A DNA stretch of 56,157 nt from Betaproteobacteria bacterium (GTDB lineage: Bacteria; Pseudomonadota; Gammaproteobacteria; Burkholderiales; SG8-41). Below, piece by piece: positions 1-56,157 of this stretch (positions are counted from its first letter, which is position 1; every line of letters starts with the position of its first letter). A program made the translations under genes and the position numbers. The stretch covers positions 1 to 56,157 of the forward strand of contig CANKUB010000014.1 in the NCBI GenBank assembly GCA_947486575.1. Reading direction: 5' to 3'. A model generated the notes under the pieces. That model did not search any database. It saw nothing but the letters and a program-made list of their open reading frames with translations, and was not told the DNA's origin.

Positions 1-103
1 CCGCCTGCGCCTGCGTCACGCCTCGATTCAACGCGGCAATCACCCGATTGCGAAGTTCGTCTTGTGCTACCGCCGGTATGTGCTTCATGCTTTGTGTCGT
101 CAT
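1..103 (-). mobile_element. N-terminus of a transposase (IS630-like), cut by the window edge
   Basis: Reading the minus strand from the ATG at 103 gives 34 codons that run off the window. The segment DELRNRVIAALNRGVTQAQA has the composition of the first helix-turn-helix of IS630-type transposases, where an ELRxRV..A...G.S..AA pattern is usual. The catalytic DDE part would lie outside the window. The family is inferred from this short stretch only, and another helix-turn-helix protein cannot be excluded. The AT-rich bases 104-190 would hold the element's end and promoter. I could not define a terminal inverted repeat. Confidence 0.45.
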
Positions 104-369
104 GCCCTAACAACGTACTAGGACATGTTTGGTTGACTTGTTAATATGGTCTTAGTCTCGTCAAGGGCGGGGTTCGTGTTCAAGTTATCTGAATCTATCG
201 CTCGAACCAAGCAATGCTGGTTTTTACGCAAGTAATTTCAGAAGACTGCTTCATACAGGTGCAATCAGTGGGTCGCCATCCCAGAATGCTTGGGTTGTAA
301 GTCGGAAAGTTGCAATGCGCATCAACCTGCGCTTGTCCGGACTGACGATCCGCCTCGGCACCAACTGTG

Positions 370-561
370 CTAATGATCAATACCAACGACGTCGTCGGCT
401 TCAAATTCGTCCGGCACAGAACCGTCTCCGGGACCTGTGACCATAGCTGCCATGCCGTCACTTTGCTTCACGAAGTATTCTTCGCTGACGGGGTCGTAAA
501 AACGTTGACCCACGGCAACATCACGAAAGGCGGCACGGTAGCGGCTGGGGTTGTCGTTCAT
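370..561 (-). CDS. small conserved-looking hypothetical protein
   Basis: A 63-residue acidic protein if started at the ATG at 561; a TTG four codons upstream is also in frame. It contains VGQRFYDPVSEEYFVKQSDG, then a GPGDGS turn and an acidic tail (DEFEADDVVGID), and reads like a compact folded domain rather than a shadow frame. Its ATG overlaps the TGA of the frame upstream on the same strand (ATGA at 561-558), which suggests translational coupling. There is no signal peptide or membrane segment. I do not recognise a function. It lies next to transposase remains, so it may be part of the mobile region. Confidence 0.5.
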   Translation of the reverse strand: MNDNPSRYRAAFRDVAVGQRFYDPVSEEYFVKQSDGMAAMVTGPGDGSVPDEFEADDVVGIDH

Positions 562-860
562 GTGAAATCCCAAGGAAGTTGATCATAGATAATATCTGCT
601 GCATAGCCGCTCGCCAAGGAAAACGGAGCAATTCTCGAAGCAAACGCAGCAATGGCGGCAGAGCATTGCAAATTGTCATTGCGATGGCTGGAAATATGCG
701 CTAAGTCTCCCAGTGCCTTAATCAGTGAAGCCAAAGTGGATGGCAAGTGTTGTCCGGGCAATTGATTGGATTCCTGTAGCCATTGTTGTGGCGAAAATGC
801 CGGCCAAAGATGGGCGCTATGCGATACTGGGCGCCTCCAATAGCCATCACAAATCTCAAA
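558..860 (-). pseudogene. protein-like minus-strand frame lacking a good start codon
   Basis: This frame stays open from the region of 890 to the TGA at 560-558 and looks like real protein. It begins FEICDGYWRRPVSHSAH, continues LWPAFSPQQWLQESNQ, then ASLIKALGDLAHISSHRNDN, and ends YAADIIYDQLPWDFT. No ATG or GTG exists in frame; the first conventional start is the TTG at 761, which would give 67 residues and discard the well-formed upstream part. Either the gene uses that TTG, or it has lost its 5' end to a rearrangement. It overlaps the next small gene by four bases. The function is unknown. Confidence 0.35.
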
Positions 861-868
861 CTCACGGT

Positions 869-1243
869 ATGCGCCAAACGCGAGACGTTCTGAAGTGGCT
901 GCTCGGCGTGCTGTTCATGATTGCAGGCGCCAATCACTTTGTTCATACGCCGTTTTATGTGAGCATCATGCCTCCGTATCTGCCATGGCATACGGCGCTC
1001 GTTTATGTGAGTGGTGCGGCTGAGTTCGTGCTGGGGGCGATGCTGTGCTCACGTGGCTGGGAGCGGCTTGCGGCGTGGGGCTTGATTCTGCTGGTCATCG
1101 CAGTAACGCCTGCGAACCTGCACATGGCGTTTCACGCCGAGTTGTATCCCCAGTACAACCCGGTTGTGCTATGGCTCCGACTGCCGCTGCAAGTTGCTCT
1201 GATCGCGTGGGTGTACTGGTACACGCGTCCACCCCCGGTTTGA
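869..1243 (+). CDS. DoxX-like small integral membrane protein
   Basis: A 124-residue protein of four predicted membrane helices. The segments GVLFMIAGANHFVHTPFY, SIMPPYLPWH, SGAAEFVLGAML, PANLHMAFH and LWLRLPLQVALIAWVYW follow the usual order of short DoxX-like proteins, whose biochemical role is mostly unproven. The ATG at 869 is preferred because the first helix follows directly; 48 more upstream codons are open but do not look like protein. The gene is followed by a glutathione transferase on the same strand 142 bases on. Family assignment is confident; function is not. Confidence 0.7.
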   Translation: MRQTRDVLKWLLGVLFMIAGANHFVHTPFYVSIMPPYLPWHTALVYVSGAAEFVLGAMLCSRGWERLAAWGLILLVIAVTPANLHMAFHAELYPQYNPVVLWLRLPLQVALIAWVYWYTRPPPV

Positions 1244-1385
1244 ACTTTCTATATTGGGGATTTATTGTGTTAGATTTCCGGGGTGCGGCGCGCCCGTCAA
1301 AGAAGGGACAGGCGCAATCATTCCGCAGAGCCATTTCAATTTTTCCGCGAGCGCAACGGATTGCCATCAATAGGGAAGGGACAAC

Positions 1386-2012
1386 ATGCTTAAAATCTGG
1401 GGACGCAATACCTCGTCGAACGTGCAGAAGGTGATCTGGGCGCTGGGCGAAATGAATGTGCCGTTCGAGCGCGTCGACGTCGGCGGCGCATTTGGCAAGA
1501 CCAAGGATGCACCGTATCTTGCGATGAACCCGAATTCGCTGGTGCCGACGCTCGAAGAGGAAGATGGCTTTACGCTATGGGAGTCGAACTCAATTGTCCG
1601 TTATCTCGCGGCCAGGCACGCAAGCCGCGTTCTCGAACCGGCCGACCTCAAGGTTCGAGCCGTGGCGCATAAGTGGATGGACTGGCAGCTCTCGGTGCTG
1701 GGGCCTGTGATTACGCCGGTGTTCTGGGGGCTGATCCGCACGCCGCCCGAGCAACGCGACGCCAACGCCATCGCGTCCGGCAAGGAAAAAACCATCGCTG
1801 CAGCCAGAATCATGGACGTTCAGTTGGGCAATACGGCGTATCTCGCTGGCAGCGATTTTTCGTACGGCGATATACCCGCCGGCATCATGATCTACCGCTA
1901 TATGCAGCTTATTCCGGAACGGCCGGCCACGCCAAATCTGGATCGCTGGTATGCGGCAATCTCTGCGCGTGCTGCGTTTAAGCAACAGGTGGCGGTGGTC
2001 CCGCTGTCCTAG
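1386..2012 (+). CDS. glutathione S-transferase family protein
   Basis: A 208-residue cytosolic protein. Residues 1-80 form the thioredoxin-like domain: the start MLKIWGRNTSSNVQKV carries serines at the position of the catalytic Ser/Cys, LVPTLEEEDGFTLWESNSIVRYLA supplies the cis-proline and the glutathione-binding Glu-Ser, and a helical domain follows to the end. Length matches the family. A purine-rich stretch (AGGGA at 1375-1379) serves as ribosome binding site. It is expected to conjugate or reduce electrophiles with glutathione; the substrate cannot be read from sequence. The gene stands alone, with no obvious operon partner. Confidence 0.85.
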   Translation: MLKIWGRNTSSNVQKVIWALGEMNVPFERVDVGGAFGKTKDAPYLAMNPNSLVPTLEEEDGFTLWESNSIVRYLAARHASRVLEPADLKVRAVAHKWMDWQLSVLGPVITPVFWGLIRTPPEQRDANAIASGKEKTIAAARIMDVQLGNTAYLAGSDFSYGDIPAGIMIYRYMQLIPERPATPNLDRWYAAISARAAFKQQVAVVPLS

Positions 2013-2132
2013 TTCCCGGCGGTCGCGACTGCTGACGTTTGACAGTGAGGTCGCTTACCCCCACCCGGTGCGCGCGGACTCGCGGGTAATTTGGAATCCG
2101 CCATTCCTTGCAGAGAAAGAGATACACAGTAA

Positions 2133-2837
2133 TTAACTCAGTGAAGTCACTGGCACTGCGGCGCCATGCACCGCCCGCGCGGCATCCGACGCCAGAAACA
2201 CAATGACATTGGCCAGGTCAATCGGTGCGACCCACTTCGCCGTATCGGCCTTTGGCATGGCCGCGCGGTTTTCCGGCGTGTCGATGATGGTGGGCAGCAC
2301 ACAATTGACGTTGATGTTTTTTTCGCGCAGTTCCGCGGCCATCGCCTCTGTCATGCGGATGACTGTGCCTTTGGCTGCGGTGTAAGCGCCCATCTGTGCC
2401 ACGCCTTTTTGCGCGGCGAAGGCGCCGACGTTGACGATCTTGCCGCGACCCGCCGCTACCATGTGCGGCACTATGGCACGCACCATGTGCAGCAGCGTGC
2501 GGGCGTTGATATCGAACAGAAAATTCCAGTTGTCATCCGAGGTTTCGTGTACAGCTTCGCCCATGCGAAATCCACCCGCGATATTGCATAGCACGTCAAT
2601 ATGTCCGAAGCGAGCGATGGCAGCCTGTGCAACGTCATTGGCCCCAGCCTTATCGAGCAGATTTGCTGCGGCATACAAGCGACGGTCGTTCTCCGCGCCA
2701 AACGCGGTTGCCAGGCTTTCCCGCTTGAGATCCACCAACACCAGATTTGCCCCCAGCGCAGCAAACGCGCCAGCGACGGCCTTGCCCAGATTGCCGGCCG
2801 CGCCGGTGACGACGACGGTTTGATTGCCGAAGCTCAT
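2133..2837 (-). CDS. SDR-family NAD(P)-dependent oxidoreductase
   Basis: A classical short-chain dehydrogenase of 234 residues. It has the dinucleotide motif TGAAGNLGKAV near the N-terminus, an NIAGG segment in place of NNAG, the active-site YTAAKG pair, and a C-terminal segment NCVLPTIIDTPENRA typical of the substrate loop. The ATG at 2837 is chosen over an upstream in-frame start because AGGAGAA lies six bases before it. The protein would oxidise or reduce an alcohol/ketone pair; the substrate is unknown. It is transcribed toward the convergent glutathione transferase gene and follows mutM on the same strand. Confidence 0.85.
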   Translation of the reverse strand: MSFGNQTVVVTGAAGNLGKAVAGAFAALGANLVLVDLKRESLATAFGAENDRRLYAAANLLDKAGANDVAQAAIARFGHIDVLCNIAGGFRMGEAVHETSDDNWNFLFDINARTLLHMVRAIVPHMVAAGRGKIVNVGAFAAQKGVAQMGAYTAAKGTVIRMTEAMAAELREKNINVNCVLPTIIDTPENRAAMPKADTAKWVAPIDLANVIVFLASDAARAVHGAAVPVTSLS

Positions 2838-2926
2838 GCTTGTTCTCCTGATTGCGCTATGCAGCGTGTGATCATGCGGCATTTTGCCACTTTTGCCAGG
2901 GTAGCTGCCTGCGGCCCGTCACCCGG

Positions 2927-3751
2927 TCAGCGCTGGCAGGCCGGGCAATAAAAGGTCGAGCGCTGTCCCTGTTGCAGACGTTTAATCACTGCGCCACAGC
3001 GAGTACACGCTTTCCCATCGCGATCGTATACCGCAAAATTGCTCTGAAAATTGCCCGTCATGCCATCGCTGCCGACGTAATCGCGGATGCTGCTGCCGCC
3101 TGCGACGATGGCTGCACTTAATGTCTCACGTATTACGCTCGCCAACACTTCACAGCGTGCACGCGTCAGACGCCGTGCCGCGATGCGCGGACTGATGCCT
3201 GCGTGAAACAAAGCTTCACTGGCGTAGATGTTGCCTACGCCCACTACCAAGTGACTATCCATGATGACCAGCTTAATGGCGGCACTGCGATTGCGCGTGG
3301 CTTTGTAAAGCGCAGCGCCGTCGAACGCATCCGAGAGCGGTTCCGGGCCTAGTGCGGCGAACAGCGGATGACTGGCCACGTCGCCCTTATCACGCCCATG
3401 CCACAACACCAGGCCAAAGCGGCGCGGGTCGCGTAGCCGAACGACTTTGCCGTTGGATAACACCAGATCAAAATGATCATGCTTTTCCGGCTTTGTATCG
3501 TGGTTCACCAGCCACAGCCGGCCCGACATGCCGAGATGAATAATCAATGTGCCGGTGTCGCAATCGATCAGCAGGTACTTCGCGCGGCGCGTGAGCGTAC
3601 GTATGGTCAACCCCGCCACGCAGTCGGGCAGCGCGCGCGGGATGGGCTGGCGCATGCGCCGCTCGCGCACGATGGCTTGTTCTATGCGCACACCTTCCAT
3701 CGCCTTGAGCAGGCCGCGTCGCGTGGTTTCTACTTCGGGTAGTTCGGGCAT
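2927..3751 (-). CDS. mutM: formamidopyrimidine-DNA glycosylase
   Basis: A base-excision repair enzyme that removes 8-oxoguanine and nicks the abasic site. It is 274 residues, close to the usual length. After the initiator methionine comes PELPEVE, giving the catalytic N-terminal proline and Glu3; Lys58 in RRAKYLLID matches the conserved lysine. The C-terminus carries the four-cysteine zinc finger (CTRCG...YCPACQR). No Shine-Dalgarno sequence precedes the ATG at 3751. Instead the AT-rich repeat at 3760-3777 lies directly upstream, between this gene and the DUF4340 gene with which it is co-directional. Confidence 0.96.
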   Translation of the reverse strand: MPELPEVETTRRGLLKAMEGVRIEQAIVRERRMRQPIPRALPDCVAGLTIRTLTRRAKYLLIDCDTGTLIIHLGMSGRLWLVNHDTKPEKHDHFDLVLSNGKVVRLRDPRRFGLVLWHGRDKGDVASHPLFAALGPEPLSDAFDGAALYKATRNRSAAIKLVIMDSHLVVGVGNIYASEALFHAGISPRIAARRLTRARCEVLASVIRETLSAAIVAGGSSIRDYVGSDGMTGNFQSNFAVYDRDGKACTRCGAVIKRLQQGQRSTFYCPACQR

Positions 3752-3759
3752 AAATATTG

Positions 3760-3777
3760 TTTTAAAACAAATAGTTA
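3760..3777 (+). repeat. AT-rich 18-mer, copy 1 (15 of 18)
   Basis: TTTTAAAACAAATAGTTA fills most of the 28-base gap between the DUF4340 gene and mutM. On the strand of those genes it reads TAACTATTTGTTTT just before the mutM start. Part of it belongs to a near-palindrome with the following AACTATTT. Confidence 0.6.
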
Positions 3778-3779
3778 AA

Positions 3780-4616
3780 CTATTTCCGTGTGATGGGCGC
3801 AGCCATCATTTGTTTGCCGACATCGCCCGTGAAAACAAATTGCAAGCCGATGTCCGGGCGACGCACCACAAGTTCGGCGTCACTTTGCAGTACCCCGAGG
3901 ACGATTTTCGCGCCACCCTTTAACGTGACTAAGATCTCACGGCCTGTTTTTGTGTCATCGGCAATTTCGCTGCGCAGCGCGCTGCCTTCGCGCCACTGCG
4001 CCACCCAGCGGTTGTAGTCGTCCTGCGAAATGTCGCCAGCCGGTGGAGTGGTGCTCCATTTCTTGCCATCGGTGGTGATCGTAAAGGTCCCGAACGCAAA
4101 GCGCTCAGGCACGTCTACTGGCGCAAGCACGCTGCGCCTTATCAAGGCATTCGCATTCGCGGGCACTGCGGCGGCAAAGCGCGGTTCCACGGTGTAAATC
4201 TGGTTGTGCGTCAGCAGATATTGCTCGCGGGTGACGTTGTTGATCGCGCCAAACAAGAATCGCTGATCATTGATGATGATTTCTGTTTGTGGCGCATCGA
4301 GTTCAAACTTGGCGCTGTCAGCTAGCGGATACTGCGATGTACTTTTCGCATCCAGTACAGCGAGCAGCCGCAGCACCTGAAAGCTGTCGGCAGGCACGTT
4401 GATGGGTTCGGTCAGAAACCAGTCATTGCCGCGCTTTTCGAGCGACGCCAGTGGCGCACCTTTGTGCCGGACGCGCAGTGTGCGTGCGTCGGCAGATTTG
4501 AGTCCTGTGACGGCAACGGTGGCATTCTGTTGTTTGGGCGGCTTCAGCCACACCAATAACCCCAGTGCGGTTACGCACGCGAACAGCGCGCCGAGGGTGA
4601 TCCAGCTTTTACGCAT
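3780..4616 (-). CDS. DUF4340 domain protein, accessory to the Gld-type ABC system
   Basis: A 278-residue protein with one N-terminal membrane anchor (ITLGALFACVTALGLLVWL) followed by a periplasmic beta-rich domain. The architecture and the position directly after a GldG-like gene fit DUF4340 proteins, which accompany GldA/F/G-type ABC transporters. The segment GLKSADARTLRVRHKGAPLASLEKRGNDWFLTEPINVPAD is characteristic. It probably acts as an extracytoplasmic subunit, but no biochemical role has been shown for the family. It lies 15 bases downstream of the GldG-like gene and is probably in its operon. Confidence 0.7.
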   Translation of the reverse strand: MRKSWITLGALFACVTALGLLVWLKPPKQQNATVAVTGLKSADARTLRVRHKGAPLASLEKRGNDWFLTEPINVPADSFQVLRLLAVLDAKSTSQYPLADSAKFELDAPQTEIIINDQRFLFGAINNVTREQYLLTHNQIYTVEPRFAAAVPANANALIRRSVLAPVDVPERFAFGTFTITTDGKKWSTTPPAGDISQDDYNRWVAQWREGSALRSEIADDTKTGREILVTLKGGAKIVLGVLQSDAELVVRRPDIGLQFVFTGDVGKQMMAAPITRK

Positions 4617-4631
4617 GGCAATTCAAAAAAT

Positions 4632-5993
4632 TCAAAACGCCTTGCGCCGCCGCCACCAAACCACCACGCCAGTAATCGCAAACACCAGCGGCAGCACCAG
4701 CAAGAACGTAAATGCAATCAGATACAGCAATGTCTGATCAATATTGATCTGCACGTCCGCTGCCGGACGTGCAGGAATATTGATCATTTTGTCGTCATTG
4801 GTGAGCCAGCTCATCATCGCCACGCCCAGTTGCAGATTGCCGCCGTTGCCAAGAAACGCATTGGCGAGAAAACTGCCATTGCCTACCACCACCACACGCT
4901 GTTGCTTGTCACCTGCTGTGCGTTCAAACGCAGTAGCTATGTTCACCGGCCCCTGAAAATCTTTATCCTTGTCGAACACCGGTTTGTCGTCGAGTTTGCC
5001 GGTTTCAACCCAGCCGCGTTGGGCGACTTCGAGCAGCGGCGTGATACGCCAGCCGTCCCTTTCAGCCGAGCCTATCTGGCGGCTGCCGGGAAACAGCGTA
5101 TTCAGGCGAAACGCACCGGTGATCGGGTGCCGCGCGTAGTTGCTGCCGACCGCAAGCGTGGGCGGGCCGCTGCGCGGTTTTAACGACGGATCAACCACGG
5201 TGCCGGGCGTTATCACGAGGCCCAGAAATTCAGCAATGGGTTCAAGGCCGCGCAACGGCTCCGGGTCGATCAGCCACAACAGATTGCCACCGGCTTCAAC
5301 ATACGCACGCAGTTTTGCAACTTCGGCTTCCTGTAAATCCGTTTGCGGGCTGGCGATGATCAAGGTAGCGGCGTTGCGCGGCACGTCCTGCGCTATCGAC
5401 AGATTCAGGCTCGATAATTTGTAACCTTTCATCTGCAACTGACGACCCCATTCACCGAGATCGTGATTGGCCGCGCCATCGATTTTTCGTTCGCCGTGGC
5501 CATCCAGCCAGTACGCCACCGCCGTGCTGGTGCGGGACAGGCGTATCAGCGAATTGACGAAATTCTGTTCGTTGAATTCACCCAGCGGCAGATGTTCGGT
5601 GCGGCCCTTGTGCTCGATGACGAATTCGTTGGGCGAACGCAAGCCTGCGGCATTGGCGCGCTTGGGGTCGTCGCGTGGATCAACCAGCGCTAGTGCAAGC
5701 TCAGGCTTTACTTTTTGCCACGGGCGCAGTTTTTCCTGAATCAGTTTATGTACATCATTGCCGCTACCGTCTTTGGCCATGGCATAGGCGGTGACGTTAA
5801 TCACGCCATCGAATTGTTTAAGCGCATCCTGTGTGCCTTGCGTCAGCGTGTTGCGCGCGTTGGCGGTGACATCACGCTCTACACGATATTCGCGCGCCAC
5901 CCACGCCAGCAGCATCGCCAGCGCCAGCAGCAGCACGGTATAGAGCCAGCCCTGAGCGAGTAACTGCGTACGAACTTTGCGGGTAATCTGCAT
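4632..5993 (-). CDS. GldG-like auxiliary component of an ABC-2 transporter
   Basis: A 453-residue protein with a membrane helix at each end (about 15-32 and 422-444) and a large extracytoplasmic domain between them. The central part, including ATLIIASPQTDLQEAEVAKLRAYVEAGGNLLWLIDP, matches the ABC-transporter auxiliary domain found in GldG. A positively charged WWRRRKAF tail follows the last helix. It starts two bases after the permease gene ends, so the two are translated as a unit. In Bacteroidetes the homologue belongs to gliding machinery; in betaproteobacteria the substrate is unknown. Confidence 0.75.
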   Translation of the reverse strand: MQITRKVRTQLLAQGWLYTVLLLALAMLLAWVAREYRVERDVTANARNTLTQGTQDALKQFDGVINVTAYAMAKDGSGNDVHKLIQEKLRPWQKVKPELALALVDPRDDPKRANAAGLRSPNEFVIEHKGRTEHLPLGEFNEQNFVNSLIRLSRTSTAVAYWLDGHGERKIDGAANHDLGEWGRQLQMKGYKLSSLNLSIAQDVPRNAATLIIASPQTDLQEAEVAKLRAYVEAGGNLLWLIDPEPLRGLEPIAEFLGLVITPGTVVDPSLKPRSGPPTLAVGSNYARHPITGAFRLNTLFPGSRQIGSAERDGWRITPLLEVAQRGWVETGKLDDKPVFDKDKDFQGPVNIATAFERTAGDKQQRVVVVGNGSFLANAFLGNGGNLQLGVAMMSWLTNDDKMINIPARPAADVQINIDQTLLYLIAFTFLLVLPLVFAITGVVVWWRRRKAF

Positions 5994-5995
5994 CG

Positions 5996-6766
5996 CTAAC
6001 CCCGCAAGCGCCGTGCTTCAAGCTGACGCACGGTAAGCGCCAGGAACAGCGCAGTCAGCAGCAGCAAACATACAATGGCGTAGCTATCGAGCAAGCCCCG
6101 CCCCAATGGCTCGTAATTTTTTACCGGCGAAAATATCTGCACAAATGCCGCCAGCACACCCAGCCCGCGGGCTTGCAAATTGTCGCCGATGTTCTCGCCC
6201 ATAAATACCATCGCGATCAGCACACCGAACGCGCCCAGCGCCGCAACAATCGGATGCGTAGTAAGGCTCGACACATACAAACTCACCGCCGAAAACGCTG
6301 CCGCGGTTAATGTAAGGCCCAAAAAAATACTGCCGATCAAACGATAATCCAGTTGCGTAGCGGTGCTCAGTGACAACGGCATCAATGAAATTAAACTCAA
6401 TATAATCAATAACATACCTAATATCGCCAGAAACTTGCCGAGGACGATATCGGTAATTGAAATCGGCGCTGAAGTCAGCAGCACCATGGTTTGATTGCGG
6501 CGCTCTTCGGCGATCAGACGCATGGCCAGCAGTGGTACGGCGAACAGCATAATGGCGGCAGCGGTAGAAAACGTGGGTGCCGCAACCAGTTCAGTAAAGC
6601 CCGGCGGGCTGGGCAATTGCAGCAGTTGCGGCTGCACGTTGAGAAAATCATCAAAGCGTTTAAGAAAGCCGTAGCCCACGATGATTTGCACAAACGTCAG
6701 CACCACCCACGCGATAGGCGAGGTGAATAGCGACTTTAAATCTTTGCTGGCGATGGTGAAAATCAT
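5996..6766 (-). CDS. ABC-2 type transporter permease (GldF-like)
   Basis: A 256-residue membrane protein with about six hydrophobic segments, beginning MIFTIASKDLKSLFTSPIAW. The EERRNQTMVLLTSAPIS segment is the coupling region typical of ABC-2 permeases of the GldF/NosY kind. Its ATG overlaps the stop of the ATPase gene by four bases (6763-6766), a strong sign of a shared transcript and a two-subunit complex. The usual interpretation is an exporter or mechanochemical membrane complex; the cargo cannot be deduced. Confidence 0.8.
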   Translation of the reverse strand: MIFTIASKDLKSLFTSPIAWVVLTFVQIIVGYGFLKRFDDFLNVQPQLLQLPSPPGFTELVAAPTFSTAAAIMLFAVPLLAMRLIAEERRNQTMVLLTSAPISITDIVLGKFLAILGMLLIILSLISLMPLSLSTATQLDYRLIGSIFLGLTLTAAAFSAVSLYVSSLTTHPIVAALGAFGVLIAMVFMGENIGDNLQARGLGVLAAFVQIFSPVKNYEPLGRGLLDSYAIVCLLLLTALFLALTVRQLEARRLRG

Positions 6767-7743
6767 TGCGGAGTGTCGTTTCGTGTCAGATTGACAAACA
6801 CGTCCTCAAGGCTGGTCTGCGCCGGGCCGATCTGGCGCAGACCCCACAGACGTTCCGCAGCCAGTGCGACAATGCCTTCGGTGGGGTCAACATCCGCTGC
6901 CACGCGCACGCGAAACAGATTTTCGCCCGCGGATTCTGTTTCAACAACGCCAGCAATTTTATTCAACGCGGCGCGTAGTTCATCGATGGCGGGCGCGTGG
7001 TGCAGGCCCACCAGCAAGGTGCGGCCGCTGTGCAGCAGCTTCAAGCCCGCGATGGTATCGGTGTACACCATCTTGCCGTGGTGCATGATCTGCACGCGAT
7101 CACAAATCGCCTCAACTTCCGGCAGTATGTGTGTTGAAAGTATCACGCTGTGCGCGCTACCCAGTTCGCGGATCAGCGTGCGGATGTCGCGGATTTGATT
7201 TGGGTCGAGGCCGACCGTCGGTTCGTCGAGAATAATCACGTCCGGTTCATGCACTATCGCCTGCGCGATGCCCACGCGTTGTTGATAACCCTTGGACAAT
7301 GTGCCGATGAGTTTGCGGCTGACATCGCTCAAGCCGCAACGTTCACGCGCTTTTTCAACAGCGGCGCGTCTGCGTGCGCCGGGCACGCGATGCAGCCGCG
7401 CGGCAAGGTCAAGGAATTCCGTCACGGTCATGTCGCGATACAGTGGCGGCGTTTCCGGCAGGTAGCCGATGTGCATTTTGGCTTCGACCGGCATGTCGAG
7501 CATATCCACGCCGCAAATGCTGACCGAGCCTGCGCTGGGCGCGAGATTGCCGGTCAGCATCTGCATGGTGGTGGTTTTACCCGCGCCATTAGGGCCGAGA
7601 AAGCCTAAAACTTCGCCGCGCCTGAGTTCCAGATTAATGCCATTTACCGCAGTGTGGGTGCCGAAGCGTCGTGATAACCCGCTGGCGCGGATGGTTGCCG
7701 CCGGGGCGGTGGTGGATTGTGCGAATTCTGCGGGAACTGGCAT
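6763..7743 (-). CDS. ABC transporter ATP-binding protein (GldA-like)
   Basis: A 326-residue ATPase that powers the permease encoded next to it. It contains the Walker A motif GPNGAGKTTT, the signature LSKGYQQRVGIAQA, the Walker B VIILDEPTVGLDPNQ and the switch histidine in LSTHILPEVEAI. The last 100 residues form the C-terminal extension common in ABC-2 ATPases. It is the first gene of a probable five-gene minus-strand run (ATPase, permease, GldG-like, DUF4340, mutM). The divergent TPR gene begins about 146 bases away, so the intervening AT-rich DNA should hold both promoters. Confidence 0.88.
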   Translation of the reverse strand: MPVPAEFAQSTTAPAATIRASGLSRRFGTHTAVNGINLELRRGEVLGFLGPNGAGKTTTMQMLTGNLAPSAGSVSICGVDMLDMPVEAKMHIGYLPETPPLYRDMTVTEFLDLAARLHRVPGARRRAAVEKARERCGLSDVSRKLIGTLSKGYQQRVGIAQAIVHEPDVIILDEPTVGLDPNQIRDIRTLIRELGSAHSVILSTHILPEVEAICDRVQIMHHGKMVYTDTIAGLKLLHSGRTLLVGLHHAPAIDELRAALNKIAGVVETESAGENLFRVRVAADVDPTEGIVALAAERLWGLRQIGPAQTSLEDVFVNLTRNDTPQ

Positions 7744-7889
7744 TAATAACGATTGTGGGGGAAAAGTGTGTGGTGGGCGCTTGTAGAGTGTGCGAAATAT
7801 ACCTAAACTGTGAAACTTAATGAAGCATTCATTATCAAATTTCCTAGAATAATCATTTGGTTATTCCACCTCTTTTGCGGAACTTTCCT

Positions 7890-9638
7890 GTGACCGACCT
7901 TTCCCGAAATGCGCTTGCAACAGCCGTGTTGCTAATGGCGGCCTGTTTTACGCCCGCTCAGGCGCAATCACCGCTGCAGCCCGCGCCCCGTGCCAAAACG
8001 ACGCCCGTGCTGCCGGCAATCGAGCTGTCGCCAGAGTTGTTGTACAAAATCATGATGGCGGAAATCGCGCTGCAACGCGGGTTGCCGCAAAACGCTGCGC
8101 AAGCGTTGCTGGAGGTCGCGCGCGAAACCCGCGACCCGCGCGTCGCCCAGCGTGCCACCGAAATTGCCTGGAACGCGCGCATGCTGAAAGAGGCACTGGA
8201 AGCCGCCAGTCTGTGGCAGAAAGCCGATCCCGATTCGGCGCAAGCGCGGCAAGTGGTTGCTGCCTTGCTGGTGAATCAGGAAAACCTCACCGAAGCGCGC
8301 GTGCCGCTGGAGCAGTGGCTGGCTGCAGACAAAGCCAATGCCGCGCGTAACTTTGCGCAAGTTGCGCAACTGCTGGCGCGCAACAACGATAAAAAAGCGG
8401 TGTTCGAGCTGCTCAAAGGCCTGGCGCGCCCCTATAACGACATAGCCGAAGTGCGGCTGTCAGTGGCGCAGGCGGCGTGGAGCGCCAATGACGTGGATGG
8501 CGCGCTGGCAGAATCGCGCGCCGCGCTGAAAATCAAGCCTGATCTCGAATTGGCCGCGCTATTCCACGCGCAGGCGCTGTCACGGCGTTCCAATGGCGAG
8601 TCGATAACGTTTCTGGAAGACTTTCTGAAGCGTTACCCTAAAGCCAACGACGTGCGGTTAACGTACGCGCGCTTGCTGGCGAATGAAAAACGCACGGCGG
8701 ACGCACGCAAGCAATTTGAAATTCTGGTTGAAGCCGCACCCAAAAATCCTGAAATCGCCATGGCCGTGGCGCTGCTGGCCATGCAGACGAACGATTACGA
8801 CGCTGCTGAAAAACATTTTCAGGGTGCGCTGGCCGCAGGACACAAAACGCCCGACGCCATCTGGTTGTTTTTGGGGCAGATCAATGAAGAGCGCAAAAAT
8901 TACGACGAGGCGCTGAAGTGGTATGCGGGCATTACCAGTGGCGAGCGTTACATGAGTGCGCAGGCGCGTTACGCCGGCGTGCTGCAAAAGCAGGGCAAGC
9001 TTGATGAGGCGCGCAAGCATTTGCAATCGATCAAGCCAGGCGACGACGCGCAGCGCATACAGTTGGTACAGGCTGAGGCCAACATGCTGCGTGAGGCGCA
9101 GGCGTATTCCGATGCGTATGACTTGCTTGGCAAATCACTTGAAGGAGCGCCCGAATCGATAGACCTGCTTTACGATCAGGCGATGATTGCCGAGAAGCTC
9201 GATAAAGTGGACATTACGGAACGCAATCTGCGCAAAGTCATTGAGCTACAGCCCGAACACGCACACGCCTACAACGCGCTCGGCTACACCTTCGCTGATC
9301 GCAATCAGCGTCTGCCCGAAGCGCGCAAGCTCATCGAAAAAGCGCTTGAACTGTCGCCGCAAGATGGGTACATCATGGACAGCCTTGGCTGGGTGCTGTT
9401 TCGTATGGGGCAGATGAGTGAAGCGGTAACGCAACTGCGCCGCGCGTTTGACCTGCGGCCAGAAGCGGAAGTCGGTGCGCATCTGGGCGAAGTGTTATGG
9501 GCCAACGGTCAGCGAGATGAAGCACAAAAAATCTGGTCGAAGTTTCTCAAGGACAACCCGCTAAATGACACGCTGCAAGGCACCCTGAAGCGCTTGTCCC
9601 CAGCGCTGTTGCCGGCTGCGGCATCCGCAGGTAAATGA
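7890..9638 (+). CDS. exported tetratricopeptide-repeat protein
   Basis: About 582 residues if the GTG at 7890 is used; a TTG at 7857 would add eleven residues that do not resemble a signal sequence. The N-terminus has a signal peptide ending at AQA. The rest consists of TPR-like helical pairs, for example EHAHAYNALGYTFADRNQRL and SPQDGYIMDSLGWVLFRMGQ near the C-terminus. It overlaps lolB by four bases (ATGA at 9635-9638). TPR proteins before lolB are frequent in betaproteobacteria and are thought to serve as envelope scaffolds; the specific partner is unknown. Confidence 0.8.
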   Translation: MTDLSRNALATAVLLMAACFTPAQAQSPLQPAPRAKTTPVLPAIELSPELLYKIMMAEIALQRGLPQNAAQALLEVARETRDPRVAQRATEIAWNARMLKEALEAASLWQKADPDSAQARQVVAALLVNQENLTEARVPLEQWLAADKANAARNFAQVAQLLARNNDKKAVFELLKGLARPYNDIAEVRLSVAQAAWSANDVDGALAESRAALKIKPDLELAALFHAQALSRRSNGESITFLEDFLKRYPKANDVRLTYARLLANEKRTADARKQFEILVEAAPKNPEIAMAVALLAMQTNDYDAAEKHFQGALAAGHKTPDAIWLFLGQINEERKNYDEALKWYAGITSGERYMSAQARYAGVLQKQGKLDEARKHLQSIKPGDDAQRIQLVQAEANMLREAQAYSDAYDLLGKSLEGAPESIDLLYDQAMIAEKLDKVDITERNLRKVIELQPEHAHAYNALGYTFADRNQRLPEARKLIEKALELSPQDGYIMDSLGWVLFRMGQMSEAVTQLRRAFDLRPEAEVGAHLGEVLWANGQRDEAQKIWSKFLKDNPLNDTLQGTLKRLSPALLPAAASAGK

Positions 9639-10204
9639 TTGTTTTTAAATGGTTTTTTGTTGCCGCATTAGTAGCGCTTAGCGGCTGTGCCAGCGTACAG
9701 CCCGTGCCGGAAAAAGCCGGGCGCGCCGCACCATTTGACGTAGTGGGCCGCGTGCTGGTGCATGTGGATGGACGCGCGGTCAGCGCCAATGTGCGCTGGA
9801 TGCACGCCGCAGATGCCGACGAAATTTTTTTGTTGACGCCCACCGGTCAGGCGCTAGCGCAATTGCGCGAAGACGCCACTGGCGCAACGCTTACCAGCGC
9901 AGACAAAAAACAAATCAGCGGCGCACGCGCAGAATCATTGAGCAAGCAAGCGTTGGGTTGGGAGCTGCCGCTCGCGCGTTTGCAACATTGGGTGCGTGGC
10001 ACGCCGATGCCTAATTACGCGGTTGAAATTAACGAGCGGGATGCGGCGGGCAAAATAAAGCGCCTGACACAGGATGGCTGGATTGTGAGCTACGAATATT
10101 ACGCGCCGACAGAAAACGATGGCCTTCCACGCCGCATGGAAATCTCCGGCGAGAAACAATCGATACGGCTGGTGATTGACACCTGGCGTAAAGAAGCGCC
10201 TTGA
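9635..10204 (+). CDS. lolB: outer-membrane lipoprotein receptor LolB
   Basis: LolB accepts lipoproteins from periplasmic LolA and inserts them in the outer membrane. The 189-residue protein has a lipoprotein signal with lipobox LSGC, then FDVVGRVLVHVDGRAVSANVRW at the start of the LolB barrel and QDGWIVSYEYYAPTENDGLPRRM near the end. Length and placement directly before ispE are as in other betaproteobacteria. The start overlaps the upstream stop codon, indicating coupling. Confidence 0.9.
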   Translation: MIVFKWFFVAALVALSGCASVQPVPEKAGRAAPFDVVGRVLVHVDGRAVSANVRWMHAADADEIFLLTPTGQALAQLREDATGATLTSADKKQISGARAESLSKQALGWELPLARLQHWVRGTPMPNYAVEINERDAAGKIKRLTQDGWIVSYEYYAPTENDGLPRRMEISGEKQSIRLVIDTWRKEAP

Positions 10205-10222
10205 GAAAGGCGGGACGTTACC

Positions 10223-11095
10223 GTGGATTTTTCAGCGTCTTCAGTGTCTTACCCGGCCCCCGCCAAGCTCAACCTGATGTTGCGCGTGACAGGCCGCCGC
10301 GCTGACGGCTACCATCTGCTGCAAACGATTTTTCGCTTTATTGATTACAGCGACACGCTGCGTTTTCACGTGCGTAACGATGGCGTGGTCGCGCGCGCGA
10401 ACGATATTCCCGGCGTGCCGCCTGACACTGATTTATGCGTGCGTGCCGCGCGTCTGCTGCAACAAGTGAGCGGTACCTCGCTGGGCGCTGACATCCACCT
10501 TGAAAAACGCCTGCCGATGGGTGGCGGGCTGGGCGGTGGCAGTTCGGATGCGGCAACTACCTTGCTGGTCTTGAATACGCTGTGGAAAACCGCGCTCTCG
10601 CGACAGCAACTCATTGATTTATCAGTAAAATTAGGTGCTGATGTGCCTGTATTTGTGTTTGGCCGGAACGCGCTGGCGGAGGGCATAGGTGAGGAGCTTC
10701 AGCCGCTGGATTTGCCGCCCGCCTGGTATGTGGTGTTATGCCCGCCAGTAATGGTGCCCACAGCAGCGATTTTCAGCCACCCGGAATTGAAAAGAGACTC
10801 CAAAAAGGTTATACTTCAAGGCTTTTCTGGGGCTAGGGATGGCGGTAGCGGGGTTATTAGCGAACTACAAAATGATCTGCAGCCCTTGGTAGTAAAGCGT
10901 TACCCGGAAGTCGCTCGGCATTTGGCCTGGTTATCGGGGTTTGGCCCGGCATTGATGACGGGTTCAGGCGCGTGTGTTTTCGCGCCGTTTGACAGTGAGC
11001 AAGCCGCGCAGCAGATATTCGCGCAACGGCCTGCGGATATGCAGGGTTTTGTTGCAAAAGGCTTGTCGCAGCACCCGTTGTATGAGCCAACGTAG
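10223..11095 (+). CDS. ispE: 4-diphosphocytidyl-2-C-methyl-D-erythritol kinase
   Basis: The ATP-dependent kinase of the non-mevalonate isoprenoid pathway. At 290 residues it has family length. Residues 10-20 (YPAPAKLNLML) carry the conserved lysine, and the GHMP glycine-rich loop PMGGGLGGGSSDAA lies at about 98-111. A late GSGACVFA segment completes the fold. The start is a GTG at 10223, preceded by GAAAGG at a suitable distance. It follows lolB by 18 bases and is followed by tRNA-Gln and prs, a widely conserved arrangement. Confidence 0.95.
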   Translation: MDFSASSVSYPAPAKLNLMLRVTGRRADGYHLLQTIFRFIDYSDTLRFHVRNDGVVARANDIPGVPPDTDLCVRAARLLQQVSGTSLGADIHLEKRLPMGGGLGGGSSDAATTLLVLNTLWKTALSRQQLIDLSVKLGADVPVFVFGRNALAEGIGEELQPLDLPPAWYVVLCPPVMVPTAAIFSHPELKRDSKKVILQGFSGARDGGSGVISELQNDLQPLVVKRYPEVARHLAWLSGFGPALMTGSGACVFAPFDSEQAAQQIFAQRPADMQGFVAKGLSQHPLYEPT

Positions 11096-11100
11096 TTTTG

Positions 11101-11118
11101 TAAGATTTTGTTTTAATT
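11101..11118 (-). repeat. AT-rich 18-mer, weak copy (14 of 18)
   Basis: The plus strand reads TAAGATTTTGTTTTAATT; its complement aligns to AATAAAAACAAATAGTTA with four mismatches. It sits between ispE and tRNA-Gln, where it could equally be ordinary AT-rich promoter DNA. Confidence 0.3.
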
Positions 11119-11126
11119 GAGTTATT

Positions 11127-11201
11127 TGGGGAGTCGCCAAGTGGTAAGGCACCGGATTTTGATTCCGGCATTCGTAGGTTCGATCCCTACCTCCCCAGCC
11201 A
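11127..11201 (+). tRNA. tRNA-Gln (anticodon TTG)
   Basis: A complete cloverleaf of 75 bases with encoded CCA. The acceptor stem pairs TGGGGAG with CTCCCCA, the anticodon stem CCGGA/TCCGG encloses loop TTTTGAT giving anticodon TTG, and the T-arm contains GTTCGATCC. It reads CAA codons. It lies between ispE and prs, as in many betaproteobacteria. Confidence 0.97.
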
Positions 11202-11273
11202 CCTTTTCGTTGTACTGCCAAGATTCTCCGCGCTCCATTCGCCGTGAAATAAACCATAGGGGGTTACGCCGTA

Positions 11274-12221
11274 ATGCTTGATCGTCTGATGGTATTTACC
11301 GGAAACGCGATTCCGAAGCTGGCGGCGGATGTCGCTGAGCATTTGCACGTGACGCTGGGCCGCGCCAAAGTCGGGCGTTTTTCCGATGGCGAAGTCGCCA
11401 TCGAAATTCTCGAAAACGTGCGCGGGCGCGATGTGTTCGTGCTGCAATCGATTTGCCAGCCCACCAATGACAATTTGATGGAACTGCTGGTGATGGTGGA
11501 TGGCTTAAAGCGCGCTTCCGCCGGGCGTATTACCGCAGCAATCCCCTATATGGGTTATGCGCGGCAGGATCGTCGGCCGAGTTCTGCACGGGTGCCGATT
11601 ACGGCAAAGGTGGTGGCGAATATGCTGACCACGGTGGGCGTGAATCGTGTGCTGACGATGGATTTGCATAGCGAGCAGATACAGGGCTTTTTTGATATTC
11701 CGGTGGATAACATTTATTCCGGCCCGATTTTGCTGGGCGATATCTGGAAGAAGAATTTCACCGGCCTGGTGGTGGTGTCACCGGACGTGGGCGGTGTGGT
11801 GCGCGCGCGTGCACTGGCGAAACGTCTGGAAGCGGATCTCGCAATTATCGACAAACGCCGTCCGCGGCCGAATGTCGCTACCGTGATGAACATCATCGGT
11901 GAAATCGAAGGCCGCACCTGCGTGCTGATCGACGACATGGTGGATACCGCCAACACGCTGTGCGAGGCAGCTTCGGCGCTTAAAAAACGCGGTGCGGCCA
12001 AAGTGCTGGCGTATTGCACGCACCCGGTGTTGTCGGGCAAAGCCATCGAACGAATAGCGCAATCTGAACTGGATGAACTGGTGGTCACCGACACCATTCC
12101 GCTGCGTGAAGACGCCAAAGCGTGCAGTCGTATACGGGTGTTGTCGATAGCCGGTTTGTTTGCTGAAACCGTGCGCCGTATCAGCGCCGAAGATTCGGTC
12201 AGTTCGTTGTTTGTTGAGTGA
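11274..12221 (+). CDS. prs: ribose-phosphate pyrophosphokinase
   Basis: Makes PRPP from ribose 5-phosphate and ATP for nucleotide, histidine and NAD synthesis. The 315-residue protein shows family blocks throughout: [13 protein letters not shown] at the N-terminus, [22 protein letters not shown], the flexible-loop region [18 protein letters not shown], the metal-binding [12 protein letters not shown], and the PRPP-binding loop [13 protein letters not shown] near residues 217-229. A GGGGG-rich sequence precedes the ATG. A terminator-like hairpin follows in the gap before rplY. Confidence 0.97.
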
Positions 12222-12246
12222 TCACAGAATAAACGTTGTTGTTATA

Positions 12247-12275
12247 ACCTGTTGATTTAACAGGTATTTTAATCA
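12247..12275 (+). terminator. possible weak terminator after prs
   Basis: ACCTGTT (12247-12253) and AACAGGT (12259-12265) form a seven-base-pair stem around GATTT, followed by a broken run of T (ATTTTAAT). The stem is short and the T run imperfect, so it may allow read-through into rplY. Confidence 0.45.
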
Positions 12276-12318
12276 GGAGCGATCTGGTCGCGGACGTTCC
12301 GAATTTCAGGAGAATGAC

Positions 12319-13044
12319 ATGAAGATTGCTGTAACAGCCTACCCGCGTACGATACAGGGCACGAGTGCGAGCCGCCGCCTGCGTACCAGCGGGCGCGTCC
12401 CCGGCATCATTTACGGGGCCGACAAAGCAGTGCAAATGATTGAGCTCGATCAAGCCGCGGTATTGCGTCATCTCAAGATGGAAGCGTTTCACGCGTCAGT
12501 ACTCGATGTGACAGTGGATGGCGTCACGTCGCCTGCGTTGCTGCGCGATTTTCAGGTGCACCCGTTCAAACCGATCGCCCTGCACGTTGATTTTCAGCGG
12601 GTCGACAAAAACAAGAAAATTCACATGAAAGTGCCGCTGCACTTTATCAACGCCGATATTTGCGTGGGCGTAAAAGCCGGCGGCGGCGTGGTGCAGCACA
12701 TCATCAATGATCTCGAAATTCTGTGTCTGCCGGATGATCTGCCGGAATTTATCGAAGTCGATGTCACCAACCTGCAAGTTGCGCACTCCATGCACGTCAA
12801 CGACATCACGTTCCCTAAAGGCGTGGAGCCGATTCCCCGCTGGAAAAAAGAGAACCCCGGCGTAGTCACCGTGCAGCTGCCGAAAGAAGCACCGGCAGAA
12901 GAAACCGATGTTCCATCCAAGGCTACCGAGATCACCGGGCAGAAGCCGGAGGATGCGGCTGCCGGTGGCGGCAGCACCAAAGACGGCGTCAAGAAAGAAG
13001 CTCCCAAGAAGGAACCTGCTGCCAAGAAAGAGGGCGGCAAGTAA
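12319..13044 (+). CDS. rplY: 50S ribosomal protein L25 (Ctc form)
   Basis: Binds 5S rRNA in the large subunit. The 241-residue product is the long form: an L25 domain (SRRLRTSGRVPGIIYGADKAV) followed by the Ctc/TL5 beta domain up to about residue 190. The last 45 residues are low complexity, rich in Lys, Pro, Ala and Glu (APKKEPAAKKEGGK), an extension common in betaproteobacterial L25. AGGAGAATGAC precedes the ATG. It ends at a strong terminator before pth. Confidence 0.94.
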   Translation: MKIAVTAYPRTIQGTSASRRLRTSGRVPGIIYGADKAVQMIELDQAAVLRHLKMEAFHASVLDVTVDGVTSPALLRDFQVHPFKPIALHVDFQRVDKNKKIHMKVPLHFINADICVGVKAGGGVVQHIINDLEILCLPDDLPEFIEVDVTNLQVAHSMHVNDITFPKGVEPIPRWKKENPGVVTVQLPKEAPAEETDVPSKATEITGQKPEDAAAGGGSTKDGVKKEAPKKEPAAKKEGGK

Positions 13045-13064
13045 CGCTTGCGGCTATTCAAAAA

Positions 13065-13100
13065 GGCCCGCCTATCCTGTCGATAGTGCGGGCTTTTTTT
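13065..13100 (+). terminator. rho-independent terminator after rplY
   Basis: GCCCGC (13066-13071) pairs with GCGGGC (13088-13093), and inside this CTATC pairs with GATAG around CTGTC. Seven T residues follow at 13094-13100. This is the clearest intrinsic terminator in the window and separates prs-rplY from pth-ychF. Confidence 0.88.
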
Positions 13101-13128
13101 ATCACGCAACAACATTGGTCAGCGGCTC

Positions 13129-13707
13129 ATGAAACTGATCGTAGGCCTGGGCAATCCTGGCGCCAAATACGAAGCAACGCGTCACAACGCCGGATTCTGG
13201 TGGCTGGACAGGATTGCCAGTCAGCAGCGCGCTACGTTCAAACGCGAGTCACGGTTTCAGGGTGCCGTGGCGAAAATATCCGGTGGCGGCGATCTGTGGT
13301 TGCTAAAACCGGAAACCTTTATGAATCTGTCGGGCCAAGCGGTGGCCGCCGTCGCGAACTACTACAAGATAACACCCAGGGAAATATTGGTTGCGCACGA
13401 CGAACTGGATCTGCCTGCAGGTGGCGCCAAACTCAAATTTGGCGGTGGCTTGTCGGGCCACAACGGGTTAAAGAGCATCACCCAGAGTTTAGGCACGCAG
13501 GATTTCTGGCGGCTGCGCATAGGCATCGGTCACCCGCGCGATACCGCTGCACCGGAGCGCGAAGTGGTTGATTACGTGCTGCACGCGCCGCGCGCCGAAG
13601 AGCAGGATGAAATTGATAAAACGCTGACACGTGCGCTGGATTTGTGGCCGCAAATCGTCGTCGGCGCTATGGAAGCGGCCATGTTGAAATTACACACTAA
13701 AATTTAG
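13129..13707 (+). CDS. pth: peptidyl-tRNA hydrolase
   Basis: Recycles tRNA by cleaving peptidyl-tRNA released from stalled ribosomes. The 192-residue protein begins MKLIVGLGNPGAKYEATRHNAGF, supplying the conserved Asn9 and catalytic His19. The block KPETFMNLSG and the acidic VAHDELDLPAG follow, with GGGLSGHNGLKSI further on. It lies between rplY and ychF, the standard context. The stop is followed by a short palindrome (ACTAAA-A-TTTAGT) spanning the end of the gene. Confidence 0.96.
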   Translation: MKLIVGLGNPGAKYEATRHNAGFWWLDRIASQQRATFKRESRFQGAVAKISGGGDLWLLKPETFMNLSGQAVAAVANYYKITPREILVAHDELDLPAGGAKLKFGGGLSGHNGLKSITQSLGTQDFWRLRIGIGHPRDTAAPEREVVDYVLHAPRAEEQDEIDKTLTRALDLWPQIVVGAMEAAMLKLHTKI

Positions 13708-13722
13708 TTTCACGGAAAAATC

Positions 13723-14817
13723 ATGTCACTCAAATGCGGCATTGTTGGATTACCCAACGTCGGCAAATCCACACTCTTTAACGCGTTGACCAAAGCGGGC
13801 ATTGCAGCGGAAAACTATCCGTTTTGCACCATCGAGCCTAACGTTGGCATCGTTGAAGTGCCTGATCCGCGCCTCGCGCAATTGGCGGATCTCGCCAAGC
13901 CGCAGAAATTACTACCTGCAATAGTTGAGTTTGTCGATATTGCCGGGTTGGTGGCGGGCGCATCCAAAGGCGAGGGCCTGGGCAATCAATTTCTGGCGAA
14001 TATCCGCGAAACGGATGCCATCGCCCATGTGGTGCGCTGCTTTGAAGATGAAAACGTGGTGCATGTGTCGGGCAAAATTGATCCGATATCCGACATCGAA
14101 ACCATCAACACCGAGCTGGCGCTGGCTGATCTTGCCGCCGTAGAAAAACATATTTCCAAATACGCCAAAGTGGCCAAAGCCGGTGGCGACAAAGAGGCGC
14201 AGCGCATGGTCGCTGTGCTCGAAAAATGCCAGAAAGTGCTGAACGAGGCGAAGCCCGTCAGGTCGCTCGATTTGTATGAAGAAGAAAAAGTGATCTTGAA
14301 ACCGTTGTGCCTGATCACGGCCAAGCCCGCCATGTTCGTCGCCAACGTCAAAGAAGGCGGATTTGAAAACAACCCGCATCTCGACGCCGTGCGCCGCTAC
14401 GCCGAAACCGAACACGCGCCGGTAGTGGCTGTGTGTGCGGCCATCGAAGCCGAGATTGCCGATATGAGCGACGAAGACAAATCCGTTTTTCTGGCCGATA
14501 TTGGCATGACCGAACCGGGTCTGGACCGTGTCATTAACGCAGGCTACGCCCTGATGGGACTGCAAACTTACTTCACCGCCGGCCCCAAAGAAGTGCGCGC
14601 CTGGACCATACACAAGGGAGACACCGCGCCCAAAGCCGCTGGCGTGATTCACACCGACTTTGAAAAGGGTTTCATCCGTGCAGAGGTGATAGCGTTTAAT
14701 GATTACATAACGGGCAAGGGCGAACACGGCGCCAAAGAAGCGGGCAAGATGCGGCTGGAGGGCAAGGAATACATTGTTAAGGATGGCGATGTAATGCACT
14801 TCAGGTTCAACGTCTAA
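13723..14817 (+). CDS. ychF: redox-regulated ATPase YchF (OLA1 family)
   Basis: A 364-residue TRAFAC-class P-loop protein that prefers ATP to GTP and associates with ribosomes. The P-loop GLPNVGKST is at residues 9-17, the switch II region [22 protein letters not shown] follows, and the C-terminal TGS-like domain ends [24 protein letters not shown]. Length and the pth-ychF order are standard. GGAAAA lies before the ATG. Long antisense open frames across this gene are composition shadows. Confidence 0.96.
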
Positions 14818-14891
14818 CCGCAAGCCGGCCAGTCAGAAGTAATTTTGGCTATACTGCGCGATCGATGGAATCTGTAGAAGGGCTTTTAAAA

Positions 14892-15671
14892 ATGTTTTGT
14901 AAAAACAATGGCTTAAGAATATTTGTGCGCTTGCTGTGCGTGTTGGCTGCGATAGCGCTGGTGGCAGGCTGCGCGTCAAATCCCAAGAGTCCGCTGGATA
15001 CCGAGGCCTTGGGCAGCGCCATTTCGATCGATGATGTGAGCTATGTGCGAGCGCGGGTGGAGGCCAAAACCATCACCGTAAATCAGCTGGCGTCGGGGAT
15101 TGGTTACGCTGCGGCGCCGATGATTACGGTAGCGGCGCGCAACGCGTCGCTCGGTGTGCTGCGTTATCTGATCGCACAAAAGGCTGATTTGAATGCACGC
15201 ACGCCGGATCGCGATACTGCGCTGATGCTGGCTGCACTATTCCGTGATGAAGACCGCGAGCGCAACAGCAGTTCCACCATGCGCTACGATCAGGCGGTGC
15301 GCCTGTTGGTGGAGGCGGGTGCCAATATCGAGCACGAAGAACTCAATGCCTACACGCCGCTGGCCTACGCGGCGTATGCGGGCCGTGACAGCACTGCGGA
15401 TTACCTGTTGAGCAAGGGGGCGAAGCCGAATGCCAGCGCTTTGGGTCAGGTGGCTTATATCAACACGCCGCTGATGATGGCGGCCATGCAAGGGCATCGC
15501 AATACGGCGCTGCAATTGCTGCGCGCTGGCGCCAACGCCAGCGTGCGCGTACAAAACGGCATGACCGCCATGGAGTTCGCAAAAAAGAATCGGCACACTC
15601 ATCTGGAGCAGATTCTGCGCTGCGCAGAATCGCTCCGGCCCGGCGAAACTTTTCGTAGCCGCTGCGAATAA
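14892..15671 (+). CDS. ankyrin-repeat lipoprotein
   Basis: About 259 residues from the ATG at 14892; an upstream in-frame ATG at 14865 adds nine residues of no evident signal character. A lipoprotein signal ends in the lipobox LVAGC. Several ankyrin-like units follow, for example YTPLAYAAYAGRDSTADYLLSKGAKPN and NTPLMMAAMQGHRNTALQLLRAGANAS. It probably mediates protein contacts in the envelope; the partner is unknown. The first codons are AT-rich and contain AAAAACAA, a partial resemblance to the window's 18-base repeat. A TATACT at 14850 may be a -10 box. Confidence 0.8.
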   Translation: MFCKNNGLRIFVRLLCVLAAIALVAGCASNPKSPLDTEALGSAISIDDVSYVRARVEAKTITVNQLASGIGYAAAPMITVAARNASLGVLRYLIAQKADLNARTPDRDTALMLAALFRDEDRERNSSSTMRYDQAVRLLVEAGANIEHEELNAYTPLAYAAYAGRDSTADYLLSKGAKPNASALGQVAYINTPLMMAAMQGHRNTALQLLRAGANASVRVQNGMTAMEFAKKNRHTHLEQILRCAESLRPGETFRSRCE

Positions 15672-15693
15672 ACTTTCTGTCGCGCAGCGCGGC

Positions 15694-16116
15694 CTACTTC
15701 AAACCGGAGAAATTCGTCGGGTCCATAAAGACGGATTGAACTTTGGCGACAATGGGGCCGTTAACTTCGGACGCCGTGCGTGCCGTGATCCAATCCGCAT
15801 CCTTGCGAAAGGCATCCCAGCTTTTTGTGGCGGCATCGCGGTTGGCGTGCGATACGATATAGATCAACGTGTTCGGCTGCTCGCGCGGCACCCAATAGCC
15901 GATGTTGGTTATGCCGTGTTTTTCAAATAACTTTGTCGTGTGATTGCGAAAACGCGCCACCACGTCGTCGAGTTTGCCTTCGTGCGACGTGTAAGTGCGC
16001 AGTTCAAAGATGCGCGTGCTTTGCGCTTGTGCGTCCGGCACGACGCCAAGGCTGCCGCCGAACAGGCCTGCGGTAAGCAGCGCAACAGACGCCATGGATG
16101 ATGGCCAATTTTTCAT
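15694..16116 (-). CDS. exported NIPSNAP-family protein
   Basis: A 140-residue protein with a signal peptide ending near AQA (GVVPDAQAQS), then a single NIPSNAP domain starting RIFELRTYTSHEGKLDDVVARF. The pattern IGYWVPREQPNTLIYIVSHANRDAATKSWDAF is typical of this ferredoxin-like fold. The biochemical role of bacterial members is unclear. It converges with the ankyrin lipoprotein and is preceded by AGGGAGAATC before its ATG. Confidence 0.8.
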   Translation of the reverse strand: MKNWPSSMASVALLTAGLFGGSLGVVPDAQAQSTRIFELRTYTSHEGKLDDVVARFRNHTTKLFEKHGITNIGYWVPREQPNTLIYIVSHANRDAATKSWDAFRKDADWITARTASEVNGPIVAKVQSVFMDPTNFSGLK

Positions 16117-16173
16117 GATGATTCTCCCTGTAAAGATTGAATAGCACTGAGTTTATGATGCGACGACAGCATA

Positions 16174-17589
16174 CTACGTCGCACGCAGTGCGTTGCTTAA
16201 ATTGCGTAGCGACGCGCTTGTCGGCAGTTGCGCAACTGCCTTTGCGATGGCTGCGCTATCCACTTTCAACGGTGCCAGCGCCGCCAGTCGCGTGAATTTA
16301 GCGGCGAGTTCCGCGTCTGAACAAGGGTCAGCTGGCGTGCCATGTGGGTCCAGTGTCAGCGCCTCTTTAACCTCGCCATTGGTCAGATGCAATTGCACAC
16401 GCGAGCCAAATCGCTGCGGATAAACCGCTTCGCACTCATCATCCACGCGGGTTTCCACGCGCGCGGCCAGATTTAGCAACGCGGTGTTGGTGTAACCCGC
16501 TGCCTCAAACGCGCGTGGATCACTGGCGTCTCGGGTGAGCGCCAGCGCGGTGCAATAAGGGATGCTGTATTGCGCGTCCATGGTGTCACCCGGCTTGGGG
16601 TTGCTGTTGCCCTTGACCGCAAAGGCGCTGGTGCCGACGACAACCTTTCTGATTTGATCGGGCGCGTACGGTTTGCCTTGATTGTTCTCGCTGCGCATGG
16701 CCCCCAGCAGTTGCACCACGCCCTGTATCCAGCCGCAAATCGGATAGACCTTGAACCATACGTCGTTAATGGCCCAGCTTGCGCCCAGCCCTTGTGTGAG
16801 ACGCTCCGCGTTCATTGATGGGCTGCTGAATACATCCAGCAAGCCGTAACGCCCATCAATGGCACCTGATGGCCCGGTGAAGCCGTCTCGCGCAAGCAAT
16901 GCAGCGCGCACGCCGGATGACGCTGCCCAGCCCGCGTGCATGCGCTTGACCATGCCGCCACCACCTCCGCTACCAGGGGCGGCGTAGGCTTTGACCCCGG
17001 ATGCCATCGACGCCGCAATGCCGGCGGCGCAAGTGATTTGCGCTGCACTTAACTTCAGCACACAGCCAACCGCTATCGCCGATGCCACAGGCCCCACCAC
17101 GCTGGTCTTGTGAAATCCCTGATGCGAAGCGGCCATGCCCATCGCCAGACTAATGCGGGCGGTGACTTCGTATCCGATGATGATCGCGCGCAGCAGTTCT
17201 TCGCCGGTAATTTCATGGCCTTCCGCGGCCGCCAGCAAAGCGGGCACGGTCACCGTGCCGGGATGAATCACCGCCGCTGACAATAAATCATCAAGCTCAA
17301 AGCCATGTATCGCTGTGCCGTTGCACAGCGCAGCAGCGGGTGCAGCCAGCGGCGCTGCATAACCGAACACGGTAGATGCGCCCTGCGATTTTTCAGCGAA
17401 CATCTGTGCCGACATGATCTGCGACCACGGCTGGCCCGCACCAAACAGGCCGCAGCCTATGGCATCGAGCAGGCAGCGGCGGGCGTTGTCGAACGCCACC
17501 TTGGGGATGGCATGCGCGGGCAGCGCGGCGACGAATTCAATCAGCTTCGCGGCATGACCGCCAGTGGGCGAGGATTCAATTTCCATCAT
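16174..17589 (-). CDS. MmgE/PrpD family protein (first of three)
   Basis: A 471-residue protein of the 2-methylcitrate dehydratase superfamily, which includes dehydratases and epimerases acting on small di- and tricarboxylates. Family blocks include NGTAIHGFELDD near residue 100, HPGTVTVPALLAAAE, the glycine-rich KAYAAPGSGGGGGMVKRMHAGWAA, and YPICGWIQG. Two ATG codons stand in tandem at 17589. No Shine-Dalgarno sequence precedes them: the AT-rich repeat runs straight into the start. The Ldh-type gene ends 18 bases upstream on the same strand, so the two probably form one pathway. The substrate is unknown. Confidence 0.85.
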   Translation of the reverse strand: MMEIESSPTGGHAAKLIEFVAALPAHAIPKVAFDNARRCLLDAIGCGLFGAGQPWSQIMSAQMFAEKSQGASTVFGYAAPLAAPAAALCNGTAIHGFELDDLLSAAVIHPGTVTVPALLAAAEGHEITGEELLRAIIIGYEVTARISLAMGMAASHQGFHKTSVVGPVASAIAVGCVLKLSAAQITCAAGIAASMASGVKAYAAPGSGGGGGMVKRMHAGWAASSGVRAALLARDGFTGPSGAIDGRYGLLDVFSSPSMNAERLTQGLGASWAINDVWFKVYPICGWIQGVVQLLGAMRSENNQGKPYAPDQIRKVVVGTSAFAVKGNSNPKPGDTMDAQYSIPYCTALALTRDASDPRAFEAAGYTNTALLNLAARVETRVDDECEAVYPQRFGSRVQLHLTNGEVKEALTLDPHGTPADPCSDAELAAKFTRLAALAPLKVDSAAIAKAVAQLPTSASLRNLSNALRAT

Positions 17590-17604
17590 AAAAACAATAA
17601 GTTA
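17587..17604 (+). repeat. AT-rich 18-mer, copy 2 (15 of 18)
   Basis: CATAAAAACAATAAGTTA covers the start of the MmgE/PrpD gene and the gap to the Ldh-type gene. On the gene strand it reads TAACTTATTGTTTTTATG, ending in the start codon itself. Confidence 0.6.
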
Positions 17605-17607
17605 TAA

Positions 17608-18591
17608 TTAATCTCCGGCCAACTCACGCAGCCGCGTATAAACCTTGTTGTCCAGCGAAATGCCCCCCTTTTCGAGATTCGCCCGACGCTTTTGCTGACT
17701 GCTATCGCCCGGCACGCGCACAGCGCTCGCGCCCGCCTGTGCGCGGTTAGCGGTAACGATTTGCCGGAACGCCGACACCCGCGCAGGAAATTGATCGCTC
17801 GGCATGAACAGCCGGGGATCGATTACCATAAAAAACAAACCGTAATTGCTGATATCGTCGATCACCAGCTCGCTGCCCGCGAGTATGCCGAGCAACTGCA
17901 CCGCCAGCGCCAGTCCGCTGCCGCGCGCGCCGCCCCACGGCAAAATCGCGCCGTCCAGCGCTTCCTGTGGCGTGGTGGTCGGTTGTCCCGACGGATTGAC
18001 CGCCACACCGTCGGGCAACGCAACGCCTTTGGCGCCCGCCAGTACCACATCGCCCCACGTGGTTTGCGACGTGCCAATGTCGATGACAATCGGGTCATCT
18101 TCACTCGGGAACGCGATCGCAAACGGGTTAGTACCCATCAGACGGTCAACCCCACCATGCGGTGCCACGCGCGCGGTGCCATTGGTAGTGTGCATGGCGA
18201 TAAAACCCTGCCGCGCAGCGCGCTCCACGTAATACGCGAGCCGCCCGCTGAACCAGGTGTTGTTCGCGCACACCACGGCTACGCCGTTCTTGCGTGCGAT
18301 TTCAATCGCCTTGTCGATGGCGTGTATCGACACCACGTAAGCGACATTGTCACCGCCATCCAGCAGTGCCGAACAATGATTTTCGCGAATCACCCGCGTG
18401 GCTTTAGCTGGCGGGCGGTCGCGCAAGGCTTCCGCTAGCGCGATCACGCGCGGCAGGCTGGAAAATTCGTGGCCGCACAGTGCGGCCTCAACCAGATGAT
18501 CGGCGGTAATGCGTGCATTCTCCGCGGACATGCCTGCGCGGGTGAGTGCGCGCAGGGCGAGGTCAGTGGCTTCGGTCAGGGTGAGTTGCAT
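17608..18591 (-). CDS. Ldh-family (malate/L-lactate/ureidoglycolate type) dehydrogenase
   Basis: About 327 residues from the ATG at 18591. The fold is that of the NAD(P)-dependent Ldh/YlbC family: GVAVVCANNTWFSGRLAYYVERAA, MGTNPFAIAFPSEDDPIVIDIGTS and the late GSGLALAVQLLGILAGSE are typical. The region that normally reads GHDSHG, holding the catalytic histidine, is GHEFSS here (residues 40-45). The activity may therefore differ from lactate or malate oxidation. It is co-directional with the MmgE/PrpD gene 18 bases downstream, suggesting oxidation and dehydration or epimerisation of the same hydroxy acid. Confidence 0.8.
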   Translation of the reverse strand: MQLTLTEATDLALRALTRAGMSAENARITADHLVEAALCGHEFSSLPRVIALAEALRDRPPAKATRVIRENHCSALLDGGDNVAYVVSIHAIDKAIEIARKNGVAVVCANNTWFSGRLAYYVERAARQGFIAMHTTNGTARVAPHGGVDRLMGTNPFAIAFPSEDDPIVIDIGTSQTTWGDVVLAGAKGVALPDGVAVNPSGQPTTTPQEALDGAILPWGGARGSGLALAVQLLGILAGSELVIDDISNYGLFFMVIDPRLFMPSDQFPARVSAFRQIVTANRAQAGASAVRVPGDSSQQKRRANLEKGGISLDNKVYTRLRELAGD

Positions 18592-18682
18592 AGCAGTCCG
18601 GGGCAAGAAAGTACGCTCAAGTCTACCGGCTACCCGTTGCGAGCGCGAGCGCGGTTATTTCGTTTTGCGGTAGAGTCTGCCT

Positions 18683-20323
18683 ATGGTCGCAATTCGATTC
18701 TTCCTACTGATACTTGCGCTGGGACTGAGCACCTGTGCCTCGCACATGCCGGAGCGCGGCCCGGTCACCGTGATGCTCGCTGCGATCAATGATTTTCATG
18801 GCAATCTGGAATTGCCCGCCGGTGGGTTGCCCGAAGTCAACACCACCACCCAAGCCCTCATGCGCACGCCTGCAGGCGGCGTGGCGCGGCTGGCTACTGT
18901 GCTAGAAGGTTTGCGCACGCAGCACCCGCACTTTGCCTTTGTGTCGGCGGGGGATCTGGTCGGTGCCTCGCCGCTCACCTCCGGCTATTTCGATGACGAA
19001 CCGACGATAGCGGCGATGAACAGCCTCAAGCTCGATTTGAACGGCGTTGGCAATCACGAATTTGATCGCGGCCGTGCCGAACTGCTGCGCCTGCAATCGG
19101 GCGGTTGCCCCGACGGTGGCTGCAAATCAGGGCAAGCGTTTGGCGGGGCGAAGTTTCCGTTTCTCGCAGCGAATGTGATGGTGCGCGACTCCGGCAAGAC
19201 GCTGTTCCCGCCCTATGCGATTCACGCCTTCGACGGCATCAGGGTCGCGTTTATCGGCGTCACCCTAAAAGGCACGCCCGATATTCTGTCGCCCAAGGCG
19301 GTAGCCGGACTGGACTTCCACGATGAAGCGGACACCGTGAACCGCCTTGTGCCGGAACTGAAGCAGGCGGGCGCCGAAGCGATTGTGGTGCTGATTCACC
19401 AGGGCGGGTTTCAGCGCGGCGGCCCCAATGATTGCAACGAATTCCGCGGACCCATTATCGACATTGTGCGCCGCTTTGATCGCGCGGTGGATGTGGTCAT
19501 CAGCGGGCATACCCATCAGGCGTACATTTGTCGCATCGAGGGGCGCTTGGTTACCAGCGCGGGTTCCTTTGGTCGCGCGGTAACCGCTATCAAACTCACG
19601 CTCGACCGCGCCACGCGGGACGTGGTGTCAACCAGCGCCACAAACTACGTGCTGCGTACCGATGTGCCCGAAAGCCCCGTGCTCGCGGCACTGGCTATGC
19701 GGCAGGCGCAGTTGCTGAGAAAGCTCGATCGCCCGGTGGGCCGCATCGCGCAGGCCATCGTGAACATACAAAACGCCGACGGAGAATCGCCCCTAGGCCA
19801 ACTTATCGCCGATGCGCAACTTGAAGCCACCCTGGACGTCGGTGCCGAAGTGGCGTTTATGAACCCTGGCGGCATCCGCGTGCCGATTGATTTCAATGGG
19901 GATGGCGCGGTGACTTACTCGGCGCTTTACGCCGTGCAGCCCTTCGGCAACCACCTGGTCACCATGACCCTCAGCGGCAAAGAGGTATTGCAACTGCTGG
20001 AGCAGCAATGGAGCATCAACGGCCTGCGCCGCCTGCAAATTTCAAAAGGTTCCGGCTTTGCTTGGAACCCCGATCAGCCCGAGGGCGCGCGCATCCCGCG
20101 TGACAGTGTGGTAATCAACGGCCAGCCGCTGCAACTGGACCGCGACTATCGCATCACGGTCAATAACTATCTGGCTGATGGCGGTGACAACCTGCCGATT
20201 CTGCGCGAGGGCCGCAGCCGAGTGGCGGGCGTGCTGAATCTGGATGCGCTGGTGGCGTATTTTGGGCGGCAATCGCCCATGGTCGTGGGCAGAGAACGCA
20301 GGGTACGGCGAATCGATCCCTGA
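18683..20323 (+). CDS. 5'-nucleotidase / 2',3'-cyclic phosphodiesterase family (UshA-like)
   Basis: A 546-residue exported metallophosphoesterase expected to hydrolyse nucleotides in the periplasm. The N-terminal hydrophobic stretch ends LGLSTCAS, which is lipobox-like but with Thr at -1. Metal ligands are seen in NDFHGN (residues 36-41), GDLVGASP, GNHEFDRG (near 123) and SGHTHQ. The C-terminal nucleotidase domain contains NPGGIRVPIDFNGDGAVTYS and LADGGDNLPILREG. It diverges from the Ldh-type gene and converges with the MFS gene. The substrate could also be another phosphoester, since this family is broad. Confidence 0.87.
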   Translation: MVAIRFFLLILALGLSTCASHMPERGPVTVMLAAINDFHGNLELPAGGLPEVNTTTQALMRTPAGGVARLATVLEGLRTQHPHFAFVSAGDLVGASPLTSGYFDDEPTIAAMNSLKLDLNGVGNHEFDRGRAELLRLQSGGCPDGGCKSGQAFGGAKFPFLAANVMVRDSGKTLFPPYAIHAFDGIRVAFIGVTLKGTPDILSPKAVAGLDFHDEADTVNRLVPELKQAGAEAIVVLIHQGGFQRGGPNDCNEFRGPIIDIVRRFDRAVDVVISGHTHQAYICRIEGRLVTSAGSFGRAVTAIKLTLDRATRDVVSTSATNYVLRTDVPESPVLAALAMRQAQLLRKLDRPVGRIAQAIVNIQNADGESPLGQLIADAQLEATLDVGAEVAFMNPGGIRVPIDFNGDGAVTYSALYAVQPFGNHLVTMTLSGKEVLQLLEQQWSINGLRRLQISKGSGFAWNPDQPEGARIPRDSVVINGQPLQLDRDYRITVNNYLADGGDNLPILREGRSRVAGVLNLDALVAYFGRQSPMVVGRERRVRRIDP

Positions 20324-20391
20324 GAATTATCGATGCATAGGGTACAACTGGGGACACACACTGGAAAAGCTTATTTGTGCCCTGGCAGCCT

Positions 20392-21630
20392 TCACACCCC
20401 ATGCTTTTCGCTGCGTAACCACAACCCAAACGCAACAAACGTAAGCGCGGCTGTTAAGGCGAAATACGCCCGCAAACCAAACAACGGCCCAACCAGGCCC
20501 GCGGTGAAGGGCGCAATACCCATGGCAATAAACTGAAACGACGCGGCATAAGAAATCGCACGTGCATCCATGCCCTTTGGCGCATGGCTGCGAAGCAGGC
20601 GCACGATGGCGGGCAGCATTAGTGATGCCGACAGACCGAAGGCAATACGCGTCAGCACCAGTTGCAGCGGTGTTTGCAGGAACAGCAAGGGTAATTGCGT
20701 CAGTCCTGCTGCAGCGGTGGCGAATAACAGTACCCGCCGTGGATCGTAGCGGTCGAGCACGCGCCCCCACACGGTCAGTGCAATGGCGCTGGATAGCGCA
20801 TAACCGATAGCCACTGCGCCGACCCAGAAGGCATGTGCTCCTGCTTCTGCTGACACGCCGCCATTGAGGTTCATCACAAACACGCTGAGTATGGTGGTGT
20901 TGCCTGCCGCCAGCACCGCGAACACGAAGCCCAGAAAATACAGCAGGCCAATGCGCGGCACGGCTACGAGTTCGCGCAGACTGCCGATCCATTGCGGGCG
21001 CCAGCGTCCGGGCGTGAGCTGCTTGGTTTCGCGCACAAAGGCGATCACCAGCAAAGCAGCGCTGAACAGCACCCCGCCACTGACCCAGAACAGCCAGTGT
21101 GGTTTGTCGACCACCGCCACCAGCATCGTGCCTATAGCGGGGCCAGTGGTCTGCCCCATCAGGTTTGCCGCCTGCAGTCGCGACAGCGCTCGGCCGATGC
21201 GATCCGGCGGTGTGTTGGCCACGATCAGCGCCTGTGCGGACATGGTGCCGCCATTGAAAAAGCCCACCAGTGAAAACAGGCAGGCGAACCACATCGGTGT
21301 GGTGGCAAACGGGATCATCGACATGAAAAAGCCCATGCCGATCATGGCGCGCAGCACCATGATTTTGCGGCCGAAGTAGTCGGCGATACTGCCCCAGATC
21401 GGCCCGCACAAAAAGCTGATGATGTAGAACACCAGCATCATGTAGCCCATCCAGGTTTCCAGGTTGTCATGTACGCCGAGGTTGCGCACCATCAGCGGCA
21501 GAAACGGAAACGAAATGGCGAACCCCATGGAGTTCATCAGTGTCGCCACCGGTAGGGTTTGCAGGTTGCGACGCCAGTAGGGGAAGTTTGCGGCTTCGTC
21601 TGTGGCAGGTTGGATTACTGGTGTCGGCAT
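20392..21630 (-). CDS. MFS transporter
   Basis: A 412-residue carrier with twelve predicted helices. The loop after helix 2 (GSIADYFGRKIMV) and the later RIGRALSRLQAANLMGQTTGPAIG segment are typical of drug/solute antiporters of the major facilitator superfamily. A central cytoplasmic loop (ETKQLTPGRWRPQWIGS) separates the halves. The substrate is unknown. It is transcribed after the flavoprotein gene on the same strand but 235 bases away, with a palindromic repeat between. A 360-codon frame overlapping it on the same strand is a shadow. Confidence 0.87.
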   Translation of the reverse strand: MPTPVIQPATDEAANFPYWRRNLQTLPVATLMNSMGFAISFPFLPLMVRNLGVHDNLETWMGYMMLVFYIISFLCGPIWGSIADYFGRKIMVLRAMIGMGFFMSMIPFATTPMWFACLFSLVGFFNGGTMSAQALIVANTPPDRIGRALSRLQAANLMGQTTGPAIGTMLVAVVDKPHWLFWVSGGVLFSAALLVIAFVRETKQLTPGRWRPQWIGSLRELVAVPRIGLLYFLGFVFAVLAAGNTTILSVFVMNLNGGVSAEAGAHAFWVGAVAIGYALSSAIALTVWGRVLDRYDPRRVLLFATAAAGLTQLPLLFLQTPLQLVLTRIAFGLSASLMLPAIVRLLRSHAPKGMDARAISYAASFQFIAMGIAPFTAGLVGPLFGLRAYFALTAALTFVAFGLWLRSEKHGV

Positions 21631-21739
21631 TCGATGTTGCAGTGTACCCGCCTGTTGGTTGCCGTTACGTCGTCGACAAATTCAGCCGGCGCACCTCGTA
21701 TTGGGTTGGGGGAGCTGCCTGTCGACAAACACAGAATGG

Positions 21740-21759
21740 ATTCCGGCTTTCGCCGGAAT
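21740..21759. repeat. palindromic intergenic element (dRS3-like)
   Basis: ATTCCGGC and GCCGGAAT enclose TTTC, flanked by GAATGG and GATAG. This design (GGATTCC...GGAATGA around a short loop) matches small repeated palindromes spread between genes of many proteobacteria, such as dRS3 of Neisseria. Only one copy is present here. It may form an RNA hairpin between the flavoprotein and MFS genes. Confidence 0.6.
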
Positions 21760-21865
21760 GATAGGGTTGATTATGTGGGCCGCGTATCAGCGGCGGTCGC
21801 AGCGGCTGGTGTAATTATTTATTTTGCAATTCGCGCTGCATCATGCCGCTTTGATTGGCGCTGCA

Positions 21866-23278
21866 CTACCGTGCCCGATTCGCCGCAATATGCTCTGCCG
21901 CCTGGAAACCCGTTGTCGATGATTTGCTGAGTCCGCCGACGTAACCCACGGCGTCGCCACCTTCCAGTCCGCCGGTGGCGCAGCCGGCGGCATACAGGCC
22001 GGTGATCGGATTGTCGTTGCCATCCAGCACGCGGCAGTCGCCGTCTACGGCAATGCCGCCCATAGTGTAGGTGATACCGGCGACCAGCCTTGCGGCGTAG
22101 AAGGGCGCCGTGCGAATCGGCCACGCCTTGTGATCTCGGGTGCTGCGCGCGGGTGCTAGCTGCGTTGTGGTTCCCGCGTCGATAGCGGTGTTGTATTGCC
22201 CGATGGTTTGCTCCAGCACGCCCGCAGGCAGCGCGAGTTTTTGCGCGAGCGCGCAGATGGTGTCGGCTTTGTGTACCGTGCCGCCGTTGGTGATGATCAA
22301 CGGATTGGCGGGCGTGATGAAGGCCTTGCCTGGTCCTTCCCAGATGGGCTGGTCGTAAATCACGATGGTGGAAAGCGGATCTGCCATGCCCGCGATATGG
22401 TTGGCGAGGTAGACGCCGCCCAAGCCCTCGTCAACGAAGCGCTTGCCGCTGGAGTCGATCATTACGCCGGCGACGCACAAATCATCCATGACCGGGAACG
22501 GCCACAGGTCGTCGTTAGTCAGCGCGTCCTGTATCAGAGGATGGCCGTAAAAGTTTTTCATGCCGACCAGCTTGGCCCCGACGGCACGCGCCATGGTGAG
22601 ACCATCGCCCATCGCGGTTTGCGCATTGCGTTGGCGGATTTTGGCTGGCTCGCGCGTGACGAATTCCCTGAGCAGTTCGGGATTGGCCTGAAAGCCGCCG
22701 TCGCTGATCACCACGTTGCGCGCGTCGAGCAAAACTTTGCTTCCCTGCTGTTCGGCCTCGATGCCGATGCATTGATTGCCCGCCATGCGCAGGCTCAGCG
22801 CGCGCGTGCCCAGCAGCACCGTCGCGCCGGCCTTTTTTAGTTCTGCGTGCAGCGTGCGTAGCATCACGTCGCCGCCGCGCCCATGCCAGTAGTCGCGGCC
22901 CTTCTGGGCGATGGGCGGCGCCAGCGTGGTCTGGCGGTGTGGCGCATCACCCACCTTGATAAAGCGCAGGCCTTTCGAGCGCAGCCACTGTGCCGTGCTG
23001 CCCGCGTTGTTCGCCATCACGTCCAGAAAGCTTTGGCGCGAAAAGCCCTGCGTTTTGCCCTTCATTGCGTTCATCAATACTTCCGGCGACTCATGCACGT
23101 CGCGGTACGACACATGGAACGCGCCGCCACAGATGCGTGAATTGCAGAGGTAACGGTCAGTTTCGCCTTTTTCGAGTATGGCGACTTTTACGCCTTTTTC
23201 AGCAAGGCGCAAACCGCAGGTGAGGCCGGCAAGTCCGCCGCCGATGATGAGGGTTTCGTAGGATGTTGCTGCGTTCAT
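21866..23278 (-). CDS. FAD-dependent oxidoreductase (fumarate reductase/tricarballylate dehydrogenase type)
   Basis: A 470-residue soluble flavoprotein. The dinucleotide fold TLIIGGGLAGLTCGLRLAEKGVKVAILEKG occupies residues 9-38. The substrate-domain blocks VVISDGGFQANPELLREF and AMGDGLTMARAVGA follow, and the FAD-closing motif ITGLYAAGCATGGLEGGDAVGYVGGLS lies near the C-terminus. It has no signal peptide, unlike periplasmic fumarate reductases. The closest functional theme is oxidation of a carboxylate such as tricarballylate or a desaturation. It lies upstream of the MFS gene and downstream of two Bug receptor genes on the same strand, consistent with uptake and oxidation of an organic acid. 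Confidence 0.82.
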   Translation of the reverse strand: MNAATSYETLIIGGGLAGLTCGLRLAEKGVKVAILEKGETDRYLCNSRICGGAFHVSYRDVHESPEVLMNAMKGKTQGFSRQSFLDVMANNAGSTAQWLRSKGLRFIKVGDAPHRQTTLAPPIAQKGRDYWHGRGGDVMLRTLHAELKKAGATVLLGTRALSLRMAGNQCIGIEAEQQGSKVLLDARNVVISDGGFQANPELLREFVTREPAKIRQRNAQTAMGDGLTMARAVGAKLVGMKNFYGHPLIQDALTNDDLWPFPVMDDLCVAGVMIDSSGKRFVDEGLGGVYLANHIAGMADPLSTIVIYDQPIWEGPGKAFITPANPLIITNGGTVHKADTICALAQKLALPAGVLEQTIGQYNTAIDAGTTTQLAPARSTRDHKAWPIRTAPFYAARLVAGITYTMGGIAVDGDCRVLDGNDNPITGLYAAGCATGGLEGGDAVGYVGGLSKSSTTGFQAAEHIAANRAR

Positions 23279-23378
23279 GTGGGTTCTTTGTGATTCTTTT
23301 GGAGGAGAAATCTATTGAAGCACGCGGCGTTCCAGCGTGTCCAGACACTGACCATATGTTGACTATACGCGGGTGCGG

Positions 23379-24350
23379 TCAGTCTGCTTTCAAACCGGTT
23401 TCCTTGATCAAACGTGTCCATTTGGCGTAGTCGCGCTTGATCACTTCACCCAGTTCTGCGGGTGTGCTGCCGACGATATCCATGCCACCAGCGGTCAGGC
23501 GATCCTTCAGTTCACTATCAGTTACCGTTTTAACCAGATCGGCGTGCAGACGGTCGATCAGAGGTTTCGGCAAGCCGGTGGGTGCAAATACCGAAAACCA
23601 TTCACCGGCTTCATAGCCGGGGGCGACAGTTTCGGCCAATGTTGGCAAATCGGGGGAATCTGCCCGTCGCTTCAGGCTGGTGATACCCACCGCGCGCACA
23701 CGGCCCGATTTCACGTGCGGTGCGGCGGAAAGTGTGCCGGCGAACATCATCTGAATTTGTCCGGCAATCAAATCAGTGATGGCAGGGCCGGTACCCTTGT
23801 ACGGCACGTGTACCATGCTGATGCCTGTCTGCATGCGGAAAAGTTCTGCCGCCAGATGAATGGCGCTGCCGGAACCGGCTGAACCGTAAGACATGGAGCC
23901 CGGCTTGGCTTTGGCCAGCGCGACCCATTCCTGCATGGTTTTTGCGGGCACACCGGGATACACCACCACGCGATACGGCGAACGTGCGATCAGCATGATC
24001 GGTGTGAAATCCCTCACGGGGTCATAGGTCGCGCGGGGATTGATAGCCGGGTTGGTGACCAGCGCGCTGATGGCGATCATCAGCGTGTAGCCATCGGGTG
24101 CCGCGCGCGCGGCCAGTTCATGCGCGACATTGCCGCCGCCGCCACCACGATTGTCGATCACGATTTGTTGCTTGAGATGGCTGGCCAGCTTGATCGTGAC
24201 CGAACGCGCAATGATGTCGGTTCCGCCGCCGGGTGGATAGGGCACCATTACGCGGATGGGGCGTGAAGGATAATCAGCGGCTGTTTGCGCATGTGCTAAA
24301 CCGCTTGCAATGGTAATAAAAATACTTAATAAAAACAAATAGTTATACAT
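23379..24350 (-). CDS. Bug/TctC-type tripartite tricarboxylate receptor
   Basis: A 323-residue periplasmic binding protein with signal peptide YNYLFLLSIFITIASGLAHA. The mature part opens YPSRPIRVMVPYPPGGGTDIIARS, the Bug hallmark whose loop contributes the carboxylate-binding aspartate. ANNOTATED blocks NYGSAGSGS-like (SYGSAGSGSAIHLAAELF) and HVPYKGTGPAITDLIAGQIQ also match. No TctA/TctB genes are adjacent. The start is ATG 24350 or GTG 24353. An exact copy of the window's 18-base AT-rich repeat encodes part of the signal peptide. The ligand is unknown. Confidence 0.9.
   Translation of the reverse strand: MYNYLFLLSIFITIASGLAHAQTAADYPSRPIRVMVPYPPGGGTDIIARSVTIKLASHLKQQIVIDNRGGGGGNVAHELAARAAPDGYTLMIAISALVTNPAINPRATYDPVRDFTPIMLIARSPYRVVVYPGVPAKTMQEWVALAKAKPGSMSYGSAGSGSAIHLAAELFRMQTGISMVHVPYKGTGPAITDLIAGQIQMMFAGTLSAAPHVKSGRVRAVGITSLKRRADSPDLPTLAETVAPGYEAGEWFSVFAPTGLPKPLIDRLHADLVKTVTDSELKDRLTAGGMDIVGSTPAELGEVIKRDYAKWTRLIKETGLKAD
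24328..24345 (+). repeat. AT-rich 18-mer, copy 3 (exact)
   Basis: AATAAAAACAAATAGTTA lies inside the first codons of the Bug receptor gene, encoding NYLFLL on the other strand. It is identical to the copy at 39309-39326, which is not coding. Confidence 0.7.
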
Positions 24351-24451
24351 CACTAACTAACCCCCTGCTGACGCTGAATATGTAGCGACTGCTCCACCTT
24401 CACGCTACGCCGCGGCATGGCGTGTGTTGCCGTGTTCAACCCGATAACGGT

Positions 24452-25414
24452 TCAATCTACCTTGATACCTCGCTTTTTGATCAGATCAGAAAACTTCGTG
24501 CGTTCGGCCGCGAGAAATTTCGCAAACTGTTCAGGCGCGCCACCGACCAGCGTGACGCCAAGCTCGGCCATCGCGGTTTTGTAATCAGCATCGTTAAGTG
24601 CTGTGTTGACTGCCCGATTCAGCGTGGCGACCGTGGGCTTGGGCACCGCCGTCAATACCAGTATGCCGTGCGAAATACCGGTTTCAAATCCGGGCGCGCC
24701 GGACTCATCCATCGTGGGCACATCGGGTATCGCTGCCAGTCGCGATTTAGCAGCGATACCCAGCGCTTTGACTCGGCCACCGCGCACATGGCTGATGGCG
24801 GTGATCGAGTTATCGAACAGTAACTGAATTTCATTGCTGATCAGCGCAACTACCGCAGGCGCTGCCCCGCGATACGGGATGTGTACCAGTTCGATCTTCG
24901 CCATATAGTTGAGCAGCTCGCCCGACAGATGCAGCGAAGTGCCTTGTCCACCAGAACCGTAATTGATGCCGCGTGGTTTGGTGCGGGCGAGTGCAATCAG
25001 ATCGGAAACGCGTGTTGCGGGTAGTGAAAGATTGGCCAGCAGCACATGCGACGCTTGGCTGACCTGCACCACCGGCTGAAATTCGTTCGGGTTGAATGGC
25101 AATTTTTCATACAAAACTGGATTGACCGCGAACACCGGGTGCGAAGTAAAAAACAGCGTGTGCCCGTCGGGATTCCCGCCCGACACCGTAACCGCCGCCG
25201 CATTCCCTGCAGCACCACCGATGTTTTCCACAATGATGTTTTGTTTGAGTATTTTGCTGAGGCGCTCCGCCAGCCGTCGTGCGTTGAGATCAGCGCCGCC
25301 GCCCGCCGGCATGCCTGCGACCATGCGGATGGGGCGGTTGGGGAAATTGGGCGTGGGCTGTGCAATTGCCGTGGTGGAGATCAGCCCTGCCAGACATAAA
25401 AAAAAGTGTCGCAT
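24452..25414 (-). CDS. Bug/TctC-type receptor
   Basis: A 320-residue binding protein with a signal peptide ending at AIAQP. It carries FPNRPIRMVAGMPAGGGADLNARRL at the N-terminus, INYGSGGQGTSLHLSGELL in the middle and HIPYRGAAPAVVALISNEIQ after it, all as in the Bug family. It ends with the usual KFSDLIKKRGIKVD-type tail. Three bases separate it from the racemase-fold gene upstream, so these two are almost certainly co-transcribed. This suggests that the receptor binds the substrate of that enzyme or of the MmgE/PrpD protein one gene further up. Confidence 0.9.
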   Translation of the reverse strand: MRHFFLCLAGLISTTAIAQPTPNFPNRPIRMVAGMPAGGGADLNARRLAERLSKILKQNIIVENIGGAAGNAAAVTVSGGNPDGHTLFFTSHPVFAVNPVLYEKLPFNPNEFQPVVQVSQASHVLLANLSLPATRVSDLIALARTKPRGINYGSGGQGTSLHLSGELLNYMAKIELVHIPYRGAAPAVVALISNEIQLLFDNSITAISHVRGGRVKALGIAAKSRLAAIPDVPTMDESGAPGFETGISHGILVLTAVPKPTVATLNRAVNTALNDADYKTAMAELGVTLVGGAPEQFAKFLAAERTKFSDLIKKRGIKVD

Positions 25415-25417
25415 CGC

Positions 25418-26224
25418 TTACGTCACCGACTTTGGATCAGGATAAACATCTGCGCCATAAAATGCGCGCGTGCGTTCGAGGTAATCGCCAGTCGGCGGCG
25501 CATAGGTTAGCCGTTTGCTGGTGAAGCGTCCGGTGATTTTGCGCAGCTTCACCGCCATCTCACCCATTTTCACCAACTCTACTATGCCATTGACGATGGG
25601 CGCCCGCTCGAATTCGTAAGTCTTTGACTCTGCGAGAAACACGATGATATCGCCGCCCGCTGGAATGATCACTTCCGCACCTTTATCGAGTAATTTTTGT
25701 GCCGCCTTATTGAATTGCTCTATGATGCCCTTACGAAACGGCAGATCGACCATCGCGCGTTTCAATTCAATCGGCGAGGTTTCAATAGGCTCCAGCCCGG
25801 CACAGCGGTGCTCCAGCCGGTAACGCTGCACATTCTCTCGTACTCGCAAATCCCACTTGGGACTGATGGTCACCAGCCCAAACGATGCGCCCATCATGCA
25901 GGCCACATGCAGGCTGGTTTCGCACAACCCCAACACGGGAATGTTCACGCACTCGCGCGCTTCGCGTAGACCCGCGTCGCTGATGTTACCGACGAGAAAC
26001 GCATCGTAGCCTTCGCGTTCGGCCTGCATCGCGTTGTACATTACTTCACGCATGTCGTGATGTTCGAGCAGCTTGTAATGCACGCCGATGCCCGCCGATT
26101 TCGCAACACCGCGCATGTCCACGGTGGTGCCAGGGTCCACCGCGTCGGCGATGGTGGCACGCAGCAGTTTGCCGTAAGGCGTGGATTCGGTTTGACGGGC
26201 GAGGCTTTGGTACCAGAGTTTCAT
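25418..26224 (-). CDS. Asp/Glu/hydantoin racemase-fold protein lacking both catalytic cysteines
   Basis: A 268-residue protein whose layout matches the Asp/Glu/hydantoin racemase superfamily: GYDAFLVGNISDAGLREARE, then NIPVLGLCETSLHVA and GAEVIIPAGGDIIVFLAES. In racemases the first catalytic cysteine precedes DPGL; here that position is Asn80. The second sits in a GCAG-like loop; here it is Gly190. Cys101 lies in a strand not normally catalytic. The protein may bind or transform its ligand by another mechanism, or act as an isomerase or decarboxylase relative. It lies in a probable operon with Bug receptors and an MmgE/PrpD gene. Confidence 0.72.
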   Translation of the reverse strand: MKLWYQSLARQTESTPYGKLLRATIADAVDPGTTVDMRGVAKSAGIGVHYKLLEHHDMREVMYNAMQAEREGYDAFLVGNISDAGLREARECVNIPVLGLCETSLHVACMMGASFGLVTISPKWDLRVRENVQRYRLEHRCAGLEPIETSPIELKRAMVDLPFRKGIIEQFNKAAQKLLDKGAEVIIPAGGDIIVFLAESKTYEFERAPIVNGIVELVKMGEMAVKLRKITGRFTSKRLTYAPPTGDYLERTRAFYGADVYPDPKSVT

Positions 26225-26252
26225 GGGTGATCCTTGTTTCGAGCCGCACGCA

Positions 26253-27614
26253 TCAGCCCGCGCACGCGGCCATCAGTTCTTTGGCGCTGGTGGTCTCAAG
26301 ACGGGCAATCTGCTTTCGCAGTGCATCGGCCCGTACATCGCCTGCCAGCTTGCTGAATTTTGTATCCAGCTTCTCGCCCTGCGCCCGCAAATCGTTTTCA
26401 GGAACACTCGCATCATAGGCCGCTTCCAGCCGCTGGCCATCGGTGGTTTCCACCATGACTTCAGCTTTCAGCGTGTGCTGCGGCCAGGGACTCTGCATTA
26501 ATTCAATTGTTACTTTGTCGCGCATCGCCACCAACGAATGGTCCGCACACGTGGCTTCGCTGTAGGTGGTGTCGAGGCCCGCTGTGTCCAGACCCAGCAA
26601 GGCGGCGGCAGCCATGAAGCGTAAACTGAATTTGGCTTCGAGGCCGGTACGCGGATTCTGGATGTTGCACATGGCGTCAGCGCTCTGCGCGACGCGTACT
26701 GTGACACGGCGAACCGTACTGGGCGTGAGGCCACCCGCACGCAACTTGCGGATGCTTTCAATGGCTGAATGGGTGCCGTAACAGGCCGCGTGATATTTAA
26801 ACAAATTCTCGCGGACGAAATAGCGTTGCGGATCAGCCAGCGCGGCGTCGGGATTGTAGTCGGGGCTTAAGGTAGCGGCAAAACCGCCACGGCGCTCCAG
26901 CATGTCCGTACGGCTTTCCATGCCACGTGCAGCGAGCAGCGCGGCACGCAGGCCGTTTTGGCCCGCGACACCGGCGTGAAACGGTTTGCACTGCGTGCCG
27001 AACTGACTTTTCAGGCCCGAAGCTTGTGTGGCGGCAATGCCGAGCGCGCGTGCCGCAGCATCGACGTCGAGCCGCAGCAGGCGCGCGCAAGCGGCTGCAG
27101 CAGCAACGACCCCCACCGAACAGGTGTTGTGATAGCCACGCGCATAGTGGCCGGGCGCAACCAGTTGACCCACCCGTGCTGCGGTTTCGTAACCCGCAAC
27201 GAAGGCTGCGATGATTTCTGATCCGCTGGCATTGCGCGATTCCGCCAGCGCCAGCACGGCGGGCAGCACTGCTGCGGTTGGATGACCGGTCATGCCCGTA
27301 TTGACGTCATCGTAGTCGAGCACGTGGCCGGTGGCGCCGTTGATCATGGCCGCTTGCATTGGCGATACGCGTTCACGTTGGGCAATGAGCGTGCAGGCCG
27401 TGTTGCCGCCTTCGTCCTGCGCTGCGCCGATGAGGATGCGTATCAGCGGATCACTGGCACCGGCGAGCGCTACGCCCATCCAGTCGAGCACGCAGCGGCG
27501 CGCGGCTTCACGCACGTCGGCGGGCAGTTTAGCCGTGTCGCGCGACAAGGCCCATTCGGCGAGGGTAGCGGTAACGGCGGTGGTTTGCGTTTGCGGCCTG
27601 ATCACGGCGGACAT
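26253..27614 (-). CDS. MmgE/PrpD family protein (second of three)
   Basis: A 453-residue member of the 2-methylcitrate dehydratase superfamily. The ATG at 27614 is chosen because GGAG lies seven bases before it; an ATG four codons upstream is in frame. Blocks include RRCVLDWMGVALAGA, MINGATGHVLDYDDVNTGMTGHPTAAVLP, QFGTQCKPFHAGVAGQNGL and FKYHAACYGTHS. It is 28 bases upstream of the racemase-fold gene and 36 bases downstream of the EamA gene, in one direction. An epimerase or dehydratase acting on a dicarboxylate imported via the Bug receptors is the simplest reading. Confidence 0.85.
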   Translation of the reverse strand: MSAVIRPQTQTTAVTATLAEWALSRDTAKLPADVREAARRCVLDWMGVALAGASDPLIRILIGAAQDEGGNTACTLIAQRERVSPMQAAMINGATGHVLDYDDVNTGMTGHPTAAVLPAVLALAESRNASGSEIIAAFVAGYETAARVGQLVAPGHYARGYHNTCSVGVVAAAAACARLLRLDVDAAARALGIAATQASGLKSQFGTQCKPFHAGVAGQNGLRAALLAARGMESRTDMLERRGGFAATLSPDYNPDAALADPQRYFVRENLFKYHAACYGTHSAIESIRKLRAGGLTPSTVRRVTVRVAQSADAMCNIQNPRTGLEAKFSLRFMAAAALLGLDTAGLDTTYSEATCADHSLVAMRDKVTIELMQSPWPQHTLKAEVMVETTDGQRLEAAYDASVPENDLRAQGEKLDTKFSKLAGDVRADALRKQIARLETTSAKELMAACAG

Positions 27615-27634
27615 GATTTTCTCCATATAAATAC

Positions 27635-27652
27635 CAATAAAAAAAATAGTTA
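27635..27652 (+). repeat. AT-rich 18-mer, copy 4 (14 of 18)
   Basis: CAATAAAAAAAATAGTTA lies between the EamA gene and the MmgE/PrpD gene. On the gene strand the TAA that opens the repeat is the stop codon of the EamA gene. Confidence 0.5.
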
Positions 27653-28573
27653 GGATGGCTTCGTGGATTGCGGCTTGAGGCTGATAATCAGCACCCCGGC
27701 CAGCACCAACCCTGCGCCCAGCAGTTGAATCAGCGTAATTCTCTCACCCAAAAAGAGTTGGCCAAACACCATCGTCGACAGCGGCCCGACGCAGCCGATG
27801 AGGGCGGTCTGATTGGCGCCGAGGCGCTTCATGCTTTCGGCCATCAACCACAGCGGCATGACGGTGGAGAAGACTGCCATGATCAGCGCCAGCACGTAGA
27901 CATCATGGGGAACCGCCAGATGCGATGGCCCGTGCAGCGCCATGAAATGTGCGATCACAAAAAACGATGCAGAAGTTGCGGCATAGGCGGTAAAGCGCGT
28001 TGATCCAATTTTCTGCACATACCGGCTGCCAGCGATCATGTAAATCGCCACGCTGATCGCGCTCGCAAACACCAGCGCCGCGCCCAGCAGCATCAGGTTC
28101 AGATGCTCACCGAGCTTGATTTCTTCGTTGAATACCAGCGCGATGCCACCGTAGGACAGCGCCAGTGAAATGATGTGTCTTTTGCGTATCGGTTGCTTGA
28201 GAAACAGGGCTGACATGATCACCACGACAGTCGGGAAAAGATAGAGAATCAGCCGCCCCATTCCCGCTGAGATGTATTGCAAACCGGCAAGATCGAGATA
28301 GCTGCCGACGTAGTAGCCGATGAAGCCGAGTGCAATGACGCCGAGCCAATCGCGAAAAGAAAGATGCGCCGCGCCGGCCCACCAAGCCATCGCCAGAAAC
28401 AACGGCAGCGCAAATAACATACGCAACGCCAGCAGCGTCAGCACGTCGACGCCATGCAGGTACGCCAGTTTGACGATGATGGTTTTGGTGGAAAATGCGA
28501 TGGAGCCGACGAGCGCACAGGCTACGCCGATGTAGGCACCCGTGTTGCGCTGCGCATCAGTGGACAGACTCAC
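27650..28573 (-). CDS. DMT-superfamily transporter (EamA domains)
   Basis: A 307-residue membrane protein of ten predicted helices in two EamA repeats. The first ends around ISLALSYGGIALVFNEE, the second contains IGCVGPLSTMVFGQLFLGERITLIQLLGAGLVLAGVLIIS, the classical EamA ending. These carriers usually export metabolites or amino acids. It stands at the head of the minus-strand run EamA-MmgE/PrpD-racemase fold-Bug-Bug, so it may export a product or intermediate of that pathway. Confidence 0.85.
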   Translation of the reverse strand: MSLSTDAQRNTGAYIGVACALVGSIAFSTKTIIVKLAYLHGVDVLTLLALRMLFALPLFLAMAWWAGAAHLSFRDWLGVIALGFIGYYVGSYLDLAGLQYISAGMGRLILYLFPTVVVIMSALFLKQPIRKRHIISLALSYGGIALVFNEEIKLGEHLNLMLLGAALVFASAISVAIYMIAGSRYVQKIGSTRFTAYAATSASFFVIAHFMALHGPSHLAVPHDVYVLALIMAVFSTVMPLWLMAESMKRLGANQTALIGCVGPLSTMVFGQLFLGERITLIQLLGAGLVLAGVLIISLKPQSTKPS

Positions 28574-28579
28574 CTTGGG

Positions 28580-30121
28580 CTAACGCCGCTTGCCACCCAA
28601 AATACTGCCCAGCACACCCCGCAAAATCTCGCGCCCGACTTGCGAGCCAATGGCGCGAGCAGCGCTCTTGGCGGCTGACTGCACGAGGCCATCGTGTTGC
28701 CCGCCGCGTGGCCCTGTGCTGCCGACAAAAATATCCTTGATCGAGCCAAAAAATCCACCGCCGCTCTCTGCGGGCGCTGACTGCGTTGCTTCGCCTGCAC
28801 TGGCCGGTGCGCCCGCAGCAGATGTGGTCGCGCTGCCCGCTACACGTCCGGTGAGTTTTTCGTATGCTGATTCGCGATCCACCGTTTTTTCATAGATACC
28901 GGCGACCAGCGAATCTTTCATGATGACGGCACGTTCTTCCGCTGTTATCAGGCCAAGGCGACTGCCGGGCGGGGCTACGAACGCACGCTCGACGATATTT
29001 GGCCGCCCTTTTTCATCGAGGAATGACACCAGCGCTTCGCCGACGCCCAACTCGGTGATGACTTTTTCGACATCGAGCGCAGGGTTTGCGCGCATGGTGG
29101 TCGCCGCTGATTTGACGGCTTTCTGGTCGCGCGGCGTAAACGCGCGCAGCGCGTGTTGCACGCGATTGCCCAGTTGACCGAGCACGGTGTCGGGCACATC
29201 CAGCGGGTTTTGTGTAACAAAATAAACACCTACGCCTTTGGAGCGCACCAGTCGCACCACCTGTTCGATTTTTTCCAGCAGTGCTTGGGGTGCATCGGTA
29301 AACAGCAGATGTGCCTCGTCGAAAAAGAACACCAGCTTGGGCTTCGCCACGTCACCAACTTCGGGCAATTGCTCGAACAGCTCCGACAGCATCCACAGCA
29401 AAAACGTTGCATAGAGCTTGGGTGATGTCATCAGCTTGTCGGCGGCAAGTACATTGATAATGCCGCGTCCCTTGGCATCGGTCTGAATTAAATCCATGAT
29501 GTTGAGTGCGGGTTCGCCAAAGAACTGATCAGCGCCCTGACCTTCAAGTTCGAGAAGGCCACGCTGAATCGCACCAATGGAGGCCGCCGAGACGTTGCCG
29601 TACTGGGTCGTGAAATCCTTGGCGTTTTCGCCCACGTGCTGCAGCATCGCACGCAAGTCCTTCATATCGAGCAACAGTAGTTTGTTGTCGTCCGCTATCT
29701 TGAACACCAGCGACAGTACGCCTTGCTGCGTGTCGTTTAAATTCAACATGCGTGAGAGCAGCAGCGGCCCCATTTCGGATGCCGTGGTGCGTACCGGGTG
29801 GCCTTGCTTGCCGAAGGTATCCCACAGCACAACGGGGCAAGCCTCGTTTTTGAAGTCATCGAGTTTCAGTTGCTCAACGCGCTCTTTGATCTTGCCCTTA
29901 AGCTCGCCTGCCTGAGACAAGCCCGCCAGATCGCCCTTTACGTCCGCCATGAAAACCGGCACGCCGATGCGGCTTAATGACTCTGCCATGCGTTGCAGGG
30001 TGACGGTCTTGCCTGTGCCCGTAGCGCCCGCGATCAAGCCGTGGCGATTCGCCAAAGCGGGCAGCAGACACAGATCGCGTTCACCCTGAGTATCTTTGGC
30101 GATCAATAAAGGGTCGGGCAT
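28580..30121 (-). CDS. HerA/VirB4-like ATPase (DUF853, YjgR type)
   Basis: A 513-residue P-loop ATPase. The Walker A GATGTGKT is at residues 32-39, Walker B appears as [12 protein letters not shown], and [28 protein letters not shown] holds the sensor and arginine-finger region. A low-complexity Ala/Gly/Ser stretch precedes a C-terminal [10 protein letters not shown]-like tail. The start at 30121 is supported by GGAGAG six bases upstream. The same frame stays open for 254 more codons across yebC on the other strand, but that extension is a shadow. Family members are presumed DNA translocases or helicases; the cellular role is unsettled. Confidence 0.88.
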
Positions 30122-30190
30122 GGCGCTCTCCGTGATAAAATTTTGATCATTGTAGCCGGGAACACAACTGAAACGTAACTGGGGATTTTC

Positions 30191-30922
30191 ATGGCAGGAC
30201 ATTCCAAATGGGCAAATATTCAGCACCGCAAAGGGCGGCAGGACGCCAAGCGCGGCAAGATTTTTACCCGGCTGATTAAAGAGATTACCGTGTCCGCGCG
30301 CATGGGTGGGGGTGACGCCGACAGCAATCCACGCCTGCGTCTGGCGATGGACAAGGCCTACGCCAACAATATGCCAAAAGATAACGTCGAGCGCGCGATC
30401 AAGCGCGGCACCGGCGACCTTGAGGGCGTGAATTACGAGGAAATTCGTTACGAAGGCTATGGCATTGGCGGCGCAGCGGTGATGGTGGATTGCATGACTG
30501 ACAACCGCACGCGCACCGTGGCCGACGTGCGCTTTGCGTTTACCAAAAACGGCGGCAACATGGGCGCAGAGGGTTCCGTGGCGTTTTTGTTTACGCACTG
30601 CGGGCAAATGGTGTTCGCGCCCGGCACCAGTGAAGAAAAATTGATGGAAGCCGCCATTGATGCAGGGGCCGACGACGTGGTTACCAGCGACGACGGCAGC
30701 ATCGAAGTGCTGACCCCGCCGCATGATTTTCACACCGTAAAAACGGGCATCGAAAAAGCGGGCTTCAAACCGGAAATCGCCGAAGTCATCATGAAACCGA
30801 ATGCCGAAAGCGTGGTGACGGGCGACGACGCGGTCAAAATGCAGAAACTGATTGACGCACTCGAAGCGCTGGATGATGTGCAAGAGGTCTACACCAGCGC
30901 GGTGATAGACCTGCCCGCTTGA
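30191..30922 (+). CDS. yebC: YebC/PmpR-type protein (TACO1 family)
   Basis: A 243-residue cytosolic protein starting [31 protein letters not shown], the family signature. [34 protein letters not shown] follows and the C-terminus reads [18 protein letters not shown]. The family was described as transcriptional regulators and is now linked to translation through stalling motifs. It heads the yebC-ruvC-ruvA-ruvB cluster and overlaps the ruvC start by four bases. Confidence 0.95.
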
Positions 30923-31449
30923 TTGATACCATACGCATACTCGGCATAGACCCCGGTTTGCGAGCCACCGGCTTTGGCATACTCGAAAAATCCGGCAGCA
31001 AACTGACCTACATTACCAGCGGCTGCATCAAAACGGCAACCGGCGAATTACCGCCGCGACTTAAAACCATACTCGATGGTTTGGCCGAAGTGATCGGTGC
31101 CAACGCGCCAATGCAAGTCGCCATTGAAAAAGTCTTCGTCAACGTCAATCCCCAATCCACCCTGCTGCTGGGCCAGGCGCGCGGTGCAGCAATCTGTGCT
31201 GCGGTCATCCACAATCTCCCGGTTTCGGAATACACTGCGCTGCAGGTTAAACAGGCGGTCGTTGGCAACGGCCACGCCAAAAAGGAGCAGGTGCAGGAAA
31301 TGGTGAAGCGGTTGTTACGTTTGGCGGGCGACCCCAGTTCCGATGCGGCTGATGCGCTGGCGTGTGCAATTTGCCATGCGCACGGCGGGCAGGGGTTGGG
31401 GCGGTTGGCTACGGCAGGGTATCGGGTTAAGCGGGGGAGACTTATTTGA
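30919..31449 (+). CDS. ruvC: Holliday junction endonuclease RuvC
   Basis: Resolves Holliday junctions as a dimer guided by RuvAB. The 176-residue protein contains the acidic active-site residues in [24 protein letters not shown] and [17 protein letters not shown]. The only plausible start is a TTG at 30919, inside the last codons of yebC (TTGA overlap with its stop), so initiation probably depends on coupling. It is followed by ruvA with the same kind of overlap. Confidence 0.95.
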
Positions 31450-32027
31450 TCGGTCGCATAACAGGCAAACTTACCACTAAACAACCCCCGCAAATCGTGG
31501 TGGACGTGCAAGGCGTCGGCTACGAAATCGATGTGCCGATGAGCACGCTATATCAATTACCTGCCATCGGCGTAGATGTCACGTTGTTCACGCATCTCAC
31601 GGTGCGCGAAGATGCGCATCTGTTGTTTGGTTTTGCCACCGAGCAAGAGCGCACGGTGTTCCGCCAATTGCTTAAAATTTCCGGCGTGGGTGCGCGCACA
31701 GCGTTGTCGGTGTTGTCGGGTTTGAGTGTTGTTGATTTGCATGCGGCGGTCAGCACACAGGATAGCGGTCGGCTGACCAAAGTACCCGGCATCGGTAAAA
31801 AGACCGCCGAACGTTTGCTGCTTGAACTCAAAGACAAACTCAACATCGCGGTGTCTGTCGCATATGCTGCGAGCGCGAACAATGCGTCATCGGATATCGT
31901 CAATGCGCTGCTTTCGCTCGGGTACAACGACAAAGAGGCCTCATGGGCAGTGAAACAACTGCCGGTGGACGCGAGCGTGAATGACGGGATTCGGCAGGCG
32001 TTGAAGTTGTTGTCCAAATCCAAATGA
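31446..32027 (+). CDS. ruvA: Holliday junction DNA helicase subunit RuvA
   Basis: Binds the four-way junction as a tetramer and loads RuvB. It is 193 residues and opens [31 protein letters not shown]. Helix-hairpin-helix motifs lie near [22 protein letters not shown] and [19 protein letters not shown], and the C-terminal RuvB-binding domain ends [10 protein letters not shown]. The start is a TTG at 31446 that overlaps the ruvC stop, preceded by a strong GGGGGAGA. Confidence 0.96.
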
Positions 32028-33079
32028 CGGTAGAAACAGACCGTCTCATCGCCGCAGCCCCCGCCTCCGTGCAGGAGGAGGTGTTTGAGCGTGCCTTGCG
32101 CCCCAAGCAGCTTGACGAATACATCGGCCAGGAAAAAATTCGCGGCCAGTTGTCGATTTTTATCGAGGCGGCTCGTCGACGCAAAGAGCCGCTCGATCAT
32201 GTGCTGTTGTTCGGGCCGCCGGGCTTGGGTAAAACCACGCTGGCGCACATTATCGCGCGTGAGATGGGGGTGAATATGCGGCATACGTCGGGGCCGGTGC
32301 TGGAACGTGCGGGTGATCTGGCTGCGATACTTACGAATCTTGAACCGAACGATGTGTTGTTTATTGACGAGATTCATCGCTTGTCGCCGGTGGTGGAAGA
32401 AATTCTGTATCCCGCGCTGGAGGATTACCAGATCGACATCATGATCGGCGAAGGTCCGGCGGCGCGTTCGGTCAAACTCGATCTGCCGCCCTTCACGCTG
32501 GTAGGAGCGACCACGCGCGCGGGCATGTTGACTAACCCGCTGCGTGATCGTTTTGGCATCGTGGCGCGGCTGGAGTTTTACAGTGTTGAGGAGTTGACGC
32601 GTATCGTCGCGCGCTCTGCCAAGCTGCTTGAAATTGAGACTGCCCCCGACGGCGCACGTGAAATCGCCAGTCGGTCACGCGGCACGCCGCGTATTTCAAA
32701 CCGGCTGCTGCGCCGCGTGCGTGATTTTGCGCAAGTAAAAGCCGATGGCAACATCAGTCGCAACGTTGCTGATGCCGCGCTGAAAATGCTCGATGTGGAT
32801 TCACTCGGCCTTGACGTGATGGATCGCAAATTGTTGCTGGCGGTGATTGAGCGCTTTGATGGCGGGCCGGTGGGCGTGGATAATCTTGCTGCGGCCATCG
32901 GCGAAGAGCGCGACACGATTGAAGATGTGCTTGAACCGTATCTGATTCAGCAAGGCTACCTGCAACGCACGCCGCGCGGACGCATGGCGACGGCGAGTGC
33001 GTTTCGCCATTTTGGTCTGGCGCAGCCCAAAAATGCGATGACACCCGATCTTTGGGATAGCGCTGATTCCAAGCCGTAG
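32024..33079 (+). CDS. ruvB: Holliday junction branch-migration ATPase RuvB
   Basis: A hexameric AAA+ motor. The 351-residue protein shows Walker [13 protein letters not shown], Walker [11 protein letters not shown], sensor [20 protein letters not shown] and the C-terminal winged helix with [17 protein letters not shown]. The ATG overlaps the ruvA stop (ATGA). The gene is full length. The next gene, ybgC, starts 200 bases on, after an AT-rich stretch containing another copy of the 18-base repeat. Confidence 0.97.
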
Positions 33080-33160
33080 TGTGGCTGGCGAGTGATTAAC
33101 CCCGATTGGCAGCGCGTCACGTTTATATTGATGCGGCAAATGCGCTATATTAAATAATTG

Positions 33161-33178
33161 TTTAAAAACATATAGTTA
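33161..33178 (+). repeat. AT-rich 18-mer, copy 5 (15 of 18)
   Basis: TTTAAAAACATATAGTTA lies in the 200-base gap between ruvB and ybgC, about 100 bases before the ybgC start. It could contribute to the promoter of the Tol-Pal operon. Confidence 0.55.
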
Positions 33179-33279
33179 CGGAGACGATTCGCGTGCTCCA
33201 TAGCGAGCTCAAGGCTGGTACATGACGTTGCAAAGTGGTAATATTTCTTTGCGCAAATCTATCGGGAAAACGCAGCGCA

Positions 33280-33717
33280 ATGAACGATGGGCTTGAACAG
33301 ACTCAACGCAAACAACCGTTTACATGGCCGGTGCGCATTTACTACGAAGACACCGATAGCGCTGGCATCGTGTATTACGCCAACTACCTGTGCTACTTCG
33401 AGCGTGCGCGCACCGAATGGCTGCGTGCGCTCGGCTTTGAACAAACCGATATTGCCGCGCAACATGGCGTAGTATTTGTAGTGCGCTCAATCACCGTGGA
33501 ATATCTTGCGCCCGCGCGATTTAACGATGCGCTTGAAATTTCTGTGGAACTTGGCGACGTGGGTGCGAGTCAGATAAAGCTGACGCAGCGTGTTACGCGC
33601 GGCACAGACAAGCTGGTGGAAGCGCAGGTGCGTCTCGCGTGCGTGAACATCGCTGCCATGAAGCCCGTTAGAATTCCCACGATAATCAAAGCAAAAATAA
33701 GCGAAATAACCACATGA
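33280..33717 (+). CDS. ybgC: acyl-CoA thioesterase YbgC of the Tol-Pal operon
   Basis: A 145-residue single hotdog-fold thioesterase. The 4HBT signature YYEDTDSAGIVYYANYLCYFERARTEWLR carries the catalytic Asp. The ATG at 33280 is preferred to an upstream in-frame start because homologues begin close to this position. It heads the tol operon, overlapping tolQ by four bases (ATGA). The enzyme is thought to act on short acyl-CoA or acyl-ACP in phospholipid metabolism; the link to Tol function is not explained. Confidence 0.92.
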   Translation: MNDGLEQTQRKQPFTWPVRIYYEDTDSAGIVYYANYLCYFERARTEWLRALGFEQTDIAAQHGVVFVVRSITVEYLAPARFNDALEISVELGDVGASQIKLTQRVTRGTDKLVEAQVRLACVNIAAMKPVRIPTIIKAKISEITT

Positions 33718-34397
33718 CTACTGGTGTAGCGCACGACATGTCGATATTGAGCCTCATCACCGGCGCCAGTGTGCTGGTGCAGGCGGTGATGCTGTTGCTG
33801 CTGCTGGCTTCAATGTTTTCGTGGTACTACATTTTTCTCAAATATTTTGCGCTGCGCCGCGCCACTGCGCTCGCCAATGAGTTTGAAAAACAATTCTGGA
33901 GCGGTGCTGATCTGAATGATCTGCATCAGCGCGCGATGAATTCACGCACCGATGCAGGCAGTATGGAGCGCATTTTCGAGGCGGGCTTTCGTGAATTCAT
34001 GAAGTTGAGGAAGCAGCCCGGCATGGATGTACGCGCGGTAACAGACGGTACACGCCGTGCCATGCGCGCGACCTATCAGCGTGAAATGGATGAGCTTGAG
34101 GCGCATCTGTCATTTCTGGCATCCGTTGGTTCGGTCAGCCCGTATGTGGGTTTGTTTGGCACCGTGTGGGGCATCATGAATTCGTTTCGTGGCTTGTCGA
34201 ATGTGGCGCAGGCCACGCTCGCGGCTGTCGCGCCGGGCATCGCCGAAGCGCTGGTGGCGACGGCGATGGGGTTGTTCGCGGCGATACCGGCGGTGCTGGC
34301 TTACAACGCCTTTGCGGGCGACGTGAATCGTCTGGCGATACGCTATGATTCGTTCATGGAGGAATTCTCCAATATCCTCCAGCGCCAGGCGAATTAG
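33714..34397 (+). CDS. tolQ: Tol-Pal proton channel subunit TolQ
   Basis: An inner-membrane protein that, with TolR, uses the proton gradient to energise TolA. The 227-residue product has three helices: near residues 15-37 (VLVQAVMLLLLLASMFSWYYIF), then LSFLASVGSVSPYVGLFGTVWGIMNSF and GIAEALVATAMGLFAAIPAVLAYNAF, the last two holding the conserved channel residues. An internal ATG eight codons in could also be the start. It overlaps ybgC and is followed by tolR after nine bases. Confidence 0.95.
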   Translation: MTTGVAHDMSILSLITGASVLVQAVMLLLLLASMFSWYYIFLKYFALRRATALANEFEKQFWSGADLNDLHQRAMNSRTDAGSMERIFEAGFREFMKLRKQPGMDVRAVTDGTRRAMRATYQREMDELEAHLSFLASVGSVSPYVGLFGTVWGIMNSFRGLSNVAQATLAAVAPGIAEALVATAMGLFAAIPAVLAYNAFAGDVNRLAIRYDSFMEEFSNILQRQAN

Positions 34398-34406
34398 GAT
34401 CGCGCG

Positions 34407-34835
34407 ATGATTACCACCAACAAACGCAGCGGCCATCAGTTGATGAATCAGATCAACGTCGTGCCCTACATCGATGTGATGCTGGTGCTGCTGGTGATTT
34501 TTATGGTGACGGCGCCACTGGTCAATCCGGGCCAGATTGAATTGCCGCAAGTGGGCAAAACATCCGCGCCACCGGTGCAGCCGATGGAAGTGTCGATACG
34601 CAGTGATAAATCGTTGTGGCTGCGTGACCGTTCGCAAGGGTCAAACGAAGCAAAAGTCACGCGCGGCGATCTGGTGAAGGCGATCCGCGAAAAACAAAAA
34701 GCCAATCCGGAGCAGGCCGTGGTGATTGCCGCGGATAAAGACGTGCGCTACGAAGCCGTGCTCGACGTGATGGATACGTTGCAACAGAATCAAGTGAAGA
34801 AAGTCGGCTTGCTGGCCAAGCCGCGTGGCGGCTAG
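34407..34835 (+). CDS. tolR: Tol-Pal channel subunit TolR
   Basis: A 142-residue ExbD/TolR protein with one helix. The segment QINVVPYIDVMLVLLVIFMVTAP contains the protonatable aspartate of the channel (YIDVMLVLL). The periplasmic domain ends QVKKVGLLAKPRGG. AGGA lies before the ATG. It sits between tolQ and tolA in the standard order. Confidence 0.95.
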   Translation: MITTNKRSGHQLMNQINVVPYIDVMLVLLVIFMVTAPLVNPGQIELPQVGKTSAPPVQPMEVSIRSDKSLWLRDRSQGSNEAKVTRGDLVKAIREKQKANPEQAVVIAADKDVRYEAVLDVMDTLQQNQVKKVGLLAKPRGG

Positions 34836-34843
34836 ATAGCGCC

Positions 34844-35647
34844 ATGGACGCTGCCATGACTTCTGCCCAGGGAATGCCGGCGCCGTCCGGTGACAAGACC
34901 AAAGCGCGCCTGTTGGCGATTGCAATGCACGTGGCGTTTATTGTGCTGCTGATATTTGGCGTGTCGTGGCAAAAAAAACCGGAAGCGCCGGTGATGGCAG
35001 ATCTTTGGAGCAGTTTGCCGCCCATCGCACAACCGGTGCAACCCCGGCTGGATGTTCCCGCGCCACCCGAACCCACGCCAACGCCCAAGCCGGTTCCCAG
35101 AGTGACACCGCCGCCGGCGCCAAAGGCAGAACCAGTGCCTGCGCCAAAGCCGGACATCGCGCTGCGCGATAAGGAAAAGAAGAAGAAGGCCGAGCCCAAG
35201 GTGGAGCCCAAGCCCGAGCCGAAGCCAGAACCGAAGCCGCGCGAAGATGATACCGGCAGGCGCGAACGCGAGCGAAAAATTATCGAGGCTGAAAAGGAAG
35301 CCGATGCCAAAGCCGCAGCAGAAAAAGCGCTAGCAGCAGAGCGCGCAGCGAAGGCCGCCACCGCTGCGCGTGAAAACCAGAAATACATCAGCGGGATTCG
35401 CGGCAAGGTGTACGCCAGAGTGGCGCTGCCAGCGGATATTCAGGGAAATCCGGAGGCTGAGTTTGTGGTGTCGCTGCTGCCCGGCGGTGAATTGCTGGGC
35501 GTTACGCTGCGCAAGAGCAGCGGCAATCCGGCATACGATGCGGCCGTCGAACGTGCCATACGTCAGGCACAGCCTTTTGACGTGCCGAGTGGCGAGCAAT
35601 TTCAACAGTATTTCAGGCAGTTTCCCATGGTATTCCGGCCGCGCTGA
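34844..35647 (+). CDS. tolA: Tol-Pal spanning protein TolA
   Basis: Links the inner-membrane motor to TolB and Pal. The protein is 267 residues, shorter than the E. coli homologue of about 420. One helix (LLAIAMHVAFIVLLIFGVSW) is followed by a Pro/Lys/Glu-rich rod with EPKPEPKPEPKPR repeats, a helical stretch rich in Ala, Lys and Glu, and a C-terminal TonB-like domain (AEFVVSLLPGGELLGVTLRKSSGNPAYDAAVERAI). The shortened rod is usual in betaproteobacteria. Confidence 0.92.
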   Translation: MDAAMTSAQGMPAPSGDKTKARLLAIAMHVAFIVLLIFGVSWQKKPEAPVMADLWSSLPPIAQPVQPRLDVPAPPEPTPTPKPVPRVTPPPAPKAEPVPAPKPDIALRDKEKKKKAEPKVEPKPEPKPEPKPREDDTGRRERERKIIEAEKEADAKAAAEKALAAERAAKAATAARENQKYISGIRGKVYARVALPADIQGNPEAEFVVSLLPGGELLGVTLRKSSGNPAYDAAVERAIRQAQPFDVPSGEQFQQYFRQFPMVFRPR

Positions 35648-35722
35648 CCGTGAGAACTTGCGCATCATTGGAACCTGAGAAAATCCGCAGGGTCACAACC
35701 GTATCCGAGTTGAGTCGTTAAA

Positions 35723-37075
35723 ATGAAAATAATAATTAACCTTTTGTTTTTATTGCATTTTTTTTCTGTATCTGGCGCGTACGCGCAAATACGCATCGAA
35801 GTGATCGGCGGTGGCGCCACGCAAAATCCGCCGCCGTTGTCGGCGTCTGACTACCCGTGTAACTATGCTGCGGCGGGCAGCGTCAAGCAGCATCAGGTGG
35901 TGATTGCGCCTTTTCGTGATGAGGCGGGCGCGAAACAATCGCAATCCGTGTCGGCGGTGATCGCCGCTGATCTTGCACGCAGCGGCTTGTTCAAAATGGT
36001 GGATACGGCAGGCGCCAAGCCGCAGTACGAGGCGGAGCAGGTGGACTACGCCATGTGGCGCGGGCGCGGCGCGGATGCTGTGGTGATCGGCAGTGTTGCA
36101 GCTACAGCAGATGGCCGCTACGAAGTGCGCTTTCGTTTAATGGACGCTACCCAGCAGACGCAGATCACAGGGTTATCTTACGTGGCCTCGGCGGCGCAAC
36201 TGCGGCTGACCGCACACAAAATTGCGGATGCCATTTATGAAAAGCTTGCGGGTGAACCGGGCGCGTTTGCCACGCGCATCGCCTATGTGGTGCGTCGGCC
36301 AGGCAAGCGCTTTGAACTGCACGTAGCCGATGCCGATGGCTTTGCGCCACAGACCATACTGGCGTCGAACGAACCGATCATTTCGCCCAAGTGGTCGCCA
36401 GATGGTTCGCGGCTGGCGTATGTTTCATTCGAGCAGAAAAAGCCGGTGGTGTATGTGCAATCCATCGCCACCGGCACGCGCCTGGCGGTGGCGAATTTCT
36501 TTGGCAGCAACAGCGCACCCGCATGGTCGCCCGATGGTCGGCGGCTGGCAGTGGTGTTGTCGCGTGATGGCGGTTCGCAGATGAATCTGATCAACGCCGA
36601 CGGTACGGGGCAACCGCTACGGCTCGCAGCCAGCGCTTCCATAGACACTGAACCTAATTTTTCACCCGACGGCAGCGCCATACTGTTTACCTCTGATCGC
36701 GGTGGCACGCCGCAAATCTATCGCATCCCGGTGAGCGGCGGCGCGGTGCAGCGCGTCACGTTTGAAGGCTTTTACAACATTTCGGCACGGCACAGTCCTG
36801 ATGGCAGAACCTTCACCTATATTCATCGTTGCGGTGGTCGCTTCAGTGTGGCGGTGCAGGATTTTGCCTCGCGCCAGTTGCAGGTATTGACTGAGGGCGC
36901 AGTGGATCAATCGCCGGTTTTTTCACCTAACGGCCGCATGATCCTCTACGCGAGCGAGGTAGGGGGGCGTGGTATATTAGCTGCCGTTTCCAGCGATGGT
37001 CGGGTGAAGCAACGGTTTACAGAAAGCGCAGGCGATATCCGGGAACCTGCGTGGGGGCCGATTGTCAGTAAATAG
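35723..37075 (+). CDS. tolB: periplasmic beta-propeller protein TolB
   Basis: A 450-residue periplasmic partner of Pal and TolA. A signal peptide (residues 1-21, ending AYA) leads into the N-terminal domain and a six-bladed propeller whose blades carry SPDG motifs (SPDGSRLAYVS, SPDGRRLAVVL, SPDGSAILFTS, SPDGRTFTYIH, SPNGRMILYAS). The first codons are strikingly AT-rich and contain the 18-base repeat in reverse orientation, encoding NLLFLL. It lies 75 bases after tolA and before pal. Confidence 0.96.
   Translation: MKIIINLLFLLHFFSVSGAYAQIRIEVIGGGATQNPPPLSASDYPCNYAAAGSVKQHQVVIAPFRDEAGAKQSQSVSAVIAADLARSGLFKMVDTAGAKPQYEAEQVDYAMWRGRGADAVVIGSVAATADGRYEVRFRLMDATQQTQITGLSYVASAAQLRLTAHKIADAIYEKLAGEPGAFATRIAYVVRRPGKRFELHVADADGFAPQTILASNEPIISPKWSPDGSRLAYVSFEQKKPVVYVQSIATGTRLAVANFFGSNSAPAWSPDGRRLAVVLSRDGGSQMNLINADGTGQPLRLAASASIDTEPNFSPDGSAILFTSDRGGTPQIYRIPVSGGAVQRVTFEGFYNISARHSPDGRTFTYIHRCGGRFSVAVQDFASRQLQVLTEGAVDQSPVFSPNGRMILYASEVGGRGILAAVSSDGRVKQRFTESAGDIREPAWGPIVSK
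35737..35754 (-). repeat. AT-rich 18-mer, copy in tolB signal codons (16 of 18)
   Basis: The plus strand reads TAACCTTTTGTTTTTATT; its complement is AATAAAAACAAAAGGTTA. It lies in the signal-peptide codons of tolB, like the copy at 24328 in a Bug receptor gene. Confidence 0.55.
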
Positions 37076-37136
37076 GTCAGTCAGTAGATCATTAAGTAAC
37101 GTGCGCTGCGGCTGAACATAAACGAGGGGATGGAAA

Positions 37137-37709
37137 ATGAAAAAATTGATATCGGGATTGACGGTTACTTTGCTGGCTTTGCTGATGGGTGCTTGCAGCA
37201 GCACGCCCTCCAAAGAGCAGGAAGGCGCGCCGGTTGTCGATGCCGTGCAAAGACCGATCACGACACCTAAGCAGCCACCGGTGCAGGTGGTACAGAGCCC
37301 TGTGACGCCGGCAGTGATTGAGCCGCCCACGCAATTGACGGGCCCGGCGTCGCTGAAAGACCCGAAAAATATTTTGTCCAAGCGCGTCATTTACTTTGAC
37401 TACGACAGCAATCTGGTGAAAGAGGAATTCCGCCCGTTGGTGGCGGCGCACGCCAAATACGTTTCGCAGGACCCCAAGGCTAAAATGATTATTCAGGGCA
37501 ATACCGATGAACGCGGCGGGCGTGAATACAATCTGGCGCTGGGCCAGCGCCGTGCCGATTCGGTGAAGCAGATGATGTCTGTGCTTGGCGCTGAAGGCGC
37601 GCGTGTGGAGACCGTCAGTTTTGGTCAGGAAAAGCCGCGCGTCGAGGGCCGCACCGAGGAGGCCTTTGCCCAAAACCGCCGGGCGGAAATTGTCTACTCG
37701 ACTGACTAG
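37137..37709 (+). CDS. pal: peptidoglycan-associated lipoprotein Pal
   Basis: An outer-membrane lipoprotein that binds peptidoglycan. The 190-residue product has lipobox LMGAC with Cys20, a Pro/Thr-rich linker and the OmpA-like domain starting KRVIYFDYDSNLVKEEF, with GNTDERGGREYNLALGQRRADSV as the peptidoglycan-binding helix. GAGGGGATGG precedes the ATG. It is the fifth structural gene of the tol operon. Confidence 0.97.
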   Translation: MKKLISGLTVTLLALLMGACSSTPSKEQEGAPVVDAVQRPITTPKQPPVQVVQSPVTPAVIEPPTQLTGPASLKDPKNILSKRVIYFDYDSNLVKEEFRPLVAAHAKYVSQDPKAKMIIQGNTDERGGREYNLALGQRRADSVKQMMSVLGAEGARVETVSFGQEKPRVEGRTEEAFAQNRRAEIVYSTD

Positions 37710-37725
37710 AATCGTTGGCTGAATC

Positions 37726-38586
37726 GTGAGGTGCAGCAATATTCTTCGGGGTGTGTGTAGTCTGGTGGCTTCGATGCTGTGCATGGCCGTTGTCGCCGGC
37801 TTTCCTGCACGTGCCGCATTGTTCGACGACGATATTGCGCGCAAAGGGGTCGCCGATCAGGCCCGGCGCCTCGATGATTACAAAGTGCAAACCGATACCA
37901 TGGCCGGGCGCCTCGGCAAAATCGAAGAAGCCCTGCGCGGTACGCAGAACACCCAGCAATCGATGCTGGAGCTGGTGAATCAAATCGAGTTGCTCAAGCG
38001 CGAAATTCAAAGTCTGCGCGGGCAGATCGAGGTAGTGAACAACGGTGTTGAAAGCAACGCCAAACGCCAGCGCGATATGTATGTAGATCTGGATACCCGC
38101 ATACGTCGTCTTGAGCCAGGTGCAACTGCACCCACCGGCGCGCCACCCGATGCCACGTCACCTGCCGCTGCCACACCGCCTGCTGCTGCTGCTGCTGCGG
38201 GGGCCACGTCGGCAGACGAAACCCGTGTCTATGAAGCCGCGCAACAGCAGCGGCGCATCGGCAATTACAAAGGCGCGATAACGTCATTTCAGTCGTTTTT
38301 GAGTCAGTATCCGAAAAGCGCGCTGGCGCATCGCGCGCAATACTGGGTGGGTGATTCGTATTTCAATACGCGTGATTACAGAAATGCCATTGCCAGCCAG
38401 CAAAAGCTGATTGCAGCCTACCCCGACAGCGCATCCGCGCCCGACGCCATGCTTAACATTGCCAGCTCGCAATCCGAGCTGGGTGAAAACGCCGCCGCGC
38501 GCAAGACAATGGATGCGCTGGTGCAGCGTTATCCCGGTAGTGAGGCCGCTGACAAGGCCAAACGGCGGCTGGCGACACTCAAGTAG
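37726..38586 (+). CDS. cpoB: cell division coordinator CpoB (YbgF)
   Basis: A periplasmic protein that links Tol-Pal constriction with PBP1B. The 286-residue product starts at a GTG, has a signal peptide ending ARA, then a coiled coil (LVNQIELLKREIQSLRGQIEVVNN), a Pro/Ala-rich linker and TPR-like repeats (SALAHRAQYWVGDSYFNTRDYRNAIASQQKLI). Its place after pal and before queC is conserved in many proteobacteria. Confidence 0.93.
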   Translation: MRCSNILRGVCSLVASMLCMAVVAGFPARAALFDDDIARKGVADQARRLDDYKVQTDTMAGRLGKIEEALRGTQNTQQSMLELVNQIELLKREIQSLRGQIEVVNNGVESNAKRQRDMYVDLDTRIRRLEPGATAPTGAPPDATSPAAATPPAAAAAAGATSADETRVYEAAQQQRRIGNYKGAITSFQSFLSQYPKSALAHRAQYWVGDSYFNTRDYRNAIASQQKLIAAYPDSASAPDAMLNIASSQSELGENAAARKTMDALVQRYPGSEAADKAKRRLATLK

Positions 38587-38634
38587 TAAAATTCCAAAGT
38601 TGATTTTATCGTGCGTAATGCGCACGCTTTCCGC

Positions 38635-39306
38635 ATGAAAACCGCAGTCGTGTTGCTTTCCGGCGGACTTGATTCCGCCACCGTCCTGGCGCTTGCACGC
38701 GAGCAAGGCTACCGATGTCATTGCCTGTCGATGGATTATGGGCAGCGCCATCGTGCCGAGTTGGCTGCCGCAGCGCGCGTAGCCAAAGCCCTGGGCGCTG
38801 CACACCATCGCGTGGTTAAAATTGATCTGGGCGGTTTTGGCGGCTCTGCATTAACTGATGCCAACATCTCCGTGCCGACCAGCGGTGTGGCACCCGGCAT
38901 TCCCGTAACTTATGTCCCCGCGCGCAACACCATTTTGCTGTCGTTTGCGCTGGCGAACGCGGAAGTCTGTGGCGCGAATGACATTTTTTTCGGTGCGAAC
39001 GCCGTGGATTATTCCGGCTACCCGGATTGTCGGCCCGATTACGTCACGGCGTATGAGTCGATGGCAAATCTGGCCACGCGCGCAGCGGTGGAGGGCCAGC
39101 GCTTGACCATACACACGCCGATCATTGCGCTGTCCAAAGCGGACATTATTCGCAAAGGTGTAGCGCTGGGTGTTGATTACGCGATGACGGTTTCGTGTTA
39201 TCAGGCGACGGATAGTGGCTTGGCCTGCGGACAATGTGATGCCTGCCGATTGCGGCGCACCGGGTTTGAGCAGGCGGGCTTGCGTGATCCGACTCGCTAT
39301 AAATAA
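38635..39306 (+). CDS. queC: 7-cyano-7-deazaguanine synthase
   Basis: Converts 7-carboxy-7-deazaguanine to preQ0 in queuosine synthesis. The 223-residue protein starts [19 protein letters not shown] with the PP-loop SGGLDS at residues 9-14. Near the C-terminus four cysteines ([21 protein letters not shown]) form the zinc site. The ATG at 38635 is chosen over an upstream GTG because the PP-loop follows at the usual distance. It is the last gene of the tol cluster, followed by an exact copy of the 18-base AT-rich repeat three bases after its stop. Confidence 0.95.
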
Positions 39307-39308
39307 TC

Positions 39309-39326
39309 AATAAAAACAAATAGTTA
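39309..39326 (+). repeat. AT-rich 18-mer, copy 6 (exact)
   Basis: AATAAAAACAAATAGTTA starts two bases after the queC stop codon and 53 bases before the YeeE-type gene. Followed by CGATATACTG, it could form part of that gene's promoter (TATACT as a -10 box). Confidence 0.7.
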
Positions 39327-39361
39327 CGATATACTGTTATTTTCGCCCAACAATCTGCCGT

Positions 39362-40489
39362 ATGGAATTCACCGTTCATCATCAAGTGCTCGCCAGTGTG
39401 TTCGCCATTGCCGTGATCATGGGTGCCGTGGTTAATAAAACCCATTTTTGCACTATGGGCGCGGTGTCTGATTGGATAAACATCGGTGACACGGGTCGCA
39501 TGCGCGCATGGGTGTTCGCCATGGTGGTGGCGTTGCTCGGCGTGATTGCATTGGAATTCAGCGGGACCGTCAATCTGTCAGGCGAAACGTTTCCGCCATA
39601 TCGCAGCAGTAATTTCGCCTGGCCGCGTTATGTGCTGGGCGGCTTGCTTTTTGGCCTGGGCATGGTGCTCGCCAGCGGTTGCGGCAACAAAACTTTGGTG
39701 CGTGTGGGCAGCGGCAATCTGAAATCCCTCGTTGTACTGTTGATTGGCATGGTGGCGTCGTACCTGATGCTGTGGTCGCCGCTCTATGAAAAAGCCTTTT
39801 TGCCGTGGCTGCAACCGGCTACGATTAATCTGGCGCGCTACGGTATGCCCACGCAACAGGCTGGCGACGTGATTGCTGGTTTGCTCGGTCAGGCATCGTC
39901 GAAAACCAACAACATGGCGGTAGCGCTGATGTTTGCGGCAGGTATGTTAATTTTTGTATTCAGATCAAAAGATTTTCGCTCGAGCTTCGATAACATTTTA
40001 GGTGGCGCTGTTGTGGGTCTTGCCATCGTCGCAGGCTGGTATCTCACTGGCGGGCCGCTGGGCCAATCGTGGAAGGACTATGCGGAGATGGCAACCGACA
40101 TTCCCAGCCGCGTGCAAGTGCAGTCGTACACCTTCGTCAGCCCCATGGGCGACACCGTGCGCTATCTGCTCGACCCGGCGAAATTTTCACTCATCAACTT
40201 TGGCGTAGTGGCGCTGGTGGGCGTGATCGCAGGCTCATTTATTTATGCCGTGATTACAAAGACTTTTCGCGTCGAATGGTTCGCATCTGCGGGTGATTTT
40301 GTCAATCACGCCATCGGCGGTGCGCTGATGGGCATCGGCGGCGTGCTGGCCATGGGCTGCACGGTGGGCCAGGCGATTACGGGCATGTCCACGCTCGCTA
40401 TCGGCTCCATGCTGACATTCGCAGCTATCGTGGCTGGTGCCGTAGCCACCATGAAATACCAATACTGGCGCATGATGCGTGAGCCGTAG
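39362..40489 (+). CDS. YeeE/YedE-type sulfur transporter (TsuA-like)
   Basis: A 375-residue inner-membrane protein with many helices. In TsuA the thiosulfate path is lined by three cysteines; here the corresponding motifs are THFCTMGAVSDW (Cys30), ASGCGNKTLVRVG (about Cys107) and AMGCTVGQAITG (about Cys333). It therefore probably imports thiosulfate or a related sulfur compound. No TsuB-like partner gene is adjacent. It ends 90 bases before tRNA-Lys on the same strand. Confidence 0.85.
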   Translation: MEFTVHHQVLASVFAIAVIMGAVVNKTHFCTMGAVSDWINIGDTGRMRAWVFAMVVALLGVIALEFSGTVNLSGETFPPYRSSNFAWPRYVLGGLLFGLGMVLASGCGNKTLVRVGSGNLKSLVVLLIGMVASYLMLWSPLYEKAFLPWLQPATINLARYGMPTQQAGDVIAGLLGQASSKTNNMAVALMFAAGMLIFVFRSKDFRSSFDNILGGAVVGLAIVAGWYLTGGPLGQSWKDYAEMATDIPSRVQVQSYTFVSPMGDTVRYLLDPAKFSLINFGVVALVGVIAGSFIYAVITKTFRVEWFASAGDFVNHAIGGALMGIGGVLAMGCTVGQAITGMSTLAIGSMLTFAAIVAGAVATMKYQYWRMMREP

Positions 40490-40531
40490 CGGGAAATCGT
40501 AAATATCCGCAACCTTTAGCGACAACATTGG

Positions 40532-40560
40532 TTGACCCGCCCCCTCATGGGCGGTAGAAT
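40532..40560 (+). promoter_or_regulatory. sigma-70 promoter of tRNA-Lys
   Basis: TTGACC at 40532-40537 and TAGAAT at 40555-40560 are separated by exactly 17 bases and end 19 bases before the tRNA gene. The spacer contains a GC-rich inverted repeat (CCGCCCC...GGGCGG), which may matter for regulation. Confidence 0.75.
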
Positions 40561-40579
40561 TCGCCCCTTTTTGAGGTAC

Positions 40580-40655
40580 GGGCGGTTAGCTCAGCCGGTA
40601 GAGCAGCGGACTTTTAATCCGTTGGTCGCGAGTTCGAATCTCGCACCGCCTACCA
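40580..40655 (+). tRNA. tRNA-Lys (anticodon TTT)
   Basis: Seventy-six bases with encoded CCA. The acceptor stem pairs GGGCGGT with ACCGCCT (one G-T pair), the anticodon stem GCGGA/TCCGT encloses loop CTTTTAA giving TTT, and the T-arm reads GTTCGAATC. It decodes AAA and AAG. Confidence 0.97.
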
Positions 40656-40663
40656 GATTTATC

Positions 40664-40700
40664 AAGGGGTTAGCTTAACGGCTAGCCCCTTGTTCTTTTG
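40664..40700 (+). terminator. terminator after tRNA-Lys
   Basis: AAGGGGTTAGC (40664-40674) pairs along eleven positions with GCTAGCCCCTT (40681-40691), allowing one G-T pair, around TTAACG. GTTCTTTTG follows. The stem is strong and the T run short. Confidence 0.75.
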
Positions 40701-41061
40701 CGCGCAGTGAATACATGGGCGATGGCCGATGGTTAAGGCGTTGCTACCAGGCCTAACGACCTTTCTGCGTTAGGCGCAGCCGCTGTCAGGTCTTGCCGTG
40801 ATCATCTGAGACATTCCCTGCATTGACACATTGCAGCCGCTTGCCGATGCAACGCTGCGTCGCGCGCGCCACTGGCCTATCTGGCGATTTCCCACTTGAT
40901 ATCACGAAGAATCATTTCCGGCGGGAGCGAATTGTGAAATATTTTCTTGCTGGTTCCACCAAGCATTGTCCGTTGCAGTGTCAAATCCGGTGGTGCGCCC
41001 ACACCAGACGGATACACGCCCTATAATGTTATGCAACAGGAAACAGGGAGTCATCACGCAC
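40701..41061. other. gene-free stretch with one perfect hairpin
   Basis: No convincing gene lies in these 360 bases; the short open frames are not protein-like. GCCTAACG (40751-40758) and CGTTAGGC (40768-40775) form a perfect eight-base-pair inverted repeat with a nine-base loop. TATAAT at 41021-41026 is a good -10 box for the MmgE/PrpD gene. AGGGAG at 41045-41050 may be its ribosome binding site. Confidence 0.5.
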
Positions 41062-42483
41062 ATGTCAGCGAACAGAAATCTTGGCACTACAGCCGTTTTG
41101 GCCGAGTGGGCCGCCGCCTACCGCCTTGAAGATGCGCCGGATGCCGTAGTCGAGCGCATGAAGGCGCTGGTGCTGGATTTTCTGCGCGTGGTGGCGGTGG
41201 GTGCGCGCTTGCCGTGGAGCCGATCCACGCGTGTGCTGGCGCTGCAATTGGGCGGCAAAGCCGAATGTTCGCTGGTGTTGTGCGGTAGCCGCATCGATGC
41301 TGCGCGCGCGGCATTTGTGAACGGCGCATATGCCCATGCCTGCGATCTTGACGACACGCATGTGGGATCGATGCATCACGCCGGCGCATCCATATTGCCC
41401 GCAGTGCTGGCCATGGCGGAACGTGAAAATGCCAGTGGCCGCGCCTTGCTTGAAGCAGCAATTATTGGCTATGAAGCGTCGTTGCGCATCGGGCTGGCCA
41501 CGCAACCTGCGCTATTTCAGCGGGGTTTTATGGCCACACCAACCTGCGGCGCGATGGGCGCAGCGCTGGCGGCGGGCAAGCTGCTGAAATTCAACGCCAC
41601 CGACATGGCGGGCGCTCTGGGTGCTGCTGGCGCCTACGCGGGCGGTCTTGCGCAATTTTATTTATCCGGGGGTGTGACCAAGCGACTGAACGGCGCGCGG
41701 GGCGCCGAGTCGGGTGTAATGGCAGCGTTGCTGACGCAGGCGGGCATTTGGGGGCCGCGTGACATACTCGAAGGCGAGGCTGGATTTTTTCATGCGTTTT
41801 CAGGCAATGCCAAGCCGGAAAAAATTACCGGTGATCTGGGGCGCGGCTATCGTTTGATGGAAGTCAGCACCAAAATCCACGCGGGCGCGGGACGTTTGCA
41901 GGCAACGGTGGATGCCGGGTTGTCGCTCGGCGCGCAGCATGGGCTGGCCGCAGAACAGATTGTCGAATGCGAAGTGGGTATACCGAAGGTGGTGCAGGGG
42001 CGTCTCACGCAACTTGATCCGCCAGATCTGCAAAGTGCGCAACTGAGCATACCCTTCAGTCTGGCGATGGCATTGGCACTGGGCCGCACCCGTGGTGCGC
42101 AGGCCGCACTGCGGCGTGAAGACTACGAAACCGCGCTGGTGGATGCCGATATTCGCGCGCTGTCCAATCGAACGCGGTGCGTGCTCGATGCCGAGATCGA
42201 AGCAGGCACCAACACCGAAGAGGTGCCCTCACGTGTGAGCATCACGCTGGCGGATGGGCGCAAGTTCGTCGTGCATGAGCCGCACCCGCGTGGCAGCCCG
42301 CACCGGCGCATGACGTGGGACGAGCTGTCTGCGCTGTTCAAGGATACCGTTGCCGACGCGCTGCCAGCGGCGACACTGAATAGAGTGCTGGACCTGGTGG
42401 CGGGGCTGGATCGTGATACCCAGCCTCGCGAAATAATGGGGGCATTTGTCGCCGCACCGGGCTGGCTGGAACTAGATCGTTAA
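41062..42483 (+). CDS. MmgE/PrpD family protein (third of three)
   Basis: A 473-residue member of the 2-methylcitrate dehydratase superfamily. It starts NLGTTAVLAEWAAAYRLEDAP; the blocks AFVNGAYAHACDLDDTHVGSMHHAGASILPA, GGVTKRLNGARGAESGVMAALL and VSTKIHAGAGRLQATVDAG follow the family order. An in-frame ATG at 41026 lies within the apparent -10 box, so 41062 is preferred. It heads a seven-gene co-directional run with a ketopantoate-reductase-like enzyme and five Bug receptors. The substrate is probably a small carboxylic acid. Confidence 0.85.
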   Translation: MSANRNLGTTAVLAEWAAAYRLEDAPDAVVERMKALVLDFLRVVAVGARLPWSRSTRVLALQLGGKAECSLVLCGSRIDAARAAFVNGAYAHACDLDDTHVGSMHHAGASILPAVLAMAERENASGRALLEAAIIGYEASLRIGLATQPALFQRGFMATPTCGAMGAALAAGKLLKFNATDMAGALGAAGAYAGGLAQFYLSGGVTKRLNGARGAESGVMAALLTQAGIWGPRDILEGEAGFFHAFSGNAKPEKITGDLGRGYRLMEVSTKIHAGAGRLQATVDAGLSLGAQHGLAAEQIVECEVGIPKVVQGRLTQLDPPDLQSAQLSIPFSLAMALALGRTRGAQAALRREDYETALVDADIRALSNRTRCVLDAEIEAGTNTEEVPSRVSITLADGRKFVVHEPHPRGSPHRRMTWDELSALFKDTVADALPAATLNRVLDLVAGLDRDTQPREIMGAFVAAPGWLELDR

Positions 42484-42504
42484 TCATTCAATGGGGAGAA
42501 GACA

Positions 42505-43566
42505 ATGAAAAAGCAGATAGCCGTGCTGAGCACCGGCGCCATTGGCAGCAGTATCGGCGCTGATCTTTCAAACGCTGCACCTGCTGGCTACAACGTGTGT
42601 CTGGTTGACCAGTGGCCCGCGCATGTGGAAGCGATGAAGACCAATGGCCTGCATGTGAAGATGCCCGATTCGGAATTGCATACCAAGGTTGAGGCGTATC
42701 ACCTGTGTGAGCTGTCGTCGTTGAAACGCCAGTTCGATATCGTATTTCTCACCGCGAAGTCGCACGATACGCGCTGGCTGTGCGAATTTATCAAGCCGTA
42801 TCTCAAGCATGATGGCGTGATCGTTGGTGCGCAAAACGGCATGAACAACGCCGACATCATCGATATTCTCGGCCGGCCGCGCCTTATGGGGTGCGTGCTG
42901 GAATTGTCGGCGGAAGTGTTTACGCCCGGCCATGTGCAGCGCAATACCGATCCGGCGCATACCTGGTTCGGTCTCGGTGAACTGGATGGTGGCGTGACAC
43001 CGCGCATCACCGAGATTGAACGGCTGATGAAGCACGCTGGCAAGATCACCATCACTGACAACATCGAAGGCGCCAAGTGGACCAAACTGGTGAACAGCTC
43101 GATGATACTCGCGCCATTCGGCGCGCTGGGCTTGTCGTCGTGGCAGGCCGTGGAGATACCCGAGGTCGTCAACCTGTGCGCAAAGCTCGCGTCCGAAACC
43201 ATGCGCGTAGGTGCCGCGCACGGCTACCAAATAGAAGCGATTTTTGGATTGAGCCCGGAAGAGTTCATGGGGCCCGAAGAAAAGATTATCGATAAGCTGC
43301 TGTATACGATACTCGGTCACATGGGCAAAAAAGGCTCACGTACGGCGCGCGGCGTGGTGTTTCAGGATTTTCTGAAGGGCCGTCGCACCGAAGCAGATTA
43401 TTTGAATGGTCATATCGCGCGCAGGGGCCGCGAAAAAAATATCGCCACACCCGCCAACGATGCCATCGTTGAACTGTGCCGACGCATCGAACGCGGTGAA
43501 TTGAAGCCCGACAAATCGAATATCGAGATCATGGTGCAGATCATGAATCAGTCTGTCGCAAAATGA
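42505..43566 (+). CDS. ketopantoate reductase family protein (PanE/ApbA-like)
   Basis: A 353-residue NADPH-binding protein. The nucleotide loop is LSTGAIGSSIGADL near residues 8-21, a variant of GxGxxG. VFLTAKSHDTRW, VGAQNGMNNADII and WTKLVNSSMILAPFGALGLSS correspond to the cofactor and active-site blocks, including the lysine of the catalytic helix (AKWTKL). It is longer than E. coli PanE (about 300) and its context argues against pantothenate synthesis; reduction of another 2-oxo acid or oxidation of a hydroxy acid is more likely. GGGGAGAAG precedes the start. It overlaps the next Bug gene by four bases. Confidence 0.82.
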   Translation: MKKQIAVLSTGAIGSSIGADLSNAAPAGYNVCLVDQWPAHVEAMKTNGLHVKMPDSELHTKVEAYHLCELSSLKRQFDIVFLTAKSHDTRWLCEFIKPYLKHDGVIVGAQNGMNNADIIDILGRPRLMGCVLELSAEVFTPGHVQRNTDPAHTWFGLGELDGGVTPRITEIERLMKHAGKITITDNIEGAKWTKLVNSSMILAPFGALGLSSWQAVEIPEVVNLCAKLASETMRVGAAHGYQIEAIFGLSPEEFMGPEEKIIDKLLYTILGHMGKKGSRTARGVVFQDFLKGRRTEADYLNGHIARRGREKNIATPANDAIVELCRRIERGELKPDKSNIEIMVQIMNQSVAK

Positions 43567-44546
43567 AATTCCTTTTTAAAACATATACTTACGTTATATC
43601 GGCATTTGTGTCACTGGCGCTGCATGGTGCGCACGCGCAAACCAGCGTGCCGTATCCCACGCGTGCGTTGCGGCTGGTGGTGCCGTATTTCACCGGCGGC
43701 ACGCCCGATCTGCAGGGGCGCGCGCTGGCGGAGCATCTGCGCACGCGGCTCGGCCAATCGGTGGTGGTGGATAACCGCCCCGGCGCCAACGGCAGCATTG
43801 GCGTGGGCATCGTGGCGCGCGCGCCCGCCGATGGCCACACGCTGTTGATCGCGCCGGTGGGGCCGTGGGTGGTGAATGCGTATCTGTATAAACTGCCATA
43901 CGATTTACGCAATGATATTGCGCCGGTGATTCAGGTGTCGTCGGTGCCCGCGATTCTGGCGGTGCATCCGAGCGTTCCAGCGAACTCGGTGAAAGAATTG
44001 ATCGCGGTGGCAAGGCAAAAGCCAGGTGAACTCAACTACGCCTCGGCCGGCATCGGCGGCTTCGGCCACACCTCCGGCGTGCTGTTTTGCATCATGACCG
44101 GAGTCACCATGACGCATGTGCCGCATAAGGGCGCGGTGGGCGTGTTGACGGATCTCGCGGGCGGGCACGTACAGGTGTCGTTCAACGTGTCGTCGAGCAC
44201 CCTGCCGTTTGTCAAAAGCGGCCGCGTGCGGGCGCTGGCCACCACCGGCAAGAAGCGCTTTGAGCATCTGCCCGATCTGCCCACGGTGGCTGAGACGGTG
44301 CCCGGCTATGAAAACCAAACCTGGAACGGCGTCGGCGTGCCCGCCCGTACACCGCCAGCCGTCATCGAACGGCTGAACCGTGAACTTGCCGCGAGTTTGC
44401 AGACGGCAGAGATGAAAGAGACCGCGCGCATCGAGGCTTACAGCATCATCGGCGGCACAACGGCGCAGTTTGCCGAACACCTGCGAGCGGAACATGCCAA
44501 GTTCGCCAGACTGGTGAAGGATGCGGGCATCAAGGGTGTGGATTGA
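43563..44546 (+). CDS. Bug/TctC-type receptor (array member 1)
   Basis: A 327-residue periplasmic binding protein with a signal peptide ending GAHA. YPTRALRLVVPYFTGGTPDLQGRAL opens the mature protein: the usual GG.TD is GGTPD here. VVDNRPGANGSIGV, LNYASAGIGGFGHTSG and HVPHKGAVGVLTDLAGGHVQ match family blocks. The start codon overlaps the reductase stop, so translation is coupled. The AT-rich repeat lies in its first codons. No TctA/TctB gene is nearby. Confidence 0.9.
   Translation: MKFLFKTYTYVISAFVSLALHGAHAQTSVPYPTRALRLVVPYFTGGTPDLQGRALAEHLRTRLGQSVVVDNRPGANGSIGVGIVARAPADGHTLLIAPVGPWVVNAYLYKLPYDLRNDIAPVIQVSSVPAILAVHPSVPANSVKELIAVARQKPGELNYASAGIGGFGHTSGVLFCIMTGVTMTHVPHKGAVGVLTDLAGGHVQVSFNVSSSTLPFVKSGRVRALATTGKKRFEHLPDLPTVAETVPGYENQTWNGVGVPARTPPAVIERLNRELAASLQTAEMKETARIEAYSIIGGTTAQFAEHLRAEHAKFARLVKDAGIKGVD
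43574..43591 (+). repeat. AT-rich 18-mer, copy 7 (13 of 18)
   Basis: TTTTAAAACATATACTTA forms codons 4-10 of the Bug receptor gene that starts at 43563. It is in the opposite orientation, relative to the gene, to the copy inside the 24350 Bug gene. Confidence 0.45.
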
Positions 44547-45538
44547 TGGCACATCACTTTTACCCGGCTTGCGTGGCCGCCTCGGTTTGGGCGCTGGCGT
44601 TCCCTAGTGCGCTGCATGCGCAGGTTGCCGCACCCGGATCGGGGCAGGCCTACCCATCTAAAAACGTACGCATCATTGTGCCCTTCACCCCGGGCGGTGG
44701 CACCGATTTCATCGCTCGACTCATCGGCGCAAAGCTGTCGGCAACGTGGGGCCAGCAATTCGTGGTCGAAAACCGTGTGGGCGCGGGCAGTACGCTGGGC
44801 AGTGAAGTCGCCCTGCGATCGCCGCCTGATGGCTACACGTTGTTGCTGACATCGGGCAGCTATACCGCATCGCCCGCGATGTACAAGCTGCGTTACGACC
44901 CGATCAAGGACATGACGCCAATCATTCAGCCAGACGATGGGCCGTTTATCCTCGCGTTGCATCCGTCGCTGCCCGTGCGCAGTGTCAAACAATTGGTGGC
45001 GCTGGCAAAGTCGCAACCGGCACAAATCAATTATGCGACCAGCGGGCAGGGCAGTATTTCGCACCTGTCGACAGAGCTGTTTTCGATGCTGGCCGGCATT
45101 CAGCTGACGCATGTGCCCTACAAAGGCAACGGCCAGTCAATTTCCGACACAATCGCGGGGCAAACCCAAATGCTGTTTGCCGCCATCGCTGCGGCAATTC
45201 CGCATGTGAAGTCTGGTCGGCTGCGTGCCATTGCCGCCACCTCGGCCACGCGCGTGCCTGCCTTGTCAGAAGTTCCGACGGTTATCGAAGCGGGCTACCG
45301 TTTTGAAGTCAGCAACTGGCATGGTTTGATGGGGCCGCGCGGGTTGCCACCGGCCATCGTCGAAAAGCTCAACAGCGAAATTAACAAGATCGTCAAAGAC
45401 CCGGAGTTCGTGCAACGTATCGCCAGCGACGGGTTGGTGCCCGCGGGCGGCCCGCCGGAAAGGCTGCTGAAGTTGTTAAACGAAGAAATTGCCAATTGGT
45501 CGAAGGTCGCGGCGCGAGCCGGGCTTAAAGTTCAATAA
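44546..45538 (+). CDS. Bug/TctC-type receptor (array member 2)
   Basis: A 330-residue binding protein. Its ATG at 44546 shares a base with the preceding stop (TGATG). The signal peptide ends LHAQ; YPSKNVRIIVPFTPGGGTDFIARL, VVENRVGAGSTLGSE, INYATSGQGSISHLSTELF and HVPYKGNGQSISDTIAGQTQ are Bug hallmarks. The tail NWSKVAARAGLKVQ is typical. It is distinct in sequence from its neighbours, so the array is not a very recent tandem duplication. Confidence 0.9.
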   Translation: MAHHFYPACVAASVWALAFPSALHAQVAAPGSGQAYPSKNVRIIVPFTPGGGTDFIARLIGAKLSATWGQQFVVENRVGAGSTLGSEVALRSPPDGYTLLLTSGSYTASPAMYKLRYDPIKDMTPIIQPDDGPFILALHPSLPVRSVKQLVALAKSQPAQINYATSGQGSISHLSTELFSMLAGIQLTHVPYKGNGQSISDTIAGQTQMLFAAIAAAIPHVKSGRLRAIAATSATRVPALSEVPTVIEAGYRFEVSNWHGLMGPRGLPPAIVEKLNSEINKIVKDPEFVQRIASDGLVPAGGPPERLLKLLNEEIANWSKVAARAGLKVQ

Positions 45539-45547
45539 GAGAACATC

Positions 45548-46507
45548 ATGACAATAAAACGTGGCGTGGGATGTGTGTTGATGTTGCTGGCAGCAGGAGT
45601 TGGCGCGCAGACCTACCCGCAACGTCCGGTGCGCATGGTGGTGGCCGTGGTCGCAGGCGGCAGCACCGATATCATGGCGCGGTTGGTCGGCGCAAAACTC
45701 GGCGAGCGCATCGGCCAGCAGGTGGTGATTGACAACCGGCCCGGCGGCAGCAGCATCATTGGCTCCGATATCGTGGCCAAGGCGCAACCCGACGGGCATA
45801 CGTTGCTGATGGCATCGGGTTCGTTTGGCACTATCAGCAGCCTGTTTAAAAAACTGCCGTTTGATATTGAAAAAGACCTGGCGCCGGTGTGTTTCATCGG
45901 CACCTCGCCCTATGTGCTGGTGGTGCAACCCACTTTGCCGATCAAAACGGTGGCGGATTTGATCAGCTATGGCAAAGCCAATCCGGGCAAGCTCAACTAC
46001 GCAGGTTCCACCCCAGGATCATTGCAACGACTCGCCGGAGAACTGCTCAAACGCACGGCGGGTTTCGACATGACTTATGTTCCCTACAAGGGCACGGGAC
46101 AGTTGATGCCCGATCTGCTCGGCGGGCGCTTGCATGTGGCGTTCGACAACGTGTTGATACTTACGCCGTATATCCGCAGTAATACGCTGCGCGGAATCGG
46201 TGTCACCAGCGCAAAACGTTCTGTTTTGTTTCCTGAATTGCCGACTATTGGCGAAGCTGGCGTACCAGGCTTTCACGCGGTGGGCTGGTTCGGCGTGTTT
46301 TCAACAGGCAAGACACCTGCTGCGGTGGTGGATAAACTGAACACGGCGCTGGTCGCAGTAATGAAAGAACCAGACATGCGCGACCGCCTAATCGCCCAGG
46401 GCGCTGAGCCACTGGGTGGGTCACCCGAGGACTTGCGCAAATATCTCGCGGGTGAAATCAGCAAGTGGGGTAAGGTGATACGGGAGGCAGGGATTAAGGC
46501 GGATTGA
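45548..46507 (+). CDS. Bug/TctC-type receptor (array member 3)
   Basis: A 319-residue binding protein starting ten bases after the previous gene. A short signal peptide ends GVGAQ; YPQRPVRMVVAVVAGGSTDIMARLVGAKLGER, VIDNRPGGSSIIGSDIVAKAQPDGHTLL and YVPYKGTGQLMPDLLGGRLH follow the family pattern. The ligand loop contains GGSTD. The close spacing implies co-transcription. Confidence 0.9.
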   Translation: MTIKRGVGCVLMLLAAGVGAQTYPQRPVRMVVAVVAGGSTDIMARLVGAKLGERIGQQVVIDNRPGGSSIIGSDIVAKAQPDGHTLLMASGSFGTISSLFKKLPFDIEKDLAPVCFIGTSPYVLVVQPTLPIKTVADLISYGKANPGKLNYAGSTPGSLQRLAGELLKRTAGFDMTYVPYKGTGQLMPDLLGGRLHVAFDNVLILTPYIRSNTLRGIGVTSAKRSVLFPELPTIGEAGVPGFHAVGWFGVFSTGKTPAAVVDKLNTALVAVMKEPDMRDRLIAQGAEPLGGSPEDLRKYLAGEISKWGKVIREAGIKAD

Positions 46508-46580
46508 TGTAGCGTTTGACGGTACCCCGGGTGGGGGATAGATTGCGGGTTGGTGAAAATGTTAAGAAAGCCTGTACCCT

Positions 46581-47603
46581 ATGCGCAATGGCATCGACAT
46601 ACTTCGCAAAACAACTTTCTGCCCGGCTGTCGCAATGGCCGCCGCCGTTTGCTGGTGCGCGACCGACGTGCACGCGCAGGGCGCCGCCAGCGGCCCGGCG
46701 CAGGGCTACCCCAGCAAGCCCGTGCGCTACGTGGTGCCATTCGGTGCAGGCGCCTCGCCCGACATCGTCGCGCGTCTACTGGGTGACCGGCTCACGCGGC
46801 GCTGGGGCCAGCAGGTCATCGTCGAGAACCGGGTAGGCGTCGCCGGTGTTCTCGGCGCGGCATTCGTCGCCAAGTCGGTGCCCGATGGATACACACTGCT
46901 TCAGTGCAATATCGCTTCGAGCGCGATCTCCCTGTCGCTCTATGCCAATGTGCCGTACGATCAGATGCGCGATTTCGCGCCGATCACGCGCATCGGCACC
47001 ACGCCCAATGTCCTCACCGCGCACCCATCGGTGCCGATACGATCGATCCGCGAGTTTATTACCTACGCCAAGGCGTACCCCGGCAAGCTTAGTTACTCGG
47101 CAGGACTGCCCGGTGAGTCGCCCCAGCTGTCGATGGAATTGCTCAAAATGGTGGTAAAGATCGATGTCGCGCATATTCCCTACAAAGTCGCAGCGCAGGG
47201 GGTTGCCGATACCATCGGCGGCCAGATTCCGTTCAATATTTCGAATCTCCCCGCCATGGTGGGCACGGTTCAAAGTGGACGCTTGAGAGGACTCGCGGTT
47301 ACGGCCGCAAAGCGAGCCGCCCTGTTGCCCGCGGTGCCGACGATGCGGGAATCCGGGGTTTTAGACTACGAGGTCAATTCCTGGTACGGCGTATGCGCGC
47401 CGACCGCCACGCCAGCACCCGTGCTCGACAAGCTGTATCAGGATTTCACCGCTGTGCTGCGCTTGCCCGACGTTCAGCAGCGGCTGGCCGAATTGGCGAT
47501 AGACACCGCGCCGAAGAATCCTGAGGAGTTCAGTCAGTTCATCCGCGACGAAATTTTGCGCTGGGCAAAGGTAATCAAGGACGCAGGTATTCCGCTACTG
47601 TAA
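46581..47603 (+). CDS. Bug/TctC-type receptor (array member 4)
   Basis: A 340-residue binding protein with a longer N-terminus and signal peptide ending VHAQG. YPSKPVRYVVPFGAGASPDIVARLL has GASPD in place of GGSTD, so the ligand-binding loop differs from the other members. IVENRVGVAGVLGAAFVAKS, LSYSAGLPGESPQLSMELL and HIPYKVAAQGVADTIGGQIP follow. The 73-base gap before it is the largest in the array and could hold a promoter. No clear Shine-Dalgarno is visible. Confidence 0.88.
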   Translation: MRNGIDILRKTTFCPAVAMAAAVCWCATDVHAQGAASGPAQGYPSKPVRYVVPFGAGASPDIVARLLGDRLTRRWGQQVIVENRVGVAGVLGAAFVAKSVPDGYTLLQCNIASSAISLSLYANVPYDQMRDFAPITRIGTTPNVLTAHPSVPIRSIREFITYAKAYPGKLSYSAGLPGESPQLSMELLKMVVKIDVAHIPYKVAAQGVADTIGGQIPFNISNLPAMVGTVQSGRLRGLAVTAAKRAALLPAVPTMRESGVLDYEVNSWYGVCAPTATPAPVLDKLYQDFTAVLRLPDVQQRLAELAIDTAPKNPEEFSQFIRDEILRWAKVIKDAGIPLL

Positions 47604-47617
47604 CCGGGGAGAGGGCG

Positions 47618-48577
47618 ATGTTTAAAATAATTGCGGTGGCTGGTGTACTGGTGCTGATGGCGCAGGCCGCGTTCGCAGCCGACGTTTGGCCGACACGGCC
47701 GATCCGGCTGGTGGTGCCCTTTTCAGCCGGCGGCAGCACGGACCTCACAGCCCGCGTCATCGCGGAGGGCCTGCGGCCGGTGCTGGGCCAGACCGCGCTG
47801 GTGGACAACCGCCCCGGCGCGGCCGGCAATATTGCGGCGGAACTGGTGGCCAAAGCCACGCCCGACGGCTACACCTATCTGGTGTCCGGCGCGACCATGG
47901 CGGCCAACATGAGCCTGTACCGCAATCTGCGCTACGACTTCATGCGCGACTTCGCCCACGTATCACAGACGTTTTCGTCTTCCAACGTGCTGGTGGTCAG
48001 CCCCAGCCTGCCAGTCTCCAACCTCGCCGAATTTATCGCTGTTGTAAAAAGTGGCCAGCCACCGGTGAATTACGGTACCGCCGGGCACGGCTCGTCGCAG
48101 CATCTCGCCGGGGCCCTGTTCAACCACATGGTCGGCGGCAAAATGGTGCACATCACCTACAAGGGTGGCGCCCCCGCAGCCATAGCATTGCTCGCTGGTG
48201 AGATTCAAGCCATCTTCGCACCGATTATCGAAGCACTACCGCACATACGCTCAGGCGCGATCAAAGCGCTGGCCCTCGGTGGCCGCAAACGTTCACCGCT
48301 GCTGCCCGGCGTGCCGCCCATCAGCGATTTGGTACCCGGCTATGAAACGGCGTCCTGGGGCGGTATATCTGCGCCAGCCAACACACCGCCCGCTATTGTG
48401 AACAAACTGAACGCGGCGCTGGCGAAGGTGCTGACGCAGCCAGCAGTCAAGACGCACATGGCCGAGGCGGACAAAGAACCGGTGGGCGGTTCGCCCGCAG
48501 AATTCCGCCAGTTCATCCTCGCCGATATCGAACGGCTCAAGATGCAAGTCAAAATTTCCGGCGCTGCGGTTGATTAA
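47618..48577 (+). CDS. Bug/TctC-type receptor (array member 5)
   Basis: A 319-residue binding protein 14 bases after member 4. The signal peptide ends AAFAA; WPTRPIRLVVPFSAGGSTDLTARVIAEGL, LVDNRPGAAGNIAAELVAKATPDGYTYLV, NYGTAGHGSSQHLAGALF and HITYKGGAPAAIALLAGEIQ are textbook Bug blocks. GGGGAGAGGG precedes the ATG. It is the last gene before the group II intron relic. Confidence 0.9.
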   Translation: MFKIIAVAGVLVLMAQAAFAADVWPTRPIRLVVPFSAGGSTDLTARVIAEGLRPVLGQTALVDNRPGAAGNIAAELVAKATPDGYTYLVSGATMAANMSLYRNLRYDFMRDFAHVSQTFSSSNVLVVSPSLPVSNLAEFIAVVKSGQPPVNYGTAGHGSSQHLAGALFNHMVGGKMVHITYKGGAPAAIALLAGEIQAIFAPIIEALPHIRSGAIKALALGGRKRSPLLPGVPPISDLVPGYETASWGGISAPANTPPAIVNKLNAALAKVLTQPAVKTHMAEADKEPVGGSPAEFRQFILADIERLKMQVKISGAAVD

Positions 48578-48742
48578 GACACCGGCTGCGAGTGCAGCGG
48601 TAGTGTGTAGCCACTTGGCGGTGGGCGATGGGAATTTCGGTCGAGTGACTTTCTGACGTACTCGCTGGCCACGGCGGTTGAGCGTCGGCGAAGGTGATGA
48701 TTCAGGGCGACTTGGGTGCGATTTGCCGGTTAGGGTGACGTA

Positions 48743-48970
48743 ATGGCCATGGAGCGAGGGGGCCCTGCTGTTTGTAGTGTCTCTGACGAAATGGAAGGCA
48801 AGGACGAGATGACAAAGGCGTCTATTAGTTTGCAGGACCTGAGAGGGAGACTATACGTCAAGGCGAAGGCTGACACGCTTTGGCGGTTCCGGGAGTGGCT
48901 GTATGAAACCGTCGGCCTGTTCAACGGCTATCGGGTTCGGCGCGCCACGCCGAAAGGAACACCAGCATGA
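48743..48970 (+). pseudogene. group II intron reverse transcriptase with in-frame internal deletion
   Basis: The 75-codon frame joins the two ends of a group II intron-encoded protein. The first part (AMERGGPAV, then TKASISLQDLRGRLYVKAKA and DTLWRF) is the known N-terminus of one proteobacterial maturase class. The second (REWLYETVGLFNGYRVRR plus a short tail) is its C-terminus. In full-length relatives about 370-390 residues, with the whole polymerase domain, lie between. The junction is at 48889/48890 and keeps the frame. No enzyme activity is possible. An internal ATG at 48809 is the usual start in relatives. The family match is from memory of its conserved ends. Confidence 0.75.
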
Positions 48971-49005
48971 TAGGTCTCATAAGCTTTGGGGCGAAGCAAA
49001 CAGGA

Positions 49006-49038
49006 GAGCGCAGTGCGGGAAATCCGCCCGCTGCGTTC
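49006..49038 (+). ncRNA. group II intron domain V
   Basis: GAGCGCAG (49006-49013) pairs with CTGCGTTC (49031-49038) in eight base pairs, including the G-T pair of the catalytic AGC triad (49007-49009). A two-base bulge CG (49029-49030) and an upper stem GCGG/CCGC capped by GAAAT complete the canonical hairpin. At 33 bases it is one short of the commonest length, with one T/C mismatch above the bulge. It lies 35 bases after the truncated maturase frame, where domain V belongs. The upstream 165 bases are too short for domain I, so the intron is probably inactive in cis. Confidence 0.75.
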
Positions 49039-49052
49039 GACGTGGCGGGGGC

Positions 49053-49277
49053 TGGAAACGTGGCATGGTTGAGATATTGTGGCACTCGCAAACGAAAGGG
49101 CGAGACTACAGTGAACACAAACATCAACCTACACCAACGCGCCAGTCCTCGACCCTACCGATGAGCGGGATGTGGAAACGGGGTTATGGTGAGGGCACTC
49201 GGGCACCGCCAAACGAAAGGGGCGGCAACAGACAAACTAAACCTACCGCTACCGCGCCACATCTCGACTCTACCGAT
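49053..49277 (+). repeat. two imperfect direct repeats after the intron relic
   Basis: Two units of roughly 110 and 105 bases (about 49053-49162 and 49173-49277) share their order of blocks: TGGAAACG, GGCACTCG, CAAACGAAAGGG, ACAAAC, CCTACC, CGCCA, TCTCGAC or TCCTCGAC, and CTACCGAT. They diverge in between. I believe similar sequences trail other introns of this maturase class. They may be intron 3' parts or target-site material. No gene is seen from here to 49481. Confidence 0.65.
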
Positions 49278-49481
49278 TTGAAGCATTCAGATTTCCCGAT
49301 TGCAGTCGTCCACTGCCCGTAAGGTGTAGCCAGAACTTCTGCAATTACTGATCGGCAACGCTGCGGCTATTCGCCCGCGTTGCCTTGCGCGGCCTTCTCC
49401 ATAATGCAGACCAACTGTGCGCGCACGCGTGACGCCGTGCGAGAATTCACCCTCGATTCCCCACGAACTTCCCAGATCAAT

Positions 49482-51587
49482 ATGAGCGACTTCACCAGAC
49501 TGTTCAATCCACGCGGCGTGGCCATCGTCGGCGCTACTGAAGACACTATCCGCGCTGGCGGCCAGGCGCTGGAGGCGATTACGCGCAATGGGTTTACTGG
49601 CGGGATTTTCCCGGTGAATCCGAATTACGATACGCTGATGAAGCTGCGTTGTTACAAGAGCCTCGCCGATATCGATCAGCCGTGCGATGTGGCGGTGGTT
49701 GCCATCCCGGCTAGGCACGTGCCGGGCATTATTGAGCAATGTGGCGCCAAGGGTATTCCGTTTGCGGTGGTGCTGGGCGGTGGCTTTCGAGAGACCGGCC
49801 CTGAAGGTGTGGCGAATGAGGAGCGCATGCTGGCTGCCGCGCGCAAGGGCGGCGTGCGCATCATTGGCCCTAACTGTCTGGGATTGGTTAACGTTCACAA
49901 GCGGGTGTATACCGGCTTCGGCAGCATTACCAAGCCGCCGATGCTGAAGCCCGGCGCCGTGTCGGCGGTGATCCAGAGCGGCGGTTTCGGTAACAGTGTG
50001 GTAATTCAGACCGGGGCTGCGCGCGTCGGCTTTCGCTATGTGGTGGCGAGCGGTAACGAAAGCGACATTCAGGCGCCGGAGTTGATCAATGCGTTTGTCG
50101 ACGATCCGGAAACCAAGGTGATACTCGCGTATCTTGAAGGGGTAGCGGACGGTCGCGCACTGATGGCGGCAGCGCGGCGTGCGCTGGCAGTGGGCAAGCC
50201 AGTGATTATTTTGAAGGCTGGCAATACACAGCAGGGGCAGCGTGCAGCCGCGTCGCACACAGCCAATCTCACCAGCAGTTACGATATTTTTCGCGCGGCG
50301 TTCAAACAATGCGGCGTGATCGAAGTCACCGACACGCACGAGGCCGGCGATTACGCGCAGTGTTTTGCCTCGGGGCGGCAGGCGCGCGGGCGCAACGTGG
50401 TGGTGATGGGCGGTTCGGGCGGTTCCGCCGTGGGGTTCGCCGATGCAGCCGATGAAATGGGGCTGAAGCTCGTCCCGCTTTCTGCCAAGACCATGGCCGT
50501 TTTGAACGAGTGCCTGCCCAACGTGGCGTCACTGGAGAATCCCGTCGATTATGCTGCGGGCTTTATCAGCGACAAGAACATGCCGCGTTATCAGCGCGCT
50601 CTCGATGCCGTGCTCGCGGACCCTGATGTGCATCAGGTCGGCATGCTGTTCGCCACCACTACAGGCCGCACCATGCTCCATGGCGTCAACGGGGTGGTGG
50701 AGGCAATGAAGCACACCGACAAGCCGATATTGGCGTTTTGTTCAGTCCCGTACGAGGCGGGGCCTGAAGGTTTCGATCTCATCGCTGAACATGGCATCCC
50801 CATGCAGCCATCGCCGCGCCGCGTGGCATATGCCATGGGCAGGCTCGCGGATTACTACGACACGCTGCAACAGCGCGACCGCATCTGCAATCCGCCACAG
50901 CCCAAGGCCCGTCCGCTGCCACTGCTGCCCGTAGGCGCCGCAACACTGGATGAGCACGAGAGCAAGAACGTGCTGCGGGCATTTGGCATTCCGGTGACAC
51001 AAGACTTGTTGCTGGAGGTTGGTGCACCCGTACCTGCCGACGTGAATTTTCCGGTCGCAGTAAAAATCGCCTCTCGCGACATTGCGCATAAATCCGATAT
51101 CGGTGGTGTGCGCTTGCACGTACAAGATAATATTCAATTAAAACAATCAGTTATTGAAGTTCTGGCCAATGCCAAGCGCGCCGCGCCCAAGGCGAACATC
51201 GCGGGCGTGCTGGTGTCGGAAATGGTCACTGACGGTCTCGAAACCATTGTCGGCGTGGTAAACGATGCCTGCTTTGGCCCGGTGGTGGTCTTTGGTCTCG
51301 GCGGCATCCTTGCCGAAACCATACGTGACGTCACTTACCGTGTGGCGCCGTTCGACAAAGTTGAGGCCCTCGGCATGGTGCGCGAAATTCGTGGTGCAAA
51401 ATTGTTTGATGGCGTGCGCGGGCAACCCGCACGCGATGTGAATGCGCTCGCGGATTTGCTGGTGTCGGTATCGGACATGGCATGGCTGATGCGCGAACGC
51501 GTGGCCGAGATGGATATCAATCCGGTGCTGGTTCGTCCCGTTGGTAAGGGTGTGGTGGCAGCGGATGCGCTGGTCGTTTTGAAATAA
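49482..51587 (+). CDS. acetate-CoA ligase family protein (ADP-forming type)
   Basis: A 701-residue protein with alpha and beta parts fused. Residues 1-130 form the CoA-binding Rossmann domain (LFNPRGVAIVGATEDTIRAGGQALEAI), followed by succinyl-CoA-ligase-like domains with ASHTANLTSSYDIFRAAFKQCGVIEV, where the histidine may be the phosphorylated one. The last 220 residues are an ATP-grasp domain (FPVAVKIASRDIAHKSDIGGVRLHV...VFGLGGILAETIRDV...MDINPVLVRP). Such enzymes make acyl-CoA from a carboxylate, or the reverse with ATP gain. The ATG at 49482 is chosen because homology begins there. With the receptor array upstream it could activate an imported acid. Confidence 0.87.
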   Translation: MSDFTRLFNPRGVAIVGATEDTIRAGGQALEAITRNGFTGGIFPVNPNYDTLMKLRCYKSLADIDQPCDVAVVAIPARHVPGIIEQCGAKGIPFAVVLGGGFRETGPEGVANEERMLAAARKGGVRIIGPNCLGLVNVHKRVYTGFGSITKPPMLKPGAVSAVIQSGGFGNSVVIQTGAARVGFRYVVASGNESDIQAPELINAFVDDPETKVILAYLEGVADGRALMAAARRALAVGKPVIILKAGNTQQGQRAAASHTANLTSSYDIFRAAFKQCGVIEVTDTHEAGDYAQCFASGRQARGRNVVVMGGSGGSAVGFADAADEMGLKLVPLSAKTMAVLNECLPNVASLENPVDYAAGFISDKNMPRYQRALDAVLADPDVHQVGMLFATTTGRTMLHGVNGVVEAMKHTDKPILAFCSVPYEAGPEGFDLIAEHGIPMQPSPRRVAYAMGRLADYYDTLQQRDRICNPPQPKARPLPLLPVGAATLDEHESKNVLRAFGIPVTQDLLLEVGAPVPADVNFPVAVKIASRDIAHKSDIGGVRLHVQDNIQLKQSVIEVLANAKRAAPKANIAGVLVSEMVTDGLETIVGVVNDACFGPVVVFGLGGILAETIRDVTYRVAPFDKVEALGMVREIRGAKLFDGVRGQPARDVNALADLLVSVSDMAWLMRERVAEMDINPVLVRPVGKGVVAADALVVLK
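51136..51153 (+). repeat. AT-rich 18-mer inside a coding region (15 of 18)
   Basis: AATTAAAACAATCAGTTA occurs in the ATP-grasp part of the CoA ligase gene, encoding QLKQSV. It is the only good copy well inside a gene and marks an AT-rich dip in an otherwise GC-rich frame. Confidence 0.45.
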
Positions 51588-51817
51588 CGCGTGATTAAGC
51601 CAGTTGCTTACCCGTTTGCATGCTCCCCTGTAACCGCGTCTTGACGCTGGGATAGCCACTGCTCCATACTTTGTGTGGCAATAGAGGGCGTACGCCTGCA
51701 AGTCAAAAGGCGCCGACCAGCGTATTTCATGGTCAGGATCATCGTCACCAGTGCCGAAGTTGCTCAGCACACAACGCACGCCTAAAACAATCGCATTTCT
51801 TGCTGGAGGAGCTGTTC

Positions 51818-52408
51818 ATGAAACGCTTATCAAAGTTTGTTGTCGGGTTGCTTGTTGCAGGGCTGGGTTTGTTTGGCTGCGCCATGCCGCCGGGACAACC
51901 GGGTGATGGCTGGATCACATTGCTGGATGGCACCGATTTAAATCACTGGAATCTAAATGGCAACGCCAATTGGCGGCTGCAGGATGGTGTTGCCGTAGCC
52001 GAAATCGGTGGCGGCCATCTGGTATCAAAAAACGCGTACGCCGACTTTCAATTGCGCGCCGAGTTCTGGGTGAATACGGAGGCCAACAGTGGCATTTTTA
52101 TTCGCTGCGCTGATCCCAAGAAGATCACCGCTGAAAATTGCTACGAAGTGAATATTTTTGATACACGTCCAGACCCATCTTACGGCACTGGTGGTATTCC
52201 CAATTTCGCTGTAACCAAAGTGCCGGTCAAAGCGGGCGGCCAGTGGAACACCTATGAAATCACCGCCAAAGGATCGCAGTTGATCGTGGTGTTGAACGGC
52301 ATTGAAACCGTCAACTTCCGCAATGATAAATTGGCCAAAGGCAATATCACGCTGCAGTACGGCGGTGGCGTGGTTAAATTTCGTAAAGTGCATATTAAGC
52401 CGCTGTAG
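51818..52408 (+). CDS. DUF1080 (3-keto-disaccharide hydrolase domain) lipoprotein
   Basis: A 196-residue exported lipoprotein: GLGLFGC is the lipobox. The mature part is a single DUF1080 concanavalin-like domain: WITLLDGTDLNHWNLNGNANWRLQDGVAV, then FQLRAEFWVNTEANSGIFIRC and ITLQYGGGVVKFRKVHIKPL. Such domains bind or cleave oxidised disaccharides in some bacteria, but many members are uncharacterised. GGAGGAG precedes the ATG at 51818. The 230 bases upstream contain nothing I recognise. Confidence 0.82.
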   Translation: MKRLSKFVVGLLVAGLGLFGCAMPPGQPGDGWITLLDGTDLNHWNLNGNANWRLQDGVAVAEIGGGHLVSKNAYADFQLRAEFWVNTEANSGIFIRCADPKKITAENCYEVNIFDTRPDPSYGTGGIPNFAVTKVPVKAGGQWNTYEITAKGSQLIVVLNGIETVNFRNDKLAKGNITLQYGGGVVKFRKVHIKPL

Positions 52409-52481
52409 GTTTACTAACCTTTAACTTCATGCCGCCTCGTGCGTGTCATGCACGCGGGGCGGAAAGCCGTCTGGAGCCGTT

Positions 52482-53366
52482 ATGTTTACCCGCATTGATC
52501 ATGTCATGATTTGCGTGCCTGACCTCACGCAAGGTATCGCGCAGTACGTCAGGATGGGCTTTAATATGCATGCGGGCGGCGAGCACCCTGGCAAGGGCAC
52601 GCACAACGCCGTCGCGCTTAACAACGAAGATTACATCGAGCTGCTGGCGGTTCGTGATCCAGCGCAGTACGCGGCCTCCGGCAAAGCGGGCACGTGGAAT
52701 ACCGGCCTTACCGACTTTATCGCAGCGGGCGGCGGCATACGTTACATCGTTTTGCAAAGCGACGATCTCGCAGCAGAAGTCGTTGCCATGCGCAGTCGCG
52801 GTGTCGATGTCGGCGATGTCACCGACGGCAGCCGCTGCACGCCATCGGGGCAAATGCTGCAATGGAAATCGGCTGTGCTGGGGCCAAAGAATCCGCTGCC
52901 GATATTCTTTATTCAGCACATCACGCCGATGGTGGAACGCCGCAAGCAAGTGTCTACCGGTAATCATCCGAACGGCGTCTACACGCTTGAACGCACTTAT
53001 ATCGTTGCAAACGATGCCGAGACCACCGCAGCGACTTACGCCAAAGTGCTGGGCATGCCGCAACCAAAAACCGTGAAGGGCACGGTGATCATGTCAAACA
53101 TGGTCGTGTTCCAGATCGGCGCGCATGGATTGGGTATTGTGCAGCCGTATGCGGCAGGTCCCGCAGCCGATGCACTGGAGCGGCGTGGTCCCGGCCCGTT
53201 TCAGGCTTTGTATCGTACCACCAGCATGGGCGCAGCCGCCCGCTGGATGCAGGAACACGACCTGCCGCCGCCTGCGCGCGGTGTGCGCAATACCGGCGAA
53301 CAGGCCATGCTGATGACACCACCCGATACCTTTGGGGCGTATATTGGCTTTGTAGGGCCGGAATAG
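52482..53366 (+). CDS. VOC-superfamily protein (glyoxalase-like domain)
   Basis: A 294-residue protein with two paired beta-alpha-beta-beta-beta units. It begins MFTRIDHVMICVPDLTQGIAQYVRMGFNMHAGGEHPGKGTHNAV, in which His6 matches the first metal ligand, and EDYIELLAV supplies a later acidic ligand. The second half begins LERTYIVANDAETTAATYAKVLGMP. The reaction is unknown; the family includes dioxygenases, isomerases and glyoxalases. GGAG lies before the ATG at 52482. It is followed by a Bug receptor gene, which may import its substrate. Confidence 0.8.
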   Translation: MFTRIDHVMICVPDLTQGIAQYVRMGFNMHAGGEHPGKGTHNAVALNNEDYIELLAVRDPAQYAASGKAGTWNTGLTDFIAAGGGIRYIVLQSDDLAAEVVAMRSRGVDVGDVTDGSRCTPSGQMLQWKSAVLGPKNPLPIFFIQHITPMVERRKQVSTGNHPNGVYTLERTYIVANDAETTAATYAKVLGMPQPKTVKGTVIMSNMVVFQIGAHGLGIVQPYAAGPAADALERRGPGPFQALYRTTSMGAAARWMQEHDLPPPARGVRNTGEQAMLMTPPDTFGAYIGFVGPE

Positions 53367-53433
53367 TGGTGGGCCGTAGTCCGGCGCAGGTGCCGGGTAT
53401 TGCGGGCTGAGCCTGCTGATTTGGCGGGAGGAT

Positions 53434-54417
53434 ATGACAATGAAAATGAATATGAAACTTCCTCAGCGTATCGTGAGCGTAATCTTGTTGGGCGTCAGCC
53501 ATTCGGCTTTTTGTGCCGATGCGTGGCCATCGCGCTCGATTCGCTTTATTGTCCCCTATCCGCCAGGCGGTCCGACTGACCTGATGGCGCGTTCAATGTC
53601 AGGGCGGCTAACCGAGGCGCTGGGCCAGGCAGTGGTCGTCGATAACCGTGCGGGTGCGGGCGGCAACGTCGGTGCAGAGGTGGCTGCCAAATCGCCAGCC
53701 GACGGTTACACCCTGCTGATGGGCGCGATCAGCACGCACAGTATCAACGCCAGCCTCTACCGCAAGCTGCCGTTCGATCCGGTGAAAGATTTTGTGCCGA
53801 TTACGCAGGCGTCGATTATTCCGCTGGTTATCAATGCGCACCCTTCGCTGCCGGTGCTAACGGTGAAAGACCTCATCGCGCTGGCCAAAAAGAATCCGGG
53901 CCAGTTGTCGTATGGCTCGTCGGGCAACGGCGGCGGCACGCATCTCGCTGGCGAACTATTTAAAACGATGACCGGCACCGACCTGCAGCACGTGCCGTAC
54001 AAGGGGCTAAACCCGGCAACTATCGATGTCATGGGCGGCAATATTCCGTTGGTGTTCAATGACCTCACCACGGCTATCCAGCCGTACAAAGCGGGACGAG
54101 TCAAAATACTCGGTGTATCCACAGCCAGGCGTGTGCAGCAGATTCCTGAAGTGGCCACCATCGCGGAATCCGTGCCCGGCTATGAGGCGCATACCTGGTT
54201 CGGCGTGTTGGCGCCGACGGGCACGCCGCAAATAATTGTGGATCGCCTGAGCCGTGAATCGATGAAAATTCTGCAAAGTGATGAGATTAAAAAACGCTTT
54301 GCCGAAGTTGGCGCAGAGCCGGTGGGCGGTACGCCGCAACAGTTCGCCGCATTCATGGCCGCCGAAACGAGCAAGTGGGCCAAGGTCATCAAAGCGTCCG
54401 GCGCACGTGTTGATTAG
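53434..54417 (+). CDS. Bug/TctC-type receptor
   Basis: A 327-residue periplasmic binding protein. The signal peptide ends SAFCA; WPSRSIRFIVPYPPGGPTDLMARSM, VVDNRAGAGGNVGAEVAAKSPADGYTLLM, LSYGSSGNGGGTHLAGELF and HVPYKGLNPATIDVMGGNIP are family blocks. The N-terminus has three methionines within seven residues; any could be the start. GGGAGGA precedes the first. It follows the VOC gene and is not close to a TctA/TctB pair. It is the eighth Bug receptor in the window. Confidence 0.9.
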   Translation: MTMKMNMKLPQRIVSVILLGVSHSAFCADAWPSRSIRFIVPYPPGGPTDLMARSMSGRLTEALGQAVVVDNRAGAGGNVGAEVAAKSPADGYTLLMGAISTHSINASLYRKLPFDPVKDFVPITQASIIPLVINAHPSLPVLTVKDLIALAKKNPGQLSYGSSGNGGGTHLAGELFKTMTGTDLQHVPYKGLNPATIDVMGGNIPLVFNDLTTAIQPYKAGRVKILGVSTARRVQQIPEVATIAESVPGYEAHTWFGVLAPTGTPQIIVDRLSRESMKILQSDEIKKRFAEVGAEPVGGTPQQFAAFMAAETSKWAKVIKASGARVD

Positions 54418-54452
54418 CCGGGTCAGCACGAAGAGGCGATGCTTAAAATATA

Positions 54453-54470
54453 AATAAAAACAATTAGTTA
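54453..54470 (+). repeat. AT-rich 18-mer, copy 8 (17 of 18)
   Basis: AATAAAAACAATTAGTTA lies in the 78-base gap between the convergent Bug receptor and RIO-kinase genes, where no promoter is needed. This argues against a simple promoter role for the motif. Confidence 0.65.
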
Positions 54471-54495
54471 TGTATGGTCGTGGAGGTTCAAGCAA

Positions 54496-55362
54496 TCACT
54501 CAACCGTTTGCATGCGCAACAGCCGCGCCGCTTCTTCCGCGCGCGCATCATCAATTTCACGCATCACGCCCGCAATATCAACCTCACCGGGTTCGCGCTC
54601 AAACGTGCCGGTGAGCTTGGCCTCGGTGGTTAGCTCGCCACGCTGATACAAATCCCAAATCTCCGGGCCAAAATCGGTGTGCAGCAGCTCTGGTGCAAAG
54701 CGCCCGAAAAAATCGCGCAGGTTGACTACATCGCGCAGCAGCATGCGTTGCGCGTGGTTGTTGCCGGCGGCATCCACTGCCTGTGGTAGATCGATAATCA
54801 CCGGACCCTCGGCGCCCAGCAGAATGTTGAATTCCGACAGGTCGCCGTGCACCACGCCCGCGCACAACATGCGCACCACTTGCAGTAACAGCATCGCATG
54901 ATGCGCGCGTGCCTGCTCCGGCGTGAACATCACATCGTTCAGGCGCGGCGCAGCTTCACCGTTTTCATCGGTGACCAGTTCCATCAGCAACACGCCATCC
55001 AGGAAATTGTGCGGCGCAGGCACCCGCACACCGGCAGCGGCGAGGCGGTACAGCGCATCCACTTCGGCGCTCTGCCACGCGGCTTCTTGTGATTCGCGGC
55101 CATACTTCGTGCCCTTGGCCATCGCGCGTGCCTGACGGCTGTTTTTGGTTTTGCGGTTCTCGGTGTAGTCGGCGGCTTGCCGAAAGCTGCGGTGCGCGGC
55201 CTCTTTGTAAACCTTGGCGCAAAGCGTATCGCCGCCGCAGCGCACGACGTAGACGGCGGCCTCTTTGCCACTCATCAGTTGCAGCACCACCGTGTCGATC
55301 AGACCTTCTTCGATCAGGGATTGCAGGCGTTTGGGTGGTTTCATAGCGGTATTGTACGCCAT
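54496..55362 (-). CDS. RIO-type serine/threonine protein kinase
   Basis: A 288-residue cytosolic kinase. Lys50 in LCAKVYKEA contacts ATP, HGDLSEFNILL (about residues 171-181) is the catalytic loop with the catalytic Asp, and VIIDLPQAVD holds the metal-binding Asp. A helical N-terminus (PKRLQSLIEEGLIDTVVLQLMSGKEAAVYVV) precedes it. Bacterial RIO proteins of this size are common in Pseudomonas and betaproteobacteria, mostly of unknown target. The start may instead be the ATG six codons in (MKPPKRL). An AT-rich repeat copy lies 42 bases upstream. Confidence 0.87.
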   Translation of the reverse strand: MAYNTAMKPPKRLQSLIEEGLIDTVVLQLMSGKEAAVYVVRCGGDTLCAKVYKEAAHRSFRQAADYTENRKTKNSRQARAMAKGTKYGRESQEAAWQSAEVDALYRLAAAGVRVPAPHNFLDGVLLMELVTDENGEAAPRLNDVMFTPEQARAHHAMLLLQVVRMLCAGVVHGDLSEFNILLGAEGPVIIDLPQAVDAAGNNHAQRMLLRDVVNLRDFFGRFAPELLHTDFGPEIWDLYQRGELTTEAKLTGTFEREPGEVDIAGVMREIDDARAEEAARLLRMQTVE

Positions 55363-55403
55363 GTGTTGTGGGCCGATACCCTTGTGCGCTATAGATAATA
55401 GCC

Positions 55404-55421
55404 ATATAAAACAATAACTTA
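55404..55421 (+). repeat. AT-rich 18-mer, weak copy 9 (12 of 18)
   Basis: ATATAAAACAATAACTTA lies in the divergent gap between the RIO kinase and the Popeye-like gene. The core AAAACAA and the final TTA are kept. Confidence 0.35.
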
Positions 55422-55565
55422 GATAATTCTGCTGCGAGCAATTTCGCTGGCTGCACAGGCGGACACTTCGATGCGAAGGATTACCCTTCTATTTGACCCT
55501 GTCGCGCGGCGCGGCTACATTGACTGCGCGCAAAAAATTAAATCCCTTGCACAAGGAGCAGCACC

Positions 55566-56027
55566 GTGACAACGCTTGAAGTGGTGGGCCATTTATCGTT
55601 TGCGCTGGGCGCGGTGTCGTACTGGGTGCGTGACGAAATCTGGCTGCGCTCGCTGCTGATACTGTCGTTTGCGACCGGCCTCATCTATAACGCCCTGCCA
55701 CCGGTAGGCCCACTGTGGCTGGTATTGTTCTGGCTTGCGGTTTACGTCGTCATCAACGTGTTCCGCATCTCCACCAAGCTGGCTGAAACCCGCAACGTCA
55801 AGTTGAATGAGGAAGAGGCCGAATTGCGCGAAACGGTGTTTCCGGAATTCACGCCAGTGGAGTTTGCCAAATTGATGCGCATCGGCACCTGGAAAAATGT
55901 GGCGGTTGGAACCACGCTGACAATCCAGGGTCAGCCGGTATCCGAAGTCATTGTTGTGCAAAGCGGTCATCTGTCAGTTGAGATAGATGGGCACAATGTA
56001 CACACGCTTAACCCATCTTTAACATGA
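55566..56027 (+). pseudogene. Popeye-like membrane protein with truncated cyclic-nucleotide-binding domain
   Basis: The 153-codon frame starts at GTG 55566 with AAGGAG eight bases before it. The first 75 residues form two or three membrane helices (WLRSLLILSFATGLIYN, LWLVLFWLAVYVVINVF). A cyclic-nucleotide-binding fold starts at FAKLMRIGTWKNVAVGTTLTIQGQPVSEVIVVQSGHLSVEIDG. It stops at HTLNPSLT, just where such domains continue into the phosphate-binding cassette; some 70 residues are missing. The bases after about 56010 look foreign and AT-rich, so insertion of an element is likely. The intact protein would resemble bacterial Popeye-domain proteins. Confidence 0.65.
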
Positions 56028-56157
56028 TTTCGTCATAAGTGGTCTTTTTGGGCGATTATTAAACTGTAAGTCATTGATTCTAAACAACTCACGTTTTTGA
56101 GTCGTTTTGTTGTGCCATAATATTTTTCGTGGTCCAGTCTCCCCCCTTGCTTTTCGC
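56014..56157. mobile_element. probable end of an insertion sequence at the right edge
   Basis: Base composition changes abruptly to AT-rich, the preceding reading frame is broken, and no local gene continues. ACTCA and TGAGT form a small inverted repeat at about 56089-56104. TTGTTGTGCCATAATATT offers a promoter-like box. The element family cannot be named because its transposase lies outside the window. Confidence 0.35.

What the first reader, a model, noticed from the sequence alone, without database searches (positions are those of the whole stretch)
48743..48970. Group II intron maturase reduced to its two ends by an in-frame deletion
The frame joins a recognisable maturase N-terminus (SLQDLRGRLYVKAKA) to its C-terminus (REWLYETVGLFNGYRVRR) at 48889/48890, dropping the whole polymerase domain while keeping the frame. 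Random decay rarely keeps both termini in frame. Either it is a chance deletion or a step toward an ORF-less intron mobilised in trans by full-length copies elsewhere.
Basis: partly seen in the sequence, partly recalled or inferred. Interest (0 to 1): 0.55.

Follow-up and report, generated by a model that had tools for sequence, protein, structure and literature searches.

The report
Fossil intron nested in another intron
The short gene is the dead remains of a self-splicing mobile intron that had landed inside a second mobile intron, and its intact relatives appear to be specialised to jump into the catalytic core of other introns.

Summary
The reading is right: 48743-48970 joins the N- and C-terminal ends of a group II intron reverse transcriptase, about 380 codons missing, in frame, at 48889/48890. 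The ORF is only part of the feature. A domain V follows at 49004-49040, this (inner) intron ends at 49158, and 49159-49273 is the 3' tail of a second (outer) intron whose uninterrupted form sits in a sister genome at 97% identity. The site is the relic of one group II intron nested in another. The inner copy lost its 5' ribozyme half, the outer copy everything up to and including domain V; neither can splice or be mobilised in trans, and no second copy of the junction was found. The "step toward an ORF-less intron" reading fails here; ordinary decay fits. The more interesting result comes from intact relatives: 20 of 25 copies sit directly behind domain V of some other group II intron, and their EBS1 hexamer is complementary to the domain V 3' strand; three of the five copies elsewhere carry a different EBS1 that fits their site. 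This suggests an intron lineage that homes into the catalytic core of other introns. I found no description of that in the papers I could search.

The parts
48740..48889 (+). Inner intron fragment: end of domain IV leader plus RT N-terminus (homologous start codon at 48809)
   Evidence: 82-84% DNA identity to the 5' part of full-length introns in Burkholderiales and plasmids; homology fades upstream of about 48740
48743..48970 (+). 75-aa residual reading frame: RT residues 1-47 joined to 428-454 of relative L008
48889..48890 (+). Deletion junction (1140 nt lost relative to L008 4142-5281; removes RVT_1 and GIIM)
   Evidence: no clear microhomology at the break
49004..49040 (+). Domain V of the inner intron
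   Evidence: Rfam RF00029 34.1 bits, E=1.1e-4, below gathering 40; model R2 54.9 bits, E=6e-13, but this sequence is a training row of R2
49041..49158 (+). Inner intron 3' part; 3' end ...CGACCCTAC at 49158
   Evidence: L014/L016 share the inner end followed by the outer tail; boundary fixed by the uninterrupted outer intron L022
49159..49273 (+). 3' tail of the outer group II intron (everything after its domain V); 3' end ...CTCTAC
   Evidence: 97% to G070:C373, where the same tail follows an intact domain V without interruption
46508..49384 (+). Lineage-specific block holding two extra Bug-type receptor genes (46581-47603, 47618-48577) and the intron relic; right edge approximate
   Evidence: In 12 of 13 sister genomes the orthologues of 45548-46507 and of the ligase at 49482 lie 6-178 bp apart; the 13th, G063, is not testable

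Best explanation
The locus is the decayed remnant of a nested pair of group II introns (a twintron). An RT-encoding intron without an endonuclease domain (inner) inserted directly behind domain V of another intron (outer). Later the outer intron lost everything up to and including domain V, the inner intron lost its first 450 or so nt, and a 1140-nt deletion removed the RT and maturase domains, in frame by chance. What remains cannot splice or move. Intact relatives of the inner intron home into other group II introns because their EBS1 (AACCGT or variants) pairs with the conserved 3' strand of domain V (IBS1 = NCGGTT); insertion separates domain V from domain VI of the host intron, which probably cannot splice until the inner one leaves. 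Shown: homology, boundaries, uninterrupted outer site, missing domains, position behind domain V in 20 of 25 copies, EBS1-IBS1 complementarity. Inferred: the order of the deletions, splicing dependence, and retrohoming as the route.
For: RT ends, junction and full-length relatives. Domain V behind the ORF. Outer tail: the same 115-117 nt continue without a break from domain V in relatives (L022, L023, L025-L027, L033), whereas in the window, L014 and L016 they follow the inner intron's 3' end. Domain V model R2 puts a domain V at the insertion point in 20 of 25 inner copies with a readable 5' end (19 at E<=0.0024, L005 at 0.12), in Burkholderiales, Bradyrhizobium, Sporomusa and Pelosinus. L080 and L091 show two RT genes in tandem across the insertion. 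The EBS1 hexamer at a fixed loop position (from intron nt 215) pairs with IBS1 at 5.21 of 6 positions on average versus 4.10 when shuffled between copies (24 copies, p=5e-5; 11 distinct pairs, p=4e-4); target changes are matched (GCAGTT with AACTGT in L082, TCGGTT with AACCGA in L081, TTCAAG with CTTGAA in L088).
Against: Five of 25 copies (L004, L008, L086, L087, L088) have no domain V at the insertion point. Three of them have a different EBS1, but L008 has the standard EBS1 with only a domain V-like 3' end upstream, and L004 pairs poorly (3 of 6). L007 pairs at 4 of 6, or 5 with G-U. Copies are not independent, so the shuffle p-values are optimistic. The EBS1 hexamer was chosen for its complementarity in L009-type copies before the test, although its position was then fixed for all. 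The L014/L016 host is the same intron family as three training rows of R2. No splicing or mobility was tested. The inner intron's full-length form was not found in the window's genus, so its local donor is unknown. Assembly errors in the window cannot be excluded without reads.
Confidence: 0.88

Rival explanations
1. A functional ORF-less inner intron mobilised in trans by a full-length relative.
For: Both RT ends kept in frame; such introns exist in Thermosynechococcus, where remnants of the ORF's N- and C-termini flank a 1.5-kb deletion (PMC2882425, passages); an ORF-less outer intron exists in sister genome G070 (L033).
Against: No domains I-III; no second copy of the junction; no RVT_1 or GIIM in the own genome, though repeats may be unassembled.
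Confidence: 0.03
2. The relic arrived as one 5'-truncated retro-copy of an already deleted twintron (incomplete reverse transcription from the 3' end) rather than by stepwise genomic deletions.
For: 14 of 18 family matches to the outer tail reach its 3' end, and several start part-way through it with unrelated sequence upstream, a pattern opposite to the 3'-end loss described as usual (PMC4496777, PMC5894124, passages).
Against: No source copy with the same deletion found; the relic sits at the edge of a larger lineage-specific block, which points to recombination instead.
Confidence: 0.2
3. The 75-aa frame is a small expressed protein kept by selection (for example an RNA-binding remnant of the maturase).
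For: The frame is open over both ends.
Against: No family match in Pfam or NCBIfam; RT and X domains are gone; no conserved copy in any relative searched; 75 open codons are unremarkable.
Confidence: 0.03
4. Assembly collapse: the real locus has a complete intron.
For: Other group II introns in this assembly are broken at contig ends (two contigs share an identical 130-bp end).
Against: The window copy lies inside a contig with genes on both sides, and it has no other match in the assembly, so no repeated copy is seen that could cause a collapse.
Confidence: 0.05

Closest known systems
Thermosynechococcus elongatus twintrons and ORF-less TeI3 introns (PMC2882425, passages read)
   Same: An intron family that inserts at one fixed site in other group II introns by EBS/IBS pairing; ORF-less forms keep remnants of both ORF ends.
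   Different: There the site is in domain IV near the ORF start codons of one closely related intron family; here it is behind domain V of introns of different classes. The window copy lacks domains I-III and is dead.
Methanosarcina acetivorans nested introns (Dai and Zimmerly 2003; seen only as described in PMC4424553 and as a title in PMC4649490)
   Same: Repeated site-specific homing into other group II introns, balanced by deletion.
   Different: Homing into related intron ORFs, in an archaeon; not behind domain V as far as the passages say.
Trichodesmium twintron (PMC4649490, passages read)
   Same: Group II intron inside a group II intron in a bacterium.
   Different: Inner intron in domain I of the host, single case, interrupts a gene and splices sequentially.
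Decayed RmInt1-type fragments of Sinorhizobium (PMC5894124, PMC4496777, passages read)
   Same: Inactive group II intron fragments persisting in genomes.
   Different: Those are described as losing the 3' end; here the 3' ends are what remains.

Membership tests
Group II intron (as origin of the relic) | Domain V | tested here: met
   RF00029 at 49004, E=1.1e-4 but below the gathering score
Group II intron (as origin of the relic) | Intron-encoded RT/maturase | tested here: met
   Both termini match the 454-aa RT of L008 (TIGR04416, RVT_1, GIIM); the domains themselves are deleted
Functional group II intron | Domains I-III and a 5' GUGYG end | tested here: not met
   No D1-D4 family match in the window; homology begins about 450 nt inside
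ORF-less group II intron mobilised in trans | Complete ribozyme with the ORF deleted, in several copies with one junction | tested here: not met
Twintron | One intron interrupts another, the outer being continuous elsewhere | tested here: met
   Outer tail 49159-49273 continuous with domain V in relatives; nested pairs in L014, L016, L080
Twintron | Sequential splicing of inner then outer intron | not testable with these tools
   Needs RNA
DV-homing lineage (proposed) | Insertion directly behind domain V of a host intron | tested here: met
   20 of 25 relatives; in the window the outer domain V is lost, but the 3' junction is the same as in L014/L016
DV-homing lineage (proposed) | EBS1 complementary to the domain V 3' strand | tested here: met
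   Relatives only; EBS1 is deleted in the window

The most novel reading that the evidence does not exclude
The relic's intact relatives form a lineage of mobile group II introns whose EBS1 reads the most conserved strand of domain V, so that almost any group II intron is a homing site. It parasitises the catalytic core of other introns across phyla, makes the host intron's splicing depend on its own excision, and switches targets by compensatory EBS1 changes.
Probability: 0.7. Interest if true: 0.65.

Novelty: new variant of a known kind. Interest (0 to 1): 0.45.

Why it matters
The relic alone is ordinary decay. Its family is less so. If the domain V rule holds, it explains how one intron can find safe homes in many unrelated introns: the target is the one stretch a working group II intron cannot change freely. 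It gives a natural set of EBS1-target pairs for studying retargeting, and a tractable system for ordered splicing. It may have been missed because published pipelines drop or miss nested introns (PMC4028801 and PMC8919778 say so in the passages read).

Tried and rejected
Functional ORF-less intron: rejected for lack of domains I-III and of sister copies. Microhomology as the reason for the in-frame deletion: the GGTTGTA shared by both RT ends in L009-type copies was considered, but the window keeps one codon more than that crossover would give, and no convincing repeat remains at the break. A 14-nt imperfect repeat flanking the relic (48600, 49319) was set aside: by a rough estimate about one such pair is expected by chance. 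The first domain V model R1 had its pairs one column off and was replaced by R2; R1 results are not used. Viral contigs gave no relative. Sequence 48590-48740 matched nothing in 74 family genomes and remains unexplained.

Rows dropped: L003 (5' end missing), L089 (its 5' part matches a different D1-D4 family) and L018-L021 (no readable 5' end) were left out before the 25-copy count; L017 was left out of the EBS1 test because its intron is interrupted before that position. From the plasmid hits only part was fetched: for 5' ends 10 of 37 records, plus two RT hits; many of the rest are near-identical Bradyrhizobium copies.

Literature: searches; no description of homing behind domain V in the listings or the passages read. 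PMC3552965 was read only in part 1 of 4 plus a term search. Two central papers (Dai and Zimmerly 2002, 2003) are not held, so prior description there is not excluded.

Full report
Observation. The frame 48743-48970 is real. Its first 49 residues match the start and its last 26 the end of a group II intron reverse transcriptase/maturase. In a close full-length relative the protein is 454 aa (L008), with RVT_1 at 115-328 and the maturase domain GIIM at 353-426, TIGR04416 over 58-414. The window lacks residues 48-427, so both domains are gone. The 75-aa product itself matches no Pfam or NCBIfam family.

Downstream anatomy. Rfam RF00029 finds domain V/VI at 49004-49138 (34.1 bits, E=1.1e-4, below the gathering score of 40). 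Relatives of the same intron end in ...CTCGACCCTAC; in the window this end is 49158. The next 115 nt are not genomic flank but the tail of another intron. The same stretch is found, at up to 97% identity, in 11 other genomes among the 74 of the family searched (12 with the window's own). In the relatives whose match starts at its first base it follows a domain V, for example L022...cacgtccggtt then CGATGAGCGG (L024 shows only the last bases of that domain V). In L014 and L016 the inner intron sits exactly between that ...ggtt and CGATGAG, and the window shows the same 3' junction. The window is therefore the remnant of a nested pair.

What is missing. No D1-D4 ribozyme match exists in the window (gathering scan of the whole window; E up to 5 over 48400-49500), while all 25 intact inner copies match RF02003. 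DNA homology with relatives begins near 48740. Domain V of the outer intron is also gone: the window holds a single convincing domain V (the window row helped train that model, so only the absence of others counts there). The copy is dead as a ribozyme and as a retroelement.

Other copies. No second relevant match in its own genome (one 25-nt chance match at E=0.345), no RVT_1 and no GIIM. This is weak evidence for absence: three further domain V matches exist in this genome, and two of them lie on contigs that share an identical 130-bp end, so at least one repeated group II intron was not assembled. The junction was not seen in 74 family genomes, in 399 order genomes, of which 6 had any match and only the window's own spans the junction, or in the GTDB contig scan.

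Setting. In 12 of 13 sister genomes the orthologue of the receptor gene 45548-46507 lies 6-178 bp from the orthologue of the acyl-CoA ligase-like gene at 49482; the 13th (G063) could not be judged. Between them the window has gained about 2.9 kb: two more receptor genes and, at the right end, the intron relic. The names of these genes are my reading of the sequences; no family scan was run on them.

Relatives and the domain V rule. From the contig scan and plasmid hits I took 25 inner-type copies with a readable 5' end. A covariance model for domain V (R2), trained on 15 domain V sequences none of which lies at an inner insertion point, finds a domain V ending within 3 nt of the insertion point in 20 of 25 (19 at E<=0.0024, L005 at E=0.12). 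Three training rows (L022, L026, L027) are of the same outer family as the host in L014 and L016, so those two are not independent. The hosts differ: D1-D4 matches upstream belong to RF02003 (L014, L016) and RF01999 (L006, L080, L085), among others. As a control, none of the D1-D4 matches of other introns in L005, L006, L014, L015, L016, L080, L082, L085 and L088 has an R2 match directly upstream (read). Exceptions to the rule are L004, L008, L086, L087 and L088.

Why domain V. A hexamer at a fixed position (from intron nt 215) reads AACCGT, AACCGG, AACCGA or AACTGT in the domain V-seated copies and is complementary, fully or nearly, to the last six bases of the 5' exon, the conserved 3' strand of domain V. 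In three copies seated elsewhere it is changed to fit: CTTGAA for TTCAAG (L088), AGTTTA for CGAACT (L086, L087). Fixed-position pairing averages 5.21 of 6 Watson-Crick pairs over 24 copies against 4.10 for shuffled partners (p=5e-5); for the 11 distinct combinations 5.00 against 3.47 (p=4e-4). Local folds place the hexamer in or beside a hairpin loop (5 sequences; modest z-scores of -1.0 to -2.0). I call it EBS1 by position and complementarity; that label is my inference. Copies are related, so the p-values overstate the case.

ORF-less forms. A sister genome (G070, L033) holds an 884-nt version of the outer intron with 5' ribozyme (RF02003, 102 bits) and domain V/VI (RF00029, 44.3 bits) but no RT frame.

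Literature. Twintrons are known in bacteria and archaea (PMC4424553, PMC4649490, PMC2882425; passages). T. elongatus introns target a site in domain IV of another intron and show ORF deletions leaving both ends (PMC2882425). Published surveys report that they drop or miss nested introns (PMC4028801; PMC8919778). I saw no report of homing behind domain V in searches; key papers could not be read.

Verdict. The window feature is an ordinary relic with an in-frame deletion that needs no special cause. Its family deserves a proper survey.

Noticed in passing
G000 contigs C23 (47072-47143) and C160 (9883-9954); L092, L093: Two group II intron 3' ends on contigs that share an identical 130-bp terminus: a multi-copy intron whose body is missing from the assembly.
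   Followed up: partly
L033 (G070:C18), reverse complement 734-1617: An 884-nt ORF-less version of the outer intron in a sister species, with both ribozyme ends present.
   Followed up: partly
L028, L030, L032, L034, L035, L038 and others: Scattered copies of only the last 50-115 nt of the outer intron, mostly keeping the 3' end (14 of 18 matches): a 5'-truncation pattern, opposite to the 3' loss usually described.
   Followed up: partly
window 46508-49384: Lineage-specific gain of two extra Bug-type receptor genes between a receptor gene and an acyl-CoA ligase-like gene that are adjacent in 12 of 13 sister genomes.
   Followed up: partly
window 48590-48740: About 150 bp between the receptor gene and the intron relic with no match in 74 family genomes at E<=1e-5; origin unknown.
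   Followed up: no
L086, L087, L088: Inner-type introns outside domain V carry a different EBS1 that fits their site, as if caught after changing target.
   Followed up: partly
L015 (Pelosinus fermentans JBW45), 3517-7331: A possible three-level nest: a domain V, then the inner-type intron, which itself holds a further group II intron (RF01999 at 4891, domain V at 6620) before its own 3' end.
   Followed up: no
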